Program-made: the position numbers and the translations under genes
Assembly: GCA_028278645.1 (NCBI GenBank)
Contig: JANQDZ010000024.1
Span: 1-64,000 of the forward strand
Source: Longimicrobiales bacterium
GTDB taxonomy: Bacteria; Gemmatimonadota; Gemmatimonadetes; Longimicrobiales; Gaopeijiaceae
Length of the DNA stretch: 64,000 nt
Direction: 5' to 3'
Notes under the pieces: model-generated
Seen by the model: only the letters and a program-made list of their open reading frames with translations
What the model was told of the DNA's origin: nothing
Database searches by the model: none
Part shown: positions 1 to 64,000 of the stretch, one piece after another
How positions within the stretch are numbered: position 1 is the stretch's first letter
Layout of the letters: each line of letters opens with the position of its first letter

Positions 1-183
1 GGGCCGACCCGGGTGGAGTTGCCCCATCTCCGGGGGACCGGGCCCTTCTTGGAAGAGGTGGGAGAGACTAGTGGAACCATGGAATGGATCGTGGAGTCCG
101 AAGGGTCGCCGGCCTTCGTTCAGGTGACCGCCCGGTCCGACAAAGCCGGCGTGGTCAGATCCCAAAGGGTGGAGCTCCGATGA
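1..183 (+). CDS. C-terminal fragment of an unidentified protein (5' end outside window)
   Basis: An open frame runs from the first base to a TGA at 181-183, giving about 60 residues that end in VELR. The stretch contains MEWIVESEG and FVQVTARSDKAG, alternating hydrophobic/polar residues that look like a C-terminal beta-sandwich segment. Such tails occur on M14-type zinc carboxypeptidases of related bacteria, but no catalytic motif is inside the window, so that is only a guess. The stop overlaps the ATG of the next short gene (ATGA), the usual sign of translational coupling, which supports the frame being coding. Confidence 0.5.
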   Translation, partial: GPTRVELPHLRGTGPFLEEVGETSGTMEWIVESEGSPAFVQVTARSDKAGVVRSQRVELR

Positions 184-362
184 GTCCTTCACGCTACCGT
201 GGCCTGGATGCCGACCACATCCTGGCCACGATCCGATCGGTAAAACGCCGTATCGACAATCGGTTCCCGACATCCGGTCTGGAGAAGGACCTTCTGGCGG
301 GGGATTCGGACCTGGAGGAGGAGGGGGTGGACTCCATGGACCGGATGACTGTGGAATCGTAG
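180..362 (+). CDS. short hypothetical protein, possibly truncated
   Basis: This 60-residue frame starts with an ATG that overlaps the previous stop and has GGAG a few bases upstream. The N-terminal half (DADHILATIRSVKRRIDNRF) resembles the start of longer hypothetical proteins that begin with an 'Asp-x-x-x-hydrophobic-Ala-Thr-Ile' helix followed by membrane segments. Here the frame closes after an acidic stretch (DSDLEEEGVDSMD) and nothing membrane-like follows in any frame. It may be a decayed or frameshifted gene, or a genuine small protein. Function unknown. Confidence 0.35.
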   Translation: MSPSRYRGLDADHILATIRSVKRRIDNRFPTSGLEKDLLAGDSDLEEEGVDSMDRMTVES

Positions 363-403
363 ATCTCGGCGACCTCACCCCGGATACCATCGTGGAGAAA
401 CCC

Positions 404-1360
404 ATGCCGACGCATCGGCCCTGTCTTCGAAGCGGCTCTTCTCTCCTTCTCGCAGCACTTCCTTTGGCAACCGCCTGTGACCAGGGGGCGCGAGAGGAAC
501 CGGAGTCGGAGATGGTGCCGTTGGAAACCGCCGGCCCCGCCTTTACCCGTACCCTTTCCGACGTCGGCTTTGCGACTCCGGAATCGGCCCTCCATGATCC
601 GGTAGCCGACGTCTACCTGGTGGCCAATATCAACGGGAACGCTGCGGAAGAGGATGGAAACGGGTTCATATCCAGGGTGTCGCCGAGTGGGGAGGTCAGC
701 GAGTTGAAGTGGATCGACGGGGCCGCCCCAGGGGTGATCCTTCATGCGCCAAAGGGGATGGCCATCGTGGCCGACACCCTGTTCGTGACGGACATCGATT
801 GTATCAGGAGGTTTCACCGGGTCACGGGTGAGCCTCTTCAGGAGCTCTGTCTGGAGAACGCGACCTTCCTGAACGACCTGACCTCTACGCGGAGAGGAGA
901 CCTCTACTTCTCCGATTCTGGAACGGCCGGAGCTCCTGGTGCCGTGTACTTCCTTCGCCAAACAGCCGATGTCCCCCAGAAGGTGGTCCTGGCCGACGGA
1001 ACGGTATTGGAAGGTGAAGAACTGGGCGGAGCGAACGGTGTCTTCGCGGATCGCCGCGGACTTTATGTAGCCACTTTTGGGTCCGGAGAGCTGTTCCACG
1101 TCACACCGGAGGGTGAACGTCTCCAGATGATGGGTCCGTCCGAGATGCGGCTGGACGGGATCGTGTCGCTGGAGGAAAGAGGATTCCTCTTCTCGAGTTG
1201 GGGTGACTCCACGGTCTACTGGATCCAAGCCGGTGGGACCGTCACGCCCCTGATCGAGGACCTTGAGTCACCGGCGGACATCGGTTATGACGCTGAGAGA
1301 AACCGGGTTCTGATTCCGCTCTTTCTCTCCGATCGACTCATGCTGCTGGAGGTCCGGTAG
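404..1360 (+). CDS. beta-propeller lipoprotein, SMP-30/NHL-like
   Basis: A 318-residue exported protein. The first 25 residues are a signal sequence ending LPLATAC, a weak lipobox, so it is probably a lipoprotein. The rest is a repeated beta-blade pattern such as GMAIVADTLFVTDID, GDLYFSDSG, GVFADRRGLYVATFG and GFLFSSWGDSTVYWI, typical of six-bladed SMP-30/gluconolactonase/NHL propellers. These families bind metals or hydrolyse lactones, but catalytic residues cannot be assigned by eye. The ATG at 404 is chosen because GGAG lies 6 bases upstream; a GTG at 392 in the same frame is possible. Substrate unknown. Confidence 0.7.
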   Translation: MPTHRPCLRSGSSLLLAALPLATACDQGAREEPESEMVPLETAGPAFTRTLSDVGFATPESALHDPVADVYLVANINGNAAEEDGNGFISRVSPSGEVSELKWIDGAAPGVILHAPKGMAIVADTLFVTDIDCIRRFHRVTGEPLQELCLENATFLNDLTSTRRGDLYFSDSGTAGAPGAVYFLRQTADVPQKVVLADGTVLEGEELGGANGVFADRRGLYVATFGSGELFHVTPEGERLQMMGPSEMRLDGIVSLEERGFLFSSWGDSTVYWIQAGGTVTPLIEDLESPADIGYDAERNRVLIPLFLSDRLMLLEVR

Positions 1361-1375
1361 GGAGGGGCCGGATGT

Positions 1376-1409
1376 GGAGCCGCACCCCCTTTTTGCCACA
1401 CCCTTCTAG
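1376..1409. repeat. one-ended copy of a dispersed palindromic repeat
   Basis: This stretch between two convergent genes matches the right end of the 275-bp element at 24683-24957: GGNGCCGCACCCCC, then a T run, GC, and ACACCCTTCTA. Only one end is present; no partner arm is visible upstream. On the minus strand the conserved CTAGAAGGGTGT supplies the TAG stop of the AhpD-like gene. Confidence 0.55.
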
Positions 1410-1717
1410 AGCAGGTCTTTGATCCAGGTGTAGGCTGCTACGGTCTGGGGAAACCCCAGAGTGCCGGCAGCCAGGATTACCACCTGCTCCAGCTCTTCCC
1501 GAGTGATTCCCATTGCCAGGCCCTTTCTGACACTTGCGTGGACTGAGCCCTCCTGTTGTGCGCCCATGGCCAAAGCAAGCTTGATCAGCCTGCAGGTTTT
1601 TTCGTCCAAAGGCCCGTCTTTGCCGGCTGCTCCCACGGTTTCCCAGGCCTTCGCAAGCTCCGGGAAGGTCGATACGAAGTGATGGTGGGTCTCCGGCGGT
1701 CTCGGCAAATCGCTCAT
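1406..1717 (-). CDS. carboxymuconolactone decarboxylase / AhpD-like protein
   Basis: A 103-residue single-domain protein of the carboxymuconolactone decarboxylase family. The signature is LIKLALAMGAQQEGSVHAS followed by a helix RKGLAMGITREELEQVV and LGFPQTVAAY. AhpD-type members use a CxxC pair as peroxidase/disulfide centre; the aligned position here has no cysteine (AQQEGSVH), so it belongs to the cysteine-free branch and should not be called an alkylhydroperoxidase. The start at 1717 has AGGAAGAG just upstream on the minus strand; a longer frame to 1801 lacks this. Its stop codon lies in a repeated palindromic sequence. Confidence 0.8.
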   Translation of the reverse strand: MSDLPRPPETHHHFVSTFPELAKAWETVGAAGKDGPLDEKTCRLIKLALAMGAQQEGSVHASVRKGLAMGITREELEQVVILAAGTLGFPQTVAAYTWIKDLL

Positions 1718-1870
1718 TGCTCTTCCTGAATTTGTCTCTCGTGGTGGCAGCCCCGAGGAGAGGCCCGACAATACAGAATGACTGAAGGTTACGGAGGCCA
1801 CCCGGCCCGCTCAAGACAAACTATTTCATTTGGGTTGCATCTCAGGGTAGACGGAGATCATCATTCCCTC

Positions 1871-3307
1871 ATGAAATCATCCAAGAAACTGTTCCCGAAC
1901 CTGATCTTGCTGGCCCTGGCCCTTTCGGCGACGGTGTCACCGAGGGATGCTGCGGCAGGAGAGGCGGCCCTCGCGTCGACGGCTCCAGCGCTTCAGGCCT
2001 TGCCCCAGCAAACTCAGGGGCCCGTGGTTCACGCTGTCCTCTTCTACCATCCGACCTGCGCCCACTGCCACCAACTCATCACCCAGTATTTGATCCCATT
2101 GCAGGAGCAGCACGGGAGCCAGCTGGTGATTCTCGGGATGGACACGAGCCAGCAGTGGGCCAACAATCTCTACTGGGAGGCCATCCGCCATTACGGGGTC
2201 CCGGAGGACGACTGGGCGGTTCCCATGATGGTTGTGGGCGAAAACGCGTACGTGGGGGGCGACCGGATCCCGGCTGAGTTTGCCCCGATTCTCGAACAGG
2301 GGTTGGCTGGGGATGGCGTCGATCTCCCGAGCTTCCCGGCGTTGGTCACCTTTCTCAGAGAGCAGGACGCCCTCGATCCGCGATATCCTGACCGTCTGAT
2401 CGCCCGACAAGCGCCGCCACCGGAAGGAGAACAAGCTCCGCCCCCGGATCCGCCGGAAGCCGAGGAAACCACTCCCGAGGGAGACTCGGTGGTGGCGGAC
2501 CCCCCAATGGAGGCTGACACAACGCCGGGGGTAGGTGCTGGTGCCGAAGTGGCCGGGGATCCCTCAGGTGAGGTTCAGCAACCAGGTGCCCCGGACCCTG
2601 GAACGGGGGCCCCTGAAGAGGGGGCGGAGGCCCGGCAGGTTCTGCCGACCCAGGAACCGCCAGAGGGGGCCGGTCCCCCAGGCGAGAACGTGGGCATGGT
2701 GGGGTTGGAGGAGGCGGCCCAGGAGCTCGAGTCAATGACCATGTGGGATCGGTTCAACCTGGATAGGACCGGGAACTCCATATCGGTCATCGTCCTGATC
2801 CTAATGGTGATTAGCCTGGTTCTCAGAGGACATCCGCCCCGGGTCAAAGGAGGCCCTTGGCCTCCCTGGGTGATCCCGGCGCTGATTTTGGTTGGAGCTG
2901 GCGTGGCGGCCTACCTCAGCTACATCGAGGTCACCCAAACGCCAGCGGCGTGCGGCCCGGTTGGTGACTGCAACACGGTGAATCAGAGCAAATACGCCAC
3001 CCTTTTCGGCTTCCTCCCTGTGGGAGTGTTGGGGCTGATCGGATACGGCGTGATCCTGGTGAGTTGGGTTCTCAGTCACTCCGCCTCAAGTGAGGTATCC
3101 CGAATGGCGACGCTGAGCCTTTGGGGTGCGGTCTTCTTCGGGGTGCTTTTCTCGATCTACCTGACCTTCCTGGAACCATTCGTAATCGGTGCGACCTGTG
3201 CGTGGTGCCTCACCTCTGCGGTGGTGATGATGCTCCTGTTATGGGCCGCCTCCCCGCTGGCCTCACGGGTCTGGTCCGGGCCGCTGGCGCCTTCCGAGGC
3301 GCAATAG
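1871..3307 (+). CDS. thioredoxin-fold / vitamin K epoxide reductase fusion
   Basis: A 478-residue membrane protein for extracytoplasmic disulfide chemistry. Residues 1-30 form a signal segment. A thioredoxin-like domain follows with CAHC at 63-66 (FYHPTCAHCHQ) and a VPMMVV cis-Pro-like strand. Residues about 180-295 are a Pro/Glu/Gly-rich linker. The C-terminal third is a VKOR four-helix domain with the outer loop pair C361 and C367 (CGPVGDC, followed by NTVNQSKY) and the active CAWC at 443-446. VKOR homologues reoxidise DsbA-like partners through quinone. In the usual bacterial fusions VKOR comes first and thioredoxin last; here the order is reversed. The ATG at 1871 is chosen because it begins the signal sequence; its ribosome site is weak. 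Confidence 0.88.
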   Translation: MKSSKKLFPNLILLALALSATVSPRDAAAGEAALASTAPALQALPQQTQGPVVHAVLFYHPTCAHCHQLITQYLIPLQEQHGSQLVILGMDTSQQWANNLYWEAIRHYGVPEDDWAVPMMVVGENAYVGGDRIPAEFAPILEQGLAGDGVDLPSFPALVTFLREQDALDPRYPDRLIARQAPPPEGEQAPPPDPPEAEETTPEGDSVVADPPMEADTTPGVGAGAEVAGDPSGEVQQPGAPDPGTGAPEEGAEARQVLPTQEPPEGAGPPGENVGMVGLEEAAQELESMTMWDRFNLDRTGNSISVIVLILMVISLVLRGHPPRVKGGPWPPWVIPALILVGAGVAAYLSYIEVTQTPAACGPVGDCNTVNQSKYATLFGFLPVGVLGLIGYGVILVSWVLSHSASSEVSRMATLSLWGAVFFGVLFSIYLTFLEPFVIGATCAWCLTSAVVMMLLLWAASPLASRVWSGPLAPSEAQ

Positions 3308-3308
3308 A

Positions 3309-3554
3309 GTGGCCGGGACCTCGGGCGGGGAAGGACAGTTTCGCTCCCATCTCGTTCCCAGGACGCGGGTCGGAAGGGTGGCGGTCGTGCTTTTCTTCGG
3401 TTTGTTCGCGTTGGTGGAGCCCCCGTTCGTTCACTCCTTCGCCAACCGGACTGAGCCGTGGATCCTGGGGTTCCCATTTCTCTACACCTACCTGTTGGTG
3501 ATTTACTCCGCCCTTATCGGCGTCCTCATCTGGGCCCTGAGGCGGAAACTGTAG
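3309..3554 (+). CDS. small two-helix membrane protein, DUF3311-like
   Basis: An 81-residue protein with two predicted membrane helices (VGRVAVVLFFGLFALVEPP and the segment LLVIYSALIGVLIWAL) and a basic tail RRKL. Small proteins of the DUF3311 type are commonly encoded just upstream of sodium:solute symporters and are thought to assist them. The position fits: its stop is 1 base before the symporter ATG. The GTG at 3309 lies 1 base after the VKOR stop, so the three genes are probably co-transcribed; the exact start is uncertain because several GTG codons are in frame. Confidence 0.65.
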   Translation: MAGTSGGEGQFRSHLVPRTRVGRVAVVLFFGLFALVEPPFVHSFANRTEPWILGFPFLYTYLLVIYSALIGVLIWALRRKL

Positions 3555-3555
3555 C

Positions 3556-5076
3556 ATGGAGCCCTGGGTCGTCGCGACGAGCCTGATATTCATCTACCTC
3601 CTGGTAACCATAGTCCTGGGTGCGGTCGCCAATCAGCGCCTTACCGTGGACATGGAGGACTTCCTCCTCTACGGACGGAAGGCCGGCTTCATCGTCCTCT
3701 ACCTCACTGTGGTGGCTACATACCACTCGGCCTTCGCTTTCCTCGGATCGGGTGGGTATTTCTATACGCACGGCATCGGCTTTTGGGCGGCAGGGACCTG
3801 GACCGTCCTTGTGGGTGGGATCACCTATGTTCTTGGAAGCCGGATCTGGGCCTTGGGAAAGGCCTTTAAGTACATCACGCCGGCCGACATGCTGGCGGAT
3901 TTTTATGAGAGTGAGGGCGTCCGTGTGCTGGTCGCCATCATCTCGGTTCTTTTCACCATCCTGTATATACAGGTCCAGGCACAGGGGTTGGGGTACATCC
4001 TCTCGGTCGCATCTGGTGACAGGATCCCATTCGAGCTGGGGACCCTCATTCTTCTGATTGTGGCTGCCGGCTACCTGGTGGCAGGGGGATTGAGAGCGGT
4101 CTACTGGACCGATGTGGTACAGGGGGTATGGATGTACCTGGCGGTCTGGATCGGGGCTCTGGTTCTGGCCTTCAGACTTTTCGGGGGACCTTTCGAGCTT
4201 TGGCGCCGTGTCTCTGTCGAGCGACCGGACCTTCTCACCCTCCCGGGCCCGGAAGGCTTCTTCACCCCCGGAATGTGGATCGGGATGGGCATCGCCTTGT
4301 CCTTCGGGATCGTTTTCCAACCCCATATGATGATCCGGTACTATTCGGCGGTGGACGGGAAGACCATCAAATGGCTGGGTGCCACCACGCCCATCTACCT
4401 CATGACCCTCTACATCCCTGCGGCGCTGGTGGGTTTGGGAGGCGCGCTGGTTCTGCCGGAGCTCGCCATTCCGGACCGTGTCTTCCCGGAGCTCCTCTTC
4501 CAGTATGCTCCGGCCTGGCTCACAGGGATCATTCTGGCCGGCGCCACGGCGGCGGCCATGTCTACGTTGGACTCGATCCTCCACTCGAACATGACCGTCC
4601 TCACCCGGGATGTGTACCAGAGGTATGTCCACCCCCGGGCGTCCCAGGCCCATTACATCTGGGTGGGGCGGGCCATCGTGATCGGCCTTCTGGCCGTGGG
4701 CTACGTCCTGTCCGTTAAGACCTTCGCCTTCCTGGTGACTTTGGTGATCCTCTCGGGGTCCGGGGCCCTGCAATTGATGCCTGCGGTTTTAGGGGTCTGC
4801 TTCCCCGGGCGCCGCCTCTTCACCAAAGCGGGGGTCCTGTGGGGGATGGGTGCAGGTTTGGCTGCTCTTTATCTCACGCTGGTAGCCTCGCCGAACCCGT
4901 TTGCTTCGCTCCTGGGAACTCCTCACCCCTTGGGTCTCCACGGAGCCATTTGGTCGGTCCTGGTCAACTTCGCGGTGACCATCGGCGTCTCCAGGGTGAC
5001 CCGTGCTCCGTCGGCTGAAACGGTGGCGAGGATCCATGGTGAGGTGGAGCGGTTCGTGTACGGTAAGGAAGAGTAG
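3556..5076 (+). CDS. sodium:solute symporter (SSS family)
   Basis: A 506-residue integral membrane protein with about 13 hydrophobic segments, the usual size of the SSS family. The helix containing AAAMSTLDSIL carries the Ser-Thr pair that forms the Na2 site in this fold, and the segment YHSAFAFLGSGGYFYTHG matches the unwound TM1 region. It should couple Na+ entry to uptake of a small organic solute at the inner membrane; the substrate cannot be read from the sequence. Pairing with a DUF3311-like small protein occurs with carboxylate and pantothenate-type transporters. Start ATG 3556 follows the previous stop directly. Confidence 0.88.
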   Translation: MEPWVVATSLIFIYLLVTIVLGAVANQRLTVDMEDFLLYGRKAGFIVLYLTVVATYHSAFAFLGSGGYFYTHGIGFWAAGTWTVLVGGITYVLGSRIWALGKAFKYITPADMLADFYESEGVRVLVAIISVLFTILYIQVQAQGLGYILSVASGDRIPFELGTLILLIVAAGYLVAGGLRAVYWTDVVQGVWMYLAVWIGALVLAFRLFGGPFELWRRVSVERPDLLTLPGPEGFFTPGMWIGMGIALSFGIVFQPHMMIRYYSAVDGKTIKWLGATTPIYLMTLYIPAALVGLGGALVLPELAIPDRVFPELLFQYAPAWLTGIILAGATAAAMSTLDSILHSNMTVLTRDVYQRYVHPRASQAHYIWVGRAIVIGLLAVGYVLSVKTFAFLVTLVILSGSGALQLMPAVLGVCFPGRRLFTKAGVLWGMGAGLAALYLTLVASPNPFASLLGTPHPLGLHGAIWSVLVNFAVTIGVSRVTRAPSAETVARIHGEVERFVYGKEE

Positions 5077-5108
5077 ACCGGTGGCCCGGCAGGAGGTTTC
5101 GGTTTCCT

Positions 5109-6164
5109 ATGGCTGACCCGGTTCGCCTGACCTTCGTGATTCAGGACCCGCCTCCCCAGGAAGGGGACGGATCCTCGAAAGAGGCGCCACACCTCGCCCT
5201 GGAGCCGGGCCAGATCGTCTACGGCCGGGTGGAGGTGGAGGTTCTGGAGGACGTGGAGTTCCGGGAAGCGCAGGTACGTTTCCTTTGGCATACGGAAGGG
5301 AAGGGGAACCGCGTTTCCGGGGAAAGCGGGACCGAAACTCTGGCCCGGGGTGGCAAGTGGTTCGCTGGAACCACCCATGGATTCTCTTTCCAGATCGCAG
5401 CCCCCAGTGGCCCCCTCACCTATCAAGGGAAAATCCTCAAAGTCCTCTGGGCCTTGGAGGCCAGACTGGACCGCTCCCTCCTGAAAACCGACTTGATCGA
5501 GAGCATTCCCGTGGTTTTGGAGGGAAGTCCGGACCCGGAGAAAGCCAGCTTGGGTCCCGTTCCGCAAGAAAAGGACAAGCTCGAGGCCGTGAAGAAGGGA
5601 AGGGTTGGGACTTGGGTCGCTGTGGGGTCCCTGTTCATCCTCATGGGGCTCTTCTATGGAGCCGCCAACGGATGGGACCTCGGAACCCCTGGAAGGGTTA
5701 CGACCGTGCTCCTGGTAGGGGGTGGCCTGTTCATAACCCTCCGAGGATTCTGGGGCCGTCTCGGAAGGGGGAAGTTGGGGGAGCCGACCGTCCATCTCAG
5801 CACGACGGAGGTCAGGCGGGGGGAGGAGATCCGGTTCGGCTTGGCTATTCGTCCAGAGCAGAAGACCGAGATCCGGTCCCTCGAGGTGATCCTCGAATGT
5901 GAGGAGCGGGTCGTTCACGGTCACGGGCAGTACCAGAGCCGGCACAAGAGGACGGTGTTCGAGAAGCACCTGACCCTGGCGAAGGATCAGACCATCGAGC
6001 CGCACCGGGGCCTGAAGAAGAAAGGAACGCTGACCCTGCCTCCGGATGCAGCTCCCTCCTTCGGCGCTCCCCACAATCAGGTGATCTGGTGGCTTCGCTT
6101 CCGAGGGGACATCGTGGGTTGGCCTGACTGGCGGGAGCCGGTCCTCCTTACGGTTTGGCCTTAG
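5109..6164 (+). CDS. arrestin-like beta-sandwich membrane protein
   Basis: A 351-residue protein of unusual build. Residues 1-150 and about 215-351 are both beta-rich domains with arrestin/Spo0M-like features: 'LEPGQIVYGRVEVEV', a mid-domain SFQIAAPSGPLTYQGK, then LKVLWALEARLD and IPVVL. The same order recurs in the second half (HLSTTEVRRGEEIRFGL to the final VIWWLRF and EPVLLTVWP). Two hydrophobic helices at about 168-188 and 198-215 separate them. No catalytic motif is visible. An ideal AGGAGGT at 5091-5097 supports the ATG at 5109. It sits 32 bases after the symporter and may be co-transcribed. A trafficking or scaffolding role is only suggested by the fold. Confidence 0.6.
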   Translation: MADPVRLTFVIQDPPPQEGDGSSKEAPHLALEPGQIVYGRVEVEVLEDVEFREAQVRFLWHTEGKGNRVSGESGTETLARGGKWFAGTTHGFSFQIAAPSGPLTYQGKILKVLWALEARLDRSLLKTDLIESIPVVLEGSPDPEKASLGPVPQEKDKLEAVKKGRVGTWVAVGSLFILMGLFYGAANGWDLGTPGRVTTVLLVGGGLFITLRGFWGRLGRGKLGEPTVHLSTTEVRRGEEIRFGLAIRPEQKTEIRSLEVILECEERVVHGHGQYQSRHKRTVFEKHLTLAKDQTIEPHRGLKKKGTLTLPPDAAPSFGAPHNQVIWWLRFRGDIVGWPDWREPVLLTVWP

Positions 6165-6202
6165 AGGGCTCTTCCAGGTGTGCCCTCAGATGGCCCAGTC
6201 CC

Positions 6203-7762
6203 TCATCCGCCCGGCATTGTGAAGAGCTGGGCGTAGAAGTCGATCCCGTACCAAAGATTCCAAATCCTCAGGTTTTCATCCGGCGCATGCTGGAGATCGT
6301 CGTGGTTCGCGATGGGGACCATGAGGATGGGTTTTTGGAGCATGTCGGTGAAAAGGTAGAGGGGCAAGGATCCCCCCGAGCCCGGGGAAAGGACCACATC
6401 GTCGTTCCCCGCCGCCCTCCTGGCGGCCTCAACGACCTCCTGAAGGATCGGCAGATCCATGGGAGACCTGGCTGCCGGATATCCTCCGCCTCCGGAGACC
6501 TTGGCGATCTTCGGATGGGCCAGCCTCGTCTCCATGTCAGGATCTTCCCGAACGATGTGGTACCCCTGTTTCCGGATATGGGCTTCCACCAAGCTCCGCA
6601 TATGCGCCGGGTCGTTTCCTTTCACTAAGCGGACCCCGAGAGCGGCGGTAGCGGTGGAGGGGATGACATTCCGAGCCAAGGCCCCGGTGTTCCCCGAGGA
6701 GAGCCCCCGGACCGTCAGGGACGGAAGCTGGAGCCTTTCCGGGAGGGTTTGGGGCTCGCCTTCGGTCCGGGCCAAGCCCAGCTCCCGCTTGAGCTCGGCG
6801 TCGTACTTGGGGAGCTTCTGGAGGGCGTCCAACTCCATGGCCCCCAGCGGCTCCACGGTGTCGTAGAACCCTTCGATGAGGACTTTTCCATCGTCGGCCT
6901 TCATGGAAGCCAGGAGGTTGGCGAGCATCTGGCCCGGTACGGGAGCCCAGTTCCCGTAGTGCCCTGAGTGAAGGCCCCGGATGGGCCCGTAGACCGTGAT
7001 CTCCATGCCGGTTACCCCCCGGACTCCGAAGCTCAACAGAGGCCGGCCACTTTGATGAACAGGCCCGTCGAAAAGTAGCCAGACGTCGATGTCTTCGATG
7101 AGGTCTCCGTAGCTTTCCAGGTATCGGCCCAGGTTGGTGGACCCTGCCTCTTCCTCACCTTCGAAGAAGAAGATGAGGTTGGACGTGGGTGTCACGCCGC
7201 TGGTGTGGAAAGCCTCTAGGACAGGCAACATGGCACCTATGGGTGCTTTATCGTCTCCCGCAGCCCTGGCGTAGATCCGCCACTCCGGGTCGATAGCCTC
7301 CCCAGCCTCCGGGAATGGCCTCGGCTCCCCCCCGATCTCCATGGACTTGGTGTACAGGGTTGGGGTCCAGGGATCGTGGGTCCAATTGGTTGGATCGGCG
7401 GGTTGGCCGTCATAGTGGACGTAAAGACCCAAAGTCCGGGTGGCTCCAGGGACCATGATCTCACCGTAGACGATGGGGTTGGCCCCTTGGAGCGTGAGAA
7501 GACGGGAATCCACCCCCCGTTCCCCCAGCCTGTCCCGGATGAATTCGGCGTTTTTCCAGATTCCGGCTGAGTCGGACGCCACGTTTGGAATAGAGAGGAG
7601 TTGGGCGTAGTCGCTGAGGATCCTTGCGCCGTTGGCGTCTCGGAAGGCACGTGCTACGTCACTGCCGGACTCCTGGCCGGCCAGACCGGCCGCCAGAGGA
7701 CCGAAGGAGTGCGCCAAAGACAGGGCAAGGATCGATGCCAGCGATGACCGGGATACGGACAT
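6203..7762 (-). CDS. exported M20 family zinc dipeptidase
   Basis: A 519-residue exopeptidase of the M20/ArgE/CNDP-dipeptidase family. Residues 1-29 are a signal peptide. Metal-binding motifs are in order: H116-x-D118 (YVHYDGQP), D170/D171 (ARAAGDDKAP), the catalytic glutamate cluster EGEEEAGS near 203-205, FDGPVHQSG, and a C-terminal IANHDDLQHAPDEN histidine. The lid/dimerisation domain lies between about 230 and 340 (FGVRGVTGMEI, RGLHSGHYG). It most likely trims peptides in the periplasm. GAGGAGCC precedes the ATG at 7762. The gene is divergent from the barrel protein at 7931. Confidence 0.9.
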   Translation of the reverse strand: MSVSRSSLASILALSLAHSFGPLAAGLAGQESGSDVARAFRDANGARILSDYAQLLSIPNVASDSAGIWKNAEFIRDRLGERGVDSRLLTLQGANPIVYGEIMVPGATRTLGLYVHYDGQPADPTNWTHDPWTPTLYTKSMEIGGEPRPFPEAGEAIDPEWRIYARAAGDDKAPIGAMLPVLEAFHTSGVTPTSNLIFFFEGEEEAGSTNLGRYLESYGDLIEDIDVWLLFDGPVHQSGRPLLSFGVRGVTGMEITVYGPIRGLHSGHYGNWAPVPGQMLANLLASMKADDGKVLIEGFYDTVEPLGAMELDALQKLPKYDAELKRELGLARTEGEPQTLPERLQLPSLTVRGLSSGNTGALARNVIPSTATAALGVRLVKGNDPAHMRSLVEAHIRKQGYHIVREDPDMETRLAHPKIAKVSGGGGYPAARSPMDLPILQEVVEAARRAAGNDDVVLSPGSGGSLPLYLFTDMLQKPILMVPIANHDDLQHAPDENLRIWNLWYGIDFYAQLFTMPGG

Positions 7763-7930
7763 GTGAGGCTCCTCTAAAACGAACGTAGACCACTCAAAGA
7801 AGGAGTGAGGATACCCGTCGGGAGAAAGCCAGGCCAGATTTGGACCCGAGAGCCGGGACCCTCAGCCGGAACACTGTCCCCCGTTCGCTCGTCTAAAGAC
7901 TTGGAGGGGCTACGAAGGATAGTCCCCCGC

Positions 7931-8413
7931 ATGGGATATCTTCATTTGGAAAAACAGCCGCCGATCCTCGTTGCCACCCTCATCCTTTTTGCTGTCGCCG
8001 CCCACCCGTGCTCAGGACAGCTTACCATCGTGGGAGGAGTGGCCCACACCCAAGATCTCGAAGGCCAATGGGGCGCCGACGTCCGTTTTGGGATCGATCC
8101 ACCTGGCCTCCCCATCGGGGGTTTTGTGGGGGCCGATTACTTCCTCACCAACTGCCCGGTGAACTGCGGCCTCCGGGGTCATCGAGTCGGGGTGATCTTC
8201 CGAACCTCCGCGCCTGTCATACAACCCTACCTCACCGGGGCTTACGTGGTGCGGGACCGGGAGTATGAGGATGTGTCGGAGAGGAGGGCAGGGCCGGCCC
8301 TGGGTGCGGGGCTGAGGGTGGCGACCGTGATCAAGATCCGAGCCGAGGCCACCTGGGAGTTCCTGGGTGGAAAGCTGAACCATTGGGTTTTCCGGATCGG
8401 CTTGGGTCTCTGA
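7931..8413 (+). CDS. small exported outer-membrane barrel-like protein
   Basis: A 160-residue protein with an N-terminal signal segment (PPILVATLILFAVAAHPCSG) and then short amphipathic strands: LTIVGGVAHT, GADVRFGIDPPG, VGADYFLTN, HRVGVIFRTS, PYLTGAYVVRD, GPALGAGLRVA and a terminal HWVFRIGLGL. The alternation and aromatic/leucine end resemble small eight-stranded outer-membrane barrels. A Cys pair (NCPVNCG) near residue 80 could form a disulfide. No specific family recognised. The start at 7931 begins the signal sequence; AAGGA is about 12 bases upstream. Confidence 0.6.
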   Translation: MGYLHLEKQPPILVATLILFAVAAHPCSGQLTIVGGVAHTQDLEGQWGADVRFGIDPPGLPIGGFVGADYFLTNCPVNCGLRGHRVGVIFRTSAPVIQPYLTGAYVVRDREYEDVSERRAGPALGAGLRVATVIKIRAEATWEFLGGKLNHWVFRIGLGL

Positions 8414-8430
8414 GGCCGGTTTGCCATAAT
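8402..8430 (+). promoter_or_regulatory. sigma-70-like promoter placed for a leaderless transcript
   Basis: TTGGGT at 8402-8407 and CATAAT at 8425-8430 are separated by exactly 17 bases. The antiporter ATG begins 5 bases after the -10 hexamer, so the transcript would start at or next to the ATG. No Shine-Dalgarno sequence precedes that ATG. The promoter overlaps the end of the barrel gene. Sequence inference only. Confidence 0.4.
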
Positions 8431-8435
8431 ACGTC

Positions 8436-9677
8436 ATGAACACCTTCGACCTGGTCGCCCTCCTGGTGACCCTTGCGGCAGTGTTCGGGTGGACCAACCA
8501 CCGGTTCCTCAGGCTTCCAGCGACCATAGGACTCCTGGTCCTGTCCATGATCTTCACCCTGGCCCTCGTGGCCCTTGGGAAAGCAGGGATCGCCGACCTC
8601 GGGTTCCTGGTGGCAGCCCTGGAGGCGGTGGATCTGGACGAGGCCCTCCTTAAGGGAATGCTGGGGGCACTGCTATTTGCCGGAGCCCTCCACATCAACC
8701 TCGACGACCTCCGGGAAAACAAATGGGTGATTTCCCTCCTGGCATCGGCCGGTGTAATCACCTCGACATTCCTGGTGGGCTCGTGTGCCTGGTGGCTGTT
8801 CGGCTGGCTGGGCCTCGAGGTCCCGTTCCTCGTGTGCCTGGTCTTCGGCGCCCTCATCTCTCCGACGGATCCTATTGCCGTGGGGGCGATCCTGCGGAAG
8901 GCCGGGGTGCCAAAGTCCCTTCTTGTGAAGATCACCGGAGAATCACTGTTCAACGATGGTGTCGGCGTGGTCCTCTTCCTGGTGATCGTCGAGGTGGCGG
9001 GGCTCGGGCAGGGGCATGGGGGGGTCACCCCTCCCCAGGTCCTGAAACTCCTGGGCATTGAAGTTGTTGGCGGGTTCCTTTTCGGGGGGATCCTGGGGTG
9101 GGTGGTGTACCGGATGCTAAAGGCGGTGGATGCCTACCAGGTCGAGATACTCCTGACTCTGGCCCTGGTTACCGGTGGGTATGCTCTGGCCCAGGCCCTC
9201 CATGTCTCGGGGCCTTTGGCCATGGTCGTGGCGGGTCTCCTTATCGGGAATCGCGGCCGCGCCCTCGCCATGTCGGAGCGGACGGTCCAGCGCCTAGACT
9301 CTTTTTGGGAATTGTCCGACGACTTCCTGAACTCGGTCCTCTTCGTCATGATCGGCATCGAGGTCCTGATTCTCGACCTGGCCCCCGGGTTTCTCCTGGC
9401 CGGGATCATGGCGATCCCGCTGATCCTTGGGGCTCGGTTTGTCAGCGTGGGCTTCCCGGTCCGCCTCCTGAAGCGGTTTCGGAGTTTCAGCCCCCATGCC
9501 GTCAAGATCCTGACGTGGTCGGGCCTCAGGGGAGGAATCTCCGTGGCTTTGGCCCTCTCCTTGCCTCAGGGGGAATACCGGGACCTGCTGGTGGCTGTAA
9601 CTTACGTGGTCGTGACGTTCTCCATCGTGGTACAGGGGCTGACGGTGGGACCCCTGGCCCGGAAGCTGGCCGGGTGA
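8436..9677 (+). CDS. CPA1 family Na+(K+)/H+ antiporter
   Basis: A 413-residue membrane protein with about 12 hydrophobic segments. It carries the two hallmark motifs of CPA1/NhaP exchangers: FGALISPTDPIAVGAILR (the discontinuous helix) and GESLFNDGVGVVLF, whose Asn-Asp pair binds the cation. A conserved arginine segment WSGLRGGISVALAL lies near the C-terminus. It exchanges Na+ or K+ for protons across the inner membrane for pH and salt homeostasis. There is no long C-terminal regulatory tail. The ATG at 8436 has no ribosome site but lies 5 bases after a -10-like CATAAT. Confidence 0.92.
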   Translation: MNTFDLVALLVTLAAVFGWTNHRFLRLPATIGLLVLSMIFTLALVALGKAGIADLGFLVAALEAVDLDEALLKGMLGALLFAGALHINLDDLRENKWVISLLASAGVITSTFLVGSCAWWLFGWLGLEVPFLVCLVFGALISPTDPIAVGAILRKAGVPKSLLVKITGESLFNDGVGVVLFLVIVEVAGLGQGHGGVTPPQVLKLLGIEVVGGFLFGGILGWVVYRMLKAVDAYQVEILLTLALVTGGYALAQALHVSGPLAMVVAGLLIGNRGRALAMSERTVQRLDSFWELSDDFLNSVLFVMIGIEVLILDLAPGFLLAGIMAIPLILGARFVSVGFPVRLLKRFRSFSPHAVKILTWSGLRGGISVALALSLPQGEYRDLLVAVTYVVVTFSIVVQGLTVGPLARKLAG

Positions 9678-9816
9678 ACTCGGGATCCACAAAACCCTTG
9701 CCCTCGCGATCCCCCTTTCCTACCGTGCGGGCTCGCCGAACCAGAAAGCTTTGAAACCGCCCATCGGACACCCGAAGGGCGGGAATACTCAAATAGGAAA
9801 AAGAGGGAACCAAGCA

Positions 9817-10209
9817 ATGCTGATCCGACGATATGGCGCTCGATTCCATTCAGTCTCCATCGACTTCGATCCTGCGGCTATGACGGAAGTTGGGTTTCGC
9901 AGGGACGGAAACAGGGAGTGGGATGCCGAGGAATTCCTGACCGCCCACCAGATGATTCGTGAGGTGGAGATCATGGCTGAGGCTTCCGATGTGGTGCAGG
10001 AAGCCGCCGAACGCGTGATGTTGGCCTCTCTGGAGGAGAAAGTGGCCGAAGTCCTATCCGGCCTGGAAGAGGGCCAGTTTCTCAGTGTCGAGAGCAAGAC
10101 CGGCGTGGACTATCCCCGGACTCGGTACGATCGACCCACCACCGGAGACAGAGAATTCACCTACACCCTGGACAAACCTCTCCGGTTGGGGATCTGGGCT
10201 CCCAAGTAG
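9817..10209 (+). CDS. hypothetical cytosolic protein
   Basis: A 130-residue soluble protein with no signal or membrane segment. The N-terminus is beta-like (MLIRRYGARFHSVSIDFD), the middle is a long acidic helix (AEEFLTAHQMIREVEIMAEA continuing through VVQEAAERVMLASLEEKVAEVL), and the C-terminus is YTYLDK-like beta (TYTLDKPLRLGIWAPK). I recognise no family. GAGGG about 10 bases upstream supports the ATG at 9817; an in-frame extension to 9751 lacks a ribosome site. It lies alone between the antiporter and the convergent AI-2E-type permease. Confidence 0.6.
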   Translation: MLIRRYGARFHSVSIDFDPAAMTEVGFRRDGNREWDAEEFLTAHQMIREVEIMAEASDVVQEAAERVMLASLEEKVAEVLSGLEEGQFLSVESKTGVDYPRTRYDRPTTGDREFTYTLDKPLRLGIWAPK

Positions 10210-10259
10210 AGGGACCCGAGGCCGCCCCGGACCCCGCCCCGGAGCATCCAGGATAGAAA

Positions 10260-11357
10260 TCAGGCCGGTTTCACGTCCGGAAGCACGTCGCGGAAGGCCT
10301 CGCCGTAGAGCTCCCAGACGGTGAGGAAAAGGGCCGCGATGATGGGGCCAATGACCACTCCCAGGGCGCCGTACACCCCGATACCACCCAGCGTGCTCAA
10401 GAGCACAAGTAGATCGGGCATCTTTGTGTCCTTCCCCACCAGGATGGGCCTGAGGATGTTATCCGACGATCCCACCACGATCCCGCACCAGATCAGAAGG
10501 CCGATCCCGGCGAACACCTGACTTGTGGCCAGGAGGTAGATCACCGCCGGAATCCAGACAAAGGCTGCTCCCACCGCGGGAATGATGGAGAGGACGGCCA
10601 TGATGGTCCCCCAGAAAATGGCTCCATCAATTCCCACCACCGCGAAGGCCAAGCCTGCCAGGGTCCCTTGGATCACGCCGATAACCAAGGTGCCTTTGAG
10701 CGTCGCTCGGGTGACCGATACAAACCGGGCAACCAACCGGTCCTCCTGATCGGACTCCAGCGGCACCAGGTACATGATCCGCTCCAACGTTTCCTTCCCG
10801 GTGCGGAGGAAGAAGTAGTTGGCGTAGAGCATTATGCAGAGTTGGAAAATGAAGTTGACGGTGCCCCGTGTCGCGGATGCCAGGCCGCTGACCAGGAACC
10901 CTCCGATCATTCCGGCGATCTCCCCGAGTTTCGCCAGTATGACTTCCCGCTCCGGGATCATGTCACCCACGAGGGGGAGCCCCCTTGCCCAGTTTCCGAG
11001 CCAGAGCTCGACGGCTCCAGGGTTCTCTGCCTGGTCTTGGATCCAGGGGCCGACGGACTCACTGACGTTCAGGGCCTCGCTGGCGAGCATCCCCACAAAA
11101 AAAATGGCTGGGCCAATGATCAGCAGTAGGATGGCGAGGACGGTGAGAACGGCCGAGGTGATCTCTCTGCCCCGGGTTTTCTTGACCAGCCATAGGTAGA
11201 ACGGCCTTGTCATACCGGCGAAGATGGCGGCCATAAGCACCGAGATGATGAACGGCTCCACCACCCGGTAAAACCCGACCGTGATGATCAGTGCCAGTGC
11301 GAGGAGGAACCACCTCTGTAGGTTGGGGGAGGCTTTCACCTCGGTTTTCTGACTCAT
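10260..11357 (-). CDS. AI-2E/PerM family membrane permease
   Basis: A 365-residue inner-membrane protein of the AI-2E transporter family (UPF0118/PerM). It shows the family layout: three early hydrophobic segments (RWFLLALALIITVGFYRVVE, FIISVLMAAIFAGMTRP, an ILLLIIGPAIFF stretch), a large soluble loop with amphipathic helices at about 95-145, then paired helices with GVIQGTLAGLAFAVVGIDGA and PAVGAAFVWIPAVIYLL, and a C-terminal GALGVVIGPIIAALFLTVW. Members have been tied to AI-2 export, Na+/H+ exchange or unknown solutes, so the substrate is open. AGGAAAGG precedes the ATG. Divergent from threonine aldolase. Confidence 0.88.
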   Translation of the reverse strand: MSQKTEVKASPNLQRWFLLALALIITVGFYRVVEPFIISVLMAAIFAGMTRPFYLWLVKKTRGREITSAVLTVLAILLLIIGPAIFFVGMLASEALNVSESVGPWIQDQAENPGAVELWLGNWARGLPLVGDMIPEREVILAKLGEIAGMIGGFLVSGLASATRGTVNFIFQLCIMLYANYFFLRTGKETLERIMYLVPLESDQEDRLVARFVSVTRATLKGTLVIGVIQGTLAGLAFAVVGIDGAIFWGTIMAVLSIIPAVGAAFVWIPAVIYLLATSQVFAGIGLLIWCGIVVGSSDNILRPILVGKDTKMPDLLVLLSTLGGIGVYGALGVVIGPIIAALFLTVWELYGEAFRDVLPDVKPA

Positions 11358-11553
11358 GGCGGGCCTTTCCTATGCATATCCGGAGACAGCGGGTCCTCGG
11401 GGGTGGCTGGCCCAAACTGCGAAGGTCCAGGAGCGCGGACAAGCTTCGGGCTGGGTCACCCCCCCGCTCCGGCGAGCCCTCGATTCACGATGCTTTCGGA
11501 GGGGGGAGGGTTTAGATTGGTCCCCCTAACCCGGATGCGAACAGGACACGAAC

Positions 11554-12585
11554 ATGATCAATCTTCGAAGTGATACGGTTTCCAAACCCACCGACGAAAT
11601 GCGACGGGCCATGGCCGAGGCGGAGGTTGGAGACGATTACTACCGAGAGGACCCGACGGTCATCGCCCTCGAGGAGAAGGCGGCCGAACTTTTTGGAAAA
11701 GAAGCGGCGATGTTCGTGTTCAGCGCCACCATGTCCAATGTGGTGTCGGTCCTTTCCCATACGAGGCGTGGGCAGTCCATTATCCTTGAAGAGCTCTCCC
11801 ACATCTACAACAACGAGGCCGGCTTCCTCTCTGCGTTCGGGGGGCTCACGCCGAGAACAGTGAAGGGTGACCGAGGACGAATGACACCCGAACAGGTCGA
11901 GGCTGCGGTCTTTCCTACGGCCGTCCTTCATCCCCAGACCAGCCTCCTCTGTCTCGAGAACACACATAACCACGCGGGGGGCACCTGCCTCTCCCTGGAA
12001 CAGACCAAGGCCCTGACCGATACAGCCCGAAAGCACGGATTAAAAGTCCATCTGGACGGAGCCAGGATCTTCAACTCCTCGGTGGCCCAAGGGGTCCCGG
12101 TCAGCGAGCTCACCGGTGAGGCGGACAGTGTCACCGTTTGCCTCACCAAAGGATTAGGCAGTCCGGTCGGGGCCATCTGTCTCGGGTCGGAGGACTTCGT
12201 GGAAGAGGCGCGCAGGTGGAGGCAGGCTGCAGGTGGAGGCATGAGGCAGGCGGGAGTCGTTGCTGCGGCTGGGATCGTGGCCCTGGATAACATGGTGGAG
12301 CGCCTCGCCGAAGATCATGCCAACGCCCGTTTATTGGCGACCCGTTTGGGGGAGGCGGGTTTGGAGCTGGATTGCCCGCCGGGGGAGGTGGAGACGAACA
12401 TCATCTTCGCGACCATCCCCTCCGACCTCATGGACGCCGACAGGTTTGTGGAGGAATGGGCTCGGGAGGGTGTGAGCGTGAATCCCGCGAGAGACCGCCG
12501 AATTCGACTCATCACGCACCATAACATCAGCGCCGACGACATCGAGGCCGCCGGCGCTGCCGCTAGGAGAGTTTTGGGCCGCTAG
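11554..12585 (+). CDS. ltaE: low-specificity L-threonine aldolase
   Basis: A 343-residue fold-type I PLP enzyme that cleaves L-threonine/L-allo-threonine to glycine and acetaldehyde. The start INLRSDTVSKPTDEMRRAM and VGDDYYREDPTV are family signatures. HLDGARIFNS holds the PLP-pyridine aspartate and CLTKGLGSPVGA the Schiff-base lysine K199. LENTHNHAGGT contributes active-site histidine. Full length relative to E. coli LtaE (about 333 residues). AGGAC lies about 8 bases before the ATG. The TAG stop is the first part of a repeated hairpin (12583-12632). Confidence 0.93.
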   Translation: MINLRSDTVSKPTDEMRRAMAEAEVGDDYYREDPTVIALEEKAAELFGKEAAMFVFSATMSNVVSVLSHTRRGQSIILEELSHIYNNEAGFLSAFGGLTPRTVKGDRGRMTPEQVEAAVFPTAVLHPQTSLLCLENTHNHAGGTCLSLEQTKALTDTARKHGLKVHLDGARIFNSSVAQGVPVSELTGEADSVTVCLTKGLGSPVGAICLGSEDFVEEARRWRQAAGGGMRQAGVVAAAGIVALDNMVERLAEDHANARLLATRLGEAGLELDCPPGEVETNIIFATIPSDLMDADRFVEEWAREGVSVNPARDRRIRLITHHNISADDIEAAGAAARRVLGR

Positions 12586-12632
12586 AAGGGTGTTGCGGTA
12601 CCGTGGCTCGCCCCCTTATGGCAGCACCCTTC
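12583..12632. repeat. short hairpin copy of the dispersed palindromic repeat
   Basis: GAAGGGTGTTGC at 12585-12596 pairs with GCAGCACCCTTC at 12621-12632 (11 of 12 positions, the other a G.T), enclosing 24 bases that include CTCGCCCCCTTA, a match to the right end of the 24.7-kb element. It starts at the TAG stop of threonine aldolase. It may serve as a terminator between two convergent genes, although no T run follows. Confidence 0.6.
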
Positions 12633-12675
12633 AAAGCCAGGTCCTGGCCGCCGATCCCGGCCCTCACCCTACCCT

Positions 12676-13797
12676 CTAGAACCTGACCTGCAGCACCGTC
12701 TGGAGGCGTTTGTCGATCTCCTGGTCCAGGTCGTCCCATTTCCGCCGGTCGAAATCGATGAGGAGGAGGTTCCTCCCGCCGAAATCGTAGCCGATGCCGA
12801 AATGGGCACGGGTGAAACTCAAATCCCTACTCTCCGGCCTCCGGTTGAAGTCATCCCACCCCCCGACGAGTCTCCAATGGGGCCCGATCTTGTATTCTCC
12901 GAAAAAAGACACACCGTCGTACTCGTGGGCCTCCTCCGGAACGGTCAATTCGAACCAGGTCCCTTTTTGGTTTCCTTCGCCCGTCACGTACTGACCGGTG
13001 ACAGTTCCGTCGGCGAACTGATAGGAGGCCGTGAGGTTGTAGACCTTGTAGTCCGGAGTTTCCTGAGGGAGGCCCTCTCGGTTTCCTTCACCCAGGATGG
13101 CCAAACCGGAGAGCTGGAACCCGGGTATGACGTCGGGCAGCGGCCGCAGCGTCAGGCGGCCCTGGACCACTTTGTCCTCGTTCTTTTCCTTGGCGCTGTA
13201 CCCGCCCCCGTTGTACACGCCCACTGCCCAGCTTCCGTACTTTCCGGGGTAGTAGCCGCTTACTTCGGCCTGATATTCGTCGGTCAGCTCCCCGCCAAAG
13301 CCCCCGGCCAGGGTCACCCCGATATCTGCGGAGTTGAACAGACCGGACCGCTCCATGAACATCTTGTCCCGCATCCGGTAGAGGTTGACCTTCTGCTCGA
13401 AGTCGAGCCAGGCCATGTGGACGATTCCGGCTTCCAGATTCACATCGCTCAAGGCGCCCCAATCGCCAAAGTCGAATTTTCCGTAGGCATACTTCAGCCG
13501 GACCTTCATGTCGCCGGTGTCGTCCTGGCGCGCATCCATGGTGATCCGAGCCGAGAAGTTCGGGAGGATTTTCACCTTGGACGTGAAGTAGGACCTCGTC
13601 ACGGCGAACTTGCTGAAGTCCTCTCCCCCGCTCTCTCCCGTCTGGTAGGTGAGGTAGAACAGACCTTCGAAGTCGAACTGAGGGAGCTCGTCGGCTGCAC
13701 CGGTGTCGGCTTGCTGGGCGGCGGCCTGGGTTCCGGCCGTCAAAAGGAAAAGGAGGAGAAAAGCGAGACTCTGTCTGATACGCCTGGTCTTCGTCAC
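12676..13797 (-). CDS. OprO/OprP-like outer-membrane porin
   Basis: A 373-residue exported beta-barrel. After a signal peptide (RQSLAFLLLFLLTAGTQAAAQ) come strands with aromatic girdle residues: FDFEGLFYLTYQTG, FAVTRSYFTSKVKI, SARITMDARQDD, YAYGKFDFG, AEVSGYYPGKYGSWAVGVYN and a terminal LQTVLQVRF with C-terminal Phe, the outer-membrane sorting signal. The layout matches the OprP/phosphate-selective porin superfamily. GTG at 13797 is preferred because it starts the signal peptide; a TTG at 13920 gives a longer form. Upstream DNA holds 11-bp-periodic GTNAC repeats like those before the Na/Pi symporter, which supports phosphate-linked regulation. Confidence 0.72.
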   Translation of the reverse strand: MTKTRRIRQSLAFLLLFLLTAGTQAAAQQADTGAADELPQFDFEGLFYLTYQTGESGGEDFSKFAVTRSYFTSKVKILPNFSARITMDARQDDTGDMKVRLKYAYGKFDFGDWGALSDVNLEAGIVHMAWLDFEQKVNLYRMRDKMFMERSGLFNSADIGVTLAGGFGGELTDEYQAEVSGYYPGKYGSWAVGVYNGGGYSAKEKNEDKVVQGRLTLRPLPDVIPGFQLSGLAILGEGNREGLPQETPDYKVYNLTASYQFADGTVTGQYVTGEGNQKGTWFELTVPEEAHEYDGVSFFGEYKIGPHWRLVGGWDDFNRRPESRDLSFTRAHFGIGYDFGGRNLLLIDFDRRKWDDLDQEIDKRLQTVLQVRF

Positions 13798-13948
13798 TGA
13801 ATGTCCGTCCGTGGCTTTATGGCCTCGAGGGCGCTGTGTCGAGTAAGGCCCGATGGGTAGGATCCGCCGGGCCTTTGTCTTAGTCGCGGGGAAGCTACGG
13901 ATGGGAGCCCCCTCCGACAAAGGCCCCGGTCACCCCTTTGTAACACCT

Positions 13949-13975
13949 TTTACTGCACCGTGACTGAGACGTTAC
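13949..13975 (-). promoter_or_regulatory. PHO-box-like direct repeats, set 1
   Basis: TTTAC at 13949, GTGAC at 13960 and GTTAC at 13971 recur every 11 bases; on the minus strand they read GTAAC, GTCAC, GTAAA. An 11-base period of GTNAC elements is the architecture of PhoB/OmpR-family binding sites. The box is about 150 bases upstream of the porin start. Confidence 0.4.
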
Positions 13976-14014
13976 CGAAATGAGTGGTTTGGGGGGACGT
14001 TCCCGAGGTGGGCC

Positions 14015-14041
14015 GTGACCGAAGGGTTACGGTGGTGTAAC
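14015..14041 (-). promoter_or_regulatory. PHO-box-like direct repeats, set 2
   Basis: GTGAC at 14015, GTTAC at 14026 and GTAAC at 14037 again have an 11-base period. Bases 14013-14032 match 13958-13977 at 15 of 20 positions, so the set is duplicated 55 bases away. The last two elements also form an inverted repeat GTTAC-N6-GTAAC. Likely response-regulator site; which divergent gene it serves is unclear. Confidence 0.4.
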
Positions 14042-14155
14042 GGGCCGGGTTGCCGTTGGCTGAGTGCTCAGGCCTCCCTCTCCACGAGAACGACTGGGCT
14101 CCGGCCAATCGCCCAGGAGGCCTCCTCAGGACCGGGGGGAAAATGCCGGAACCAG

Positions 14156-14184
14156 TTGGCGAAATCCTTAATGTTGTTTACTAT
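14156..14184 (+). promoter_or_regulatory. promoter of the metal-uptake operon
   Basis: TTGGCG at 14156-14161 and TACTAT at 14179-14184 are separated by 17 bases in the most AT-rich stretch of the area. The ATG at 14192 begins 7 bases after the -10 hexamer, so the transcript may be leaderless. Confidence 0.45.
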
Positions 14185-14191
14185 ATGGCGC

Positions 14192-14542
14192 ATGGAGTGG
14201 TTCAGGGGGAGCCGAGAACACTGTCCAGCCCTGCCCGTGGCTGTGTTGGTGGCCCATTTGGCATTGGCCGCATGGATCCCTGTGGCCCACTCTTTCTATC
14301 ATCGATGGGAAGAGCTTGTCCCAAGTCCTGCCCAACCGGGCGGAGGCGACGCCGACGTACCGGTGCTGGCTTCCACCTGCCCCGTGTGCTCGTCGGCCCT
14401 TGGCGCCAGCGCCACCGAGTCCCTGCCACTTTCCTTCCAGGTGTTCTCCCTTCCGGACCCGGCTTTTGACCCTGCCCCGTCCGGACCCCACGTGACCCTC
14501 CACATCACAGCGCACCTCCCGAGAGGGCCACCCCTCGCCTGA
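14192..14542 (+). CDS. small exported Cys/His protein, DUF2946-like
   Basis: A 116-residue protein with an N-terminal hydrophobic segment (LPVAVLVAHLALAAWIPVAHS) and then SFYHRW, a TCPVCSSAL cysteine pair, and a C-terminal PRGPPLA. Size, early helix, CxxC and the ending match small DUF2946-type proteins often encoded beside metal-uptake or TonB-receptor genes. Another small protein here (26562-26897) has the same plan and ends PRSPPLA. It is first in an operon with a porin, a ZnuA-like and a ZnuB-like protein, so a role in sensing or handling periplasmic Zn/Cu is plausible. The start at 14192 fits a leaderless promoter; ATG 14171 in frame is an alternative. Confidence 0.6.
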   Translation: MEWFRGSREHCPALPVAVLVAHLALAAWIPVAHSFYHRWEELVPSPAQPGGGDADVPVLASTCPVCSSALGASATESLPLSFQVFSLPDPAFDPAPSGPHVTLHITAHLPRGPPLA

Positions 14543-14627
14543 CTCTGTCCCAAGAGAACGAGTGCGGTGAACCCGGCCGGGGTAACCGGCCTGGTCCAGT
14601 CAAATCCCAAGTTCGGGCGAGGGTGAT

Positions 14628-15977
14628 ATGGGTCTTAAGAATTGTCTGATTTTTCTAGTGATTCTCCTCGGGCTCCAGGTATCTCTACCCGGCCCCCTGG
14701 ATGGCCAGCAAAACCGAAGAGGTCAGCAGAACCAGGGTAGGCAGGAGGTCGTCCAGCAGGACTCCCTGCTTCAACGAATCCAACGGCTGGAGGAAAGATT
14801 GGACTCCCTGGAGGTGGTGATCCGGGAGCTCCAAGGCGTGGCCGCGCCGGGTGGGGTGAGACGGCAGGCCAGGGAAAGGGCCGGTCGGGAGAGAACCCAG
14901 GTGCAGGACGAACTGGCCGCCCTTCGAGCTGCGGCCCGCGCCCGAGTTGCCGATGCCCCCCCTCCCGACACAACGACGGGTCCGACGGGCCTGAAATCTC
15001 TGAACCTCAATGACTTCAACCCCGAGATCAGCGTCAACGGGGACGTGATGTTCGTTGGGTTCGATCCGGGACCGCAGCGAAACAACGTGGACCTCAGGGA
15101 GTTCGCGGTTCAGTTCCAGGCCCCCCTTGATCCTTTCTCCCACGCCGTGTTCGCCTTTGCCGTAGGTGACGGGGGCTTCACCTTCGAAGAGGGCTATGCC
15201 TACTGGACCGGTTTGCCTGGGAACCTCCGGCTGGACGTGGGGAAGTTCCGGCAACAGATGGGGGAGCTGAACCGCTGGCACCTCCACGCCCAACCGGAAA
15301 CCAACTATGCGCTGGTCCTCCGGGAGTTTTTCGGGGACGACGGTTTAGTCGGAAACGGCCTGAGCCTCTACGGCACGATGCCCTTTCAGGCTCCCGGAGG
15401 AGGCGTTCATGAATTCTGGGCGCAGGCGACGAGAGCAGATGACGAGGTCTTCTTCATGGAGGGGGACCGGATGGCCTACATGGGTCATATCAACAACTTC
15501 TGGCAGGTATCCGATGCCACGTACTTTCAGGTCGGAGCCTCCGCCCTCTGGGGAGAGAACCCGGATGAGGACATGGATGGCCGGGTGTTTGGGGGAGATT
15601 TTCGTATCTCCTGGGTCCCGCCTGGCCGGTCCCTCCACAAGTCGTTCACCCTGAGGGGTGAGGGTTTTTGGGCCAAACGGACCATCGCCGACGAGACCAA
15701 CGAGAACTTCGGTGCGTACGTAAGCACGACCCTCCAGGTGAGCCAGCGCTGGAACCTGGGTGGTCGTTTTGACTGGGTCGAACCCCTGGCGCTGCCCGGA
15801 GAGCATATCTGGGCCATCGTTCCGCAAATCACCTATTGGCAGAGCGAGTGGGTCTTTTTGAGGGGGGAGCTCGGTGTGGAATCGATCCCTGGGCCCGACG
15901 GAGACCGGGAGACGAAGAGCATGTTCGGGATTCAGATCGTTTGGTCGTTGGGTCCCCACAAGCACGCGAACTACTAG
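14628..15977 (+). CDS. outer-membrane porin with N-terminal coiled coil, metal-uptake operon
   Basis: A 449-residue exported protein. A signal peptide (CLIFLVILLGLQVSLPG) is followed at about 30-110 by a Gln/Glu/Arg-rich coiled coil (SLLQRIQRLEERLDSLEVVI; later RERTQVQDELAALRAAARA), then a barrel: FVGFDPGPQRNNVDLREFAV, FAFAVGDGGFTFEEGYAYW, RLDVGKFRQQMGELNRWHLH, and strands to the end GIQIVWSLG. The coiled-coil-plus-barrel plan recalls trimeric OprP-like porins. It lies 9 bases before the ZnuA-like gene, so an outer-membrane channel for zinc or manganese is inferred. The last residues HKHANY add two histidines. Confidence 0.75.
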   Translation: MGLKNCLIFLVILLGLQVSLPGPLDGQQNRRGQQNQGRQEVVQQDSLLQRIQRLEERLDSLEVVIRELQGVAAPGGVRRQARERAGRERTQVQDELAALRAAARARVADAPPPDTTTGPTGLKSLNLNDFNPEISVNGDVMFVGFDPGPQRNNVDLREFAVQFQAPLDPFSHAVFAFAVGDGGFTFEEGYAYWTGLPGNLRLDVGKFRQQMGELNRWHLHAQPETNYALVLREFFGDDGLVGNGLSLYGTMPFQAPGGGVHEFWAQATRADDEVFFMEGDRMAYMGHINNFWQVSDATYFQVGASALWGENPDEDMDGRVFGGDFRISWVPPGRSLHKSFTLRGEGFWAKRTIADETNENFGAYVSTTLQVSQRWNLGGRFDWVEPLALPGEHIWAIVPQITYWQSEWVFLRGELGVESIPGPDGDRETKSMFGIQIVWSLGPHKHANY

Positions 15978-15986
15978 AGGTGGATC

Positions 15987-17063
15987 ATGAAGATTAGAGC
16001 ATACTCCGTGCGGATGGTATGGACAGCCGTTCTGGGCCTATTACTGGCGATCCCGGCTTTTCAGGTGGAGGCCCAGGAAAAAGTCCAGGTGGTGGCCTCC
16101 CTGACCACTTATGCTAATATCGCCCGAGAAATCGGTGGTGAGTTGGTGGAGGTCGTCTCCATAGCGGACGGGCGTGAGAACATCCACCATGTGCAGCCCA
16201 AACCCAGCTTCGTCCTGCAGGTGAAGCGTGCTGACATGCTCATCACCACCGGTTTGGACCTCGAGATGTGGCTGCCCTCTCTCCTGGACAAAGCGAACAA
16301 CACCGATGTGTCCAGCGGCCAGGCCGGGTTCGTGTCCGTTTCCCCCGGGGTAACCATGTTAGACGTCCCGGCGACTCTGAGCCGGACGGAAGGGGACACC
16401 CACAAGTTTGGGAACCACCACATCTGGACAGAGCCAGCCAACGCCGTGGTCATCGCCCGAAACATCCTGGCCGGGTTTAGGCGGGTGGACGCAACCAACG
16501 CCGACACCTATCAGGCCAACCACGATGCCTGGGTGGATCGCCTGATGCGTGCCTATGTGGGGGACGAACTCGCGGACCTCCTGGGCATCGATCTCATTCT
16601 CGACCTGGATCGGACCAACGAGCTCTGGGATTTTGTCAGCACCCAGGAATTCCAGGGCGCCCCGCTTATGGACCGGCTCGGTGGGTGGCTCCAACAAACA
16701 TTACCTATTCGAGATCAGGATATGATCTGCTACCACAAGCAGTGGAGTTACTTCACCCGGTCTTTCGGCGTAGAGTGTGCGATCTATGTCGAACCCAAGC
16801 CGGGGATTCCGCCCTCACCCAGGCACGTTGCAAAAGTCATCAATGACGTCCAGGAGATGAACGTCCCAGTCCTCCTGGCCGTGAATTACTACGACCAGGA
16901 CCAAATCCGCATGGTGGCGGAACGGACCGGCGCGGTCCCCGTCATTATCCCGATGAACGTTGAAGGTGCTCCGAACACAGAGACCTTCATCGACCTCGTA
17001 GACCTTTGGGTGAACGAGATCACCGAAGCCTTCGCTTCTCAGCGGCCAGGCGGCCGACTGTAA
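15987..17063 (+). CDS. znuA: metal ABC transporter substrate-binding protein, ZnuA/TroA-like
   Basis: A 358-residue periplasmic protein of cluster A-I. Residues 1-30 are a signal peptide. Candidate metal ligands are the histidines in ENIHHVQPKPS (H67/H68, with the family HxxxPxP pattern) and HKFGNHHIWTEP (H139, H144, H145), followed by CYHKQWSYF and a C-terminal acidic segment in VVIPMNVEG. The long His-rich loop of E. coli ZnuA is absent. It should capture Zn2+ or Mn2+ and deliver it to the permease encoded 21 bases downstream. AGGTGG precedes the ATG. Confidence 0.88.
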   Translation: MKIRAYSVRMVWTAVLGLLLAIPAFQVEAQEKVQVVASLTTYANIAREIGGELVEVVSIADGRENIHHVQPKPSFVLQVKRADMLITTGLDLEMWLPSLLDKANNTDVSSGQAGFVSVSPGVTMLDVPATLSRTEGDTHKFGNHHIWTEPANAVVIARNILAGFRRVDATNADTYQANHDAWVDRLMRAYVGDELADLLGIDLILDLDRTNELWDFVSTQEFQGAPLMDRLGGWLQQTLPIRDQDMICYHKQWSYFTRSFGVECAIYVEPKPGIPPSPRHVAKVINDVQEMNVPVLLAVNYYDQDQIRMVAERTGAVPVIIPMNVEGAPNTETFIDLVDLWVNEITEAFASQRPGGRL

Positions 17064-17084
17064 CTCTAACTCAGGCGCCTAGAG

Positions 17085-17957
17085 ATGCTTGATCTCATCG
17101 AAGTAATGCTCCCTCCCTTCGCGGCCTGCATGGTGCTTGTGGGGCTTTTTTCCTATCTGGGAATCCACGTGATCGCGAGAGAGGTGATCTTCGTGGACCT
17201 CGCTTTGGCGCAAATGGCAGCACTCGGAAGTACGACTGCGACCTTATTCCATGTCCGGCCCGACTCCCTGGTGGGATACGCCTGCTCCTTCGCCTTCACC
17301 ACACTTGCAGCCCTGATCTTCTCCCTGACGCATGTGAGAAGAGAGAAAAGAAGGGCTCCTCAGGAAGCCTTCATCGGAATCACCTTCGTCGTGGCTTCGG
17401 CTGCCGCAATCCTGGTGGCCTCCAAGTCGGCTGCCGGCCATGAGGTCATCGAGGAAGTCCTGGTAGGGAGTATCCTCTGGGTGAACTGGGAGATCGTGAT
17501 CCGACTCCTGCTGGTGTTCCTGGCGGTAGGGGCGTTCCACTGGTTCCTCAGAAAACGATTCCTCACAATCTCCCTGAGAGAGGAGGAGGCCGAGCGTCTC
17601 GGTTGGCGTATCAAAGGGTGGGATTTCCTCTTTTATCTCTCGTTCGGAATTGCGATAACGGCAGCGGTGCCGGTGGCCGGGGTCCTTCTGGTCTTCACAT
17701 TCCTGGTCGTCCCGGCGGTAGTGGCCTTCCTGTTCTCGCGAAAAGCCGGTGTTCTGGTAGGAATCAGCTGGTGTGTCGGGGCCGTGGCATCCGCCTTGGG
17801 TCTGTACCTGTCCTTTCAGTTTGACCTTCCCACGGGTCCTCTGGTGGTTTGTGTGTTCGGGTTGGCCCTCCTCGTCGCTGGGGCTATGTCCACCCGCTTC
17901 CCGATGCCTCAGGCTGAAACGGGTCCGCCCCTCAACGAGGTCGAAGGAGAGAACTGA
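17085..17957 (+). CDS. znuB: metal ABC transporter permease, ZnuB-like
   Basis: A 290-residue inner-membrane protein of the ABC-3 permease family with about eight hydrophobic segments. Typical motifs are the N-terminal LPPFAACMVLVGLFSYLGIH, VIFVDLALAQMAALGS (family pattern 'VvflgdaLaHaalpG'), and a second-half segment AVPVAGVLLVFTFLVVPAVV. It forms the translocation pore for the metal bound by the ZnuA-like protein. No ATPase gene follows: the next gene on this strand is a serine hydrolase more than 1.4 kb away, past a terminator. The ATPase must be elsewhere or shared. Confidence 0.9.
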   Translation: MLDLIEVMLPPFAACMVLVGLFSYLGIHVIAREVIFVDLALAQMAALGSTTATLFHVRPDSLVGYACSFAFTTLAALIFSLTHVRREKRRAPQEAFIGITFVVASAAAILVASKSAAGHEVIEEVLVGSILWVNWEIVIRLLLVFLAVGAFHWFLRKRFLTISLREEEAERLGWRIKGWDFLFYLSFGIAITAAVPVAGVLLVFTFLVVPAVVAFLFSRKAGVLVGISWCVGAVASALGLYLSFQFDLPTGPLVVCVFGLALLVAGAMSTRFPMPQAETGPPLNEVEGEN

Positions 17958-18013
17958 ATCGAGAGAGCCCCGGTCGTCCGATCGGAGGCTGAGGGGTTAG
18001 CTCCGGAAAGGAA

Positions 18014-18038
18014 GGGCCGGGTCGATACGACCCGGCCC
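18014..18038 (+). terminator. intrinsic terminator after the metal-uptake operon
   Basis: GGGCCGGGTCG pairs perfectly with CGACCCGGCCC across a three-base loop (18014-18024 / 18028-18038), followed by TTTCCCC. It lies 57 bases after the permease stop and 34 before the convergent LemA gene end, and could serve both directions. Confidence 0.8.
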
Positions 18039-18071
18039 TTTCCCCGTCAAGGCTCTGAAGGTGTGATGCCG

Positions 18072-18644
18072 TCAGGAGTCGGCACCCAGCTCCAACCTCG
18101 GCACAACCCTCTCGGCTTCGGTCCGTAGTTCGAAGAAAGAAGCCGGTTCAACATTCATCATGTTGGCGATCAGGTTGGTCGGGACGCTCTCTCTCAGAAC
18201 GTTCAGGGTTCTGGCGTTCCCGTTGTAGAACCGCCGTGCGGCGGCGATGCGGTCTTCGGTGAGAGCCAGCTGCCGCTGGAGCTCCAGGAAGTTCCGATCG
18301 GCCTTCAGGTCAGGATAACCCTCCGCCAGCGCGAAGACCTCCTTCAGGCCCATGAGAAGATTCGATTCGTCCGCCGCCTGGGTCGCCGCCTTCCCCTGGC
18401 TGGCAACCGCCAGGTTCCGGAGCTCGATGACCCGTGTCAGGACCTCCTTCTCGTGTTGGGCATACCCCTGTACCGTTTCGACCAGGTTGGGAATGAGGTC
18501 GTAGCGTCGCTTTAACTCCACGTCGATGTCGGCCCAGCTCTCTTGCAGGTGTTGGCGAAGCCTGACGAACCGGTTGACCGTCGCCACAACCCAGATGAGC
18601 AGAACAAGCAGGACCGCCAGAACGATGCCAAGCCCGGTATCCAT
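18072..18644 (-). CDS. lemA: LemA family protein
   Basis: A 190-residue protein with one N-terminal membrane helix (IVLAVLLVLLIWVVATVNRF) and an all-alpha soluble domain facing outward. Family signatures are present: ESWADIDVELKRRYDLIPNL, VKGYAQHEKEVL-like VQGYAQHEKEV, RVIELRN, ALAEGYPDLKADRNFLELQ, and DRIAAARRFYNGNARTLN. LemA proteins are widespread envelope proteins of unsettled biochemical role, often beside Htpx or DUF3137-type membrane proteins. AGAGGT precedes the ATG at 18644. It is 11 bases downstream of the gene at 18656-19339 and co-transcribed with it. Confidence 0.92.
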   Translation of the reverse strand: MDTGLGIVLAVLLVLLIWVVATVNRFVRLRQHLQESWADIDVELKRRYDLIPNLVETVQGYAQHEKEVLTRVIELRNLAVASQGKAATQAADESNLLMGLKEVFALAEGYPDLKADRNFLELQRQLALTEDRIAAARRFYNGNARTLNVLRESVPTNLIANMMNVEPASFFELRTEAERVVPRLELGADS

Positions 18645-18655
18645 TGGTTGACCTC

Positions 18656-19339
18656 TTATCTCCTCTGCAACCGGTCGATGAGGTGGTCCGGCCACCGCTC
18701 CAGGAATGCCTGGAACCAGCCCGGTGCGCCGTCGAACGTCTCTGGATCCCACCGGCCCCAACCTTCGAGGATGAGGCAGACGTCATGGACGATCTCTACC
18801 TTGGGCGTGGGGCCTCTCATGAGGAACTCCATCATGCCGGGGTGGATGACGTCATAAGCGAACTTCTTGTCACCGGACGTCACCCAGAATGCCCGACTGA
18901 ACTCCTCTGATTCGAAGTCGATATCGTCAAACCCGATCCCACTGATGAGCTTGTCCCCTATCCCCTCACGGCGGATCAGAAGCTCCGGAAGCCCGACAAA
19001 AGGGAGCATAAATGCCGCATAGCTGATCCGGTGCGTTTGGCTGTGCTTCCCGCTCCCCGTCGTATACTGGTAGTCACCCATTCGGACGTGGACCGGGTGC
19101 CCGGCAAGGGTCAGAACTCCGAACATGTTGTTGGTGGCCCGTCGAGAGTGACCCTTCCGGAAAACTGAATGGGCGTAGGCGTGATGGAGCTGTCTGTCCA
19201 CACCGGGGTCGAACCCGAGCCCCAGCTTTCGAGCGACAGCCTTCAAAACCAGGCGACGCTTACGTTCGGCCTGTATTACCGCGTATATGATGGCGACGGC
19301 GGCGGCCGCGGCTACCAGTATGATGAGGAACTCGTTCAT
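18656..19339 (-). CDS. membrane-anchored protein paired with LemA, DUF3137-like
   Basis: A 227-residue protein with one N-terminal helix (LIILVAAAAAVAIIYAVIQA) and a soluble alpha/beta domain: LKAVARKLGLGF, NMFGVLTLAGHPVHVRMGDY, SYAAFMLPFVGLPELLIRRE, and FESEEFSRAFWVTSGDKKFAYD, the last being characteristic of DUF3137/galactosyl-like membrane-anchored proteins encoded next to LemA. Function is unknown. The gene is first in a two-gene operon with lemA. Confidence 0.7.
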   Translation of the reverse strand: MNEFLIILVAAAAAVAIIYAVIQAERKRRLVLKAVARKLGLGFDPGVDRQLHHAYAHSVFRKGHSRRATNNMFGVLTLAGHPVHVRMGDYQYTTGSGKHSQTHRISYAAFMLPFVGLPELLIRREGIGDKLISGIGFDDIDFESEEFSRAFWVTSGDKKFAYDVIHPGMMEFLMRGPTPKVEIVHDVCLILEGWGRWDPETFDGAPGWFQAFLERWPDHLIDRLQRR

Positions 19340-19408
19340 ACCGCTCCAAGTTGTGCTTTGGCTCGGCCAGGGTGCAAGCCAATTAGTCCCGCCGGCGTAT
19401 GATTGAGC

Positions 19409-20536
19409 ATGCGGATCAAGGCGATTGGCTCCGGGAACGCCCGAGCTCTGAATAGAATCCTCATTCTGCTGTCCGGCGCTATGCTGCTGGGTGGCTGCGG
19501 GGACTCACCGACCTCGCCTGGGCCTCTTCCTCCGGTAGAGCTGGCAGAGGCATGGCGGGAGGGGCCCCCGGCGTCGGAAGGATTCCGATCCAGGGAGGTG
19601 GAGGACGCCATCTCGGCGGCGGGTGCCATTCCGAGGATGATGAGTCTCCTCGTGGTGCGGAATGGGACCCTGGTCGTTGAGGAGTATTTCCGCGGGAACC
19701 ATGCCGACAGCTTGAACGACCTCCGCTCCGTCACCAAGAGTGTTGTTTCGACCCTGACTGGGGTCTCGATCCAGGCGGGTTATCTGACCGGCCTCGATCA
19801 AACCCTTGGGGAGATCCTCCCCGACGCACCCTTCCACTATCCGGAACAGCGGGCCATCTCCATCCGGCACCTCCTGACCATGAGTAGTGGCCTGGACTGG
19901 TTCGAACGGGGTGCCGTGGGATACAACGACTGGATTCTCTCCGAGGATCGGATCGAATACCTCCTGAGCAAGCGCATACTGGCCCCCCCGGGGAGTACCT
20001 TCAACTACAACAGCGCGGCTGTTCACCTCCTGGGGGTGGTGCTGGAGCAGGCGTCAGGGATGCCGCTACCGGACCTTGCCGACGATTTGCTGTTCGGCCC
20101 CATCGGCATCCCTCGCAGTCGATGGGAGCCCCTCGGTCCGCACCACAACGGCGGTGCCGGCATCGATCTTCGACCGAGGGATCTGGCCCGTATCGGTCAA
20201 CTCTTTCTCCAGAACGGATGGTCCGGAGAACGACAGATTCTCTCTGAATCCTGGATTCGCCAGGCCACAGCCCCCGTCTTCTCCTGGCGTGTCAACTATG
20301 GTGCCCTTCGGGCGGTGTCCTATGGCTTTTTATGGTGGACCGAAGACAGTCCCTGGGGGGGCGCGTACATGGCCTGGGGGTTTGGAGGCCAGTTTCTCTT
20401 CGTGCTTCCTGCTTTGAACATGGTGGTGGTCGCCACCACCGAGTGGAGAGGCGTGAGTGCAGACGAGGGTTCGGACGCGGTGGAGGAGGCGGTTCTGGGC
20501 GTGATCGTCAACGGCCTGGTCCGAGCCGTTCGGTGA
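19409..20536 (+). CDS. serine hydrolase lipoprotein, class C beta-lactamase-like
   Basis: A 375-residue member of the beta-lactamase/transpeptidase-like family (PF00144 type). A signal with lipobox LLGGC places Cys30 as the lipidated residue. The nucleophile motif is SVTK (S107, K110) and the tyrosine motif is YNS in TFNYNSAAVH; LLTMSSGLDWFE and GGAGIDLRPRDLARIGQLFL are typical of esterase/EstB-like members. The third motif is a GFGGQF-type segment in place of KTG. It is more likely an esterase or D-aminopeptidase than an antibiotic-resistance enzyme. TATGAT lies 5 bases before the ATG at 19409, with no ribosome site. Confidence 0.86.
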   Translation: MRIKAIGSGNARALNRILILLSGAMLLGGCGDSPTSPGPLPPVELAEAWREGPPASEGFRSREVEDAISAAGAIPRMMSLLVVRNGTLVVEEYFRGNHADSLNDLRSVTKSVVSTLTGVSIQAGYLTGLDQTLGEILPDAPFHYPEQRAISIRHLLTMSSGLDWFERGAVGYNDWILSEDRIEYLLSKRILAPPGSTFNYNSAAVHLLGVVLEQASGMPLPDLADDLLFGPIGIPRSRWEPLGPHHNGGAGIDLRPRDLARIGQLFLQNGWSGERQILSESWIRQATAPVFSWRVNYGALRAVSYGFLWWTEDSPWGGAYMAWGFGGQFLFVLPALNMVVVATTEWRGVSADEGSDAVEEAVLGVIVNGLVRAVR

Positions 20537-20615
20537 AGGACGGGTAACCGGAACCGGGCCCGCTCTACGTCGTTCTGTCCCATCCCTTCCTCGATCTGCA
20601 TATTGGGCCCTGGTT

Positions 20616-21347
20616 GTGGTGGGTCATCAAAAAACCAGAGGACCGTTCTTGGATTCCGCTTCCCTAACCGGCCAAACCCAGCGTCATCTCTGTTCCCCGG
20701 AGCTGCAGGATCTCCTTGGGGCCCCGGTCCATACCGGGGTAGTCGAGCCCTTTCTTTTGCTCAGGGGCGAGGCGGCTTCTGCCGGGTTCGACCTTCAGAT
20801 ACTCAGTGGATTCCGGAGCTTCCACCAACAACTCTCCATCTGGAATCGGAAAGCCAGGGGAGACCTTCCGGTCTTGGATTCCGATGCCAAGCCGCTGGAT
20901 ATCGGGGAGTTGAGCGAACCGGCGCTGGTTTTCGCCATACTCCGGTGGTCGGCTCTACCCGGGGCATCGCGACACCATTGGGGCACGGACCTGGACGTTT
21001 TTGATGCCCGGACCCGGCCTCCCGGCTACGAGATCGAGCTCATTCCGGAGGAGGTAGACCCAGGAGGCATGTTCGGACCCCTCCATGACTGGCTGGACCG
21101 GAGGATGGCCGAGGCAACGGCCTTCGGGTTTTTTCGACCCTACGATCTGGATCGCGACGGGGTCGCTCCGGAGCGATGGCACCTGAGCCACGGACCTGTG
21201 GCCGATGTCCACCAAAACCAGCTCACTCTTCCGGTTCTCAGGGGCATCGTCGAAGAGGCCGACATGGAACTGAGAAGCGTGGTCCTGGAAAACCTGGACG
21301 AGATCTACGAGCGGTTTGTGCTCAACGTCGGAAGGCCTCCGGCATGA
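20616..21347 (+). CDS. M15 family D,D/L,D-carboxypeptidase, VanY/LdcB-like
   Basis: A 243-residue zinc peptidase of family M15B. The motifs SGFRSFHQQLSIWNRK, ASRHHWGTDLDVFD (His and Asp zinc ligands) and ERWHLSH (third ligand) are all present. These enzymes remove the terminal residue from muropeptides. No signal peptide or membrane helix is seen, and none appears if the frame is extended upstream, so it may act in the cytoplasm on recycled muropeptides. The start is uncertain (GTG at 20616). Its TGA overlaps the ATG of the MpaA-like gene, indicating coupled translation. Confidence 0.85.
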   Translation: MVGHQKTRGPFLDSASLTGQTQRHLCSPELQDLLGAPVHTGVVEPFLLLRGEAASAGFDLQILSGFRSFHQQLSIWNRKARGDLPVLDSDAKPLDIGELSEPALVFAILRWSALPGASRHHWGTDLDVFDARTRPPGYEIELIPEEVDPGGMFGPLHDWLDRRMAEATAFGFFRPYDLDRDGVAPERWHLSHGPVADVHQNQLTLPVLRGIVEEADMELRSVVLENLDEIYERFVLNVGRPPA

Positions 21348-22048
21348 GCTTCCGAGCCGAAAGGGACATCGGAGTTCTCCATTGGGACCCCACCAACTAC
21401 GGGCTTTCTCACCTGGGAATCCCTCTGGAGGTATGGCGGCCCTCTGGGACCTGCCGGGTCCTGATACATGCAGGGATACATGGCGAGGAGGGGGAGACCA
21501 CCGTTGCGCTGTCCAGGGCCCTGAGGCTCTTGATGGAGCCGTCCCCTCATTGCGCCGCGGTTCTCGCAGTCAATCCTGACGGCTTGATCAGGGGGACCAG
21601 GGGAAATGCCCGGGGTGTGGATCTGAACCGGAACTTCCCAACAAGTGATTGGAGCCCCAGCCCGGTTCTGAATCGGTCCACCATGGAGTCGCCGAGGGAG
21701 GTGGAGTTCAGCCCTGGGGCGCGGCCGGGTTCGGAGCCCGAAACCAAGGCTCTCATCAGCTTGATTGACGAGCTGAAGCCGGATGCCGTGGTGGCCCTGC
21801 ACGCCCCCCTTGCCTGCATCGACGACGACAAGAAGGGTAGGCTGGCCCATTGGCTCGCTGAGAAGACGTCCCTTCCTCTGGTATCGGATGTTGGGTACCC
21901 CACCCCGGGATCGTTCGGCACGTGGGGTGCAGAGGTGGGGATCGATGTGGTCACCTACGAGTTTCCCCTTACCGACAACGACTCGCTGGTGAGGGATCAT
22001 GTTCCAATCCTGGCCGAGTTACTGGCGGGAGATGCCTCGTGGTTCTGA
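21344..22048 (+). CDS. mpaA: murein peptide amidase MpaA-like M14 zinc peptidase
   Basis: A 234-residue M14 metallopeptidase. Zinc ligands H46 and E49 are in HAGIHGEEGE, the substrate-binding RGNARGVDLNRNFP is complete, the third ligand is in VVALHAPLACID and the catalytic glutamate in VTYEFPL. The short single-domain form with DDDKK-like loop fits MpaA, which cuts the gamma-D-Glu-diaminopimelate bond of murein tripeptide in the cytoplasm. No signal peptide. It overlaps the carboxypeptidase gene (ATGA) and the following permease-like gene by 10 bases, so the three are one translational unit for muropeptide breakdown. Confidence 0.82.
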   Translation: MSFRAERDIGVLHWDPTNYGLSHLGIPLEVWRPSGTCRVLIHAGIHGEEGETTVALSRALRLLMEPSPHCAAVLAVNPDGLIRGTRGNARGVDLNRNFPTSDWSPSPVLNRSTMESPREVEFSPGARPGSEPETKALISLIDELKPDAVVALHAPLACIDDDKKGRLAHWLAEKTSLPLVSDVGYPTPGSFGTWGAEVGIDVVTYEFPLTDNDSLVRDHVPILAELLAGDASWF

Positions 22049-23277
22049 ACTACATATGGATCGCGTTTTTCCTGGTTTCCCTCATGGTGGGGATCGTGCG
22101 CCTGGTGTTTTTCCAGGACACAGAAATCTTCACGACTATGGTCAACAGTACCTTCGAGATGGCGGGGGTAGCCGTTGACATCTGTCTCGGGCTCATCGGC
22201 GTTCTGACCCTGTGGCTGGGCCTAATGAAGGTGGGCGAGAGGGGTGGGGCCGTGAACGTGTTGGCGAGGGTCGTCCGACCTTTCTTCCACAAGCTCTTTC
22301 CCGAGGTTCCCAAGGATCATCCCGTTCATGGATCCATGATCATGAACTTTGCCGCGAACATGTTGGGGCTGGACAATGCGGCGACGCCTCTCGGGCTGAA
22401 GGCCATGCAGGAACTGCAGGACCTGAACCCGGACAAGGACACCGCCTCCAACGCCCAGATCATGTTCCTGGTCCTGAATACCTCAGGCCTCACTGTGATC
22501 CCCATCAGCATCATGGTATACCGGGCGCAAATGGGGGCGGCCAACCCGTCGGACATATTTCTCCCGATCCTCCTTACCACCTTCTTCTCCACATTGGCCG
22601 GGTTGATTGCGGTTGGTCTCATACAGAGGATCAACCTCTTCGACCGGACGGTTTTGGCGTATTTGATCGGGCTTACTGGATTGGTAGGAGCGACAATTGT
22701 CTACTTCTCCCGACTCCCTCAGGACCAGGTAGAAACGGTCTCCAACGTCGTCGCGAACGTGATCCTCTTCGGGATCATCTGTGGGTTTATCTCCTTGGCC
22801 ATGATCAGGAGGGTGAATGTCTACGAAGCGTTCATCGACGGGGCGAAGGAGGGGTTTTCTGTCGTCATCAAGATCATCCCTTATCTGGTGGCGATCCTCG
22901 TGGCTATCGGGGTCTTCCGGTCGTCGGGAGCCATGGATTTCCTGGTGGCCGGGATCGGACAAGGTTTTGCCTTCTTCGGCTTTAACACCGAGTTCATCGA
23001 GGCCCTTCCCACGGCCCTCATGAAGCCCCTTAGCGGAAGCGGAGCGCGGGGCATGATGGTGGATGCCATGCAGACGTACGGCGCCGATTCATTCGTCGGC
23101 CGGTTGGCCTGCACGTTCCAGGGGGCCACCGATACCACCTTCTACGTGATCGCGTTGTACTTCGGTTCGGTGGGGGTGAAAAGAACCCGTCACGCCGTGC
23201 CCGCCGGTCTTTTTGCGGACTTCGTATCGATCGTGGCAGGCATCCTCATCGCCTACCTGTTCTTCTACCAGGGCTAA
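22039..23277 (+). CDS. fused SpmA-SpmB-like nucleoside-recognition (Gate) membrane protein
   Basis: A 412-residue membrane protein made of two Gate/nucleoside-recognition domains. The first half contains MIMNFAANMLGLDNAATPLG, the SpmA hallmark; the second half has KEGFSVVIKIIPYLVAILVA and MKPLSGSGARGMMVD, the SpmB hallmark, and GATDTTFYVIALYFGSV. In Bacillus, spmA and spmB are separate genes beside the carboxypeptidase gene dacB and affect spore-core dehydration; here they are fused in an apparent Gram-negative. The GTG at 22039 overlaps the mpaA-like gene end. An ion or small-molecule transport role linked to peptidoglycan turnover is inferred. Confidence 0.85.
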   Translation: MVLNYIWIAFFLVSLMVGIVRLVFFQDTEIFTTMVNSTFEMAGVAVDICLGLIGVLTLWLGLMKVGERGGAVNVLARVVRPFFHKLFPEVPKDHPVHGSMIMNFAANMLGLDNAATPLGLKAMQELQDLNPDKDTASNAQIMFLVLNTSGLTVIPISIMVYRAQMGAANPSDIFLPILLTTFFSTLAGLIAVGLIQRINLFDRTVLAYLIGLTGLVGATIVYFSRLPQDQVETVSNVVANVILFGIICGFISLAMIRRVNVYEAFIDGAKEGFSVVIKIIPYLVAILVAIGVFRSSGAMDFLVAGIGQGFAFFGFNTEFIEALPTALMKPLSGSGARGMMVDAMQTYGADSFVGRLACTFQGATDTTFYVIALYFGSVGVKRTRHAVPAGLFADFVSIVAGILIAYLFFYQG

Positions 23278-23339
23278 GCCGGTCGGGGCCTCCGCCCCAG
23301 AGGATCCCGAAGGCACCTCTCGGAACCGGCCCAAAAAAA

Positions 23340-23371
23340 GAAGCCCCGCGCGGTGCGGGGCTTCCTTTTTT
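23340..23371. terminator. bidirectional intrinsic terminator
   Basis: GAAGCCCCGC (23340-23349) pairs with GCGGGGCTTC (23355-23364), followed by CTTTTTTG; on the other strand an A7 run precedes it, giving a T run. It separates the convergent SpmAB-like and sulfurylase genes and fits termination of both. Confidence 0.9.
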
Positions 23372-23398
23372 GTCTTTCTCTAGGACCGGCGAACCGGG

Positions 23399-24589
23399 CT
23401 ACGCTTGGCTCTGGTAGTAGTCCATGAGAATCTTGGCGACCTCGGGTCGGGCGAACTCGGTGGGGAGAGCCTCTCCGGCTGAGAGCATGGCCCGGACCTT
23501 GGTGCCCGACAGGAACACGAAATCTTCCTTCTGGTGACCTTCGGGAGCTTCCCGCATCATGATGACCTTGCCCAGCTTGGTCGAGTAGGCCGTGTGGTCG
23601 GCTTCGAAGATCTTCAGCAGTAGAGCGCCCTCGGGCACCTCGTCATGGAAGATGGTCTGGGCGTCGAACGGACCGTAGTAATCACCAACACCCGCGTGGT
23701 CCCGGCCGACGATCAGATGCGTGGCGCCCATGTTCTGACGGAAGACGGCGTGAAGCACAGCTTCTCTTGGGCCGGCGTAGAGCATGTCGAACCCGTATCC
23801 GGTGATCTCGACGGAGTTCGGCGGGAAATAAAGCTCCACCATCTTGCGGATGGCAGCGTCCCGAACGTCAGCGGGGATATCGCCTGGCTTGAGCTTGCCG
23901 AGAAGCATGTGGATCACGGCGCCGTCGGCGTTCTCCCTCTCCATGGCCATGCGGACGAGCTCCTCATGGGCCCTGTGCATGGGGTTCCGAGTCTGGAAAG
24001 CGACGACTTTCTCCCAGCCGTTCTTCTCGATGGCATCACGGATCTGCATCGCGGTCCGGAAGGTCTCCGGGAAGTCGGCCTCGAAGTAGGAGTAGTTCAG
24101 GACCTCGATGGCGCCGGAGATGAGCGTCTTGCCCACAGTGTTGAAGGCCTTGACCCCGGGGTGCTCCATGTCGTCCGTGGCGAAGACCTTTTCGGTCATG
24201 AAGGCCATCTGCTCATCGGTAGCGGTCTCAACGGCGTCCACAGTCTGGACGGCCACGACCGGATTCCCGTCAACGTTGGGGTCGAGAAGGGCGATTCGCA
24301 TGCCGGCCTCGATGCCGGAAGCGTCCTCGACGACGTTCACGATTGGAACCGGGAAAAACAGACCGGAGGTGGTCTCCATCTTCTCGGCCACGGCCAGCGA
24401 GTCGGCCAGGTTCATGTACCCGGTGAGGGGGTTGAAGTAGCCGGATCCCATCATGACCGCGTTGGCGGCTGCCGCGGAGGAAACGACGATGGACTTCAGG
24501 CCGGCGGCCTCTTCGATGAGAGCTGCGCGTTTGGCGTCGTCGGCCACGTACAGGGGGTTGAGGGTGTCGGAACCGTGTGGTTTAAGCAT
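23399..24589 (-). CDS. sat: ATP sulfurylase (sulfate adenylyltransferase)
   Basis: A 396-residue enzyme of the homo-oligomeric Sat type, making adenosine phosphosulfate from ATP and sulfate (or the reverse in sulfur oxidation). Signature motifs are QTRNPMHRAH (199-208), LLGKLKPGDIPADVR and GRDHAGVGDYYGPFDAQ, with FLSGTKVRAML near the C-terminus. The N-terminal PUA-like domain spans about 1-165. No APS kinase domain is fused and no APS reductase or cys gene is nearby, so its pathway partners are elsewhere. The start at 24589 is preceded on the minus strand by GGGAGA; the leader contains CTCCCTATGC in the plus sense, also found twice in the adjacent repeat element. Confidence 0.95.
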   Translation of the reverse strand: MLKPHGSDTLNPLYVADDAKRAALIEEAAGLKSIVVSSAAAANAVMMGSGYFNPLTGYMNLADSLAVAEKMETTSGLFFPVPIVNVVEDASGIEAGMRIALLDPNVDGNPVVAVQTVDAVETATDEQMAFMTEKVFATDDMEHPGVKAFNTVGKTLISGAIEVLNYSYFEADFPETFRTAMQIRDAIEKNGWEKVVAFQTRNPMHRAHEELVRMAMERENADGAVIHMLLGKLKPGDIPADVRDAAIRKMVELYFPPNSVEITGYGFDMLYAGPREAVLHAVFRQNMGATHLIVGRDHAGVGDYYGPFDAQTIFHDEVPEGALLLKIFEADHTAYSTKLGKVIMMREAPEGHQKEDFVFLSGTKVRAMLSAGEALPTEFARPEVAKILMDYYQSQA

Positions 24590-24682
24590 TCTTGAGTCTC
24601 CCTATGCTTTATTTTTTGACGCTCTCTGGAGGCCGAATTGTGAGCCTGTTCTGTTGGCGTCGTTTTGCTTCCGTCGGCTAAG

Positions 24683-24957
24683 GAAGGGTGTTGCGAAAAG
24701 GGGGCGAGCCCCGTTACCAACGCCACGGGGCCATATGCAAGGCGGGGCTTCGCTGGCATAGCCATGCGCTACGTCGAGAAGTCCCAACGAAGTAGATGGC
24801 CCCGTGCCGTCGTAACCCCAAGGGCATAGGGAGGTTACGGCGCTATACTGCGTCAGAACTCCTCCCCGATACTTCAGCATCGCATTCGTCGTCCTTCCTT
24901 GTCTAGCATCCGCAAGCTCCCTATGCGGGGCCGCACCCCCTTTTCGCAACACCCTTC
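24683..24957. repeat. 275-bp element with 22-bp terminal inverted repeats and nested hairpins
   Basis: The ends 24683-24704 and 24936-24957 are perfect inverted repeats of 22 bases, beginning GAAGGGTGTTGCGAAAAG. Inside are further inverted repeats: CACGGGGCCAT/ATGGCCCCGTG (24724-24734 / 24796-24806), CGTAACC/GGTTACG (24811-24817 / 24833-24839) and GCATAGGGAG/CTCCCTATGC (24824-24833 / 24917-24926). No convincing gene is inside. End sequences recur at 1376-1409 and 12583-12632. It looks like a MITE- or REPIN-like non-autonomous repeat, or a structured RNA; no clear target-site duplication. Confidence 0.7.
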
Positions 24958-25161
24958 TAAACTGGTCGAACGTGGGCTAGAGTCTACCCGCCCGGACTTC
25001 CCTTGGCAATGCGCTGAAACCCACCTCCGAAAGGGACATCCTGGGACCAGAAATGTCCCAAAATGTCAACCTTCCGGCTCTTTGATGCCCTTGCGGGGTA
25101 CCGGCGACTCTGCACCCTACGTGGACTCAGCAAAAAGCGGACCCGACCGCGAGGAGGAAGG
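24958..25161. other. intergenic leader of the peroxidase gene
   Basis: About 200 bases between the repeat element and the peroxidase start. TGGGACCAGAAATGTCCCAA at 25032-25051 contains a GGGAC/GTCCC inverted repeat. No gene or clear promoter recognised. Confidence 0.3.
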
Positions 25162-26244
25162 ATGAGGTACGTCCCGGTTTTTTTTGCCTTTTCCCTGGTG
25201 ATGGTGACGGCATGCGGTGGCGGGGATTCCGCTTCGGGAGAAGGGCAGGATCCCGCATTCTTGCCCACCGAAGGGGCCGCGCCCGGTGGTGGCGGACCCC
25301 TTGGGGCTGTTCCGGTTCCGGCCAATAACCCGCTGACTGCCGCCAAGGTGGCCCTTGGCCACCAACTCTTCTTCGATGCCCGCCTTTCCGCGGACGGGAC
25401 CCGTTCGTGTTACTCCTGCCATCAGAATGAGGACGGGAACGGAGGAGCCCTGCCCACGGCGGTTGGGGCTTTGGACCGACAGCTGACGAGACATTCCCCC
25501 GTCATATGGAACGTGGGTTATATGCCGACCTTCTATTGGGACGGACGCTCGGGGAGCCTGGAGGCCCAGGCCAAAGGAGCCTGGGGGGGCGGGAACATGG
25601 GAGTGGGGGCCGACAACCTGGATGCCAAGGCCGCGGAGATCGGGGCGATCCCCGGGTACGCCGAGCAGTTCGAGGCCGTCTTCGGCGATCGGGGGGCCAC
25701 GGCCGAGACAGTGGCTGAAGCCATCGCCTCCTATGAGCGAACACTGATCTGCGACAATACTCGATACGACCGGTTTATGTCTGGAGACCAGGATGCCTTG
25801 AGCGAACAGGAACAGTCAGGCCTGGAGCTGTTCAACGGGAAAGCGGCATGCGCTACCTGCCATACCGCTCCGTTCTTCTCGGCCCAGTTCGCGACGGAGG
25901 GTGGTATCTACTACAACGTGGGGATTGGGGTTGCGGGGGTTCCGGAGGATCAGGTCGACGTGGGACGGATGGCTGTCTCCGAGCTCCCTGAAGACTGGGC
26001 TGCCTTTAAGGTCCCTAGCCTCCGAAACATCGCAGCCAGTGCCCCCTACTTCCACGACGGATCGGTGGCCAGTCTCGAGCAGGCCGTGCGTTACATGGCC
26101 GGCCCAGGGGTGGCGAACAAGAACCTCACTCCCCTCATCATGGACAGGGGTTTGACCGATACTGAGGTTGATGCCCTGGTGGCCTTCCTGGGGTCACTTA
26201 CCTGCCCCGGTGAGCTTGTGGCACCGGAACTGCCGGGGGGATGA
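25162..26244 (+). CDS. di-haem cytochrome c peroxidase / MauG-like lipoprotein
   Basis: A 360-residue periplasmic protein with two CXXCH haem c sites: C83-C86-H87 (SCYSCHQ) and C230-C233-H234 (CATCHTAPFFS). A lipobox MVTAC puts Cys18 as the lipidated residue. The segment PFFSAQF and the late FKVPSLRNIAASAPYFHDGS are typical of bacterial CcpA/MauG peroxidases, which reduce H2O2 with electrons from small cytochromes; the MauG branch oxidises protein side chains instead. The exact branch is open. AGGAGGAAGG directly before the ATG fixes the start. Divergent from sat. Confidence 0.9.
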   Translation: MRYVPVFFAFSLVMVTACGGGDSASGEGQDPAFLPTEGAAPGGGGPLGAVPVPANNPLTAAKVALGHQLFFDARLSADGTRSCYSCHQNEDGNGGALPTAVGALDRQLTRHSPVIWNVGYMPTFYWDGRSGSLEAQAKGAWGGGNMGVGADNLDAKAAEIGAIPGYAEQFEAVFGDRGATAETVAEAIASYERTLICDNTRYDRFMSGDQDALSEQEQSGLELFNGKAACATCHTAPFFSAQFATEGGIYYNVGIGVAGVPEDQVDVGRMAVSELPEDWAAFKVPSLRNIAASAPYFHDGSVASLEQAVRYMAGPGVANKNLTPLIMDRGLTDTEVDALVAFLGSLTCPGELVAPELPGG

Positions 26245-26352
26245 GGGAATCGGGGGTGGTGCAAGGGCGCCGAAACCTCCTGGATTTGTTGGCCCATCGG
26301 CGAGCTCCAGGCAACGGGCGACCCTTCCGGAAAGTTTCGTAGAGAAAAAGTA

Positions 26353-26384
26353 TTGACAAAGATGAGAATGGTTCTCATCTTTGT
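26353..26384 (+). promoter_or_regulatory. Fur-family operator overlapping a promoter
   Basis: ACAAAGATGAGAA (26356-26368) and TTCTCATCTTTGT (26372-26384) are perfect 13-base inverted repeats around TGG. The core TGAGAATGGTTCTCA matches the 7-1-7 Fur-box plan TGANAATNATTNTCA at all but one defined position. TTGACA at 26353-26358 with CATCTT 17 bases on makes a plausible promoter that the palindrome covers, so a Fur, Zur or Mur repressor would block it. Downstream lie the His-rich protein and TonB receptor genes. Confidence 0.82.
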
Positions 26385-26561
26385 TCTCGGCAGTTGTGAG
26401 ATTTTTTTCACGCAGGGTGGGGAATGCAGCCAATCGGAGCGGATAAGGGGGCGACCAAAACCCGGAGCGGGGCGAGAAAACCCTTGCCCCCTCTCCGCCC
26501 TACCGCCATCTTCTCAACCGTTGAAATCAAGGGACGGCCCGGTCTTCTCGAAAGAAGGTTC

Positions 26562-26897
26562 ATGAGGCAGGTTCTCCCGTTTAGGCTCAGGGTAACGGCT
26601 GCCGCCATCGTGGGTGTGCTTCCGGCCATGTCCGGAATCATCCCGGTTCTGGACATCTACCCTGAGGACTTCCGAGACGGGATCGAGGAGCATCACCACG
26701 AAGGCACCCACGGGCTTCCTCACGACCACTTCATCTGTATCCAGCAGGAGACCAACCAGCTAGCGGCAGATGCTGATATTCCGTCAGCCCCGTCCGCCCG
26801 GCTGGCCACTGCCGACGATCAAATCTCCCTTCCTGCTTTCCCCACAGCACTGCGGGAGGTTCTTTCCCCTAGACCCCGCAGCCCGCCGCTCGCGTAG
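26562..26897 (+). CDS. small exported His-rich protein, DUF2946-like
   Basis: A 111-residue protein with a signal-like helix (LRVTAAAIVGVLPAMSGIIP), an intense histidine cluster EEHHHEGTHGLPHDHFIC, and a C-terminal PRSPPLA. It follows a Fur-type operator and precedes a TonB-dependent receptor by about 100 bases. The plan and ending match the small Cys/His protein at 14192-14542 in front of the zinc operon. Periplasmic metal binding or buffering is the likely job; identity of the metal is unknown. AGAAGG before the ATG at 26562 sets the start over an in-frame upstream ATG at 26424. Confidence 0.62.
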   Translation: MRQVLPFRLRVTAAAIVGVLPAMSGIIPVLDIYPEDFRDGIEEHHHEGTHGLPHDHFICIQQETNQLAADADIPSAPSARLATADDQISLPAFPTALREVLSPRPRSPPLA

Positions 26898-26999
26898 GAA
26901 ACCTCCGCAACAAACAAAAAAAAGTTGGAATCCGATCTTCCGTTTGGAGGATCGTAGAGAGGCTTCGAATGAGGACCACTCTACCTGCGAGCGAGCGAA

Positions 27000-29276
27000 A
27001 TGCCTAGAACATATATAGCAGTAGCGGCCTTGATCCTCTTGTGCGCTTCCCCCAGTGTCCTGTCCGGCGCTGGGGCCCACCCCTTCTCCAGTCCCGACAC
27101 TGTCGCCGGGCGTGGCGAAATCCACCCTGATTCCATTCCCGGTACGGTTGTTGGTCAGATCCAGAGTGAAGGGAATCCTGTTCCTTATGCCAGCGTCTCG
27201 GTCCGGGGTTCCGTCCGGGTTCTTGAGGCTAATGGAGAGGGCCGTTTCATCATCGATGACGTGGCACCCGGTGAGCAAGTACTTCTCGTCACCGCCATGG
27301 GATACGAGACCAAGGAGATCCCCTTCGAGTTGAGCCCCGGAGGAGTCGCCGAAGTGAGCCTCGAGCTGGCTACGGCTGCGATCGAGATGAACCCCATCGT
27401 GGTCACCGGAACGATGCGGGAGACCTTCATCTCCGAATCCCCGGTGAAGGTGGACGTAGTCAACGTCAGATACCTTCAGCGGAATACCACCAACAACCTC
27501 ATGGAGGCCATCGAGGGCGTGAATGGGCTCTATACCCAGGTGGATTGCGCTGTCTGCTACACCAACAACATTCGCATCAACGGTATGGAGGGCCCCTATA
27601 CCGCGGTCCTCATTGATGGTATGCCGATCATGAGCTCCTTGGCCACCGTGTACGGCCTGAACGGCATCAATCCTTCCATGATCGAGCAGATCGAGATTCT
27701 CAAGGGCCCGTCCTCGACGCTATATGGCTCCGAGGCCATGGGCGGGGTCGTCAACGTCATAACCAAGGATCTCCGATTCGCCCCACGGTACGCCGTGGAT
27801 CTGAGGGGGCTGAGCACAGGCGAACGCGTGGTTGATTTCGCTCTGAATCCCGGTACGTCTGCGCTGAGAGGCTCGGTGAGCGGATCCGTCCAGTTTATGG
27901 ATAAGTTCCTCGACGAAAACGGAGACAATTTCTCCGACATTCCCAAAAACAACACCGCCACGTTCTTCGGGAAGCTCTCCTACCGGCCCGATGGCGAGGA
28001 GGTATTTGGGCTGGCGGCCAAGTACTACTACGAGGATCGCTGGGGAGGAACCAGCGAATGGCGCAGCGAAGACCGAGGGAGCGGTGACATCTACGGCGAG
28101 TCCATCTACACCAATCGGGTGGAGCTCATCGGGAGCCTGAAGCCTGCGTGGATGAAGGATTGGAAGCTGGACTTTTCCTATGCTTGGCATGACCAGGACG
28201 CGGTCTATGGTGACACACCGTACATGGGCGAGTTCCATACTTACTTCGCGAACCTCACCCGAACCGGCTCTCTGGGGACCAACCACAACTACCTGGTAGG
28301 CCTCACCGCCCGGCACCTGGTTCACGACGACAACACCGTGGCCACCGAACAAAGCTACAACCGGTTCATTCCAGGCGTTTTCGCCCAGGACGAGTTTGCA
28401 GTGTCCCCGGAGTTCAGCGTGATGGGGGGAATGCGTCTGGACAATCACGAGAACCACGGGGTCATTGCCTCACCGCGACTCTCCCTCAAGCTGAGTCCCA
28501 CCAAAGACGGGAAGACGACCTTCAGGATCAACGGCGGCACTGGTTTCCGGGTGGTGAACGCCTTCAGCGAAGACTTTGCAGGGATCGTTCACGGAGCCAG
28601 AGACGTGGTCATCGGGGATGAGCTGGATCCGGAGAAGTCCTGGAGCATCACCGGGAATTTCAACCAGGTGCTGGACTTCGGTGACAATCCCATGATGGTG
28701 GACGTCGACCTCTTCTACACCCGTTTCCAGAACCAGCTCGTGGCGGACTACGACATGGATCCGGACCTCATCGTGTTCCGGAACCTGGACGGGAAATCGG
28801 TCACCCGAGGCGTATCCCTCTCATTTAATCAGAACCTCAGCCACTTTGGGCTCCTCTATTCCGCAGGGATCACCTTCCAGGATGTGTACACGGTGGAGAG
28901 CGGCTTCAAAGAGGACCTGGAGTTCGCCCCTGATTTCAAGGGTGTCTGGTCGGTGGGTTACACCCTACCGATGGGCCTGACACTGGACTATACGGGCAAT
29001 GTGGTGGGGCCAAAGAAGATGCCGGAGTACGATGCCCCCTTCGAGCGGGATCCGGAGTCGCCCACCTACACCGTTCACAATCTCCAGGGAACCATGGACC
29101 TGGGATCCGGGCGGGAGTTTTACCTTTCCGTCAAGAACCTCTTCAACTGGACCCAGGGGAGTCCGTTGGTGGATCCGTCCAATCCCTTTGGTGACAACTT
29201 TGACACGGCCTATATCTATGGGCCGGTCTACGGACGGTATTTCATGGCCGGTGTAAGACTGACAGCCGGTCGGTAG
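27000..29276 (+). CDS. TonB-dependent outer-membrane receptor, metal-regulated
   Basis: A 758-residue receptor: signal peptide (1-25), a carboxypeptidase-regulatory-like domain at about 40-120 (GQIQSEGNPVPYASVSVRG, GYETKEIPFEL), a plug at about 130-255 and a 22-strand barrel. The plug contains VDCAVCYTNNIRINGMEG, VLIDGMPI and IEILKGPSSTLYGSEAMGGV, a form common in Bacteroidota-type cation or siderophore receptors; the CAVC pair may bind metal. It ends in a strand with final RLTAGR, not the usual aromatic. Regulation by a Fur-type repressor is likely through the operator 600 bases upstream. Substrate unknown. Confidence 0.9.
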   Translation: MPRTYIAVAALILLCASPSVLSGAGAHPFSSPDTVAGRGEIHPDSIPGTVVGQIQSEGNPVPYASVSVRGSVRVLEANGEGRFIIDDVAPGEQVLLVTAMGYETKEIPFELSPGGVAEVSLELATAAIEMNPIVVTGTMRETFISESPVKVDVVNVRYLQRNTTNNLMEAIEGVNGLYTQVDCAVCYTNNIRINGMEGPYTAVLIDGMPIMSSLATVYGLNGINPSMIEQIEILKGPSSTLYGSEAMGGVVNVITKDLRFAPRYAVDLRGLSTGERVVDFALNPGTSALRGSVSGSVQFMDKFLDENGDNFSDIPKNNTATFFGKLSYRPDGEEVFGLAAKYYYEDRWGGTSEWRSEDRGSGDIYGESIYTNRVELIGSLKPAWMKDWKLDFSYAWHDQDAVYGDTPYMGEFHTYFANLTRTGSLGTNHNYLVGLTARHLVHDDNTVATEQSYNRFIPGVFAQDEFAVSPEFSVMGGMRLDNHENHGVIASPRLSLKLSPTKDGKTTFRINGGTGFRVVNAFSEDFAGIVHGARDVVIGDELDPEKSWSITGNFNQVLDFGDNPMMVDVDLFYTRFQNQLVADYDMDPDLIVFRNLDGKSVTRGVSLSFNQNLSHFGLLYSAGITFQDVYTVESGFKEDLEFAPDFKGVWSVGYTLPMGLTLDYTGNVVGPKKMPEYDAPFERDPESPTYTVHNLQGTMDLGSGREFYLSVKNLFNWTQGSPLVDPSNPFGDNFDTAYIYGPVYGRYFMAGVRLTAGR

Positions 29277-29289
29277 GAGTGAGGTTCCT

Positions 29290-29907
29290 TTGACCGGCGG
29301 TAGGCGAACCAGAGACAGCGGCCGGGGCCTGTCGGCCCTGGCCGCTGTTCTGGCCTTCGCAGGATTGGGCTGCATGAGCCCTGGTGCGGCAACCCCTTCC
29401 GGGGCTGGACCGGCTCTCGAGTTCGGTCCAAACACCCGGGTCCCAATCCCTTCAGATACCATTCTTGGCTCGCCGGACCTCCTCGTGTACGGGGAGGCCG
29501 ATTACGAATGGCGGTTGGAGAGGCTGGATGGCTCCACCGTTTCCCTTTCCGCCTTCCAGGGCAAGGTGGTGTTCATCAACATGTGGGCCACCTGGTGTGG
29601 GCCCTGCATCCGAGAGTTGTCCAGCATCGAAGCCCTCATCAACTCCATGGCTGGATCCGAGGTTTCCTTCCTCCTGGTCTCCCCGGAGGAAGCCAGGTCG
29701 GTAGCCAGGTTCCTTCGCATCCACGACTACGACCTGCCCGTCTACCTCGAAGCCCAGGAGATGCCTTCGGCCTTCGGTTTGAAGGCCTTACCCACCACTT
29801 TCATTGTAGACAAAGTGGGCCGAATCGTCCTGAGGCACCGGGGCGCGGCCAACTGGGACCTCGATTCGGTCCGCCAGCTCCTCCAGGCTCTGGCGGCTTC
29901 CCACTAG
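29290..29907 (+). CDS. TlpA-like thioredoxin lipoprotein
   Basis: A 205-residue periplasmic thiol-disulfide protein. The lipobox FAGLGC makes Cys28 the anchor; the thioredoxin domain has WATWCGPC with C103 and C106 and a cis-proline strand LPTTFIVDKVGRIV. The TTG at 29290 is chosen because GGAGTGAGG lies right upstream, and no ATG is in frame before the signal. It begins 13 bases after the receptor, so the two are one operon. It may keep cysteines of the receptor, the small metal protein or a metal chaperone reduced. Confidence 0.85.
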   Translation: MTGGRRTRDSGRGLSALAAVLAFAGLGCMSPGAATPSGAGPALEFGPNTRVPIPSDTILGSPDLLVYGEADYEWRLERLDGSTVSLSAFQGKVVFINMWATWCGPCIRELSSIEALINSMAGSEVSFLLVSPEEARSVARFLRIHDYDLPVYLEAQEMPSAFGLKALPTTFIVDKVGRIVLRHRGAANWDLDSVRQLLQALAASH

Positions 29908-29923
29908 TCACCCTCCAAAAGCC

Positions 29924-29962
29924 CACCCTGCGGTGGTACTGTAAGGCACCCTGTGGTGGTAC
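29924..29962. repeat. 23-base tandem repeat
   Basis: CACCCTGCGGTGGTAC at 29924-29939 recurs with one change at 29947-29962, a 23-base period. Each unit can fold through CCACC/GGTGG. It lies just after the TlpA gene and may act as a weak terminator. Confidence 0.5.
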
Positions 29963-30070
29963 CCTCCGCCTTTATCGGGGTACCAGGGAACTCAATTCCA
30001 TTACTGCCGTAGGTCTGGATCTGAGAACCGGCTCTCGCTGTACCTCGGCAGGGGCAGTCGCGAGGAAAAG

Positions 30071-31261
30071 ATGGCGGACGAACAAGCAGGTCGTGGGCCG
30101 TTTCCTATCCCGGAAGCACCGGGGCTGACAGCTGGAGAGATGGCCCAGATGTTGGCCGATGGGGAAGCTTTTCAGATCATGGACGTCCGAGCCCCGGAGC
30201 GTGTGGCCAACGGGAGGGTGGATCAGGTTCGTCCGGACCGATTCCACAACATCCGGGGTTCTGAGCTCATCAACATCAAGGATCCGTCTGCCACCGGCTT
30301 GGATCCAAGCGAACCTGTTGCCGTGGTGTGCGGCCACGGCATGGACTCAAAGATCATCGCGGTACACCTGGGGCGCTTGGGGTTTGACGCGAGGTCCCTG
30401 GTGGGAGGGATGGCGGCGTGGATGCGCCTCACCGTTCCCATCGATTTGGATCCTCCTGAAGGCTTGAATCGAATCGTACAGTTCGACCGAGTTGGGAAGG
30501 GCTGTCTCGGATACCTTCTGGTGAGTGATGGGGAGGCCCTCATCGTAGATCCGCCTTTGGCCTTGAAGGAATACCTGGAGGTTCTGGAAGAGACCGGGGC
30601 GAGGTTGGTCGGCGTGGCTGACACCCATGTCCACGCGGACTACGTCAGCGGTGGGCCCGGGTTGGCCAGGCACTTCAGGGTCCCGTATTACCTTCACGCC
30701 GCCGACGCCGTTTATCCCTATGACGGGACGCCCGGACGGATCGACTTTTTGTCTATATCCGACGGCGATGACATCAACCTCGGCCGGACGAATGTGAGTG
30801 TGATCCACACTCCCGGGCACACCGAGGGGAGTGTCTCCTTCCTGGTGGAAGGCCGAGTGGCTCTCACAGGAGACTTCCTCTTCGTAGAGTCCATCGGCCG
30901 ACCCGACCTTGCTGGCCGGGAAGAAGAATGGTCGAAGCAACTTTGGGCATCGGTGGTCCGGGCCATCCGGGAATGGGATGACGGTGTGGCTGTTTATCCT
31001 GCCCACTACGCGGGGGAAGGCGAGCGGAGAATGGGGAAGGCCATCGGAGCTCCGTTCGGGGATCTGCTGGCTTCCAGCGAGTTGCTGAAGATCCAGGATC
31101 CTGAGGTGTTTTTTCACCAGATCCTCAGCCGAAAGGCTCCTTTCCCGGAAGCCTACAAAAAAATCAAAGCCATCAACGTAGGTTTGGCCCCTATTGTCGA
31201 GTCTGAGGTGGAGGTGCTGGAGGTGGGGCGAAACGAGTGCGCCTTGGGGGGCGCTGACTGA
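30071..31261 (+). CDS. rhodanese / metallo-beta-lactamase fusion, persulfide dioxygenase-like
   Basis: A 396-residue cytosolic protein. Residues 15-125 are a rhodanese domain with an intact nucleophile loop VVCGHGMDSK (C87). Residues 130-390 are a metallo-beta-lactamase fold with THVHADYVSG (H186, H188, D190), HTPGHTEGS and LTGDFLFVESIGRPDL, as in ETHE1-type persulfide dioxygenases; an unusual feature is rhodanese at the N-terminus. It likely handles glutathione or protein persulfides and releases sulfite/thiosulfate. It overlaps the next gene by one base (TGATG). Whether it belongs with the upstream receptor operon is uncertain because 163 bases with repeats intervene. Confidence 0.86.
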   Translation: MADEQAGRGPFPIPEAPGLTAGEMAQMLADGEAFQIMDVRAPERVANGRVDQVRPDRFHNIRGSELINIKDPSATGLDPSEPVAVVCGHGMDSKIIAVHLGRLGFDARSLVGGMAAWMRLTVPIDLDPPEGLNRIVQFDRVGKGCLGYLLVSDGEALIVDPPLALKEYLEVLEETGARLVGVADTHVHADYVSGGPGLARHFRVPYYLHAADAVYPYDGTPGRIDFLSISDGDDINLGRTNVSVIHTPGHTEGSVSFLVEGRVALTGDFLFVESIGRPDLAGREEEWSKQLWASVVRAIREWDDGVAVYPAHYAGEGERRMGKAIGAPFGDLLASSELLKIQDPEVFFHQILSRKAPFPEAYKKIKAINVGLAPIVESEVEVLEVGRNECALGGAD

Positions 31262-31785
31262 TGCTCGAAAACACGGACACCCTCCTCTCCCTAGCCGAAA
31301 TCGCCGCGGCTTTTGCGGGCTTCGCTGCCCTGGTCAGCGTGATCAGGCGGAAGAAAGGAGATCCGGAGGAGGCTGTCCATGATGTTCTGAGGCTCCGCCT
31401 GGTCATCTCCTCGAGCGTGGTAGGGGTAGCGGCGGCTTTGGTTCCTGTCGGCCTGGCGGGTTATGGCCTGGCGGTTTCATCGGTGTGGCGCGTGTCGAGC
31501 ATGGCCTTCCTGGTCATGAGCTACGGCATAATCCTTTCATTTGTCACCGCATACAAACCGGTTCGCGGGGATTTCCCGCCGGACCGGTTGGCCGTGGCCG
31601 TTGCCACGTCTCTCGAGGTAGTAGAGCAGATCAGTCTGTTTGTGGTCCTCCTGGGCCTGTCGCTCGGGAACCCAGCGGCTCTTTATGTTACGGCACTGAT
31701 CGCCAACATTTGCCAGGCTGGGTTTGTGTTCGTGCGGTTTATCGAGTCGGCCTTCCGATACGAACGCGGGTCGGACGGAGCCTAG
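31261..31785 (+). CDS. four-helix membrane protein of unknown function
   Basis: A 174-residue inner-membrane protein with four hydrophobic segments: AAAFAGFAALVSVI, VVGVAAALVPVGLAGYGLAV, SMAFLVMSYGIILSF and VVLLGLSLGNPAALYVTALI. Charged loops RRKKGDPEE and YKPVRGDFPPDR are present. No known family recognised. Its ATG shares a base with the stop of the rhodanese-lactamase gene, so translation is coupled and a link to sulfur or redox metabolism is possible. It ends 18 bases before the convergent permease. Confidence 0.65.
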   Translation: MLENTDTLLSLAEIAAAFAGFAALVSVIRRKKGDPEEAVHDVLRLRLVISSSVVGVAAALVPVGLAGYGLAVSSVWRVSSMAFLVMSYGIILSFVTAYKPVRGDFPPDRLAVAVATSLEVVEQISLFVVLLGLSLGNPAALYVTALIANICQAGFVFVRFIESAFRYERGSDGA

Positions 31786-31803
31786 GGGCCTGTAAGCAGG
31801 GAG

Positions 31804-34278
31804 TTAATCAGCCCGCATCGATTCGATGGGGTCCACCCTGGTCGCCCTTCCGGCGGGAATCCCACTGGCGAGCAGCCCGACTACTGCCAGACAGACCATC
31901 ACTCCGCCCAGCACGGCTGGATCACGTGGACTGACGCCGAATAGCTGAGAAGAGATCACGCCTCCCAAAGCGAGGGCCCCCGAGAGGCCAAGGAGTAACC
32001 CTAGGCCGACCAGAATCGCTCCATCCTTTAACACCAACCCCCGGACGCTCCCTTTTGAGGCACCCAGTGCCATTCTGATTCCGACCTCCCGTACCCTCTG
32101 CTCGACCGAGTAAGCCAACACTCCATAGACCCCGACGGCTGCCAGGGAAAGGGCGACGATCCCGAAAATGGACAGGAGGAGCGTGCTGAAACGATCCCTG
32201 GCCAGGGCGCTGTCCACCACGTTCCCCATGGCTTGAAGGTTGGAGATGGGTAGGTCGGGACTCACCGAGGCGACGGCGCCGCGAACGCCGGACACCAGAG
32301 CGTTCGGATCTCCCTCCGTACGAACGGTGAAGACCATCCGGCGGATGGGGGCTTGTTGGTAGTTAAAGTACAGGGCCGGTTGGGCGTCCTGCTTCACACC
32401 TTCGTACCGAATGTCTTTCACAACTCCAACGACTTCCGCCTCTGAGACAAGGACCGCCCCGAGGGGCCCCCACCGGTATCCAGTGCCGGAAACGGTCTTT
32501 CCGAGAGGACTCTCATCCGGCCAATACCGGTCTGCGAGGGTTTGATTCACGACCACCACGCCGGGGACGTCCAGGCGGTCGAAAGAACCCAGCCCACGCC
32601 CTTCTATGATGGGAGTCCTCAGGGCTGAGAAAAACTCGGGGGTCACATGACGGAAGAAAGCCCTGGTCTCCTCGGCATCTACTGAAAGCCTATCATCGAT
32701 GACGAACGGCTGGCTGTAGTCCAGGGTTTGGGTAAGGGGCAATTCCGACGTCGCACCGATCGTCTCCACTCCGGGCAGGGCCCGGATTCCGCTCAAGACG
32801 GCGTCGTATGTCTGAGCCACATCAGCGTCGGTTTCAGCCGCCGTTGGGCTGAGGTCCATCTCGAACGTGAGGACACCCCCTGGGTTGAATCCCATATCCG
32901 CGGAGCGGAGATCCAAGAAGCTCCTGGAAAGCAAGGCGGCTCCCACGGTCAGGATTGTGGCCAGGCCGAGCTGCCCGACCACAAAAGCGCCCTGAAGCCG
33001 GACCCGATGAGCTCCTCGTGTGCCCCGTGTGCCTTCTTTCAGCGGTGAGAAGACCCTACCCCGGAGGATCCGGAGCATAGGCGCCAGGCCAAAAAGAACA
33101 CCAGTGAGCACCGTCACACCCACCGAGACGAGGAGAACGCTGGGGTTAAGAGTGGCTCGGGCCGTGTAAGGGAGCACATCCGGAGCGACAGATGGAAGGA
33201 TCTGCAAGGCCAACGCGGCGCCGGCGACCCCCACCAGGGCACCTAGCCCGGCCAGCAGGAGGCTTTCCAAGACCAGCTGTTTCCCGATTCTCCCTCTGCT
33301 CGCGCCAAAAGCGGAACGGATAGCCACTTCCAGGCCCCTCGATTCCGCCCGAGAGAGAAGGAGGTTCGCCACGTTTGCACACGCGATGAGGAGAATCAGG
33401 GAGGTCGCGCCCAGGAGAATCCAGAGCGCCCGCCCTGTGTCTCCCACCAGATCCTTCCGAAGCGACACCATCCCGACTGCCCAACCGACATCTGCCGGAT
33501 GGATCTCGGCGAGACGGAGGGCGATCCGGTTCATGTCCTCGGAAGCACGTTCTATGGGTACGCCGGTTCCCAATCTTCCCACAGCGCTCATCCATCTGGC
33601 ATATCTGCTCTGGATCGTCATGGGCCAGTTCATGTTGATCCAAAGGTCCGTGCCTTCCGGGAAGGTGTGCTCCCGGCGGGCTACTCCGACGACCTCCAAG
33701 GCCTCCCCATCGATAACCAGGGTCCTGCCGACGATCTGCGGGTCCCCGCCGAACCTCTGTTCCCACAATCCCTGGGACAGGACCACCACCTGGGCGGAGC
33801 CGGACCCTTCTTCAGGAGTAAAGGTCCGCCCCATGAGGGAGGCTCCTCCCAGGACCTCGAAGAAATCCTCCGTTGTGTAGACAGCCGAAGCTCGGGTAGG
33901 TCCGCCGTCCAATTCCGTGATTGCCACTGGCGTTGGCCAATACGCCGCCATCCCATGGAAGGTCTCGTTCATCTCCCGCCAGTCCCCGAAGTCCTGGGGT
34001 GACACGAAATAGCGATCTTGGCCCTCAGAAGGGTTCTCTGTCCAAAGGACCACCAGGTTCTCCCCGTCCTGGAATGGGAGCGGATCGAGGAGGGTGGCTT
34101 GGACCACACTGTAAAGGGTCGTCACCGCCCCAATTCCCATGGCCAGGGTGAGAACGGAAACGGCGGTGAAGACGGGGCTTTTTCGCAGGACCCGGAGGCC
34201 AAAACGCAAATCGTTCAAAGTCCGCTCGAGGTATTCAGATGGAGGTTGCCGGCTCCACAGGAAAGAGGGCCCGGCCAC
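31804..34278 (-). CDS. MacB/FtsX-like ABC transporter permease with duplicated domain
   Basis: An 824-residue membrane protein in the acidobacterial-type duplicated permease layout. The N-terminus LNDLRFGLRVLRKSPVFTAV and GAVTTLYSVVQATLL, the periplasmic MacB core domain, then ACANVANLLLSRAESRGLEVAIRSAFGASRGRI, a second periplasmic domain and a last FtsX domain VREVGIRMALGASKGSVRGLVL with ending RVDPIESMRAD. No ATP-binding gene is adjacent. Such proteins work with a LolD/MacB-like ATPase in peptide, lipoprotein or toxin export. Start assigned at the ATG at 34278; an upstream extension is possible. Confidence 0.88.
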   Translation of the reverse strand: MAGPSFLWSRQPPSEYLERTLNDLRFGLRVLRKSPVFTAVSVLTLAMGIGAVTTLYSVVQATLLDPLPFQDGENLVVLWTENPSEGQDRYFVSPQDFGDWREMNETFHGMAAYWPTPVAITELDGGPTRASAVYTTEDFFEVLGGASLMGRTFTPEEGSGSAQVVVLSQGLWEQRFGGDPQIVGRTLVIDGEALEVVGVARREHTFPEGTDLWINMNWPMTIQSRYARWMSAVGRLGTGVPIERASEDMNRIALRLAEIHPADVGWAVGMVSLRKDLVGDTGRALWILLGATSLILLIACANVANLLLSRAESRGLEVAIRSAFGASRGRIGKQLVLESLLLAGLGALVGVAGAALALQILPSVAPDVLPYTARATLNPSVLLVSVGVTVLTGVLFGLAPMLRILRGRVFSPLKEGTRGTRGAHRVRLQGAFVVGQLGLATILTVGAALLSRSFLDLRSADMGFNPGGVLTFEMDLSPTAAETDADVAQTYDAVLSGIRALPGVETIGATSELPLTQTLDYSQPFVIDDRLSVDAEETRAFFRHVTPEFFSALRTPIIEGRGLGSFDRLDVPGVVVVNQTLADRYWPDESPLGKTVSGTGYRWGPLGAVLVSEAEVVGVVKDIRYEGVKQDAQPALYFNYQQAPIRRMVFTVRTEGDPNALVSGVRGAVASVSPDLPISNLQAMGNVVDSALARDRFSTLLLSIFGIVALSLAAVGVYGVLAYSVEQRVREVGIRMALGASKGSVRGLVLKDGAILVGLGLLLGLSGALALGGVISSQLFGVSPRDPAVLGGVMVCLAVVGLLASGIPAGRATRVDPIESMRAD

Positions 34279-34441
34279 CGCTCCAACTCTGGTTGTGGGT
34301 GTGATAGGTCCTTGATGTCGTCAGACAGCATAATGTTCCGTTTGGAACCAAATGGGGCTGCCCGGACCCGATCAACCGAGTACTTTCTTCCCTCATTCCT
34401 ACCGTCCCCGGCGAAGATCAATGCATTGAAGGAGGTGACCC

Positions 34442-36562
34442 ATGGCGAGATATCCTCGTGGCCTGACGGCGGTGGCGTTGATGCTGTCCTGGGGCGTGCC
34501 CACCGCGGCCCAGGAGTTCACCATCGAGGAAGTTCTCTCCGCCCCCATGCCCTCGAACCTGGTGGCGTCTCCCTCAGGGGGTGCATTCGCCTGGATTCAA
34601 ACCGAGGAGGGTGTGCGGAATGTTTATGTCGCCACGGCCCCTGGGTACCAGGGAAAACAACTCACCACCTATTTCGAGGACGACGGGCACGGCCTCGGGG
34701 ATCTGCAGTTCACGGTGGATGGGAGCTCCATCATTTTTTCCCGGGGCGGGGATCCAAATCGCCAGGGGCAGTTCCCGAACCCCCGGGGCTTCACCGAAGC
34801 TCAGCCTATCAGCTCTTTCATTATTCCGGTCGAGGGAGGGGAGCCCAGGCGGCTTCAGAATCGCAGAGCTCTGGTCCTGGCTCCCGATGGCACCACAGCG
34901 GTTTTTTCCCAGGACGGGGGGGTCCATCGCTTTCGCCTGGACGGTGAAGGGGAGCCAGAAAAGTTGTTCGAAGTCCGGAACGGTGCCGGGTCTCTGGCCT
35001 TCTCACCTGATGGGTCCATGATCGCGTTCGTTTCCCAAAGGGGCGACCACAGTTTCGTGGGGGTTTGGGTGGAGGGGGAACAAGAGATCCGATGGATGAG
35101 CCCCGGGCTCTGGTCGGATGGAATGCCGGCGTGGTCACCGGACGGGACTCAGATCGCATTCGGTCGCACCATGAACATACCTGGCCTTTGGCCGTTCGTG
35201 CCGGTGAGAGAGACGGTACCCTTCTCCATCCGCATCGCGGACGTAGCAACCGGGAAGAGCCGGGAAGTCTTCCGGGCTGACGAGGGCCGGGGGAGCGCCT
35301 TTCATGGATGGAATGGGAGCGCCCAGCTCTTTTGGGGTGCCGGCGGCCATCTCGTCTTTCCCTGGGAAAAGAGCGGCTGGCTTAATCTCTGGTCCGTTCC
35401 GGTTGGAGGGGGCGAGGCGATCTGCCTCACCCCAGGGGACCTTGAGGTTCAGTTCGGCTCCATCACTCCGGACAAGACGGAGATCCTCTTCGACTCGAAC
35501 CAGGGGGACATCGACCGGAAGCACCTTTGGCGAGTTCCGGTGGACGGGAGCCGGAGTCCGGGGCCGTTGACGAGCGGCAGCGGAATCGAGTGGGCACCCG
35601 TCATGGACGGCGACGGGAGGATCGCATTCCTGGCCTCCGACGCCTCGATACCCGCCCATGCGGAGATCTTGTCTACCGAGGGCGCCCGCCGGGCGCTGGT
35701 AGACGGTTGGATGCCCGACGACTTCCCTGTGGAACACCTGGTGGAACCCGAGCAGGTCGTCTTCAGCGCAGCCGATGGGCTGATGATCCATGGCCAGCTG
35801 TTCCGTCCCAAGGGCCTGACCCCAGGTGAAAAACGTCCGGCTGCCATCTTCTTCCACGGTGGGTCCCGGCGGCAGATGCTCCTCGGGTTCCACCACCGCG
35901 GCTACTACCACAACACCTACGCTTTTAATCAATACCTCGCCAACAAGGGTTTTGTGGTGTTGTCAGTCAACTTCCGCTCGGGAATCGGGTATGGCCTGGA
36001 TTTCCGTGAGGCCATCGACTACGGAGCCACCGGGGCCAGCGAGTTCAACGATGTCATGGGGGCTGGAGCCTACCTCAGGAGCCGGCCCGACGTGGACCCA
36101 CACCGGATCGGCCTCTGGGGCGGCTCCTATGGAGGTTATCTGACGGCCCTTGGATTGGCTCGGGCATCGGATATGTTCGCGGCCGGGGTGGACCTTCATG
36201 GTGTCCACGACTGGAACGTGGTCATCAACGGGTTCAGGCCCGACTACGACAAAGGCCAGTGGGACGAGTTCTCGCAGCGAGCCTTCGAGTCCTCGCCCAT
36301 GGCCGACCTGGATTCCTGGCGCTCGCCGGTCCTGCTCATCCACGGGGACGATGACCGGAACGTTCCGTTCAGCGAGTCGGTGGACCTGGCTTTCCACCTC
36401 TCCAGGCTGGGGATCTACTACGAGGAGCTGGTCTTCCCGGATGAGGTCCACGGATTCCTCCTCCACTCGAATTGGGTCGCTGCATTTGAGGCGGCCGACG
36501 ACTTTTTTGAAAGGATGCTCCTGCAAAACCAGGCTCCAAGCCATACCAAAGCAAGGAAATAG
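34442..36562 (+). CDS. exported prolyl oligopeptidase family (S9) peptidase
   Basis: A 706-residue serine peptidase. Signal peptide at 1-22, a beta-propeller of about 400 residues (repeats such as GSLAFSPDGSMIAFVSQRG and MPAWSPDGTQIAFGR), then an alpha/beta-hydrolase domain. The catalytic serine S562 is in GLWGGSYGGYL, the aspartate in LIHGDDDRNVPF and the histidine in FPDEVHGF. It should cleave short peptides in the periplasm. The ribosome site AAGGAGGTG is ideal and fixes the ATG at 34442. It precedes a TonB receptor, a frequent pairing for peptide scavenging. Confidence 0.92.
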   Translation: MARYPRGLTAVALMLSWGVPTAAQEFTIEEVLSAPMPSNLVASPSGGAFAWIQTEEGVRNVYVATAPGYQGKQLTTYFEDDGHGLGDLQFTVDGSSIIFSRGGDPNRQGQFPNPRGFTEAQPISSFIIPVEGGEPRRLQNRRALVLAPDGTTAVFSQDGGVHRFRLDGEGEPEKLFEVRNGAGSLAFSPDGSMIAFVSQRGDHSFVGVWVEGEQEIRWMSPGLWSDGMPAWSPDGTQIAFGRTMNIPGLWPFVPVRETVPFSIRIADVATGKSREVFRADEGRGSAFHGWNGSAQLFWGAGGHLVFPWEKSGWLNLWSVPVGGGEAICLTPGDLEVQFGSITPDKTEILFDSNQGDIDRKHLWRVPVDGSRSPGPLTSGSGIEWAPVMDGDGRIAFLASDASIPAHAEILSTEGARRALVDGWMPDDFPVEHLVEPEQVVFSAADGLMIHGQLFRPKGLTPGEKRPAAIFFHGGSRRQMLLGFHHRGYYHNTYAFNQYLANKGFVVLSVNFRSGIGYGLDFREAIDYGATGASEFNDVMGAGAYLRSRPDVDPHRIGLWGGSYGGYLTALGLARASDMFAAGVDLHGVHDWNVVINGFRPDYDKGQWDEFSQRAFESSPMADLDSWRSPVLLIHGDDDRNVPFSESVDLAFHLSRLGIYYEELVFPDEVHGFLLHSNWVAAFEAADDFFERMLLQNQAPSHTKARK

Positions 36563-36575
36563 CCTCAGATGCCGG

Positions 36576-36602
36576 GGACAGGGGACCCGACTCACCCTGT
36601 CC
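36576..36602. other. hairpin between peptidase and receptor genes
   Basis: GGACAGGG (36576-36583) pairs with CCCTGTCC (36595-36602). No T run follows, so it is more likely an mRNA stabiliser or attenuator than a terminator. Confidence 0.4.
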
Positions 36603-36649
36603 ACAAGGACGCCTGAACCTTCCGGATGGAGGGGGGTTCAAGGTTGACC

Positions 36650-38974
36650 ATGAAGAAACCCATCCTCGCATCTATCGCCATCGGTCTCTTCCTCTCCGTG
36701 GGGGGAGCCAGGGTCGAAGCCCAGACCGCTGTCCTCACCGGACGTGTTCTGGACGTGGAGACTCAAGTACCCCTGCCTGGCGCGGTGGTGAGGGTCCTGC
36801 CTCAGGGGATTCAGGTCCTCTCGGACGCAGAGGGCCGGTTTCGAATCAAGGGGGTTGCTCCTGGCATGGTTCAGCTCGAGGGCAGCACGCTGGGCTACTC
36901 CCCGAAGGTTGAAACCAGTGTCATGGCTCGTACCAGCCGGCCCACCTATGTCTCCTTGGAGTTGAGGCCAGCAGCCCTCGAACTTGAGGGGATCACGGTG
37001 GAGGCCGACGTATTCCAGGTCCGTGAAGATGCCCCAACCTCCACCCAGAGGCTGACCGAGGTGGAAATCCGCCGGACCCCCGGGGGGATCGGCGACATTT
37101 CTCGCTCCCTCCTTTCCCTACCGGGGGTCCTCGGCGGCGTGGATAACCGGAACGATCTCCTTGTCCGAGGAGGTGGGCCGGGGGAGAACGCATACTACCT
37201 GGACGGGATAAGGATTCCTCAGATCAACCACTTCGCTACTCAGGGCACTGCCGGGGGCGCCCTGGCCCTGGTGAACGCGGATTTTATCCAGGACGCGACC
37301 TTCTTCACGGGTGGGTTCCCGGTGAGCTACGGGGACGCACTCTCCAGCGTTCTCCTGATCAGGAACCGGCCTGGGACCGAAGAGGGGATCGCCGGAGACG
37401 TGACGCTGGGGGCCAGCGAAGCAGGAATCACTCTGGACGGCCCCCTGGGGGGTGAGGGCACCTGGCTGCTCAGCGTGCGGCGCTCCTACCTCCAGTTTCT
37501 CTTCGAGGCCCTGGATCTTCCCATCCGGCCGGATTATTGGGACGGGCAGCTCAGCGCGAGTTGGGAGCCAAGCCAGCGGGATCGGTTCACGTTCACGGGT
37601 ATCGGCGCCATCGATGAGTTCGGCATCATCGAGCCCGGCCCGGACGCCGACTTCGAGAACAGGGAGATCTTTCAAAGCGTTCTGGACAACGACCAGAAGA
37701 GTTACACCGTCGGTAGCAGCTACCGTCGGTTGGTGGGTGACGGGGGGATTATCCGTCTCACGGGAAGCCGCTCCGTCACCGATTATCGCTTCTCGGACAA
37801 GGATTCAGAGGGCGAGGCGATCCTCACCAACGAGAGCCTGGAGTCGGAGACAAGAATCGGGGCCGAAGCGGAATGGAAGCTTGGTTCAAGCTCCCGCCTG
37901 AGCCTGGGGGGAGAGCTCGTCAGGGCCTCCATCGGTGCCCAGGTGTTCCAGAAGGCCCTCCCCGGGGGAATCCTCCAAGAGGACGTCCTTTTTGAGACGG
38001 AAAAAAGCTTCTGGAAACCGGCCCTATGGGGCCAGATCATATGGCGCCCCGGACGGCTCTCCGCCACGGCGGGCCTCAGGGTGGATGGGGTGACAGCTTT
38101 GGACGAGGGTTGGGCCTGGGGACCTAGAGGGAGCCTGAACTATTCGACGACGGCCGGGGTGGACCTCTCTTTGGCCGGAGGGATCTTCCATCAGGCACCG
38201 TCGAAGCTCGCCCTCAGTGTGGAGGAGGACGGTGTCCCCGCCAACGCCGGATTGGCCCAGCTCAGGAATTGGCAGCTCGTGGGAGGAGCTGATTGGAGGG
38301 CAAATCCCGGCCTCCGCTTGAGGATGGAAGGCTTCTACAAGAGCTACGACCAGATGCCTGTGCTGGCTTCTGATCCGCGTATCAACCTGGCGAACCTGGG
38401 CGACGACTACGGGTTTGTGGGTGGCGAGCCCCTCCTCCCCTCAGGGACCGGCAAGGCATATGGAGGAGAACTGTTCCTCCAGCAGAAACTCACGGGATCG
38501 CTTTTTCTCCTCGGCGCGTACACCCTGGCCTGGTCGGAGTACGCCGGAGAAGATGGGATCCTGAAGCCCTCGGCCTGGGACCGAAGGCACGCCCTGGACG
38601 TCACCGGGGGATACCGTCTCGGTGAGGCTTGGGAGATCGGGTCGAAGCTCAGAGTCTTGTCCGGGGTGGCGTACACCCCGTGGGACCTCGACGCAAGCGA
38701 CCAGACGTACCCACTCACAGGACGGGGGGTACGGGACTGGACCATGGCGGGCTCGGAACGAGCTCCTGTTTACGTTCGTCTTGATTTACGGGTGGAGCGG
38801 GAGTGGTTCCTCCAGGGATGGGACGCTGTGGTCTACCTGGACTTCCAAAACGTGCTGAACAGGGAGAACCCGGTGGGCTTCAGCTACACCCAGGACCCGG
38901 CCTTCCCCGACCGCCTCAGGCCTATCGACAGCGTGGGCTTCCTTCCGACGTTTGGGTTCAGCGTGGAGTTTTAG
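36650..38974 (+). CDS. TonB-dependent receptor with carboxypeptidase-like N-domain
   Basis: A 774-residue outer-membrane receptor. A signal (KPILASIAIGLFLSVGG) leads to a carboxypeptidase-regulatory domain at 25-115 (TGRVLDVETQVPLPGAVVRV), then a plug (GDISRSLLSLPGVLGG, NDLLVRGGGPGENAYYLDGI, VSYGDALSSVLLI) and a barrel ending GFLPTFGFSVEF with final Phe. The form resembles FecA-like or peptide/oligomer receptors of Gemmatimonadota and Bacteroidota. No SusD partner is present. The ATG at 36650 is preferred for the signal sequence, with AAGG 6 bases upstream. It follows the S9 peptidase by 87 bases. Confidence 0.88.
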   Translation: MKKPILASIAIGLFLSVGGARVEAQTAVLTGRVLDVETQVPLPGAVVRVLPQGIQVLSDAEGRFRIKGVAPGMVQLEGSTLGYSPKVETSVMARTSRPTYVSLELRPAALELEGITVEADVFQVREDAPTSTQRLTEVEIRRTPGGIGDISRSLLSLPGVLGGVDNRNDLLVRGGGPGENAYYLDGIRIPQINHFATQGTAGGALALVNADFIQDATFFTGGFPVSYGDALSSVLLIRNRPGTEEGIAGDVTLGASEAGITLDGPLGGEGTWLLSVRRSYLQFLFEALDLPIRPDYWDGQLSASWEPSQRDRFTFTGIGAIDEFGIIEPGPDADFENREIFQSVLDNDQKSYTVGSSYRRLVGDGGIIRLTGSRSVTDYRFSDKDSEGEAILTNESLESETRIGAEAEWKLGSSSRLSLGGELVRASIGAQVFQKALPGGILQEDVLFETEKSFWKPALWGQIIWRPGRLSATAGLRVDGVTALDEGWAWGPRGSLNYSTTAGVDLSLAGGIFHQAPSKLALSVEEDGVPANAGLAQLRNWQLVGGADWRANPGLRLRMEGFYKSYDQMPVLASDPRINLANLGDDYGFVGGEPLLPSGTGKAYGGELFLQQKLTGSLFLLGAYTLAWSEYAGEDGILKPSAWDRRHALDVTGGYRLGEAWEIGSKLRVLSGVAYTPWDLDASDQTYPLTGRGVRDWTMAGSERAPVYVRLDLRVEREWFLQGWDAVVYLDFQNVLNRENPVGFSYTQDPAFPDRLRPIDSVGFLPTFGFSVEF

Positions 38975-38983
38975 GGGACCGGG

Positions 38984-39760
38984 TTAATCCCGACTCTCAT
39001 CGTCTTCAAGGAGATCAATGTCCTCGAGGACCTGGTCTTCTTGCTCGAGTCCTCCAGCCTCCGAGATCTCTCCGGCCGGAGGCGCGCCATCCCGGTCTTT
39101 TTTCTTTTCCTTGAATCCGATGCGGTGGAACGGATTCAGAACGGACGTAGCTGTGTTTTTCAGGTGGGCTGAGACTCGTTTCAGGTACCGGAGGTATAGC
39201 GCCGCCGTGACCGCCCGCCCGGACTGCCCAGTTAGAACCTGGTCATTCCTCAGGAGTTGTAGGGCCCTTTCCACCCGGCCGGAGACGTTCTTGTGGTTCT
39301 TGAGAATCTTCCGAGCCAAGTCTACGTCGGACCCCTGCAGAGCCGGCACGATGTCCTCGAACATCCCATCAACCACCTCCTCGAGAGCGAGGAATTCCTC
39401 GTGTAACTCGCCTCCGTCGAAAGCTTCAGGGAGGGCGACGGCCAATTCGACGATGTTCTTCGTGTAATCACCGATCCGCTCGATGTCGATGACGATGGCC
39501 GTGATCACCAATCCCATATTGATGTCCGGGTTGGGAGACACGGTGAAGTGTGTGAGAATCTTCCGGCGAACGCTCCTCTCGTACTTGTTGAGCTGCTGGT
39601 CCCGTTCATAGATGTCGGCCACCATGATGCCCTTCTGGTGAAGGGCAGCCACGGCATCCCGGTGCATGGCGTGGGAGGCCTTGAGCATGAGGAGAGCTTC
39701 TTCGAAGGCCTCCTGGTGGAGCCCACTCGTTTTGAAAGCGGTCAGAAGTCTTTTCCACAT
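38984..39760 (-). CDS. PhoU-domain protein
   Basis: A 258-residue all-alpha protein with the PhoU repeat features: AFEEALLMLKASHAMHRDAV, ITAIVIDIERIGDYTKNIVEL and the second-repeat segment TAALYLRYLKRVSAHLKNTA, where acidic ExxxD and DxxxE pairs usually bind metals. The C-terminal 35 residues are an acidic tail. It lies 24 bases downstream of a Na/Pi symporter and should restrain phosphate uptake through that transporter rather than PstSCAB. Start ATG at 39760. Confidence 0.85.
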   Translation of the reverse strand: MWKRLLTAFKTSGLHQEAFEEALLMLKASHAMHRDAVAALHQKGIMVADIYERDQQLNKYERSVRRKILTHFTVSPNPDINMGLVITAIVIDIERIGDYTKNIVELAVALPEAFDGGELHEEFLALEEVVDGMFEDIVPALQGSDVDLARKILKNHKNVSGRVERALQLLRNDQVLTGQSGRAVTAALYLRYLKRVSAHLKNTATSVLNPFHRIGFKEKKKDRDGAPPAGEISEAGGLEQEDQVLEDIDLLEDDESRD

Positions 39761-39784
39761 GGCTTTTCGAGCCTCCCGGCGCTG

Positions 39785-40903
39785 CTAAAGGAGAAAAATG
39801 TAAAGAAGGGGAAGGAAGATCATCGACATGTATAGGCCGATGACGGCTGCAGAGTTGCGCTTCGAACGCGCCGCGACCTTACCGGCTTTGGTGGCGAGCC
39901 AAATCGGGATCGCTTTCAGTGGATAGTAAATCGCGATGCCCAGGAGATTAAAAGACAGGTGTGCCAAGGCTACGATCACCGCAGCGGGGCTTGCCAGGGA
40001 GAATGACGCCAGCAGAGCTGTGACAGTCGTTCCCACGTTCGCACCGAGTGTATAAGGAAAGATCTGGCGAACATTCAGGACACCCGTCCCGGCGAGCGGA
40101 ACAATGAGCGAAGTAGTTGCGGAGCTGCTTTGGACCGACGCCGTAGCCACCAACCCCAAGCCAAAGCTGGCCGCGTCGTTCCGGAACAAAACCCGGCTGA
40201 ATAGACTCTCGAGACGACTGAGGATCGCACCCCTCATCACCTTCATCATTTGCTGAAGGGCGAGGAAGAGGCCGGCCAGAGCCAGGATGGTCAGGGGGAT
40301 CGTGTAAGGCACCGCATCGGTAACCAGTTCCGTGAGTGGCTTCACCACCGCCTTCAACGGGCTCGCCAACTCCATCCCGCCGGCACCTTCGAAGGCTCCT
40401 TGAAGCCACCTGGCCGTACGCTCGACAGGATGAAAGGCGATTTCGATTGGCAGGATGGTGATTGCCGCCAACACGTTGAAGAAGTCATGGACTGTGGAAG
40501 CAGCAAACGCCCGCTCGAACTCGGTTGGGCGCGTCACGTGCCCCATGGAGACCAGGGTGTTGGTGGTGGTGGTCCCGATGTTGGCCCCCATGATCACCGG
40601 CACGGCTAGCTCAATTGGAAGCTGCTGCCCCGCCACCAGGCCCACGACGATGGTTGTGGTCGTGGATGAGCTCTGGATGATCCCTGTGGCAACAAATCCG
40701 AGAAGGAGCCCAGCTACCGGGTCGGACACCCTCTCGATCAGGTATTCGGCAAACCCTCCTCCGGCCATCTTGAATGCCGAACTCAGGAGCTCGATGCTCA
40801 CGAAGAACAGATAGAGCAGAGCAAAAAAGTACGCGGCTTTCAGGACGGACCGAAGGAGGGGCGGCGAGTGGGAGGTGTCTTCTTGGCCGGGGAATGTCGC
40901 CAA
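39785..40903 (-). CDS. Na+/phosphate symporter, NptA/PNaS family
   Basis: A 372-residue membrane protein with two inverted repeats, each with a QSSSATT signature: IIQSSSTTTTIVVGLVAG in the first half and ASVQSSSATTSLIVPLAG in the second, the Na+ and phosphate site of PNaS transporters. IMGANIGTTTTNTLVS and TLGANVGTTVTALLAS are the paired GANIGTT motifs. It takes up inorganic phosphate with Na+. The start is a TTG at 40903 and could be a little downstream. A PHO-box-like repeat sits about 60 bases upstream. Operon with PhoU. Confidence 0.92.
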   Translation of the reverse strand: MATFPGQEDTSHSPPLLRSVLKAAYFFALLYLFFVSIELLSSAFKMAGGGFAEYLIERVSDPVAGLLLGFVATGIIQSSSTTTTIVVGLVAGQQLPIELAVPVIMGANIGTTTTNTLVSMGHVTRPTEFERAFAASTVHDFFNVLAAITILPIEIAFHPVERTARWLQGAFEGAGGMELASPLKAVVKPLTELVTDAVPYTIPLTILALAGLFLALQQMMKVMRGAILSRLESLFSRVLFRNDAASFGLGLVATASVQSSSATTSLIVPLAGTGVLNVRQIFPYTLGANVGTTVTALLASFSLASPAAVIVALAHLSFNLLGIAIYYPLKAIPIWLATKAGKVAARSKRNSAAVIGLYMSMIFLPLLYIFLL

Positions 40904-40961
40904 GTTCCAGTATCCTCGGAGGGGGTAGGTAAAGGCCGTAGACGAACTCGAGCGCTGAGAA

Positions 40962-40977
40962 GTTACACTTCTGTGAC
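40962..40977 (-). promoter_or_regulatory. PHO-box-like repeat upstream of the phosphate symporter
   Basis: On the minus strand the sequence reads TTGTCACAGAAGTGTAACTT: GTCAC and GTAAC are 11 bases apart, closely matching the E. coli Pho box TGTCA-N6-TGTCA. It is about 60 bases upstream of the symporter start and matches the repeats at 13949-14041 before the OprP-like porin. Confidence 0.5.
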
Positions 40978-41001
40978 AATCCCGCCAGCGGCGAAAAAAA
41001 A

Positions 41002-41022
41002 GGGCCGGGAATCACCCGGCCC
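41002..41022 (-). terminator. intrinsic terminator of the barrel gene
   Basis: GGGCCGGG (41002-41009) pairs with CCCGGCCC (41015-41022). On the minus strand the stem is followed by eight T, so it should terminate the gene at 41089-41652; in the plus sense the tail CTTTCTTCTT is weaker. Confidence 0.85.
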
Positions 41023-41088
41023 CTTTCTTCTTCCTGTCTTCTTGTCCGTCCGTGACCTCAGGTCGAAGGGCGGAGTAGAGGCACTGCC

Positions 41089-41652
41089 CTAGCCGTCGCC
41101 CCCTCCCAAGGGGAAGGAGATACCGGCCATGAAGCCGAAGAAGCTCGTGTCGCCATCGTCAAACATGGCGTGCATGTAGCGGCCCTCGAACCACCCGTTG
41201 ATGCTACCCAAGGGGAATCCGTAGCCGGCACCGCCACCAAAACCGAAGCCGGTCTCCGACCCTTCTTCGAAGGTGTCCGATTTGTAGTCGTGAACCAGGA
41301 ACCCGGCTTGGCCGAAGGCATAGAATCCGGCCTCATCCTCTTCAGCGGCGTCAAACAGTAGGCCTCCCATGGCCCCGTAGACGTTCGTCTTGTCGCCTTC
41401 CATCTCGTGGCCGTTGCTCCCGAAGTGCCCTTCAGCAAAGATGGACATGGGACCATCGGAGAGTGGGAAGCTCACACCTCCAATGGTCAGCCACCCGGTG
41501 TTCGCACCGTCACCGTCTCCAAAATCAGAGTAGTCGCCAGTCGGGAACGTGACTCCGGCGCCGAGAAAAGCGCCCTGGGCCGAAACCTGAGTCGGAAGCA
41601 TAAAGGACAGGACTGCGAGGAGCGCCACAGAAAAGACGGCACACTTCCGCAT
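41089..41652 (-). CDS. outer-membrane beta-barrel protein
   Basis: A 187-residue exported protein: signal peptide RKCAVFSVALLAVLSFMLPTQVSAQG, then a Gly-rich eight-strand barrel pattern with FLGAGVTFPTGDYSDFG, WLTIGGVSFPLS, GFYAFGQAGFLVHDY, FGFGGGAGYGFPLG, GWFEGRYMHAMF and SFFGFMAGISFPLGGGDG. It belongs to the broad OmpA/OmpW-like small barrel group; no finer family is recognised. AGGAGGTACC before the ATG fixes the start. A clear promoter lies at 41727-41755 and an intrinsic terminator follows, so it is a single-gene unit, likely well expressed. Confidence 0.78.
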   Translation of the reverse strand: MRKCAVFSVALLAVLSFMLPTQVSAQGAFLGAGVTFPTGDYSDFGDGDGANTGWLTIGGVSFPLSDGPMSIFAEGHFGSNGHEMEGDKTNVYGAMGGLLFDAAEEDEAGFYAFGQAGFLVHDYKSDTFEEGSETGFGFGGGAGYGFPLGSINGWFEGRYMHAMFDDGDTSFFGFMAGISFPLGGGDG

Positions 41653-41726
41653 AAGGTACCTCCTGTATGGGGGAAACTGGGACCGTTCCCCGCCCAGCCG
41701 CGGGAGATCCCGAAACAAGCGTTTCC

Positions 41727-41755
41727 TATATGCAAAGAATTTTTTTAAACGTCAA
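41727..41755 (-). promoter_or_regulatory. sigma-70-type promoter for the barrel gene
   Basis: On the minus strand TTGACG (41750-41755) and CATATA (41727-41732) are separated by 17 bases of A/T-rich sequence including an A7 tract. It lies 75 bases before the ATG at 41652. Confidence 0.65.
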
Positions 41756-41856
41756 CGATTTTTTTCAGAAACTGTTTCCGGCCAGATCCACCTACCGCAC
41801 CAGAATACCGGCAGAAAACCTGGCCTGAACGGATCCGAGGGGTTTTCTTTCTTTGA

Positions 41857-43401
41857 ATGAATGGCCTTCTGCGTTCCCCCTCAGGCAGATCAGACCGGCC
41901 AGAATCCGGGACCGAACAACCTTCGAAGAAACGACGGATCATCCGGGTTTTTGGTGGCGGATTGGCCGCCGTGTATTTGGTCCTGTTCACCTTTCATTTG
42001 ACCAAACCGCTCCCTGCTGGGGTTTCAGTCGAGGGTCCGGCTCGCTCGGCCGACGGGATGGAATTCCTCTACGATTTGACCTACCAGGCTGGAGGTGAGC
42101 GTAAGGTCGAGCAGATGATCTTCGACCACGTCTTTTCCATGATCGAGGACGCGGAAGAGTTCGTGGTCATCGACATGTTTTTATTCAGGGGAGATGCGGG
42201 AGAGGACAAACAAGATTCGGATCCAGAGGACCAAGACCAGTCGAATGTTCTGCCGCTGGCCAGCGAGCTCACCGACGCCCTGGTGAAGAAGAAGAGGCAC
42301 GATCCGGACTTGAAGGTTTGGTTCATCACCGATGAGCTAAACAACTTCTACGGGGCCTATACCAGTCGAGAGATCGAGCGCCTTATCGGGGCCGGCATCG
42401 AGGTCATCCCCACCCGGATGGAGCGCCTCCGAGATTCCAATCCCGTCTTCTCGGCGGCATGGCGGGTGCTATTCAGGTGGCTCGGTACCGGTGGGCCGGG
42501 GTGGCTCCCCGATTTCATAAACAAGTCCGGCCAGAGGGTCACGGTCAGGTCGTATTTGAAGATGCTCAACTTCAAGGCGAACCATCGTAAGCTGATCGTC
42601 ACGGAGAACGGGTGTCTGATCACCTCGGCAAATCCTCACGATGCCAGCGGCCTCCACTCGAACATCGGGTTTACCGGGAGGGGCTCGATTTGTGGAGACT
42701 TCTTGGCGGGGGAGCGGGCGGTGGCGGTTCTTTCCGGGGGCAGTGTCGAAGGGTGGCCCGAGCTGGTCGGCGGGTGGCCCGAACTCAAGGCTCAGGAAGC
42801 CAACTCGAATGGGGGCACCGTTCAGCTTCTGACAGAAGGTAAGATCCGGGAGGCCCTTCTTGCCGACCTGGCGGCCGCTGGAGCGGGGGACCGGATCGAT
42901 CTCGCCATGTTCTACCTATCGGAGCGGAAGGTGGTGGAGGGTTTGTTGGCCGCCGATGCGCGAGGGGCCTCGGTCCGCCTCATTCTGGATCTAAACAGGG
43001 ACGCCTTCGGCCACGATAAGAACGGCATCCCGAATCGGCCGGTCGCCAGGGAGCTGGTGACAAAATCCGACGGTAGGATCCAGGTGAAGTGGTACGATAC
43101 CCGGGGAGAGCAGTTCCACACCAAGCTCGTGAGGGTGGCTCGGGCTGACAGCGTGATGATTCTTGGTGGGTCCGCCAACCTGACCCGGAGGAATATCAGC
43201 GACTACAACCTCGAAGCAGACCTCCGCTTCGCCGTTCCGAAGGACGCCCCCCTCGCTCAGGCGGTGGGCGGCTACCTTGAGAAGCTCTTCCTCAACCAGG
43301 GCGGGGATTTCACCCTACCGTTCGAAGCCCGCCGGGACAACTCCCGGTTCAAGCGAGTCCTCTACCGCGTGCAGGAGTTCACCGGCCTTTGCACCTTCTG
43401 A
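41857..43401 (+). CDS. membrane-anchored phospholipase D-like enzyme
   Basis: A 514-residue protein with an N-terminal membrane helix (RVFGGGLAAVYLVLFTFHL) and two PLD half-domains. HKD motif 1 is NHRKLIVTENGCLITSAN (H243) and motif 2 is FHTKLVRVARADSVMILGGSAN (H421), both with K two residues on. A strand VVIDMFLF precedes the first half and IDLAMFYLSERKVV the second. The layout matches cardiolipin-synthase-like or phosphatidyltransferase enzymes acting on phospholipid headgroups at the membrane. No clear ribosome site is seen before the ATG, so the start is tentative. Confidence 0.85.
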   Translation: MNGLLRSPSGRSDRPESGTEQPSKKRRIIRVFGGGLAAVYLVLFTFHLTKPLPAGVSVEGPARSADGMEFLYDLTYQAGGERKVEQMIFDHVFSMIEDAEEFVVIDMFLFRGDAGEDKQDSDPEDQDQSNVLPLASELTDALVKKKRHDPDLKVWFITDELNNFYGAYTSREIERLIGAGIEVIPTRMERLRDSNPVFSAAWRVLFRWLGTGGPGWLPDFINKSGQRVTVRSYLKMLNFKANHRKLIVTENGCLITSANPHDASGLHSNIGFTGRGSICGDFLAGERAVAVLSGGSVEGWPELVGGWPELKAQEANSNGGTVQLLTEGKIREALLADLAAAGAGDRIDLAMFYLSERKVVEGLLAADARGASVRLILDLNRDAFGHDKNGIPNRPVARELVTKSDGRIQVKWYDTRGEQFHTKLVRVARADSVMILGGSANLTRRNISDYNLEADLRFAVPKDAPLAQAVGGYLEKLFLNQGGDFTLPFEARRDNSRFKRVLYRVQEFTGLCTF

Positions 43402-43476
43402 GGTTGGGCTGTGAGGCCGTTGTCCGGTCACCTCCCGAAGCCGCCGTCTCAACCTTCCCCCCGGCGGGCCTCCCGA

Positions 43477-45090
43477 TCACATCAGCTGCTTGAAGAAGTC
43501 GTTCCCCTTGTCGTCCACCAGGATAAACGCGGGGAAGTCCTCGACCTCGATGCGGTAGATGGCCTCCATTCCCAGCTCAGGGTACTCCAGGAGCTCGACC
43601 TTCTTGATGTTTTCCTTCGCCAGGACAGCCGCCGGCCCCCCGATGGACCCCAGGTAGAACCCCCCGTGCCTCTGGCATGCGTCGGTGACCTGCTGACTCC
43701 GGTTCCCTTTGGCGATCATGATCATCGAGCCGCCATGAGACTGAAACAGCTCCACGTAGGAATCCATCCTGCCCGCCGTGGTCGGGCCGAAGGAACCCGA
43801 AGGCATGCCTTTCGGAGTCTTGGCTGGCCCGGCGTAATAGATCGGATGATCCTTCAGGTACTGGGGTATCTCTTCCCCGGCGTCCAAACGCTCCTTGATC
43901 TTTGCGTGGGCGATGTCCCGCCCCACGATCAGGGTGCCGGTGAGGGAGAGGCGTGTCTTCACCGGGTACTGGGTGAGCTCGGCCAAGACCTCGGCCATGG
44001 GGCGGTTGAGGTCCACGGCCACCACCCCCTCCTCCTTCCGGCCCCGGAACTCCTCGGGGATGAATCGGCCCGGCTCCCTCTCAAGCTCCTCGATCCAAAG
44101 ACCTTCACGGTTGATCTTGGCCTTGACATTTCGGTGAGCGGAGCAGGAAACGCCCATACCCACGGGGCAGGAAGCGCCGTGGCGAGGGAGGCGGACCACC
44201 CGGACGTCCAGGGCAAAGTGTTTTCCACCGAACTGTGCCCCGATTCCAGTTTCCTGGGCCGCTTTGAGGAGCTCAGCCTCCAACTCCACGTCCCTGAACG
44301 CTTGACCCGACTCATTCCCTTCTGTCGGAAGTCCATCTAAGTAGTGGGTGCTGGCCAGTTTTATGGTCTTGAGGTTCGCTTCCGCCGAGGTCCCACCGAT
44401 CACGAATGCAAGGTGATAAGGAGGGCAGGCCGCCGTCCCCAGCGTCTTCATCTTTTCGGTCAGGAATGGGACCAGGCGCTCCGGGTTCAGCAGGGCTTTT
44501 GTTTCCTGGAACAGGTAGGTCTTGTTGGCCGAACCACCACCTTTGGCCACAAAGAGGAACTTGTACTCCATCCCCGACGTGGCGTGAAGATCGATCTGGG
44601 CTGGGAGGTTGTTCCCTGAGTTTTTCTCCTCGTACATGGAGAGGGGGATCGTCTGCGAGTAACGGAGATTCTCCTCGGTGTAGGTTTGGAAAACCCCCCG
44701 AGAAAGGGCTTCCTCGTCTCCTCCTCCTGTCCACACCTGCTGCCCTTTCTTTCCGTAGATCGTTGCGGTTCCGGTGTCCTGACAAAATGGGAGCATCCCC
44801 TCGGCAGCCACCTCGGCGTTCCTCAACATGGCCATGGCCACTCCCCGATCGTTTGGGCTGGCCTCTGGGTCGGCCAGGATGCTGGCCACCTGTTCGAGGT
44901 GTGCTGGCCGGAGAAGGAAGGAAACGTCCCGCATGGCTTCTCTGGCCAGGGTTTTCAGCCCCTCCGGGGTGACCTTCAAAACCTCCTTGCCATCGAATTC
45001 CTCGACGGACACGTGCTCCGACGAGAGGTGACGGTAGGTGGTATCGTCTTCGGCGATGGGGAAGGGGTCCTGATATAAAAACTCTGCCAT
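43477..45090 (-). CDS. fumA: class I fumarate hydratase ([4Fe-4S])
   Basis: A 537-residue enzyme that interconverts fumarate and malate in the citric-acid cycle, close to E. coli FumA length. Cluster cysteines appear in [10 protein letters not shown], and in the segment [17 protein letters not shown]; the alpha domain holds [12 protein letters not shown] and [16 protein letters not shown]. The beta domain has [30 protein letters not shown] and GGPAAVLA. The ATG at 45090 is preceded by AAAGGAG; a longer frame to 45255 has no ribosome site. The gene is close to glutamine synthetase but separated by 80 bases. Confidence 0.95.
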
Positions 45091-45170
45091 GGTATCGGCT
45101 CCTTTTGCGAACGTCCTGCCTTTATGGTCTCGGGGCCTGCTGGCCCTCATGTTCTGGGCTAGATGCGTGT

Positions 45171-46592
45171 CTAGATGTCGTAGTACCTGGCCACTTCCCA
45201 TGGATGCGGAACCACCCGCATGTCTTCGATGTCTTTTCTCTTGGTCGCGATCCACTCATCCAGCAGGTAATCTGGGAAGACGCCATCCCGGGTCAGGTAT
45301 TCCCGGTCGGTCTCCAGGGCGTCCAGGGCTTCACCCAGAGACTCCGGGAAAGACCGGATTCGAGCGAGCTCCCCTTCCGGGAGCTCGTAGAGGTTTTTCT
45401 CGTACGGCCCGAAACCTTCCTCGGTAGGATCGAGCTTTCTGCGGATTCCGTCCAAGCCGGCCAGCATGATGCCGGCGAAGGCCATGTACGGGTTACAGGT
45501 CGCATCGATGGTCCGGAACTCGAACCGCCTCTCGGCAGCGTCCTTCACGTATCCTGGGATCCGTATCGCCGCCGACCGGTTTCCTTCAGCGAAAACCGCT
45601 TTCACCGGGGCTTCGTAACCCGGGACCAGACGGCGGTAGGAGTTGGTCGTGGGGTTCGTGAGAGCCAGAAGAGACGGGGCGTGGTCGAGGATCCCGGCGA
45701 TGTATTGAAGGGCGGTCCGGCTCAGATGGTACAGGCCGTCGTCGTCATGGAAGACGTTGATTCCCCCTTTGGTGAGGAAATGGTGGACATGCATACCATT
45801 TCCCGGCTCCTCGGAGAAAAGCTTGGGGAGGAAGGTGATGATCTTGTCCCGTTTGTTGGCGATGCGGTGAGCAAGCATTTTCGCAAGGACGGTTCCGTCC
45901 GCCATCTCCTCGATGGGAGAGAGGTTGAACTCGATCTCGGCCTGGGAGCTTCCCACTTCGTGGTGATGGTATTTGACGTCCAGCCCCAAGGCTCGGTAGA
46001 CCGAGACGATCTCACTGCGGATGGAGAAGAGATGGTCGTTGGGCTCCGCTCGGAAATACCCCCTTTTTGGGGCAATGCGGTAGAGCTCTTCACCCCCGGG
46101 GGGGCTGACCATTTCCGACGTTTCCACGCGGAAGGACTGTTCCCTCGGGGTCCTGACGCTGAACAGCTGATCGATTACGTGGAACTCCAGCTCCACCCCG
46201 ACCTTCGCCGCGTCGGCTATCCCTTCCGCCTCGAGGATATCCAGGGTCTTTGGCACGAGGTGCCGCAGGTCCTGCGTGAACCGGGCGCTGGAGTCGACCT
46301 CCAACATGTTGCAGAAAAAGCAGAGGACCCGATGTTCATCGTCCACCGGGTCCCGGAACGCGTAGTTGAGGTCTGGTTTGAGAACCTTGTCCGAACGGTC
46401 CACTTCGGCGAAGCCGAAGTTCGAAGCGTCGAAACCGATCCCCCGCTCCATGATTTTTTCGGAGAAGGTCTCCGCCGGAATGGAGACGGAGCGAAGTCGG
46501 CCGTCGATGTCCCCAAGGAAAAAGTTGACAAAATCTATCTCATGATCGGAGATGAAACCCTTCACCTCCGACACATTTTTGAAGGAGAGCAT
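45171..46592 (-). CDS. glnA: type I glutamine synthetase
   Basis: A 473-residue ATP-dependent enzyme joining ammonia to glutamate. The N-terminal beta-grasp has [19 protein letters not shown]; metal/glutamate ligands are in [10 protein letters not shown] and [16 protein letters not shown]; the ATP/substrate segments are [15 protein letters not shown] and [24 protein letters not shown] near the C-terminus is the adenylylation-site tyrosine of the GSI-beta type, so activity may be covalently controlled. GGAGGTGCC before the ATG at 46592 fixes the start. A perfect 17-bp hairpin stands about 100 bases upstream. Confidence 0.95.
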
Positions 46593-46696
46593 GGCACCTC
46601 CAAGAGTCCAGTAGTGCTGGAAGCCCAACGGCGACCATGCGCCGAGGCACCCCATTCGGGGGAGGGAGGATACTGCCGGGGCGGGCTAGAAGGCCA

Positions 46697-46737
46697 GAGG
46701 GGTGTTGAGGAAACGGGGCCTTTCCTCAACACCCCTC
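46697..46737. terminator. perfect 17-bp hairpin between GNAT and glnA genes
   Basis: GAGGGGTGTTGAGGAAA (46697-46713) pairs perfectly with 46721-46737 around a 7-base loop. The last codons of the GNAT gene lie inside it. No T run follows on the minus strand, so it may be a Rho-dependent or stability structure; the core GGGTGTTG and the nearby CTAGAAGG recall the repeat family at 1.4, 12.6 and 24.7 kb. Confidence 0.6.
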
Positions 46738-47211
46738 CAGTGTCTTCTCCATCTTCACGACGGGGATTTTAACCCCCTTTCTGACTCGTGCGTGGCGCTG
46801 GACTTCCGTCCACCCGTGTTTGGCGTAAAAACCTACCGCATTCAGGGAGGAGTCCAGCCACATTCGGTCCAGCCCTGCCAGCCGTCCTTTCTCCTCCGCA
46901 AACCCCAGGAGGAAGGAACCGAGTCCCAAACCGTGACCCCAGGGGGCTACGTATACCGAGTCGATCTCCGTGGTCGCCAGGTCGAAGGCCAGGAAGGCGG
47001 CAATGCGTCCGTCGGGGAGCTCGGCGACATAGAACTCCATTCGCTCAATGTTCTTGGGAAAGTTCTCCGGGTTGAAGGCATCCACCCATACTTCCACGAC
47101 CTCAGGTTCGTACGCCTCGGCGGTGCCTTCCCGAATGGCCGTCGTATGAATCCGGTGGACGTCGTCGACGTCCGACGGTTTGGCTATCCGTATGGTAAAA
47201 GGGCGATCCAT
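46726..47211 (-). CDS. GNAT family N-acetyltransferase
   Basis: A 161-residue single-domain acyltransferase. Motifs: FTIRIAKPSDVDDVHRIHT at the N-terminus, motif B strand IDSVYVAPWGHGLGLGSFLL with the acetyl-CoA pyrophosphate loop GHGLGLG, and the late LDSSLNAVGFYAKHGWTEV. It transfers an acetyl group from acetyl-CoA to an amine, substrate unknown. It begins 6 bases after the epimerase stop and ends within a hairpin. Confidence 0.9.
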   Translation of the reverse strand: MDRPFTIRIAKPSDVDDVHRIHTTAIREGTAEAYEPEVVEVWVDAFNPENFPKNIERMEFYVAELPDGRIAAFLAFDLATTEIDSVYVAPWGHGLGLGSFLLGFAEEKGRLAGLDRMWLDSSLNAVGFYAKHGWTEVQRHARVRKGVKIPVVKMEKTLEGC

Positions 47212-47217
47212 CGTCCT

Positions 47218-48396
47218 TTACCCTTTAGCTTTATGCCAGGCTGCCAACACTTCCCGCTCCCGGACCGGGGCTATCCCGACCTGCATGTTCATTCTCTCCT
47301 CTTCCGGCCTGGCCTGGTGGAACTGGAGGGTGTCCAGGGCAGTGTCGGCCAGAGGCCGGAAGGTGAGCCCGGCGGCCACCGCCCGTTCAACGCTGACGAA
47401 CGAGATGGGGTCGTTGGGGATCCAGGCGGGCATGTCCGACCAGGGCCGCACCTCCTGCTCCTGGAGAAACCCGAAGGGGACCCAGGTGAAGGAGACTGGC
47501 GTTGAGGTGATGGCACGGATCCCATAAAGCATCTCGGACATGGACATCCTCGTGCCGGGGCCCGTGGCGTTGAAGACCCCAAAAGTGCCGGCCTCGGCCA
47601 GGCGGACGATCCATTCGGTCAGATCCCTGACATCGATGATCTGGGTGGGGTCTGATCCGTCGCTCGGCGCCAGGACCTCACCTCCCTTCTCGATCCTCAC
47701 CGGCCAGTATGTGAACCGGTCAGTTGGATCACCGGGGCCAACGATCAGGCCCGGCCGAACGACGGTGGCCCTGCCAGGGAACGCAGCCTCTGACGCTTGT
47801 TCACCGAGGGTCTTGGAAAGGCCATATGGAGCCTCCTGACCCTCCTCAAAATCGGCGGGTTTTTCGAAGAGGGGGGACTCTTCGTCCACCACAGGTTCTT
47901 TCAGAGGATACGACACGCCCTCCAGGTCCATGGCCGCTACCGAAAAAGCGGAGATGGAGGAGACGAAGAGGTACTGATCCGCCGAGTCCTTGAGGAGGTC
48001 CGTGCTGAGCTCCACCCATCGGTAGTCACGGGCATTATTGTCCAGAATGACGTCCCAGCTTCTCCCCTCCAAGGCCGTGAGGTCTCCGGTCCGGTCCCCG
48101 ATGAGGCGCTCGACGTCCGGAATGTCGGCTTCGGACCGGCCCCGAGTGAAGATGGTGACCTCGTGTCCTCGCTCCACCGCATACTTGACCATATGCGGCC
48201 CGATGAAACCGGTTCCCCCGAGAATCAAAAGGCGTTTCGGAGCTCCGGAATACGTGTCCGCTTCCGGGGCCTGTGGGGCCGGAGATGAAGTTGATAGCCC
48301 GGAAACCGTTTTTGCCGATCCCGGTTGGGTACCCAGGGCCAGGCCGCCCCCGACGACGCAGGCTCCCTTGAGGAAATCTCTTCGATCAAGTGACAT
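47218..48396 (-). CDS. Tat-exported NAD-dependent epimerase/dehydratase
   Basis: A 392-residue extended-SDR protein with a twin-arginine signal: MSLDRRDFLKGACVVGGGLA. After residue 50 the Rossmann motif LLILGGTGFIGPHMVKYA follows, then FVSSISAFS and a YGLSK catalytic Tyr-x-x-x-Lys. NAD(P) epimerases or NmrA-like proteins are usually cytosolic; a Tat signal means export of a folded, cofactor-loaded protein. AGAGGACC precedes the ATG at 48396. Operon with the GNAT gene. Substrate likely a sugar or hydroxy compound in the periplasm. Confidence 0.85.
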   Translation of the reverse strand: MSLDRRDFLKGACVVGGGLALGTQPGSAKTVSGLSTSSPAPQAPEADTYSGAPKRLLILGGTGFIGPHMVKYAVERGHEVTIFTRGRSEADIPDVERLIGDRTGDLTALEGRSWDVILDNNARDYRWVELSTDLLKDSADQYLFVSSISAFSVAAMDLEGVSYPLKEPVVDEESPLFEKPADFEEGQEAPYGLSKTLGEQASEAAFPGRATVVRPGLIVGPGDPTDRFTYWPVRIEKGGEVLAPSDGSDPTQIIDVRDLTEWIVRLAEAGTFGVFNATGPGTRMSMSEMLYGIRAITSTPVSFTWVPFGFLQEQEVRPWSDMPAWIPNDPISFVSVERAVAAGLTFRPLADTALDTLQFHQARPEEERMNMQVGIAPVREREVLAAWHKAKG

Positions 48397-48671
48397 GACG
48401 GTCCTCTGGTTGAATGAAGGGTGGCGTCCGGCTTTGTTCCCCCGGTGCTTCAGGCCTCCTCGACCCACCCGTGGGAGGCGGTTAGAGGCGCCGAAACATG
48501 GATCGCCTCTACCCCCTCGCTGCTTGCCGGGTCCAGGCGGTGCACACTGCGGTGCGGCCGGCGGCTCGGCGGGGGAGGGCGCCCTGAAGGTCGAGCTCAG
48601 GATCCGGGGTCGCGCCGGGCCTCTGCGGCTCAGTCGGACTGGCTCAAACCATCGACTATGCGCCGAACACC
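48397..48671. other. GC-rich intergenic gap, no gene seen
   Basis: This 275-base gap lies between katG and the epimerase gene on the same strand. It is very GC-rich and holds no convincing frame, tRNA or clear hairpin; short frames on the plus strand have no family resemblance. Confidence 0.4.
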
Positions 48672-51875
<3,204 letters not shown>

Positions 51876-51901
<26 letters not shown>

Positions 51902-52559
51902 CTAAACCTGCCGCGATGGCCCGAGCCATCCTCATCTGTCCCTCCTCACTTGCGATGAACTCTTCCCCATCGGGCTGAGTGATCACGACCATCTCCACGG
52001 TAACGACAGGGATTCCCGAGAAGATCGAACCCGTGAGGGCGCCTTGCCGGGCTCCCACCGCCGTCTTTGAGTCGCCTTTGATCCCCAGGTCCGGCCAGTC
52101 CGGCCCCAACGCTTCGATCATGGCCGGGTGGAAGGCCTCAGCGAACGCCTGGCTCCCGGCGATGACCTCCTGGCTGGGCCCCGTGACTCCCCACCGCGTG
52201 CCTTGTCGGTCCGGGGCGAAGGTAGCGGTTCCCCGGTGGCTCCCGGCGTCACAATGGAGGCGCACCATGACGTCGGCATTCAGAAAAGTTCCGATCTCGG
52301 CTCGATGCCGGTTTGTTACAACTTCCTCTTCAACCAGCTTGGTCATGACCACCTCGTAGCCGGCCTCTTCCAAGAGCACCTTGAGCCTCTGGCCAACCGC
52401 CCAGTTTACCTGGATTTCGGTAGCCCCGTTGGGTCCGGAAGCGCCTTGGCTGGTCTCCGATGGGTGCCCTGGATCGATGGCCACCCGGAAGGCGCCTGGG
52501 TCTGATCCCGCCGAGCAACCAGCGGCGCTAAGTCCTAAGAGTATGAACGGGATCAACAT
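51876..52559 (-). CDS. N-acetylmuramoyl-L-alanine amidase lipoprotein (Amidase_3)
   Basis: A 227-residue zinc amidase that cuts the bond between N-acetylmuramic acid and the peptide stem. Lipobox GLSAAGC anchors it. Amidase_3 motifs: VAIDPGHPSE with the first zinc His, ATEIQVNWAVGQRLK with the Glu, a VRLHCDAG third ligand, and VVTVEMVVIT with the catalytic Glu. The start at 52559 gives the lipoprotein signal; upstream in-frame sequence to 52811 looks non-coding. It is first in an amidase-PAP2 unit, pointing to envelope remodelling. Confidence 0.87.
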
Positions 52560-52783
52560 ACCCGAACGGGTCCGATTGTTTTTTTTGAAGCGACGGCACA
52601 AGTCCTCCCGAACGCATGCATCTCCCCTGGATTCCGGACTGGGTCCATGGACCGATTCGGTTCGAGGCCTGCCCGGCGAACCCCGAGAAAGTACATCTTT
52701 CCTGTCACCCCTGGCGACTTCCTTCTGGGCGCGATAGCCTGAGCGCGGAACAGCCCAGTCGGTCGCGAGCCAGGAGAGACGAA

Positions 52784-54208
52784 GTGAGCGGTGTCTTTGG
52801 TGTGGTTTCAAGAGAGGACTGTGTTCCTGACCTTTTTTACGGTACCGACTACCACTCCCACCTGGGCACTGTCAGAGGAGGGATGGCCGTAAAAAATGGC
52901 GAGGGGTTCTCCCGGTTCATCCACGACATCTCCAACGCACAATTCAGAAGCAAGTTCGAGGACGACCTTCCCAAACTCGATGGCCACATGGGTATCGGGG
53001 TGATCAGCGACTATGAGGACCAGCCTCTCCTGATCAACTCCCATCATGGGGCTTACGCCATCGTCACGGTGGGGAAGGTGGACAACCTCGACGATCTCGT
53101 CCAAGCGGCTCTTGGCAAAAACGGGGTCCACTTTTCGGAGATGACCGGAAGCGAGGTGAACCCGACCCAGCTGGTGGCTCACCTCATCGACCAAGGGAGA
53201 ACTTTCAAAGAGGGGATCGAACATGCCCAGGAGCAGATCGAAGGCTCATGCTCGATCCTGATCCTCACGAATGAGGAGATCTACGCAGCGAGGGACAAAC
53301 TGGGCCGCACACCCCTGACTTTCGGGGAGAAGGACGGGGCTCGAGCGGTGACCTTCGAGACCTGCGCGCTCCCGAATTTGGGCTATGAAATCACGCGCTA
53401 CCTGGGACCCGGAGAGATCGTGCGATTCGGCCCGGACGGCGTGGAGCAGGTGAAGGCCCCGGGGGACCAGATGCAGATCTGTGCGTTCCTATGGGTTTAT
53501 TATGGCTATCCCGCTTCGAGCTACGAGGGGGTGAACGTGGAGTCGGTCCGCTATAAGTGCGGCCGGACTCTGGCGAGGCGTGACGACGTGGAAGTGGACC
53601 TGGTGGCGGGTATCCCAGACTCCGGGGTAGGGCACGCCATCGGGTATGCCAACCAGGCTCAGATACCCTACCGGCGGCCTTTCGTGAAATACACGCCCAC
53701 CTGGCCACGGAGCTTCATGCCCCAGGACCAGCGGGTCAGGGATCTGGTTGCGAAGATGAAACTGATCCCCATTCCGGACCTCATCGGCGGGAACCGGCTC
53801 CTCTTTTGTGAAGACTCCATCGTCCGGGGCACGCAGCTCCAGGACATCATCAAGAGGATCTTCGACTACGGGGCCGAAGAGGTGCACATGCGCCCCGCCT
53901 GCCCTCCCCTTATTTACGGGTGCAAATACCTGAACTTTTCCCGCTCCCGGTCGGAGTTGGACCTGGCCGGACGCCGCTCCGTTCATGAGTTGGAGGGTGG
54001 GGAGCCGGAAGACCTGGCGAAATACGCGGACCCGGACGGGGAGCCCTACCGTGCCATGGTGGAGGGGATCCGGGACCGACTGGGCCTCACCACCCTTCGG
54101 TATCAGCGCCTGGACGATCTGATCTCAGCCATCGGGCTACCGAAGGAGAAGGTGTGCACCTACTGCTGGGACGGGATCGAGGGTACCGATTGTCGGCTCG
54201 ACCTTTAG
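52784..54208 (+). CDS. PurF-like amidophosphoribosyltransferase lacking the N-terminal cysteine
   Basis: A 474-residue protein of the amidophosphoribosyltransferase family: an Ntn glutaminase-like domain (FYGTDYHSHLGTVRGGMAV, GIGVISDYED) and a phosphoribosyltransferase domain with LLFCEDSIVRGTQLQ. PurF enzymes start M-C-G-(I/V)-F-G and use the Cys as nucleophile; here the start is M-S-G-V-F-G and the nearest Cys is C13. FeS-type cysteines remain (PACPPLIYGC, CTYCWDG). GTG at 52784 has AGGAGA upstream. It could use ammonia, be a regulatory paralogue, or process differently. A canonical PurF is not in the window. Confidence 0.82.
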   Translation: MSGVFGVVSREDCVPDLFYGTDYHSHLGTVRGGMAVKNGEGFSRFIHDISNAQFRSKFEDDLPKLDGHMGIGVISDYEDQPLLINSHHGAYAIVTVGKVDNLDDLVQAALGKNGVHFSEMTGSEVNPTQLVAHLIDQGRTFKEGIEHAQEQIEGSCSILILTNEEIYAARDKLGRTPLTFGEKDGARAVTFETCALPNLGYEITRYLGPGEIVRFGPDGVEQVKAPGDQMQICAFLWVYYGYPASSYEGVNVESVRYKCGRTLARRDDVEVDLVAGIPDSGVGHAIGYANQAQIPYRRPFVKYTPTWPRSFMPQDQRVRDLVAKMKLIPIPDLIGGNRLLFCEDSIVRGTQLQDIIKRIFDYGAEEVHMRPACPPLIYGCKYLNFSRSRSELDLAGRRSVHELEGGEPEDLAKYADPDGEPYRAMVEGIRDRLGLTTLRYQRLDDLISAIGLPKEKVCTYCWDGIEGTDCRLDL

Positions 54209-54404
54209 GGGGATCCAAAGCCGTTTTTTTCCCTGGATTTCCTGGAGCATATCCACCCAAAGTGCCCCAAAAGGCCCTTTTCGGCGTGTTCTAACACACC
54301 TCATACGCCTTCCTTACAGCTTTCTCTTTCAAAGAAACATATGTTTCCCCATCTTAATGGGTGGAGAAATGTTCACGTCTCGGGAACCGGGGTGGTCGAG
54401 CCCA
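54209..54404. other. upstream region of the TolC pair
   Basis: About 195 bases, more AT-rich than its neighbours. It holds a perfect 14-bp palindrome GAAACATATGTTTC (54334-54347), AAAAGGCCCTTTT and GTGTTCTAACAC. Probable promoter and operator region; no gene seen. Confidence 0.45.
54334..54347. promoter_or_regulatory. perfect 14-bp palindrome, candidate operator
   Basis: GAAACATATGTTTC lies 57 bases before the first TolC-like start at 54405, typical for a TetR- or MarR-type dimeric repressor site. No regulator gene is adjacent. Confidence 0.4.
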
Positions 54405-56018
54405 ATGAAACGTCGGAAGTTCGCACTTCCAGGTAGACCGGAATCGGGGAATCGGGTTTCTCTTTGTAGTCTCTTTCTCGCAGCTCTTCTGGCTCTCCCC
54501 GCCGGATGGGGAGATCAACTGTCGGCTCAAGATGGAAGGGAGATCTTGGAGTTGACCATGGAGAACATGGTGGACCTTACCATGAGCTCCAGCTACACCA
54601 TCAAGCGCCTCAACCTGGAGATCCAGCGGGACCAGCATAACCTCAGGGCCGAGCGGGCGCGGTTGAAGTCCTCCGTCGATCTCGAGCTGACCATCCCTGC
54701 TTTCCGACTGACGTCTGAGCCGAGGTGGAACTCGGATCTCCAGAAAAACGAGATTGTCCAGGAGAACACCAGGCGTTGGGAGGGAGAGCTTTCCATCCGG
54801 CAGCCGGTCATTCTCTTCGGATACCCTACAAATGGGTATCTCTCCATCAACAATCGGATGTACCGGTACAATCAGATCGACGATGACGGGGTCTCCGACG
54901 TCACCTACTACAACCGGTACTACATCTCGTACAACCAGCCCCTGCTCCAGCCCAATTTCCTCAAAAACAGCCTGGAGCAGGCGGAGCTGAATCTGGAGCG
55001 AACCCAGCTCGACTTCTACCGGGATCTCGTCAACATCATCTCTGGGGTCTCGGACGGTTACTACAACATTCTCGAGCAATATGAGCGTCGCACCATCCGC
55101 CAGGAGACCATCGAGGACCTGGAGAGGGCCCTGGTGATTGCTGAGGATTTGGCCCGGACGGACTCGACCTATGCCATCGACGTGGACCAAATCCAGGTAG
55201 AGCTGGCGAACGCGAGAGAACAACTCCAGAACACCGAAAGCGGTATCCGGTTGACTAACGCATTCATCAAGCGTGAATACGGTCTGGCCGACACGGACTC
55301 TGTCGTGTTCGTGCCTGTATTCCACATGGATCGCGTCTCGATCGATGTGGACGCGGCTACGACCTACGCTCAGGAGCTCACGCCCCGAATGCGCCGGTTG
55401 GATATCGACCTCCGAAACCAGGAGATCAGGCTCGATCGCACCAGGAGCCGAGGGGGGTTTCGGATGAACATCAACATGAGTTACGGGCGGGAGCGTAGAG
55501 ACGAGTATTTCGACCATCTTTGGGTCGATCCGGACAACAGCTACACGGTCTACGTGACCGCGTTTCTCCCCATATGGGATTGGGGTGAGCGGAAGGCCCG
55601 GATCGCGTCTAGCGAGATCGGCATCGAGCAGACGCGCCTCCGAATGGAGGAGACGCAGCTGCAAATCGTTTCCGACGTCCGGAACGAGGTGCTGAACGTC
55701 AGGGACCGAGAGGCTAGGACGATGGACATGCAGGAAAACCTGGAGCTGGCGAGTGAAGTATTGGACGCGAGCTTCCAGCGTTACGAAGAGGGGGCCATTA
55801 CGGCTTTGGACCTCCTCCTCAGCCTGCGAAGGAAAGCCGACACGGCCGACAACTTCCTCCAGGCATATGTGAGTTGGAGGGGATCGTTGGTAAGCCTCCA
55901 AAGACAGACGTACTACGACTTCGAAACCGGGCGTCCACTCCTGGATCGGTTCAGGGACGAAGGGTGGATAACCGAGACGGCTCTCAATGGTTTGAGCCCA
56001 CGACTCCCGAGCAACTGA
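54405..56018 (+). CDS. TolC family outer-membrane channel, paralogue 1
   Basis: A 537-residue exported protein. A signal peptide (VSLCSLFLAALLALPAGWG) leads to TolC-like alpha-helical hairpins (SYTIKRLNLEIQRDQHNLRA, LEQAELNLERTQLDFYRDLV, VDQIQVELANAREQLQNTES) and beta segments with MYRYNQIDDDGVSDVTYYN and NINMSYGRERRD. The motif PIWDWGERKARIASSE is typical of outer-membrane efflux proteins. It is followed after 2 bases by a close paralogue. No inner-membrane pump or adaptor is adjacent. ATG 54405 suits the signal; 54357 and 54369 are alternatives in frame. Confidence 0.85.
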   Translation: MKRRKFALPGRPESGNRVSLCSLFLAALLALPAGWGDQLSAQDGREILELTMENMVDLTMSSSYTIKRLNLEIQRDQHNLRAERARLKSSVDLELTIPAFRLTSEPRWNSDLQKNEIVQENTRRWEGELSIRQPVILFGYPTNGYLSINNRMYRYNQIDDDGVSDVTYYNRYYISYNQPLLQPNFLKNSLEQAELNLERTQLDFYRDLVNIISGVSDGYYNILEQYERRTIRQETIEDLERALVIAEDLARTDSTYAIDVDQIQVELANAREQLQNTESGIRLTNAFIKREYGLADTDSVVFVPVFHMDRVSIDVDAATTYAQELTPRMRRLDIDLRNQEIRLDRTRSRGGFRMNINMSYGRERRDEYFDHLWVDPDNSYTVYVTAFLPIWDWGERKARIASSEIGIEQTRLRMEETQLQIVSDVRNEVLNVRDREARTMDMQENLELASEVLDASFQRYEEGAITALDLLLSLRRKADTADNFLQAYVSWRGSLVSLQRQTYYDFETGRPLLDRFRDEGWITETALNGLSPRLPSN

Positions 56019-56020
56019 CT

Positions 56021-57718
56021 ATGTGTTCTTCTCCAAACCGGATGATGGCGATGAGGCCACCTTCAACTGACACCACCCGACCGAGGTTCCACCAGTCGGG
56101 GAACCGGGGGAGGAAAGTGGGGCGTTGGGCTTTGGCCCTGGCGCTTTGCCTCCCGTTCTTGGGCTCGGAGCAGCTCGTGGCCCAGGAGGACCCCCAGGTC
56201 ATCGAGCTGACCCTGGAGCGGATGGTAGACCTGACTCTGAGTCGGAGCTACCGGGTCCGGAGGTTGAACCTCGACATCCAGCGGGACCAGTACAATCTCC
56301 ATGCGGAGCGTGCCAACTTAAAATCCTCCGTGGAGATGGACCTGACCGTTCCGGCCTTCCGCCTCACTTCGGAGCCGAAGTGGAACTCTACCCTCCAGAA
56401 GAATGAAATCGTCCAGGAGAACACCAGGCGTTGGGAGGGCGAGCTGTCGGTGAGACAGCCGGTGATGCTCTTTGGTTATCCCACCAACGGGTACCTGTCT
56501 TTTAATAACCGGATGTACCGGTATAACCAGATCGACGACGACGGCGTCGAAGACGTGGACTACTACAACCGGTACTACATCTCCTACAACCAGCCTCTCT
56601 TTCAACCGAACCGCTTGAAGAACGACCTGGAACAGGCCGAGATGAATCTGGAGAGGACGCAGTTGGAGTTTTACGGCGACGTGGTTGATATCGTCGACAA
56701 CGTATCCGGAGATTACTACGACCTGTTCGAGGAGTACTTCACCCGGGACATCTACTTGGGCCTCACGGAAGACCTGGAACGAGCCCTCGGGATCGCCCAA
56801 GAGCTGGCCACGGTGGATTCCGTCCGGTCCATCGACGTGGACCAGATCCAGATCGAGCTGGCCAACGCTCGAGAGAACGTGCAATCCGCCGAAAGCTCCA
56901 TCCGCCTCGAGACGGCCTCCATCAAACGGGACCTCGGCTTGGCGGACACCGACTCCGTGGCCTTTCTCCCGGTCTTTTACCTCGACCCGGTGGAAATCGA
57001 CATCGATCAGGCCGTGGACTATGCCATGGAGCTCACCCCCAGGATGAGGGAACTGGATATCTCACACCGAAACAGCGAGATCCGGCTGGAAGAAACCAAG
57101 AGCCGCGGAGGATTTCGCTTGGATCTCAACATGAGCTACGGGCGGGAACGCCGGGACGAGGAGGTCGACAAGCTCTGGGTGGATCCGGACAACAGTTACA
57201 CGGTGAACGTGAATGCCTATGTGCCCGTTTGGGATTGGGGCGAGAGAGACGCCCGGATCGCGTCGAGCGAGATCAGTATCCAACAATCCCTCCTACGGAT
57301 CGAAGAGGCGGAGCTACAGATCGTTTCCAGCGTACGGAACGAGGTCCTGAACGTTCAGGACCGAGAGAGCCGAACCTTCGCCATGAGGGAGAATCTGGAC
57401 CTGGCTCAGGAAGTCTCAGAAACCAGCTTCCAACGGTACCATACGGGGGCCATCACCGCGCTGGACCTCATCCTGAGTCTCCGCCGGGAGGCGGACACCG
57501 CGGAGAACTTCCTGGATGCCTACATGGGTTGGAGGGGATCGCTCCGAAGGGTTCAGGAAATGACCTACTTCGACTTTGAGCGGGGCATTCCGGTTCTCGA
57601 GCGGTTCGGCGTGGAAGATCGTCTGCCGAGCAATGGGCTTGCTGAGCTCCGGCCGTCGGACGCGACCCCGGCCATTGACCCCGAGTTTGATCCGTTCAAA
57701 GAACGGCGACGGGATTAA
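56021..57718 (+). CDS. TolC family outer-membrane channel, paralogue 2
   Basis: A 565-residue protein closely related to the preceding one: both share IVQENTRRWEGELS, FGYPTNGYLS, NNRMYRYNQIDDDGV and LWVDPDNSYTV, in the same order, so this is a tandem duplication. The signal segment is VGRWALALALCLPFLGSEQ, followed by EDPQVIELTLERMVDLTL. The channel-forming helical hairpins and the WDWGERDARIASSEIS motif are present. The C-terminus is longer and charged (DPEFDPFKERRRD). The ATG at 56021 follows the previous TGA by 2 bases; ATGs at 56042 and 56051 are alternatives. Ends in a strong terminator. Confidence 0.85.
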   Translation: MCSSPNRMMAMRPPSTDTTRPRFHQSGNRGRKVGRWALALALCLPFLGSEQLVAQEDPQVIELTLERMVDLTLSRSYRVRRLNLDIQRDQYNLHAERANLKSSVEMDLTVPAFRLTSEPKWNSTLQKNEIVQENTRRWEGELSVRQPVMLFGYPTNGYLSFNNRMYRYNQIDDDGVEDVDYYNRYYISYNQPLFQPNRLKNDLEQAEMNLERTQLEFYGDVVDIVDNVSGDYYDLFEEYFTRDIYLGLTEDLERALGIAQELATVDSVRSIDVDQIQIELANARENVQSAESSIRLETASIKRDLGLADTDSVAFLPVFYLDPVEIDIDQAVDYAMELTPRMRELDISHRNSEIRLEETKSRGGFRLDLNMSYGRERRDEEVDKLWVDPDNSYTVNVNAYVPVWDWGERDARIASSEISIQQSLLRIEEAELQIVSSVRNEVLNVQDRESRTFAMRENLDLAQEVSETSFQRYHTGAITALDLILSLRREADTAENFLDAYMGWRGSLRRVQEMTYFDFERGIPVLERFGVEDRLPSNGLAELRPSDATPAIDPEFDPFKERRRD

Positions 57719-57740
57719 AGGGGTCAGTATTCGGGATCAT

Positions 57741-57777
57741 AAGAGGGCGGGAATCGGATTCCGATTCCCGCCCTCTT
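57741..57777. terminator. perfect 17-bp hairpin after the TolC pair
   Basis: AAGAGGGCGGGAATCGG (57741-57757) pairs with 57761-57777 across a 3-base loop, and the sequence ends CTTCATTTAT. It separates the convergent TolC and sortilin-like genes and can stop both. Confidence 0.85.
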
Positions 57778-57819
57778 CATTTATGTACGGGCCCTGGAGA
57801 ACCTCCAGGGCTTCGAGTG

Positions 57820-60582
57820 TTAGTGGGTCTCACTCATCCATATATCCTCTTCCACCAAGACGGACCTACTCAGTTCCCGGCCGCCCACCACCATTGTGAC
57901 CACGTAGGTCCCCGGTGCCACCGCTGGCCCTGGCCGGGTCCTCTGCTGTTGCTGGGCGGTCTGATTCGGGGGAGGCGGCGGCGGGTTTTCCCTCAGGTCC
58001 CACTGGACCCGGTTGATTCCCCGGGCACCTGACCCGGTGAGATTCCGAACCACGTTCCCCTGGGTGTCGGTGATGGTGAGTTCAACCTCCCCGTCCAGGT
58101 CGATGGGGAGGTAGTAGCTGATGGCTGTTCCGCTTGCCGGGTTTTGTCCACGGAACTTCTTCGCTCCGGCAACGGTGACGCTCTTCTGCATGTCGGATAG
58201 CCACTGGACGCCGGACCTCACCTCGAACAGATATGCATCCCCCGCCGCCACTTCGGGCGTGAACTGCTGGAGGGGTGTGATGTCGTCGATGATCCAGATG
58301 CTCCTGCCGTGGGTTCCCACTACCAGATCGTTTTCCCGTGGGTGCACATGGATGTCGTCGACCCGAACCGTGGGTAATCCATTCTGGAAGCGCTGCCACT
58401 CCTGGCCTCCATCCAGTGAGATAAAGAGGCCGAATTCCGTTCCGAGGTAGAGGAGGTTCGGGTTCACCGGATCTTCGGTGATGACGTTGGTGGGCCCCAC
58501 CGGGAGATTGTTGGTGATGTTGGTGAAGGTCTGGCCGAAGTCACGGGTCACATAGACGTAGGGGTTCCAATCCTCGTTCCTGTGGTTGTCCATGACGACG
58601 TAGCAGGTCCCCGGGGCGAAATTGGAGGGTTCCACCCTCTTCACCCTGAAGTATCCCTGGGGCGGATTGGGCAGGTTGCCGGTGACGTTGGTGAAGGTGG
58701 CTCCTCCGTCGCGGCTCACCTGAACGTTTCCATCGTCCGTGCCCACCCAGATTACGCCGGGCTGGCTCGGTGACTCGGCCACGGTCGTACCGTAGGAGAA
58801 TCCGGACTGGCCGTCGTTCTTCGAAGCCATGAACTCGCTTCCCGAAACCCCCATGATGGACTGCTCGGCGGGATCGACGGCTTTTGTCAGGTCCTCACTG
58901 GCGACCCAGGTCCGGCCCTGATCCCTGGACTTGAAGAACTGTTTGCCCGCTGTCAGGACCGTGTTCGGGTCATGGGGGGATAGCTCGATGGGGGTATTCC
59001 ACTCGAAGCGGTACCGGTCGGTTGGTTCGGCACCAATGACGAGGCCTCCACGCACCGTTTGACCTTCCCGGGGGGGAGGCGATGGCCGCATGCCCCGGCT
59101 TTGCCCCGTACGGAGGTCCCGGACGCTCATGGATCCGCCCTGGGATTCGGAGTAGACAATGTTGTAGTCGGTGGGATCGATTCGGACGTAGAATCCGTCA
59201 CCGCCGCCCACGCGATACCAGTCTTCATTGATGATGGCCCTGCCCCGGACGGCGCTGGGCCCGCACCAGCTTCCGTTGTCCTGCAGGCCGCCGCAAACGA
59301 AGTAGGGCCGCCGCATGTCCAGGCCGATTTCGTAAAACTGACCCACAGCCATGGTGTTGACGAAGTCCCAGGTGGCGGTCTGGTCCCAGCTGAAGTTGAA
59401 CCCGCCGTCGGTGCCCAACATGACGTGGTTGTTGTTGTCGGGATTGATCCATAAAGCGTGGTGGTCGCCGTGGCCCATCCCTCGAACCGTATTGAAGTTC
59501 ACCCCTCCGTCCACCGACTTATAAAAAGATGCACCCATGGTGTAGACAATGTCCGGATCCACCGGATCCACCCGGATCTGGCTGTAATACATGGGGCGGT
59601 TGTTGTTGTTGCTCCGGATCTCCCAGCTCGCCCCGGCGTCGGTGGACCTCCACACCCCGCTCCTGGTGGCATCGGGATCAGGGTCATCTGGTTGGCGCCG
59701 ATTGGGGTTGGGGACCTCGATCTGGGCGTAGACAATGTCCGGATCCGCCAGGTGGATGGAGAGTCCGATTCGGCCGAGCTCGCCCCCGGGAAGCCCGTTC
59801 CCTTCCAGGCGGGTCCAGGTGTCCCCTCCGTTCGTGGTCTTCCAGATCCCACTTCCGGGCCCACCACCGTTGAAGCCCCAAGGCCTACGCTGCCGCTGGT
59901 AGGACGCAGCGTACAGGATATCGGGGTTGGTGGGATGGATGACGACGTCGGTGAAGCCCGTGTTCTCGTCGATGGAATTGGTGTTGCTCCAGGTTCGGCC
60001 CCCGTCCGTGGTCTTGAAGAGGCCCCGATCCCCGCCCGGGCCCCAGAGGGGGCCGGTGGCGGCCACGTACGCGACGTCAGCGTCTCGGGGGTCCACAACG
60101 ACCCGTGCGATGTGGTGGGAGCTTTCCAGCCCCACGTTCACAAAAGTCTCACCACCATCGGTGGACTTATAGACGCCGTCCCCCCGTGTCGTGCTCTGGC
60201 GGTTGTTTGATTCGCCCGACCCGACATAGAGGATGTCAGGGTTGGAAGGCGCGATGGCGATGTCACCGATGGAGGAAACCGGGTAACTGTCGAAGATGGG
60301 CTCCCACGTGGTTCCCATATTCGTAGACTTCCAGATCCCTCCGGTGGCGAAGCCCAGGTAGATCGTGGAGGGGTCGCCCACCACCGCCTCCACGTCATCG
60401 ATCCTTCCCGACATGTTCGCTGGGCCGATGGACCGCCAGACGAACTCCTTGAGGATCGGATCGTCCGTCTGGTTGACCGGGTCTCCCTGGCTGGCTTGCT
60501 GGGCCAGTGCATCGGCACCCAGAAGCTGGGCCGTGAAAGCCAGTAGGACGGCTAAACGTGTCACTCCCTTTAGGCTCGTCAT
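57820..60582 (-). CDS. exported sortilin/BNR-repeat beta-propeller protein, copy 1
   Basis: A 920-residue exported protein of the VPS10/BNR-repeat class. A signal peptide (VTRLAVLLAFTAQLLGADALAQ) is followed by many Asp-box units: GDGVYKSTDGGETF, GLFKTTDGGRTW, GIWKTTNGGDTW, GVWRSTDAGASW, FFKSRDQGRTW, NVQVSRDGGATF, LFISLDGGQEW. These make one or two large propellers, and a C-terminal beta domain (DLDGEVELTITDTQGNVV) ends with a Q-rich linker and SVLVEEDIWMS. Such proteins are abundant in Gemmatimonadota; glycoside hydrolase activity is not established. ATG 60582 is chosen for the signal peptide. Confidence 0.85.
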   Translation of the reverse strand: MTSLKGVTRLAVLLAFTAQLLGADALAQQASQGDPVNQTDDPILKEFVWRSIGPANMSGRIDDVEAVVGDPSTIYLGFATGGIWKSTNMGTTWEPIFDSYPVSSIGDIAIAPSNPDILYVGSGESNNRQSTTRGDGVYKSTDGGETFVNVGLESSHHIARVVVDPRDADVAYVAATGPLWGPGGDRGLFKTTDGGRTWSNTNSIDENTGFTDVVIHPTNPDILYAASYQRQRRPWGFNGGGPGSGIWKTTNGGDTWTRLEGNGLPGGELGRIGLSIHLADPDIVYAQIEVPNPNRRQPDDPDPDATRSGVWRSTDAGASWEIRSNNNNRPMYYSQIRVDPVDPDIVYTMGASFYKSVDGGVNFNTVRGMGHGDHHALWINPDNNNHVMLGTDGGFNFSWDQTATWDFVNTMAVGQFYEIGLDMRRPYFVCGGLQDNGSWCGPSAVRGRAIINEDWYRVGGGDGFYVRIDPTDYNIVYSESQGGSMSVRDLRTGQSRGMRPSPPPREGQTVRGGLVIGAEPTDRYRFEWNTPIELSPHDPNTVLTAGKQFFKSRDQGRTWVASEDLTKAVDPAEQSIMGVSGSEFMASKNDGQSGFSYGTTVAESPSQPGVIWVGTDDGNVQVSRDGGATFTNVTGNLPNPPQGYFRVKRVEPSNFAPGTCYVVMDNHRNEDWNPYVYVTRDFGQTFTNITNNLPVGPTNVITEDPVNPNLLYLGTEFGLFISLDGGQEWQRFQNGLPTVRVDDIHVHPRENDLVVGTHGRSIWIIDDITPLQQFTPEVAAGDAYLFEVRSGVQWLSDMQKSVTVAGAKKFRGQNPASGTAISYYLPIDLDGEVELTITDTQGNVVRNLTGSGARGINRVQWDLRENPPPPPPNQTAQQQQRTRPGPAVAPGTYVVTMVVGGRELSRSVLVEEDIWMSETH

Positions 60583-60844
60583 AGTCAAAACCCTTGGCTG
60601 AGAAAACGGGGGACGAAATGGAGTCGCCTGGCTCCAGGTACCAGGCGAAACGGGAGAATCATAGGGGCCGGGGACCCGTTTCGCACGTGTGAGCCAGGAG
60701 AGAAGGGCATTCCAGGCCCCGGCTTTGGGCCTGGTGCTGCCCTGGGGCAGCGATGCTCGTACCTTCCCAGTCCGGACCGTCCCGGCTTCCGGAGCCGACG
60801 TCCGGGACCCGTTCAGCTCATGAAGTCTCTTCAGGAGGGGTACC

Positions 60845-63800
60845 ATGTCCATCCGTCGCGCCTTGGCAGCCGTTCTTGGCCTGCTGGTCTCTTCCAGTCC
60901 ACTCTTTGGCCAGGATCCTACCCGGATCCAAGGCGACTTTTTCGACGACCTCCGATATCGGCACATCGGCCCCGTGGGGAACCGTGTGAGCGCTGTGGTG
61001 GGGATCCCGGGGGATCCGAATACCTATTATGCCGGGGCGGCCTCTGGAGGCGTGTGGAAGACGGTGGACGGAGGGGTCCATTGGGAACCGGTCTTCGACG
61101 ACCAACCGGCCCAATCAATCGGTGCTCTGGCTGTGGACCCTTCCAACCCCAACGTCGTTTGGGCCGGGACGGGTGAAGCACACATTCGAAGCAACGTCAG
61201 TATCGGGAACGGAGTGTATCGCACCACGGATGGTGGCAGGACCTGGTCCCACATGGGCCTCGCGGCTTCGGGCAGGATAAGCCGCATTGTTGTCCACCCG
61301 CAGGATTCCGACGTGGTTTTTGTCGGGGCCCTGGGACACCTCTACGGGCCGCAAGAAGAGCGCGGAGTGTTCCGGACCACGGACGGGGGTGAGAGTTGGG
61401 AGAGAGTCCTTTTCACTACCGAGAACGCCGGCGCTTCGGAAGTGGTGATGGACCCCAACAATCCAAACATTCTCTTCGCCGGTATGTGGGAGATGGTCAT
61501 CTGGACTTGGGGGAGGCAGAGCGGGGGCCCCGGGAGCGGCCTTTTTCGTTCGACGGACGGGGGTGACACCTGGGAGAGGCTGGAAGGGCGTGGATTACCC
61601 CGTCCGCCTTTGGGGAAGGTGGTCTTGGCCATGACCCCGGACGACTCGGATCGGATTTATGCTCTGATCGAGACCAACTCCAACCGGGATTTTGCGCCCC
61701 TGGACGACCACCAGGGGGTCTTGTGGCGCTCTGACAACGGGGGCGAGTCCTGGAGAATGGTCAACGCCGACCACACCCTGGTCCAGCGACCCCACTACTA
61801 TTCCCGTGTGGTGGCGGCCCCGGACGATGCCGACGAGGTTCACTTCCTGGCGACCTCTCATACGACTTCGCTGGACGGAGGTCTGACGGTGAGCCGTGGG
61901 AGCGCTGGCGGAGACAACCACGATATGTGGATCGATCCGCTTCAGCCCGACCGAATGATCGTCGGGAACGACGGCGGAGTTCATGTTTCGACCACCCGAG
62001 GGGACAGCTGGCTCCGGCCCAGGATGCCCATCGCCCAGATGTATCATGTCTACACCGACAACCAGATCCCTTACTTCGTGTACGGAAACCGCCAGGACGG
62101 TGCGTCCCATCGTGGGCCTTCCAACAGCCTGACCGGTGGGAGCATTCCCATCGGGGAGTGGCATTCCGTCGGAGGCTGCGAATCGGGGTTCGCCATCCCC
62201 GATCCGGTGGATAACAACATCGTCTGGTCGGGGTGTTATGAGGGGATCCTGGACCGCTACGACCTTCGAACCGGCCACGCTCGAAACGTGAGTGTCTGGC
62301 CCGACAACCCGGAAGGCTGGCCGGCAGCAGACCTCAGATACCGCTTTCAATGGACCTTCCCGGTGGCCATCTCGCCCCACGATCACAACCGGGTTTATGT
62401 CGGGAGCCAGCACGTCCACCAAACCACCAACGGCGGCCACAGTTATTCGGTCATCAGCCCGGACCTGACCACAAACGACAAGGCCCTTCAGCAAAAGACC
62501 GGAGGGCTTACACCCGATGACGCCAGCCCGACATATGCTGCCACTTTGTTCGCGATTGCCGAATCACCGGTGGAAGAGGGAGTGATCTGGACGGGTTCCA
62601 ACGATGGCCTGGTCCACGTGACGCGGGATGGCGGCAGTAGGTGGACCAATGTGACCGAAAACATCCCGGACCTTCCACCCCTGGGGACCGTCAGCAATAT
62701 CGAGCCTTCCCGATACGATGCCGCCAAGGCCTACATCTCGGTGGACTTCCATCAAGTGAACAACACGGACCCATATGCCTACGTGACCGAGGACTATGGA
62801 GAGAGCTGGACGTATCTCACCGGCGGCATCCCGAAGAGCATCTTCAGCTATGTCCACGTGATCCGTGAGGATCCGGTTCGCCCCGGGCTCCTTTACCTGG
62901 GAACCGAGAATACCCTCTTCGTTTCCTTCGACGACGGGGGTGAGTGGATCCCGCTCCAAACCAATCTTCCCCACGCTCCGGTGCACTGGCTCACGATCCA
63001 GGACCACTTCAACGACCTCGTGGTTTCGACCTATGGGAGGGGTTTCTGGATCCTCGATGACGTGACTCCACTCCAGCAACTGACGGACGAGGTCCTGGAT
63101 GCGCCGGCCCACCTGTTCCAACCCCGCTCCGCCTATCGCTTCAGGAATAAGGAAGGGCCCGTTAGCCAACCCGGAGACATCGGGGCTGGGGAGAACCCCC
63201 GGCCAGGCGCGTCCATTCACTACTACATCGGCGAAGGCGCGGAGGGAGGGGTGAACGTAACCGTTTTGGACGACCAGGGTGAGGTGGTAAGGGACCTCGG
63301 GCGGGCTTCCTCCGAGCCGGGCCTGCATCGTGCCTATTGGGACCTGCGTTATGAATCCTCCGAGTCCCCAAGGATGCGGACAAAGGTCCTGGAGCACAGC
63401 CATGTGCCTTTAGGAGAGGACGGTTGGAGGCCGGCGGGAGATGGTGGGAGGGTGACCCCTCTAGCTCCACCAGGGAGTTACACCGTCCGCCTGACTTACG
63501 GGGACACGGAACTGACTGCTCCACTCACTGTCCTCAAGGATCCGTCCTCGGCGGGGACCGACGAGGACATCCGGACCCAATTTGATGTAATCATGCAGCT
63601 CAGAGATGAAACCAACGCTGTGGTGGATCTCATAAACGAGGCGGAGAAGATACGGGCCCAACTCGTGGACCTGAAGGACCTCGTCAGGGGGCACGAGAGG
63701 GCCGACGAGATCGTCGAGTCGGCGGATGCTCTGGACGAGGCCTTGGTGGAGCTTGAAATGGGCCTCACGGACCTCCGTCTTTCTGGCGGGAGCGCAGGTC

Positions 63801-64000
63801 AGGACGCCCTTCGGTGGCCGAGGCAGCTATTCGCGAAGCTAACCAGCCTCGCGGGATATATCGGTAGCTCGGACTTCTCCCCCACAACACAGCAGTTGGA
63901 GGTCCACACACGACTGCAGGGACTCCTCAGGGATCGCCAAACCCGCATGAACGAGATCCGTGCCGGGGAACTAGCGGCGCTCAACGGACTACTCTCGGAG
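60845..64000 (+). CDS. exported sortilin/BNR-repeat protein, copy 2 (3' end outside window)
   Basis: An open frame from ATG 60845 to the window end gives at least 1052 residues without a stop. AGGAGGGG 4 bases upstream and a signal peptide (RRALAAVLGLLVSSSPLFGQ) support the start. Asp-box repeats include GVWKTVDGGVHW, GVYRTTDGGRTW, GVFRTTDGGESW, GLFRSTDGGDTW, GVLWRSDNGGESW and VTRDGGSRW. The C-terminus has a beta domain (GGVNVTVLDDQGEVV) and a long helical tail (IMQLRDETNAVVDLINEAEK). It is divergent from copy 1, with 262 bases between starts. Near full length, cut probably shortly before its stop. Confidence 0.88.
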   Translation, partial: MSIRRALAAVLGLLVSSSPLFGQDPTRIQGDFFDDLRYRHIGPVGNRVSAVVGIPGDPNTYYAGAASGGVWKTVDGGVHWEPVFDDQPAQSIGALAVDPSNPNVVWAGTGEAHIRSNVSIGNGVYRTTDGGRTWSHMGLAASGRISRIVVHPQDSDVVFVGALGHLYGPQEERGVFRTTDGGESWERVLFTTENAGASEVVMDPNNPNILFAGMWEMVIWTWGRQSGGPGSGLFRSTDGGDTWERLEGRGLPRPPLGKVVLAMTPDDSDRIYALIETNSNRDFAPLDDHQGVLWRSDNGGESWRMVNADHTLVQRPHYYSRVVAAPDDADEVHFLATSHTTSLDGGLTVSRGSAGGDNHDMWIDPLQPDRMIVGNDGGVHVSTTRGDSWLRPRMPIAQMYHVYTDNQIPYFVYGNRQDGASHRGPSNSLTGGSIPIGEWHSVGGCESGFAIPDPVDNNIVWSGCYEGILDRYDLRTGHARNVSVWPDNPEGWPAADLRYRFQWTFPVAISPHDHNRVYVGSQHVHQTTNGGHSYSVISPDLTTNDKALQQKTGGLTPDDASPTYAATLFAIAESPVEEGVIWTGSNDGLVHVTRDGGSRWTNVTENIPDLPPLGTVSNIEPSRYDAAKAYISVDFHQVNNTDPYAYVTEDYGESWTYLTGGIPKSIFSYVHVIREDPVRPGLLYLGTENTLFVSFDDGGEWIPLQTNLPHAPVHWLTIQDHFNDLVVSTYGRGFWILDDVTPLQQLTDEVLDAPAHLFQPRSAYRFRNKEGPVSQPGDIGAGENPRPGASIHYYIGEGAEGGVNVTVLDDQGEVVRDLGRASSEPGLHRAYWDLRYESSESPRMRTKVLEHSHVPLGEDGWRPAGDGGRVTPLAPPGSYTVRLTYGDTELTAPLTVLKDPSSAGTDEDIRTQFDVIMQLRDETNAVVDLINEAEKIRAQLVDLKDLVRGHERADEIVESADALDEALVELEMGLTDLRLSGGSAGQDALRWPRQLFAKLTSLAGYIGSSDFSPTTQQLEVHTRLQGLLRDRQTRMNEIRAGELAALNGLLSE

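Follow-up and report, generated by a model that had tools for sequence, protein, structure and literature searches.

A predicted membrane-anchored protein with two arrestin-type lobes encoded directly behind a sodium:solute symporter gene in a Longimicrobiales bacterium

Introduction

What could a protein with two arrestin-like domains around a membrane hairpin do in a bacterium, and does its gene stand behind that of a solute symporter for a reason? This question is raised by a gene in the window analyzed here, a stretch of 64,000 nucleotides from a Longimicrobiales bacterium (Gemmatimonadota; contig JANQDZ010000024.1). An initial annotation made from the sequence alone had proposed this domain arrangement, had called the plan poorly described, and had suggested that the protein could regulate the neighboring symporter as arrestins do in yeast. 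Eukaryotic alpha-arrestins act on transporters and receptors, and their PPxY motif recruits ligases of the Nedd4/Rsp5 type. In yeast, they act via ubiquitin ligase and endocytosis, a route via Rsp5 that to our knowledge is absent from bacteria.

The arrestin fold is known, including a bacterial branch of the clan, as Spo0M (PF07070) is named as a prokaryotic arrestin-clan family in the accessible part of PMC2515105. The accessible part of PMC2699828 mentions neither bacteria nor Spo0M. In the titles and displayed abstracts of the open-licence papers listed by our searches, neither the lobe-hairpin-lobe plan nor a pairing with sodium:solute symporter (SSS) or NTPase genes was found, which is consistent with the plan being poorly described.

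Results and Discussion

The reading frame is a conserved gene

The gene (5109..6164, plus strand) begins with ATG and encodes a protein of 351 aa, termed P0001. An AGGAGG resembling a ribosome binding site lies 12 nt ahead of the start codon (5091..5096, plus strand). Intact orthologues are present in four other genomes, namely G001, G002, G268, and G021, with identities of 90%, 79%, 67%, and 57% and dN/dS values of 0.056, 0.085, 0.210, and 0.264, respectively, at synonymous sites near saturation. The ORF is a real gene; a chance ORF is ruled out by the orthologues and the dN/dS values. In each of the four comparisons the C-terminal lobe described below is more conserved than the N-terminal lobe. 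It is the best-conserved part of the protein in two of them (L019 and L022), and in the other two (L020 and L021) the short linker ranks slightly above it.

Both lobes resemble arrestins and VPS26

The AlphaFold2 model of P0001, built from 13 sequences, reached a pLDDT of 87.6 and a pTM of 0.77. It places strands at residues 5-137 and 227-350 and helices at residues 155-163, 166-186, and 193-222. Thereby, three parts can be delimited, all on the plus strand: a predicted N-terminal arrestin-like lobe (residues 5-137; 5121..5519), based on the model, Foldseek and VIA-align, and on Arrestin_N matches of the relatives collected in profile A1; a helical part with the putative membrane hairpin formed by the long helices 166-186 and 193-222 (residues 155-222; 5571..5774), based on the model and on hydrophobicity; and a predicted C-terminal arrestin-like lobe (residues 227-351; 5787..6161), based on Pfam, the model, VIA-align, and homology between the lobes. 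The C-terminal lobe carries a WPDW motif (residues 338-341; 6120..6131), whose invariance in 13 aligned sequences arises partly by construction, since 12 of the 13 came from a pattern that contains WPDW.

A Foldseek search of the PDB with the model returned VPS26 first (6h7w_C, E 6.3e-16), and VIA-align superposed the model on VPS26 (5f0m_B) over 260 residues covering both lobes (Z 18.7, rmsd 6.5); the high rmsd suggests that the angle between the lobes differs from that in VPS26. Further Z scores were 16.2 for VPS26C, 14.3 for ARRD-6, and 14.0 for visual arrestin, and the N-lobe of ARRDC3 fits the C-terminal lobe of P0001 (Z 13.3, rmsd 2.2, 129 residues). The structure prediction and the fold search, which had been set as a check beforehand, thus gave arrestin-like sandwiches in both lobes, and the domain arrangement of the initial annotation was borne out. 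Among the 50 VIA-align matches listed, all are arrestins, alpha-arrestins, or VPS26 proteins, except for Rgp1 at rank 46. Rgp1 (PF08737) is a eukaryotic subunit of a GEF complex; it is weakly matched by six of nine A1 members (best E 0.0033; structure 9ayr_B, Z 13.3), whereas P0001 matches it only at E 0.35.

At the sequence level, P0001 alone gives a below-threshold Pfam match to Arrestin_C (E 0.0012; 19.6 bits against a gathering score of 27.7 bits), and its best hit to a solved structure (E 1.3) is not convincing. For its relatives L028, L029, and L026, the Arrestin_N matches of 51.0, 40.0, and 30.2 bits, respectively, lie above the gathering score of 24.9 bits. Within the A1 profile, which comprises nine relatives, Arrestin_C is matched by eight and Arrestin_N by seven members at E<=1 (best 1.6e-13), and the profile as a whole reaches the solved structures of TXNIP (1.2e-7), ARRDC3 (3.8e-7), ARRD-6 (2.4e-4), VPS26C (0.0011), and Spo0M (5cl2, 0.0035). 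NCBIfam assigned no family to the nine members examined. As modelled, P0001 is a protein of the arrestin clan with tandem arrestin-type beta-sandwich lobes.

Beta-sandwiches are common folds, and the likeness to arrestins could in principle reflect a shared immunoglobulin-type fold only, with the lobes serving as carbohydrate- or ligand-binding sandwiches outside the cell. We regard this as most improbable: arrestins were reached by sequence profiles as well as by shape, the VIA-align matches listed are confined to the clan apart from Rgp1, and the predicted topology given below would put the lobes inside.

The closest structural match, VPS26, and VPS26C, which belong to retromer and retriever, likewise carry two arrestin-like lobes per chain, whereas P0001 is bacterial, shares about 15% identity with them, and has a predicted membrane hairpin between the lobes. 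The Pfam family Vps26 (PF03643) is not matched by P0001 and is matched by one of the nine A1 members (E 0.21). Alpha-arrestins (TXNIP, ARRDC3, ARRD-6, and the yeast ARTs) resemble the bacterial family by profile (about 1e-7 for TXNIP and ARRDC3) and by fold (Z 13-14 for the ARRDC3 N-lobe and ARRD-6), but P0001 is predicted to span the membrane and its translation contains no PPxY motif. Because the yeast route needs ubiquitin ligase and endocytosis and P0001 lacks PPxY, the proposed action as in yeast does not hold literally. Spo0M is a bacterial member of the arrestin clan, too, and PF07070 is matched weakly by four of the nine A1 members at E<=1 and not by P0001 at this threshold; the accessible descriptions of Spo0M include neither a membrane hairpin nor an SSS or NTPase gene context. 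In our searches the bacterial family resembles Spo0M less than it resembles alpha-arrestins and VPS26.

Duplicated lobes around a predicted membrane hairpin

Comparison of the N-lobe and C-lobe profiles gave a probability of 97.3 and an E value of 1.8e-11, while the best of 20 column-shuffled controls reached 0.3. The two lobes are homologous to each other and represent a duplication. Between them, P0001 has two separate hydrophobic segments (residues ~166-184 and ~197-215) flanked by beta-rich regions, and the 13 aligned sequences, which come from Gemmatimonadota, Myxococcota, and Planctomycetota, all show exactly two hydrophobic peaks, both in the interlobe region (Kyte-Doolittle, window 19, threshold 1.25). 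The distant relative L029 (508 aa) was modelled with lower scores (pLDDT 74.7, pTM 0.55); in this model, the lobe-hairpin-lobe order is kept, a small C-terminal alpha/beta domain is added, and the similarity to VPS26B gives a Z of 18.2. L027 and L028, like L029, have a long linker and end in a further small domain; for that of L029, Pfam gives no match at E<=0.01.

P0001 has five K/R residues before the first hydrophobic segment, one between the two, and three after the second, and its sequence shows no N-terminal hydrophobic signal or signal peptide. Because K/R residues flank the hairpin and such a signal is absent, both lobes should be cytoplasmic. The flanking charges are fewer in several distant relatives, and L026 and L029 have no K/R before the first peak. 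For P0001, the charge flanks and the missing signal disfavor a periplasmic binding protein.

The symporter gene block and its conservation

The gene belongs to a compact block on a common strand (plus). The first gene encodes a membrane protein of the VKOR family that matches thioredoxin weakly (1778..3307; Pfam) and of which a homologue also occurs in L020. It is followed by a gene for a small DUF3311-like membrane protein (3309..3554; Pfam E 0.0028, below the cut-off), the gene of an SSS-family sodium:solute symporter (PF00474; 3556..5076), and the arrestin-fold gene, with gaps of 1, 1, and 32 nt. No plus-strand terminator-like site was found in the gap between the last two. Downstream of the arrestin-fold gene lies a convergent M20 peptidase gene (6203-7762).

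All five SSS-linked arrestin genes (window, L019, L020, L021, and L022) stand immediately after a DUF3311/SSS pair. The gap to SSS measures 32 nt for two of them and 6 nt for two others, and the remaining one overlaps SSS; the start codon of L021 is uncertain. The neighborhood with the SSS gene is thus conserved in the focal genome and in all four genomes that have a close orthologue, as the initial annotation had anticipated. The upstream VKOR and the downstream M20 gene also travel with part of the block; in G268 (L021) the SSS-arrestin pair is kept and the right-hand M20 neighbor was not found. In the tree, the five genes form a single clade with a support of 100/100, and their linkage to SSS therefore counts as one event and not as five independent ones; it may be a single event that was kept. 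As the window's genome has 13 SSF matches, a chance adjacency for one event is estimated at ~0.3-0.6%, with ~4,000 genes assumed.

The symporter occurs far more widely. An orthologue is present in 77 of the 121 genomes of the family (78 matches), with the arrestin gene behind it in five, which indicates that the transporter works without the arrestin-fold protein. Among 28 arrestin-free loci examined, out of the 78 matches in 77 genomes, a DUF3311 homologue precedes SSS in 28/28 and an arrestin gene follows SSS in 0/28. That a diverged copy was overlooked there is rejected for these loci, as tblastn gave no match in any of the 28 and the A2 profile reached a best E of 2.6 on the six-frame translated downstream DNA. 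The C-terminal tail of the symporter is alike with and without the arrestin gene, with no special docking tail, and only five symporter columns are diagnostic of arrestin linkage, each backed by three to five of the five linked sequences; two of these five are partial. A single origin of the arrestin-linked symporters was neither shown nor rejected (p-AU 0.27). Regarding the substrate class, the best NCBIfam model was panF with 141.6 bits, far under its cut-off of 328 bits.

In 18 of the 28 arrestin-free genomes (L055-L082), a motif of S51 peptidases (cyanophycinase-like) was seen behind the DUF3311-SSS pair, and Pfam confirmed it in both cases tested (L055 and L057). This peptidase gene hints at peptides or amino acids as the symporter's substrate.

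The structural likeness to VPS26, a retromer subunit, allows for another function, in which VPS26-like lobes on a hairpin would shape the membrane or form domains in it by arranging lipids or membrane proteins, with no single cargo. Spo0M, a bacterial member of the clan, affects division and membrane shape according to the accessible part of PMC5325327. However, VPS26 works with VPS35 and VPS29, and the coupling to one transporter in all five genes of the clade points to a specific role, so we consider a membrane-shaping function improbable.

Distant relatives and a P-loop NTPase

Within the window's family, the A2 profile gave arrestin-type matches in 11 of 121 genomes. The SSS-linked type was found in G000, G001, G002, G021, and G268 and the distant type in G000, G001, G006, G186, G417, and G418, so that G000 and G001 hold both; weak matches in G132 and G270 come from proteins of another family, which have several membrane helices. 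When 84,980 species genomes were scanned with one peptide pattern that ends in WPDW, 12 loci were obtained in Gemmatimonadota, Myxococcota-type bacteria, and Planctomycetota; as this was the only pattern used, the number undercounts the spread of the family. A plasmid search with the L026 protein gave no matches.

Altogether, 11 distinct distant loci were available (L023-L030, L045, L046, and L092; in L024 the context is partly visible, with less than 1 kb upstream), and most distant relatives have no SSS neighbor. In five of the 11, scattered over the tree and from Myxococcota, Planctomycetota, and Gemmatimonadota, a P-loop NTPase gene lies directly upstream and overlaps or abuts the arrestin gene (L025:7370-7969, L026:7346-8041, L027:7337-7957, L029:7324-7947, and L045:9692-10336, minus strand). 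The products form a small P-loop NTPase family with an LNLRxNPFG start and a Walker A motif (AAA_22, E 1e-4 for L045), and the two genes constitute a conserved pair across three phyla. Among the 121 family genomes, G000 and G186 are the only ones with a strong NTPase match, in both cases beside an arrestin gene; the remaining 25 genomes with a match have weak ones only (E 1e-4 or worse), and G001 has a distant-type arrestin gene and no strong NTPase.

These pairs, together with the origin of the SSS-linked genes from one clade, argue for a general membrane adaptor or scaffold whose true partner would be cytosolic, originally the small P-loop NTPase, so that the place behind the symporter would be an inherited one-time insertion without any regulation of the transporter. 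We hold this to be rather unlikely. None of the five SSS-linked genes (window, L019-L022) has an NTPase match beside it, and G000, which alone among the SSS-linked genomes has a strong NTPase, has it beside its other arrestin gene; the SSS-linked gene is thus kept under selection without the NTPase. Moreover, a second adjacency to SSS exists in two of the 11 distant loci (L028 and L046), where the arrestin gene and an SSS gene of a different type are arranged head-to-head.

A tethered adaptor as the preferred reading

In the reading that we prefer, and to which we give about an even chance, the product of the window's gene is an arrestin-clan protein that is held at the membrane by the hairpin between its lobes and works as a tethered adaptor, most likely for the SSS symporter. 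The computed fold and duplication provide the scaffold: the two-helix hairpin in the interlobe linker would hold both lobes close to the cytoplasmic membrane on its inner side, an orientation taken from the charges, and the lobes would clasp a membrane partner from the cytoplasm. The adaptor could then fix this partner in one transport state or bring a cytosolic protein to it. From the gene order we infer that the partner in the window is most likely the co-directional symporter of the same block, which the arrestin-fold protein would regulate. Since this symporter is common without the arrestin gene, the gene would encode a modulator and not a subunit needed for transport. Where a P-loop NTPase gene overlaps or abuts the gene of a distant relative on its upstream side, this scaffold probably serves to dock the NTPase at the membrane.

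More broadly, and only tentatively, bacteria might own a membrane-tethered, two-lobed arrestin system, in which an adaptor resembling VPS26 and alpha-arrestins and carried by a hairpin would exert direct control over sodium symporters or bring a dedicated NTPase to the membrane. If so, arrestin-type control of membrane proteins would exist without endocytosis, and the system would bear on the origin of the eukaryotic two-lobed arrestins and VPS26. Combining both lobes and a membrane anchor with close gene linkage to a transporter or NTPase, it would provide a small testable model of arrestin action without receptors, ubiquitin, or vesicles.

Further loci

A second family in Gemmatimonadota has an arrestin-C-like lobe between membrane hairpins, with five to six predicted helices (L048:6413-7909, minus strand; L049:982-2625; L050:7573-9183; L052:6593-8011, minus strand; L093:1007-3328). 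Pfam gave nothing convincing for the four members tested (L048, L049, L050, and L052).

In L028 (3213-7595, minus strand) and L046 (10078-14499, plus strand), a single uninterrupted ORF encodes an SSS inner-membrane symporter fused to a TonB-dependent outer-membrane receptor of the SusC type. The two products, of 1461 and 1474 aa, share 65% identity over 1465 aa; their domains were scanned in L028. The junction of the two parts ends in a signal-peptide-like stretch, and the fusion may therefore be a polyprotein that is cut by signal peptidase.

What the first reader, a model, noticed from the sequence alone, without database searches (positions are those of the whole stretch)
24683..24957. 275-bp element with 22-bp perfect terminal inverted repeats and nested hairpins
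The ends are perfect 22-bp inverted repeats and three further inverted repeats lie inside, so the whole unit folds on itself. It has no convincing gene. The decamer CTCCCTATGC recurs outside it at 24597-24606 in the sat leader. It may be a non-autonomous mobile repeat or a structured RNA element.
Basis: seen in the sequence. Interest (0 to 1): 0.65.

Follow-up and report, generated by a model that had tools for sequence, protein, structure and literature searches.

The report
Mobile repeat with conserved folded core
The element is a small jumping DNA repeat without a gene, present in about 23 copies in this genome; its folded hairpin core also occurs in other bacterial phyla inside repeats that carry entirely different, borrowed-looking ends.

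Summary
In detail: window 24683-24957 has perfect 22-bp terminal inverted repeats (TIRs) and folds far better than shuffles. It is a non-autonomous transposon (MITE-like). The genome holds about 23 copies of 275-387 bp plus fragments, and five loci, the window's included, are empty in a same-genus genome. TA is duplicated at the best-preserved site; TA or YTAR flanks most copies.

Beyond a plain MITE: (1) the interior is an inverted dimer of one ~104-nt hairpin module with strong compensatory changes and invariant internal loops (AGGC / AACG); (2) the module occurs in 50 of 395 genomes of the phylum, in Bacteroidota MAGs and in plasmids of Alpha- and Betaproteobacteria, as monomer or inverted dimer; (3) its TIRs differ between genomes, and several TIR types match those of IS5/IS1182-type insertion sequences, which lack the module.

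Best reading: a conserved folded module that moves by carrying the ends of whatever IS5/IS1182-type transposase is available. What the module does (RNA or single-stranded DNA) is not shown. No transposase with the window's own TIR was found; no Rfam family or paper describing the module turned up. The decamer in the sat leader is coincidence.

The parts
24683..24957 (.). whole element (275 bp), non-autonomous TIR element; insertion in the divergent intergenic region between sat (-) and a di-haem cytochrome c peroxidase-like gene (+)
24683..24704 (+). left terminal inverted repeat GAAGGGTGTTGCGAAAAGGGGG
   Evidence: same 15-mer core at 22 exact places in the genome
24936..24957 (-). right terminal inverted repeat, perfect complement of the left one
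24713..24816 (+). arm 1: hairpin module, reads inward (to the right); covariance model R1, 111.9 bits
24826..24924 (-). arm 2: second, diverged copy of the module in inverted orientation, reads inward (to the left); 34.6 bits, E 7e-6
24817..24825 (.). linker between the arms; site of a 67-bp extra hairpin in the ~342-387 bp copies elsewhere in the genome
24958..24959 (.). right-hand TA of the target (left counterpart TA at 24679-24680, 2 bp away from the TIR); empty allele reads CGTCGTTAAACC
12585..12632 (.). 48-bp TIR-only derivative of the same family, flanked by CTA on the left
1361..1406 (.). decayed TIR-only derivative of the same family (right end preserved, TAG on both sides)

Best explanation
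A non-autonomous transposon (MITE-like) moved in trans by IS5/IS1182-superfamily DDE transposases that insert at YTAR/TA. Its payload is not an arbitrary IS remnant but an inverted dimer of a conserved hairpin module, which keeps its fold and its internal-loop letters while its stems and the TIRs around it are replaced. Proposed steps: (1) a transposase supplied by a resident IS binds both TIRs, excises or copies the element and inserts it at YTAR, duplicating TA (TA target shown at the best site; the transposase step is inferred from TIR identity); (2) because the first base of the element is A or G, insertion into a TAA/TAG stop codon restores a stop codon, so sites at gene ends are tolerated (seen in the sequence; tolerance inferred); (3) the two modules read inward, so the strand entering from either side meets one module in sense orientation (seen); the module is kept by selection as a folded single strand, RNA or ssDNA (inferred from covariation and loop invariance); (4) new TIRs matching another IS are acquired on both ends together, by a route not known.
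For: Copies: 54 matches in the genome, about 23 arm-1 modules, with arm 2 opposite. Empty sites: five loci align through the junction in same-genus genome G001; at L003 empty GTTAACG becomes GCTA|AAAGGG..CCCTTT|TAACG, also against G002. Flanks CTAG, TTAA or CTAA recur. TIR partners: IS L161 in G031 has TCTAGCAGGTCGCTGAAAAA, the same as module element L032 in that genome; L154 in G022 shares AGCCCGTGG with element L049 of G022; L184 shares AAGGCTGTTGAA with elements of G008, G023, G029; L153 and L158 match less closely. These IS genes are IS1182/IS5 with DUF772 and mostly DDE_Tnp_1. Module: 95.9% of cells paired, 25 of 38 pairs with double changes against 11.3 in shuffles, 0/500. Inverted dimer: the arm-1 model finds arm 2 only on the opposite strand, up to 61.6 bits. 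Other phyla: Martelella 57.8, Bacteroidota 51.1, Mitsuaria 50.4, Cupriavidus 46.0, Diaphorobacter 42.9 bits.
Against: No IS1182, IS5_4 or IS630 gene was found in this genome, and the window's TIR was seen in no other of 121 family genomes; the genome is a draft, so a repeated IS may be missing, but the partner of this very copy is not identified. The TA duplication is clean at one site; at the window's site the left TA is 2 bp away and at L002 and L008 the flanks have decayed. L184 has a shortened transposase. Nothing shows transcription or a function of the module. Antisense strands of arm 1 themselves score up to 42.7 bits with the model, so matches near 30-43 bits rest partly on hairpin geometry.
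Confidence: 0.82

Rival explanations
1. A plain MITE: an internally deleted IS whose interior is neutral; the fold is a by-product of palindromy and of template switching that keeps arms complementary.
For: TIR arms within one copy are identical in 10 of 16 copies although TIRs differ between copies, as hairpin-templated correction would give; TIR-only derivatives exist. The G-U against A-C counts do not single out one strand of the whole element: arm 1 52:8 for +, arm 2 34:22 for -, TIR stem 15:2 for -.
Against: Template switching cannot keep unpaired loop letters: AGGC and AACG are invariant or nearly so across 22 arms and across phyla, while the stems are replaced wholesale (Bacteroidota copies have A+T-rich stems). 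The IS elements with the matching TIRs do not contain the module.
Confidence: 0.12
2. The module is a cis-acting RNA for flanking genes (3'-end hairpin, RNA processing or attenuation) and the TIRs are incidental transport.
For: In a codon-usage estimate, 11 of 23 copies lie within about 6 bp of a predicted gene 3' end; arm 1 tolerates G-U but rarely A-C on its module strand (20 columns against 1). Correia and ERIC elements are reported to act at the RNA level (PMC10969869).
Against: The window's copy lies between divergent genes, not at a gene end. Stop codons are where TA dinucleotides are found in a G+C-rich genome, so the placement has a simpler cause. No expression data.
Confidence: 0.25
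3. REP/BIME-like repeat moved by a Y1 (RAYT) transposase that recognises hairpins as single-stranded DNA.
For: Inverted pairs of hairpins, high copy number, gene ends; folded single strand under constraint.
Against: TA duplication and IS5/IS1182-type TIRs are not features of REP transposition; size 275-387 bp against 20-40 bp for REPs (PMC3733652). RAYT genes were not searched for.
Confidence: 0.04

Closest known systems
IS5/IS1182-associated MITEs
   Same: Short, no gene, TIRs like those of an IS, TA/YTAR-type target, many copies, intergenic.
   Different: The interior is not derived from the matching IS (no module in the five IS examined) and one interior is combined with several unrelated TIR types.
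Correia elements (Neisseria), RUP and BOX (pneumococcus), ERIC
   Same: Small TIR repeats with a stable fold, often at gene ends (review PMC10969869).
   Different: No relatedness found in sequence; those are known from narrow groups of hosts (my knowledge), this module from at least three phyla.
BIME/REP
   Same: Inverted pair of hairpin units at gene ends.
   Different: Has TIRs and a TA target; units are about 104 nt with conserved internal loops.
Structured RNAs of mobile elements (IS110 bridge RNA, HEARO/omega RNA)
   Same: A conserved folded non-coding part in a mobile element with covarying stems.
   Different: No protein gene is linked to it, no Rfam match, and function as RNA is not shown.

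Membership tests
MITE | short, gene-free, flanked by terminal inverted repeats | tested here: met
   275 bp, 22-bp perfect TIRs; other copies 20-34 bp arms
MITE | multiple dispersed copies | tested here: met
MITE | target-site duplication and empty sites | tested here: met
   five empty loci; TA duplicated cleanly at L003, decayed at others
MITE | TIRs shared with an autonomous element in the same genome | tested here: inconclusive
   met in G031 (L161/L032) and G022 (L154/L049); no partner found for the window's TIR in its own genome
IS630 (Tc1/mariner) derivative | DDE_3 transposase partner | tested here: not met
   PF13358: none in the genome; partners in relatives are IS5/IS1182 type
IS5/IS1182 derivative | matching TIR and CTAG/TA target on an IS with a DUF772/DDE_Tnp_1 transposase | tested here: met
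   L161, L154, L153, L158, L184 in relatives; for the window's own TIR inconclusive
Rfam families | match to a covariance model at the curated score | tested here: not met
REP/BIME moved by RAYT | Y1 transposase and tetranucleotide-tagged 20-40 bp palindromes | not tested
   size and TA target argue against it
Conserved structured RNA | covarying helices | tested here: met
   25 of 38 pairs with changes on both sides, 0/500 shuffles
Conserved structured RNA | transcribed and acting as RNA | not testable with these tools
   no expression data; G-U asymmetry supports it for arm 1 only

The most novel reading that the evidence does not exclude
The hairpin module is itself the lineage under selection: a cross-phylum folded unit (RNA or single-stranded DNA) that takes part in its own spread, for example by recruiting or guiding DDE transposases, and changes its TIRs as it passes between transposases and hosts.
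Probability: 0.25. Interest if true: 0.85.

Novelty: new variant of a known kind. Interest (0 to 1): 0.6.

Why it matters
MITEs are usually read as decayed IS leftovers. Here one folded core is kept across Gemmatimonadota, Bacteroidota and Pseudomonadota while both its stems and its ends are replaced, which suggests that the core contributes something to spread or persistence. The invariant internal loops give a concrete target for a mutational test, and the cases where IS and element share TIRs in one genome give ready donor-transposase pairs.

Tried and rejected
IS630 as the mobiliser: no DDE_3 gene. Rfam: nothing at gathering score, one chance hit at E 1.4. The sat-leader decamer: present with one mismatch without the element. 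Homology of the two arms by pairwise alignment: not above shuffles; the covariance model was needed. A search for IS-length pairs of the TAGAAGGCTGTTGAAGAAGT TIR gave mostly 260-350 bp pairs. Viral contigs: no match to the module pattern; a consensus module query found nothing in plasmids or phages, whereas natural copies did in plasmids. A single functional strand for the whole element by G-U counts: arms and TIR stem disagree; counts on the model-fitted alignment lean to the model and are not relied on. Literature searches for the module or for Gemmatimonadota MITEs gave nothing matching, in an open-access library only.

Full report
What was claimed and what is there. The window's 275-bp unit has perfect 22-bp terminal inverted repeats at 24683-24704 and 24936-24957, and two inner inverted repeats. 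It folds on both strands far below shuffles. It lies between sat (ATP sulfurylase, minus strand) and a di-haem cytochrome c peroxidase-like gene (plus strand), i.e. between divergent genes.

It is a mobile repeat. A search of the genome with the unit gave 54 matches, among them five other near-full copies of about 275 bp at 89-96% identity and longer copies of about 342-387 bp with a 67-bp hairpin insert between the arms and other modular hairpin inserts. Several copies sit at contig ends, as repeats do in draft assemblies. Concatenated flanks of the copies were searched in same-genus genomes: five loci, including the window's own, align through the junction in G001 without the element. At L003 the empty site GTTAACG corresponds to GCTA|AAAGGG...CCCTTT|TAACG, the same in G002: TA is duplicated. 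Other copies show CTAG, TTAA or CTAA at the ends. At the window's own site the empty allele reads CGTCGTTAAACC and the filled one CGTCGGCTAAG|GAAGGG...CCCTTC|TAAACT, so the left TA lies 2 bp off; at L002 and L008 the flanks have decayed.

The insertion site explains its place at gene ends. In a simple codon-usage estimate 11 of 23 copies lie within about 6 bp of a predicted gene 3' end. The element begins with A or G, so insertion at the TA of a stop codon gives TAA or TAG again. This can be read from the sequences; that it is why such sites are tolerated is inference. The window's copy is not such a case.

The ends are shared with insertion sequences. In relatives the homologous core lies between different TIRs: GCAGGTCGCTGAAAAAGG, GAAGGCTGTTGAAGAAGT, GAAGGGTGATCGGAAA, GAAGCCTGATCGG, GCAGCCCGTGGTAG, AGAGGGTGTTTACATACTACGAATGGG and others. 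IS1182/IS5-type loci in these genomes have matching ends: L161 in G031 (1.4 kb, TCTAGCAGGTCGCTGAAAAA), the same as the module element L032 of that genome; L154 in G022 (AGCCCGTGG, as element L049 of G022); L184 in G017 (AAGGCTGTTGAA); less closely L153 and L158. Their proteins fall in NCBIfam IS1182 and IS5 models with DUF772 and, except in the shortened L184 gene, DDE_Tnp_1. The IS do not contain the module. In the window's own genome no IS1182, IS5_4 or IS630 gene was found, and its TIR was found in none of the other 120 family genomes. So the transposase of this copy is inferred by analogy.

The interior is an inverted dimer of one module. A covariance model of arm 1 (R1, 22 arms) matches arm 2 of the same elements on the opposite strand only, up to 61.6 bits (E 3.5e-12); no arm-2 match in arm-1 orientation was listed. 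Pairwise alignment alone did not show this. The helices covary: 95.9% of cells paired against 83.4% in shuffles, 25 of 38 pairs with changes on both sides against 11.3, 0/500 shuffles as high, and sliding the partners destroys it. Letters in the internal loops (AGGC, AACG) are invariant over the 22 arms.

The module goes beyond the phylum. R1 found it in 50 of 395 genomes of the phylum, 28 of 138 genera; the organism names of pattern matches are nearly all Gemmatimonadota MAGs. Two Bacteroidota MAGs hold 8 and 4 copies of a 162-bp single-module form with A+T-rich stems and TIR ATACCAAATATATG. Complete plasmids of Martelella mediterranea (four R1 matches, inverted dimers), Diaphorobacter, Mitsuaria and Cupriavidus basilensis (a conjugative IncP plasmid) hold it too. 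In one search, all R1 matches that I inspected in the complete genome G006 lay in three such elements. As a control, antisense strands of arm 1 reach 42.7 bits, so the best cross-phylum matches (46-58 bits) exceed geometry alone, and weaker ones should be read with the shared loop letters. That the Bacteroidota bins are correct was not checked beyond their titles and base composition; the 'Clostridia' match (L301) looks like a misplaced Gemmatimonadota contig end.

RNA or DNA. On a pair set predicted from both strands, arm 1 shows wobble pairs on its module strand (52 against 8; 20 columns against 1), arm 2 weakly so on its own module strand (34 against 22), and the TIR stem on the minus strand (15 against 2). 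This does not fit one functional transcript of the whole element. It fits selection on each module as a folded strand, but strand-biased mutation is not excluded.

TIR symmetry. In 10 of 16 copies of the genome the outer 22 bases of both ends match exactly although ends differ between copies, e.g. AAAGGGTGTTGGGGGATGGGGG on both sides of L007 (the between-copy differences there are partly inflated by 1-base register shifts). Selection by the transposase on both ends, or hairpin-templated correction, could do this; the route by which both ends change together is unexplained.

Verdict. An ordinary mobility class (MITE-like, IS5/IS1182 ends) with an unusual, conserved, cross-phylum folded core. 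Novel as a variant; the function of the core is the open question.

Noticed in passing
window 1361-1406 and 12585-12632; L092, L096, L100, L102: TIR-only mini-hairpins of about 45-60 bp, apparently internal-deletion derivatives; L096 is a nearly perfect hairpin of the two TIRs.
   Followed up: partly
L010, L015, L016, L024; L043, L049 in other genera: Small hairpins such as CGGGCACCGCYGCGGAGCRGTGGTCG and GAGCCGAGCTTGCGAGACGACCGAGCGAAGCGAGGTC are inserted at loops of the element, in different copies and genera, as if themselves mobile.
   Followed up: no
L027, L101, L102 (own genome), L046 (G002): A second TIR type, GAAGCCTGATCGG, surrounds the same core in the window's genome and in its genus.
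   Followed up: partly
L346, L349 (G031): Single-module elements of 163-169 bp with yet another TIR (AGTGGTTCGTCCCGGAAGTCTCTTG) in the genome that also holds the dimer L032.
   Followed up: partly
L363, L366-L368 (Martelella mediterranea plasmid pMM593): Inverted dimers with two different TIRs on one plasmid; L366 has an extra hairpin between the arms.
   Followed up: partly
L381 (Ensifer canadensis pT173e): Element related to the Martelella copy by BLAST but not matched by R1; its outer 70-86 bp recur in many Sinorhizobium and Ensifer plasmids without the core.
   Followed up: no
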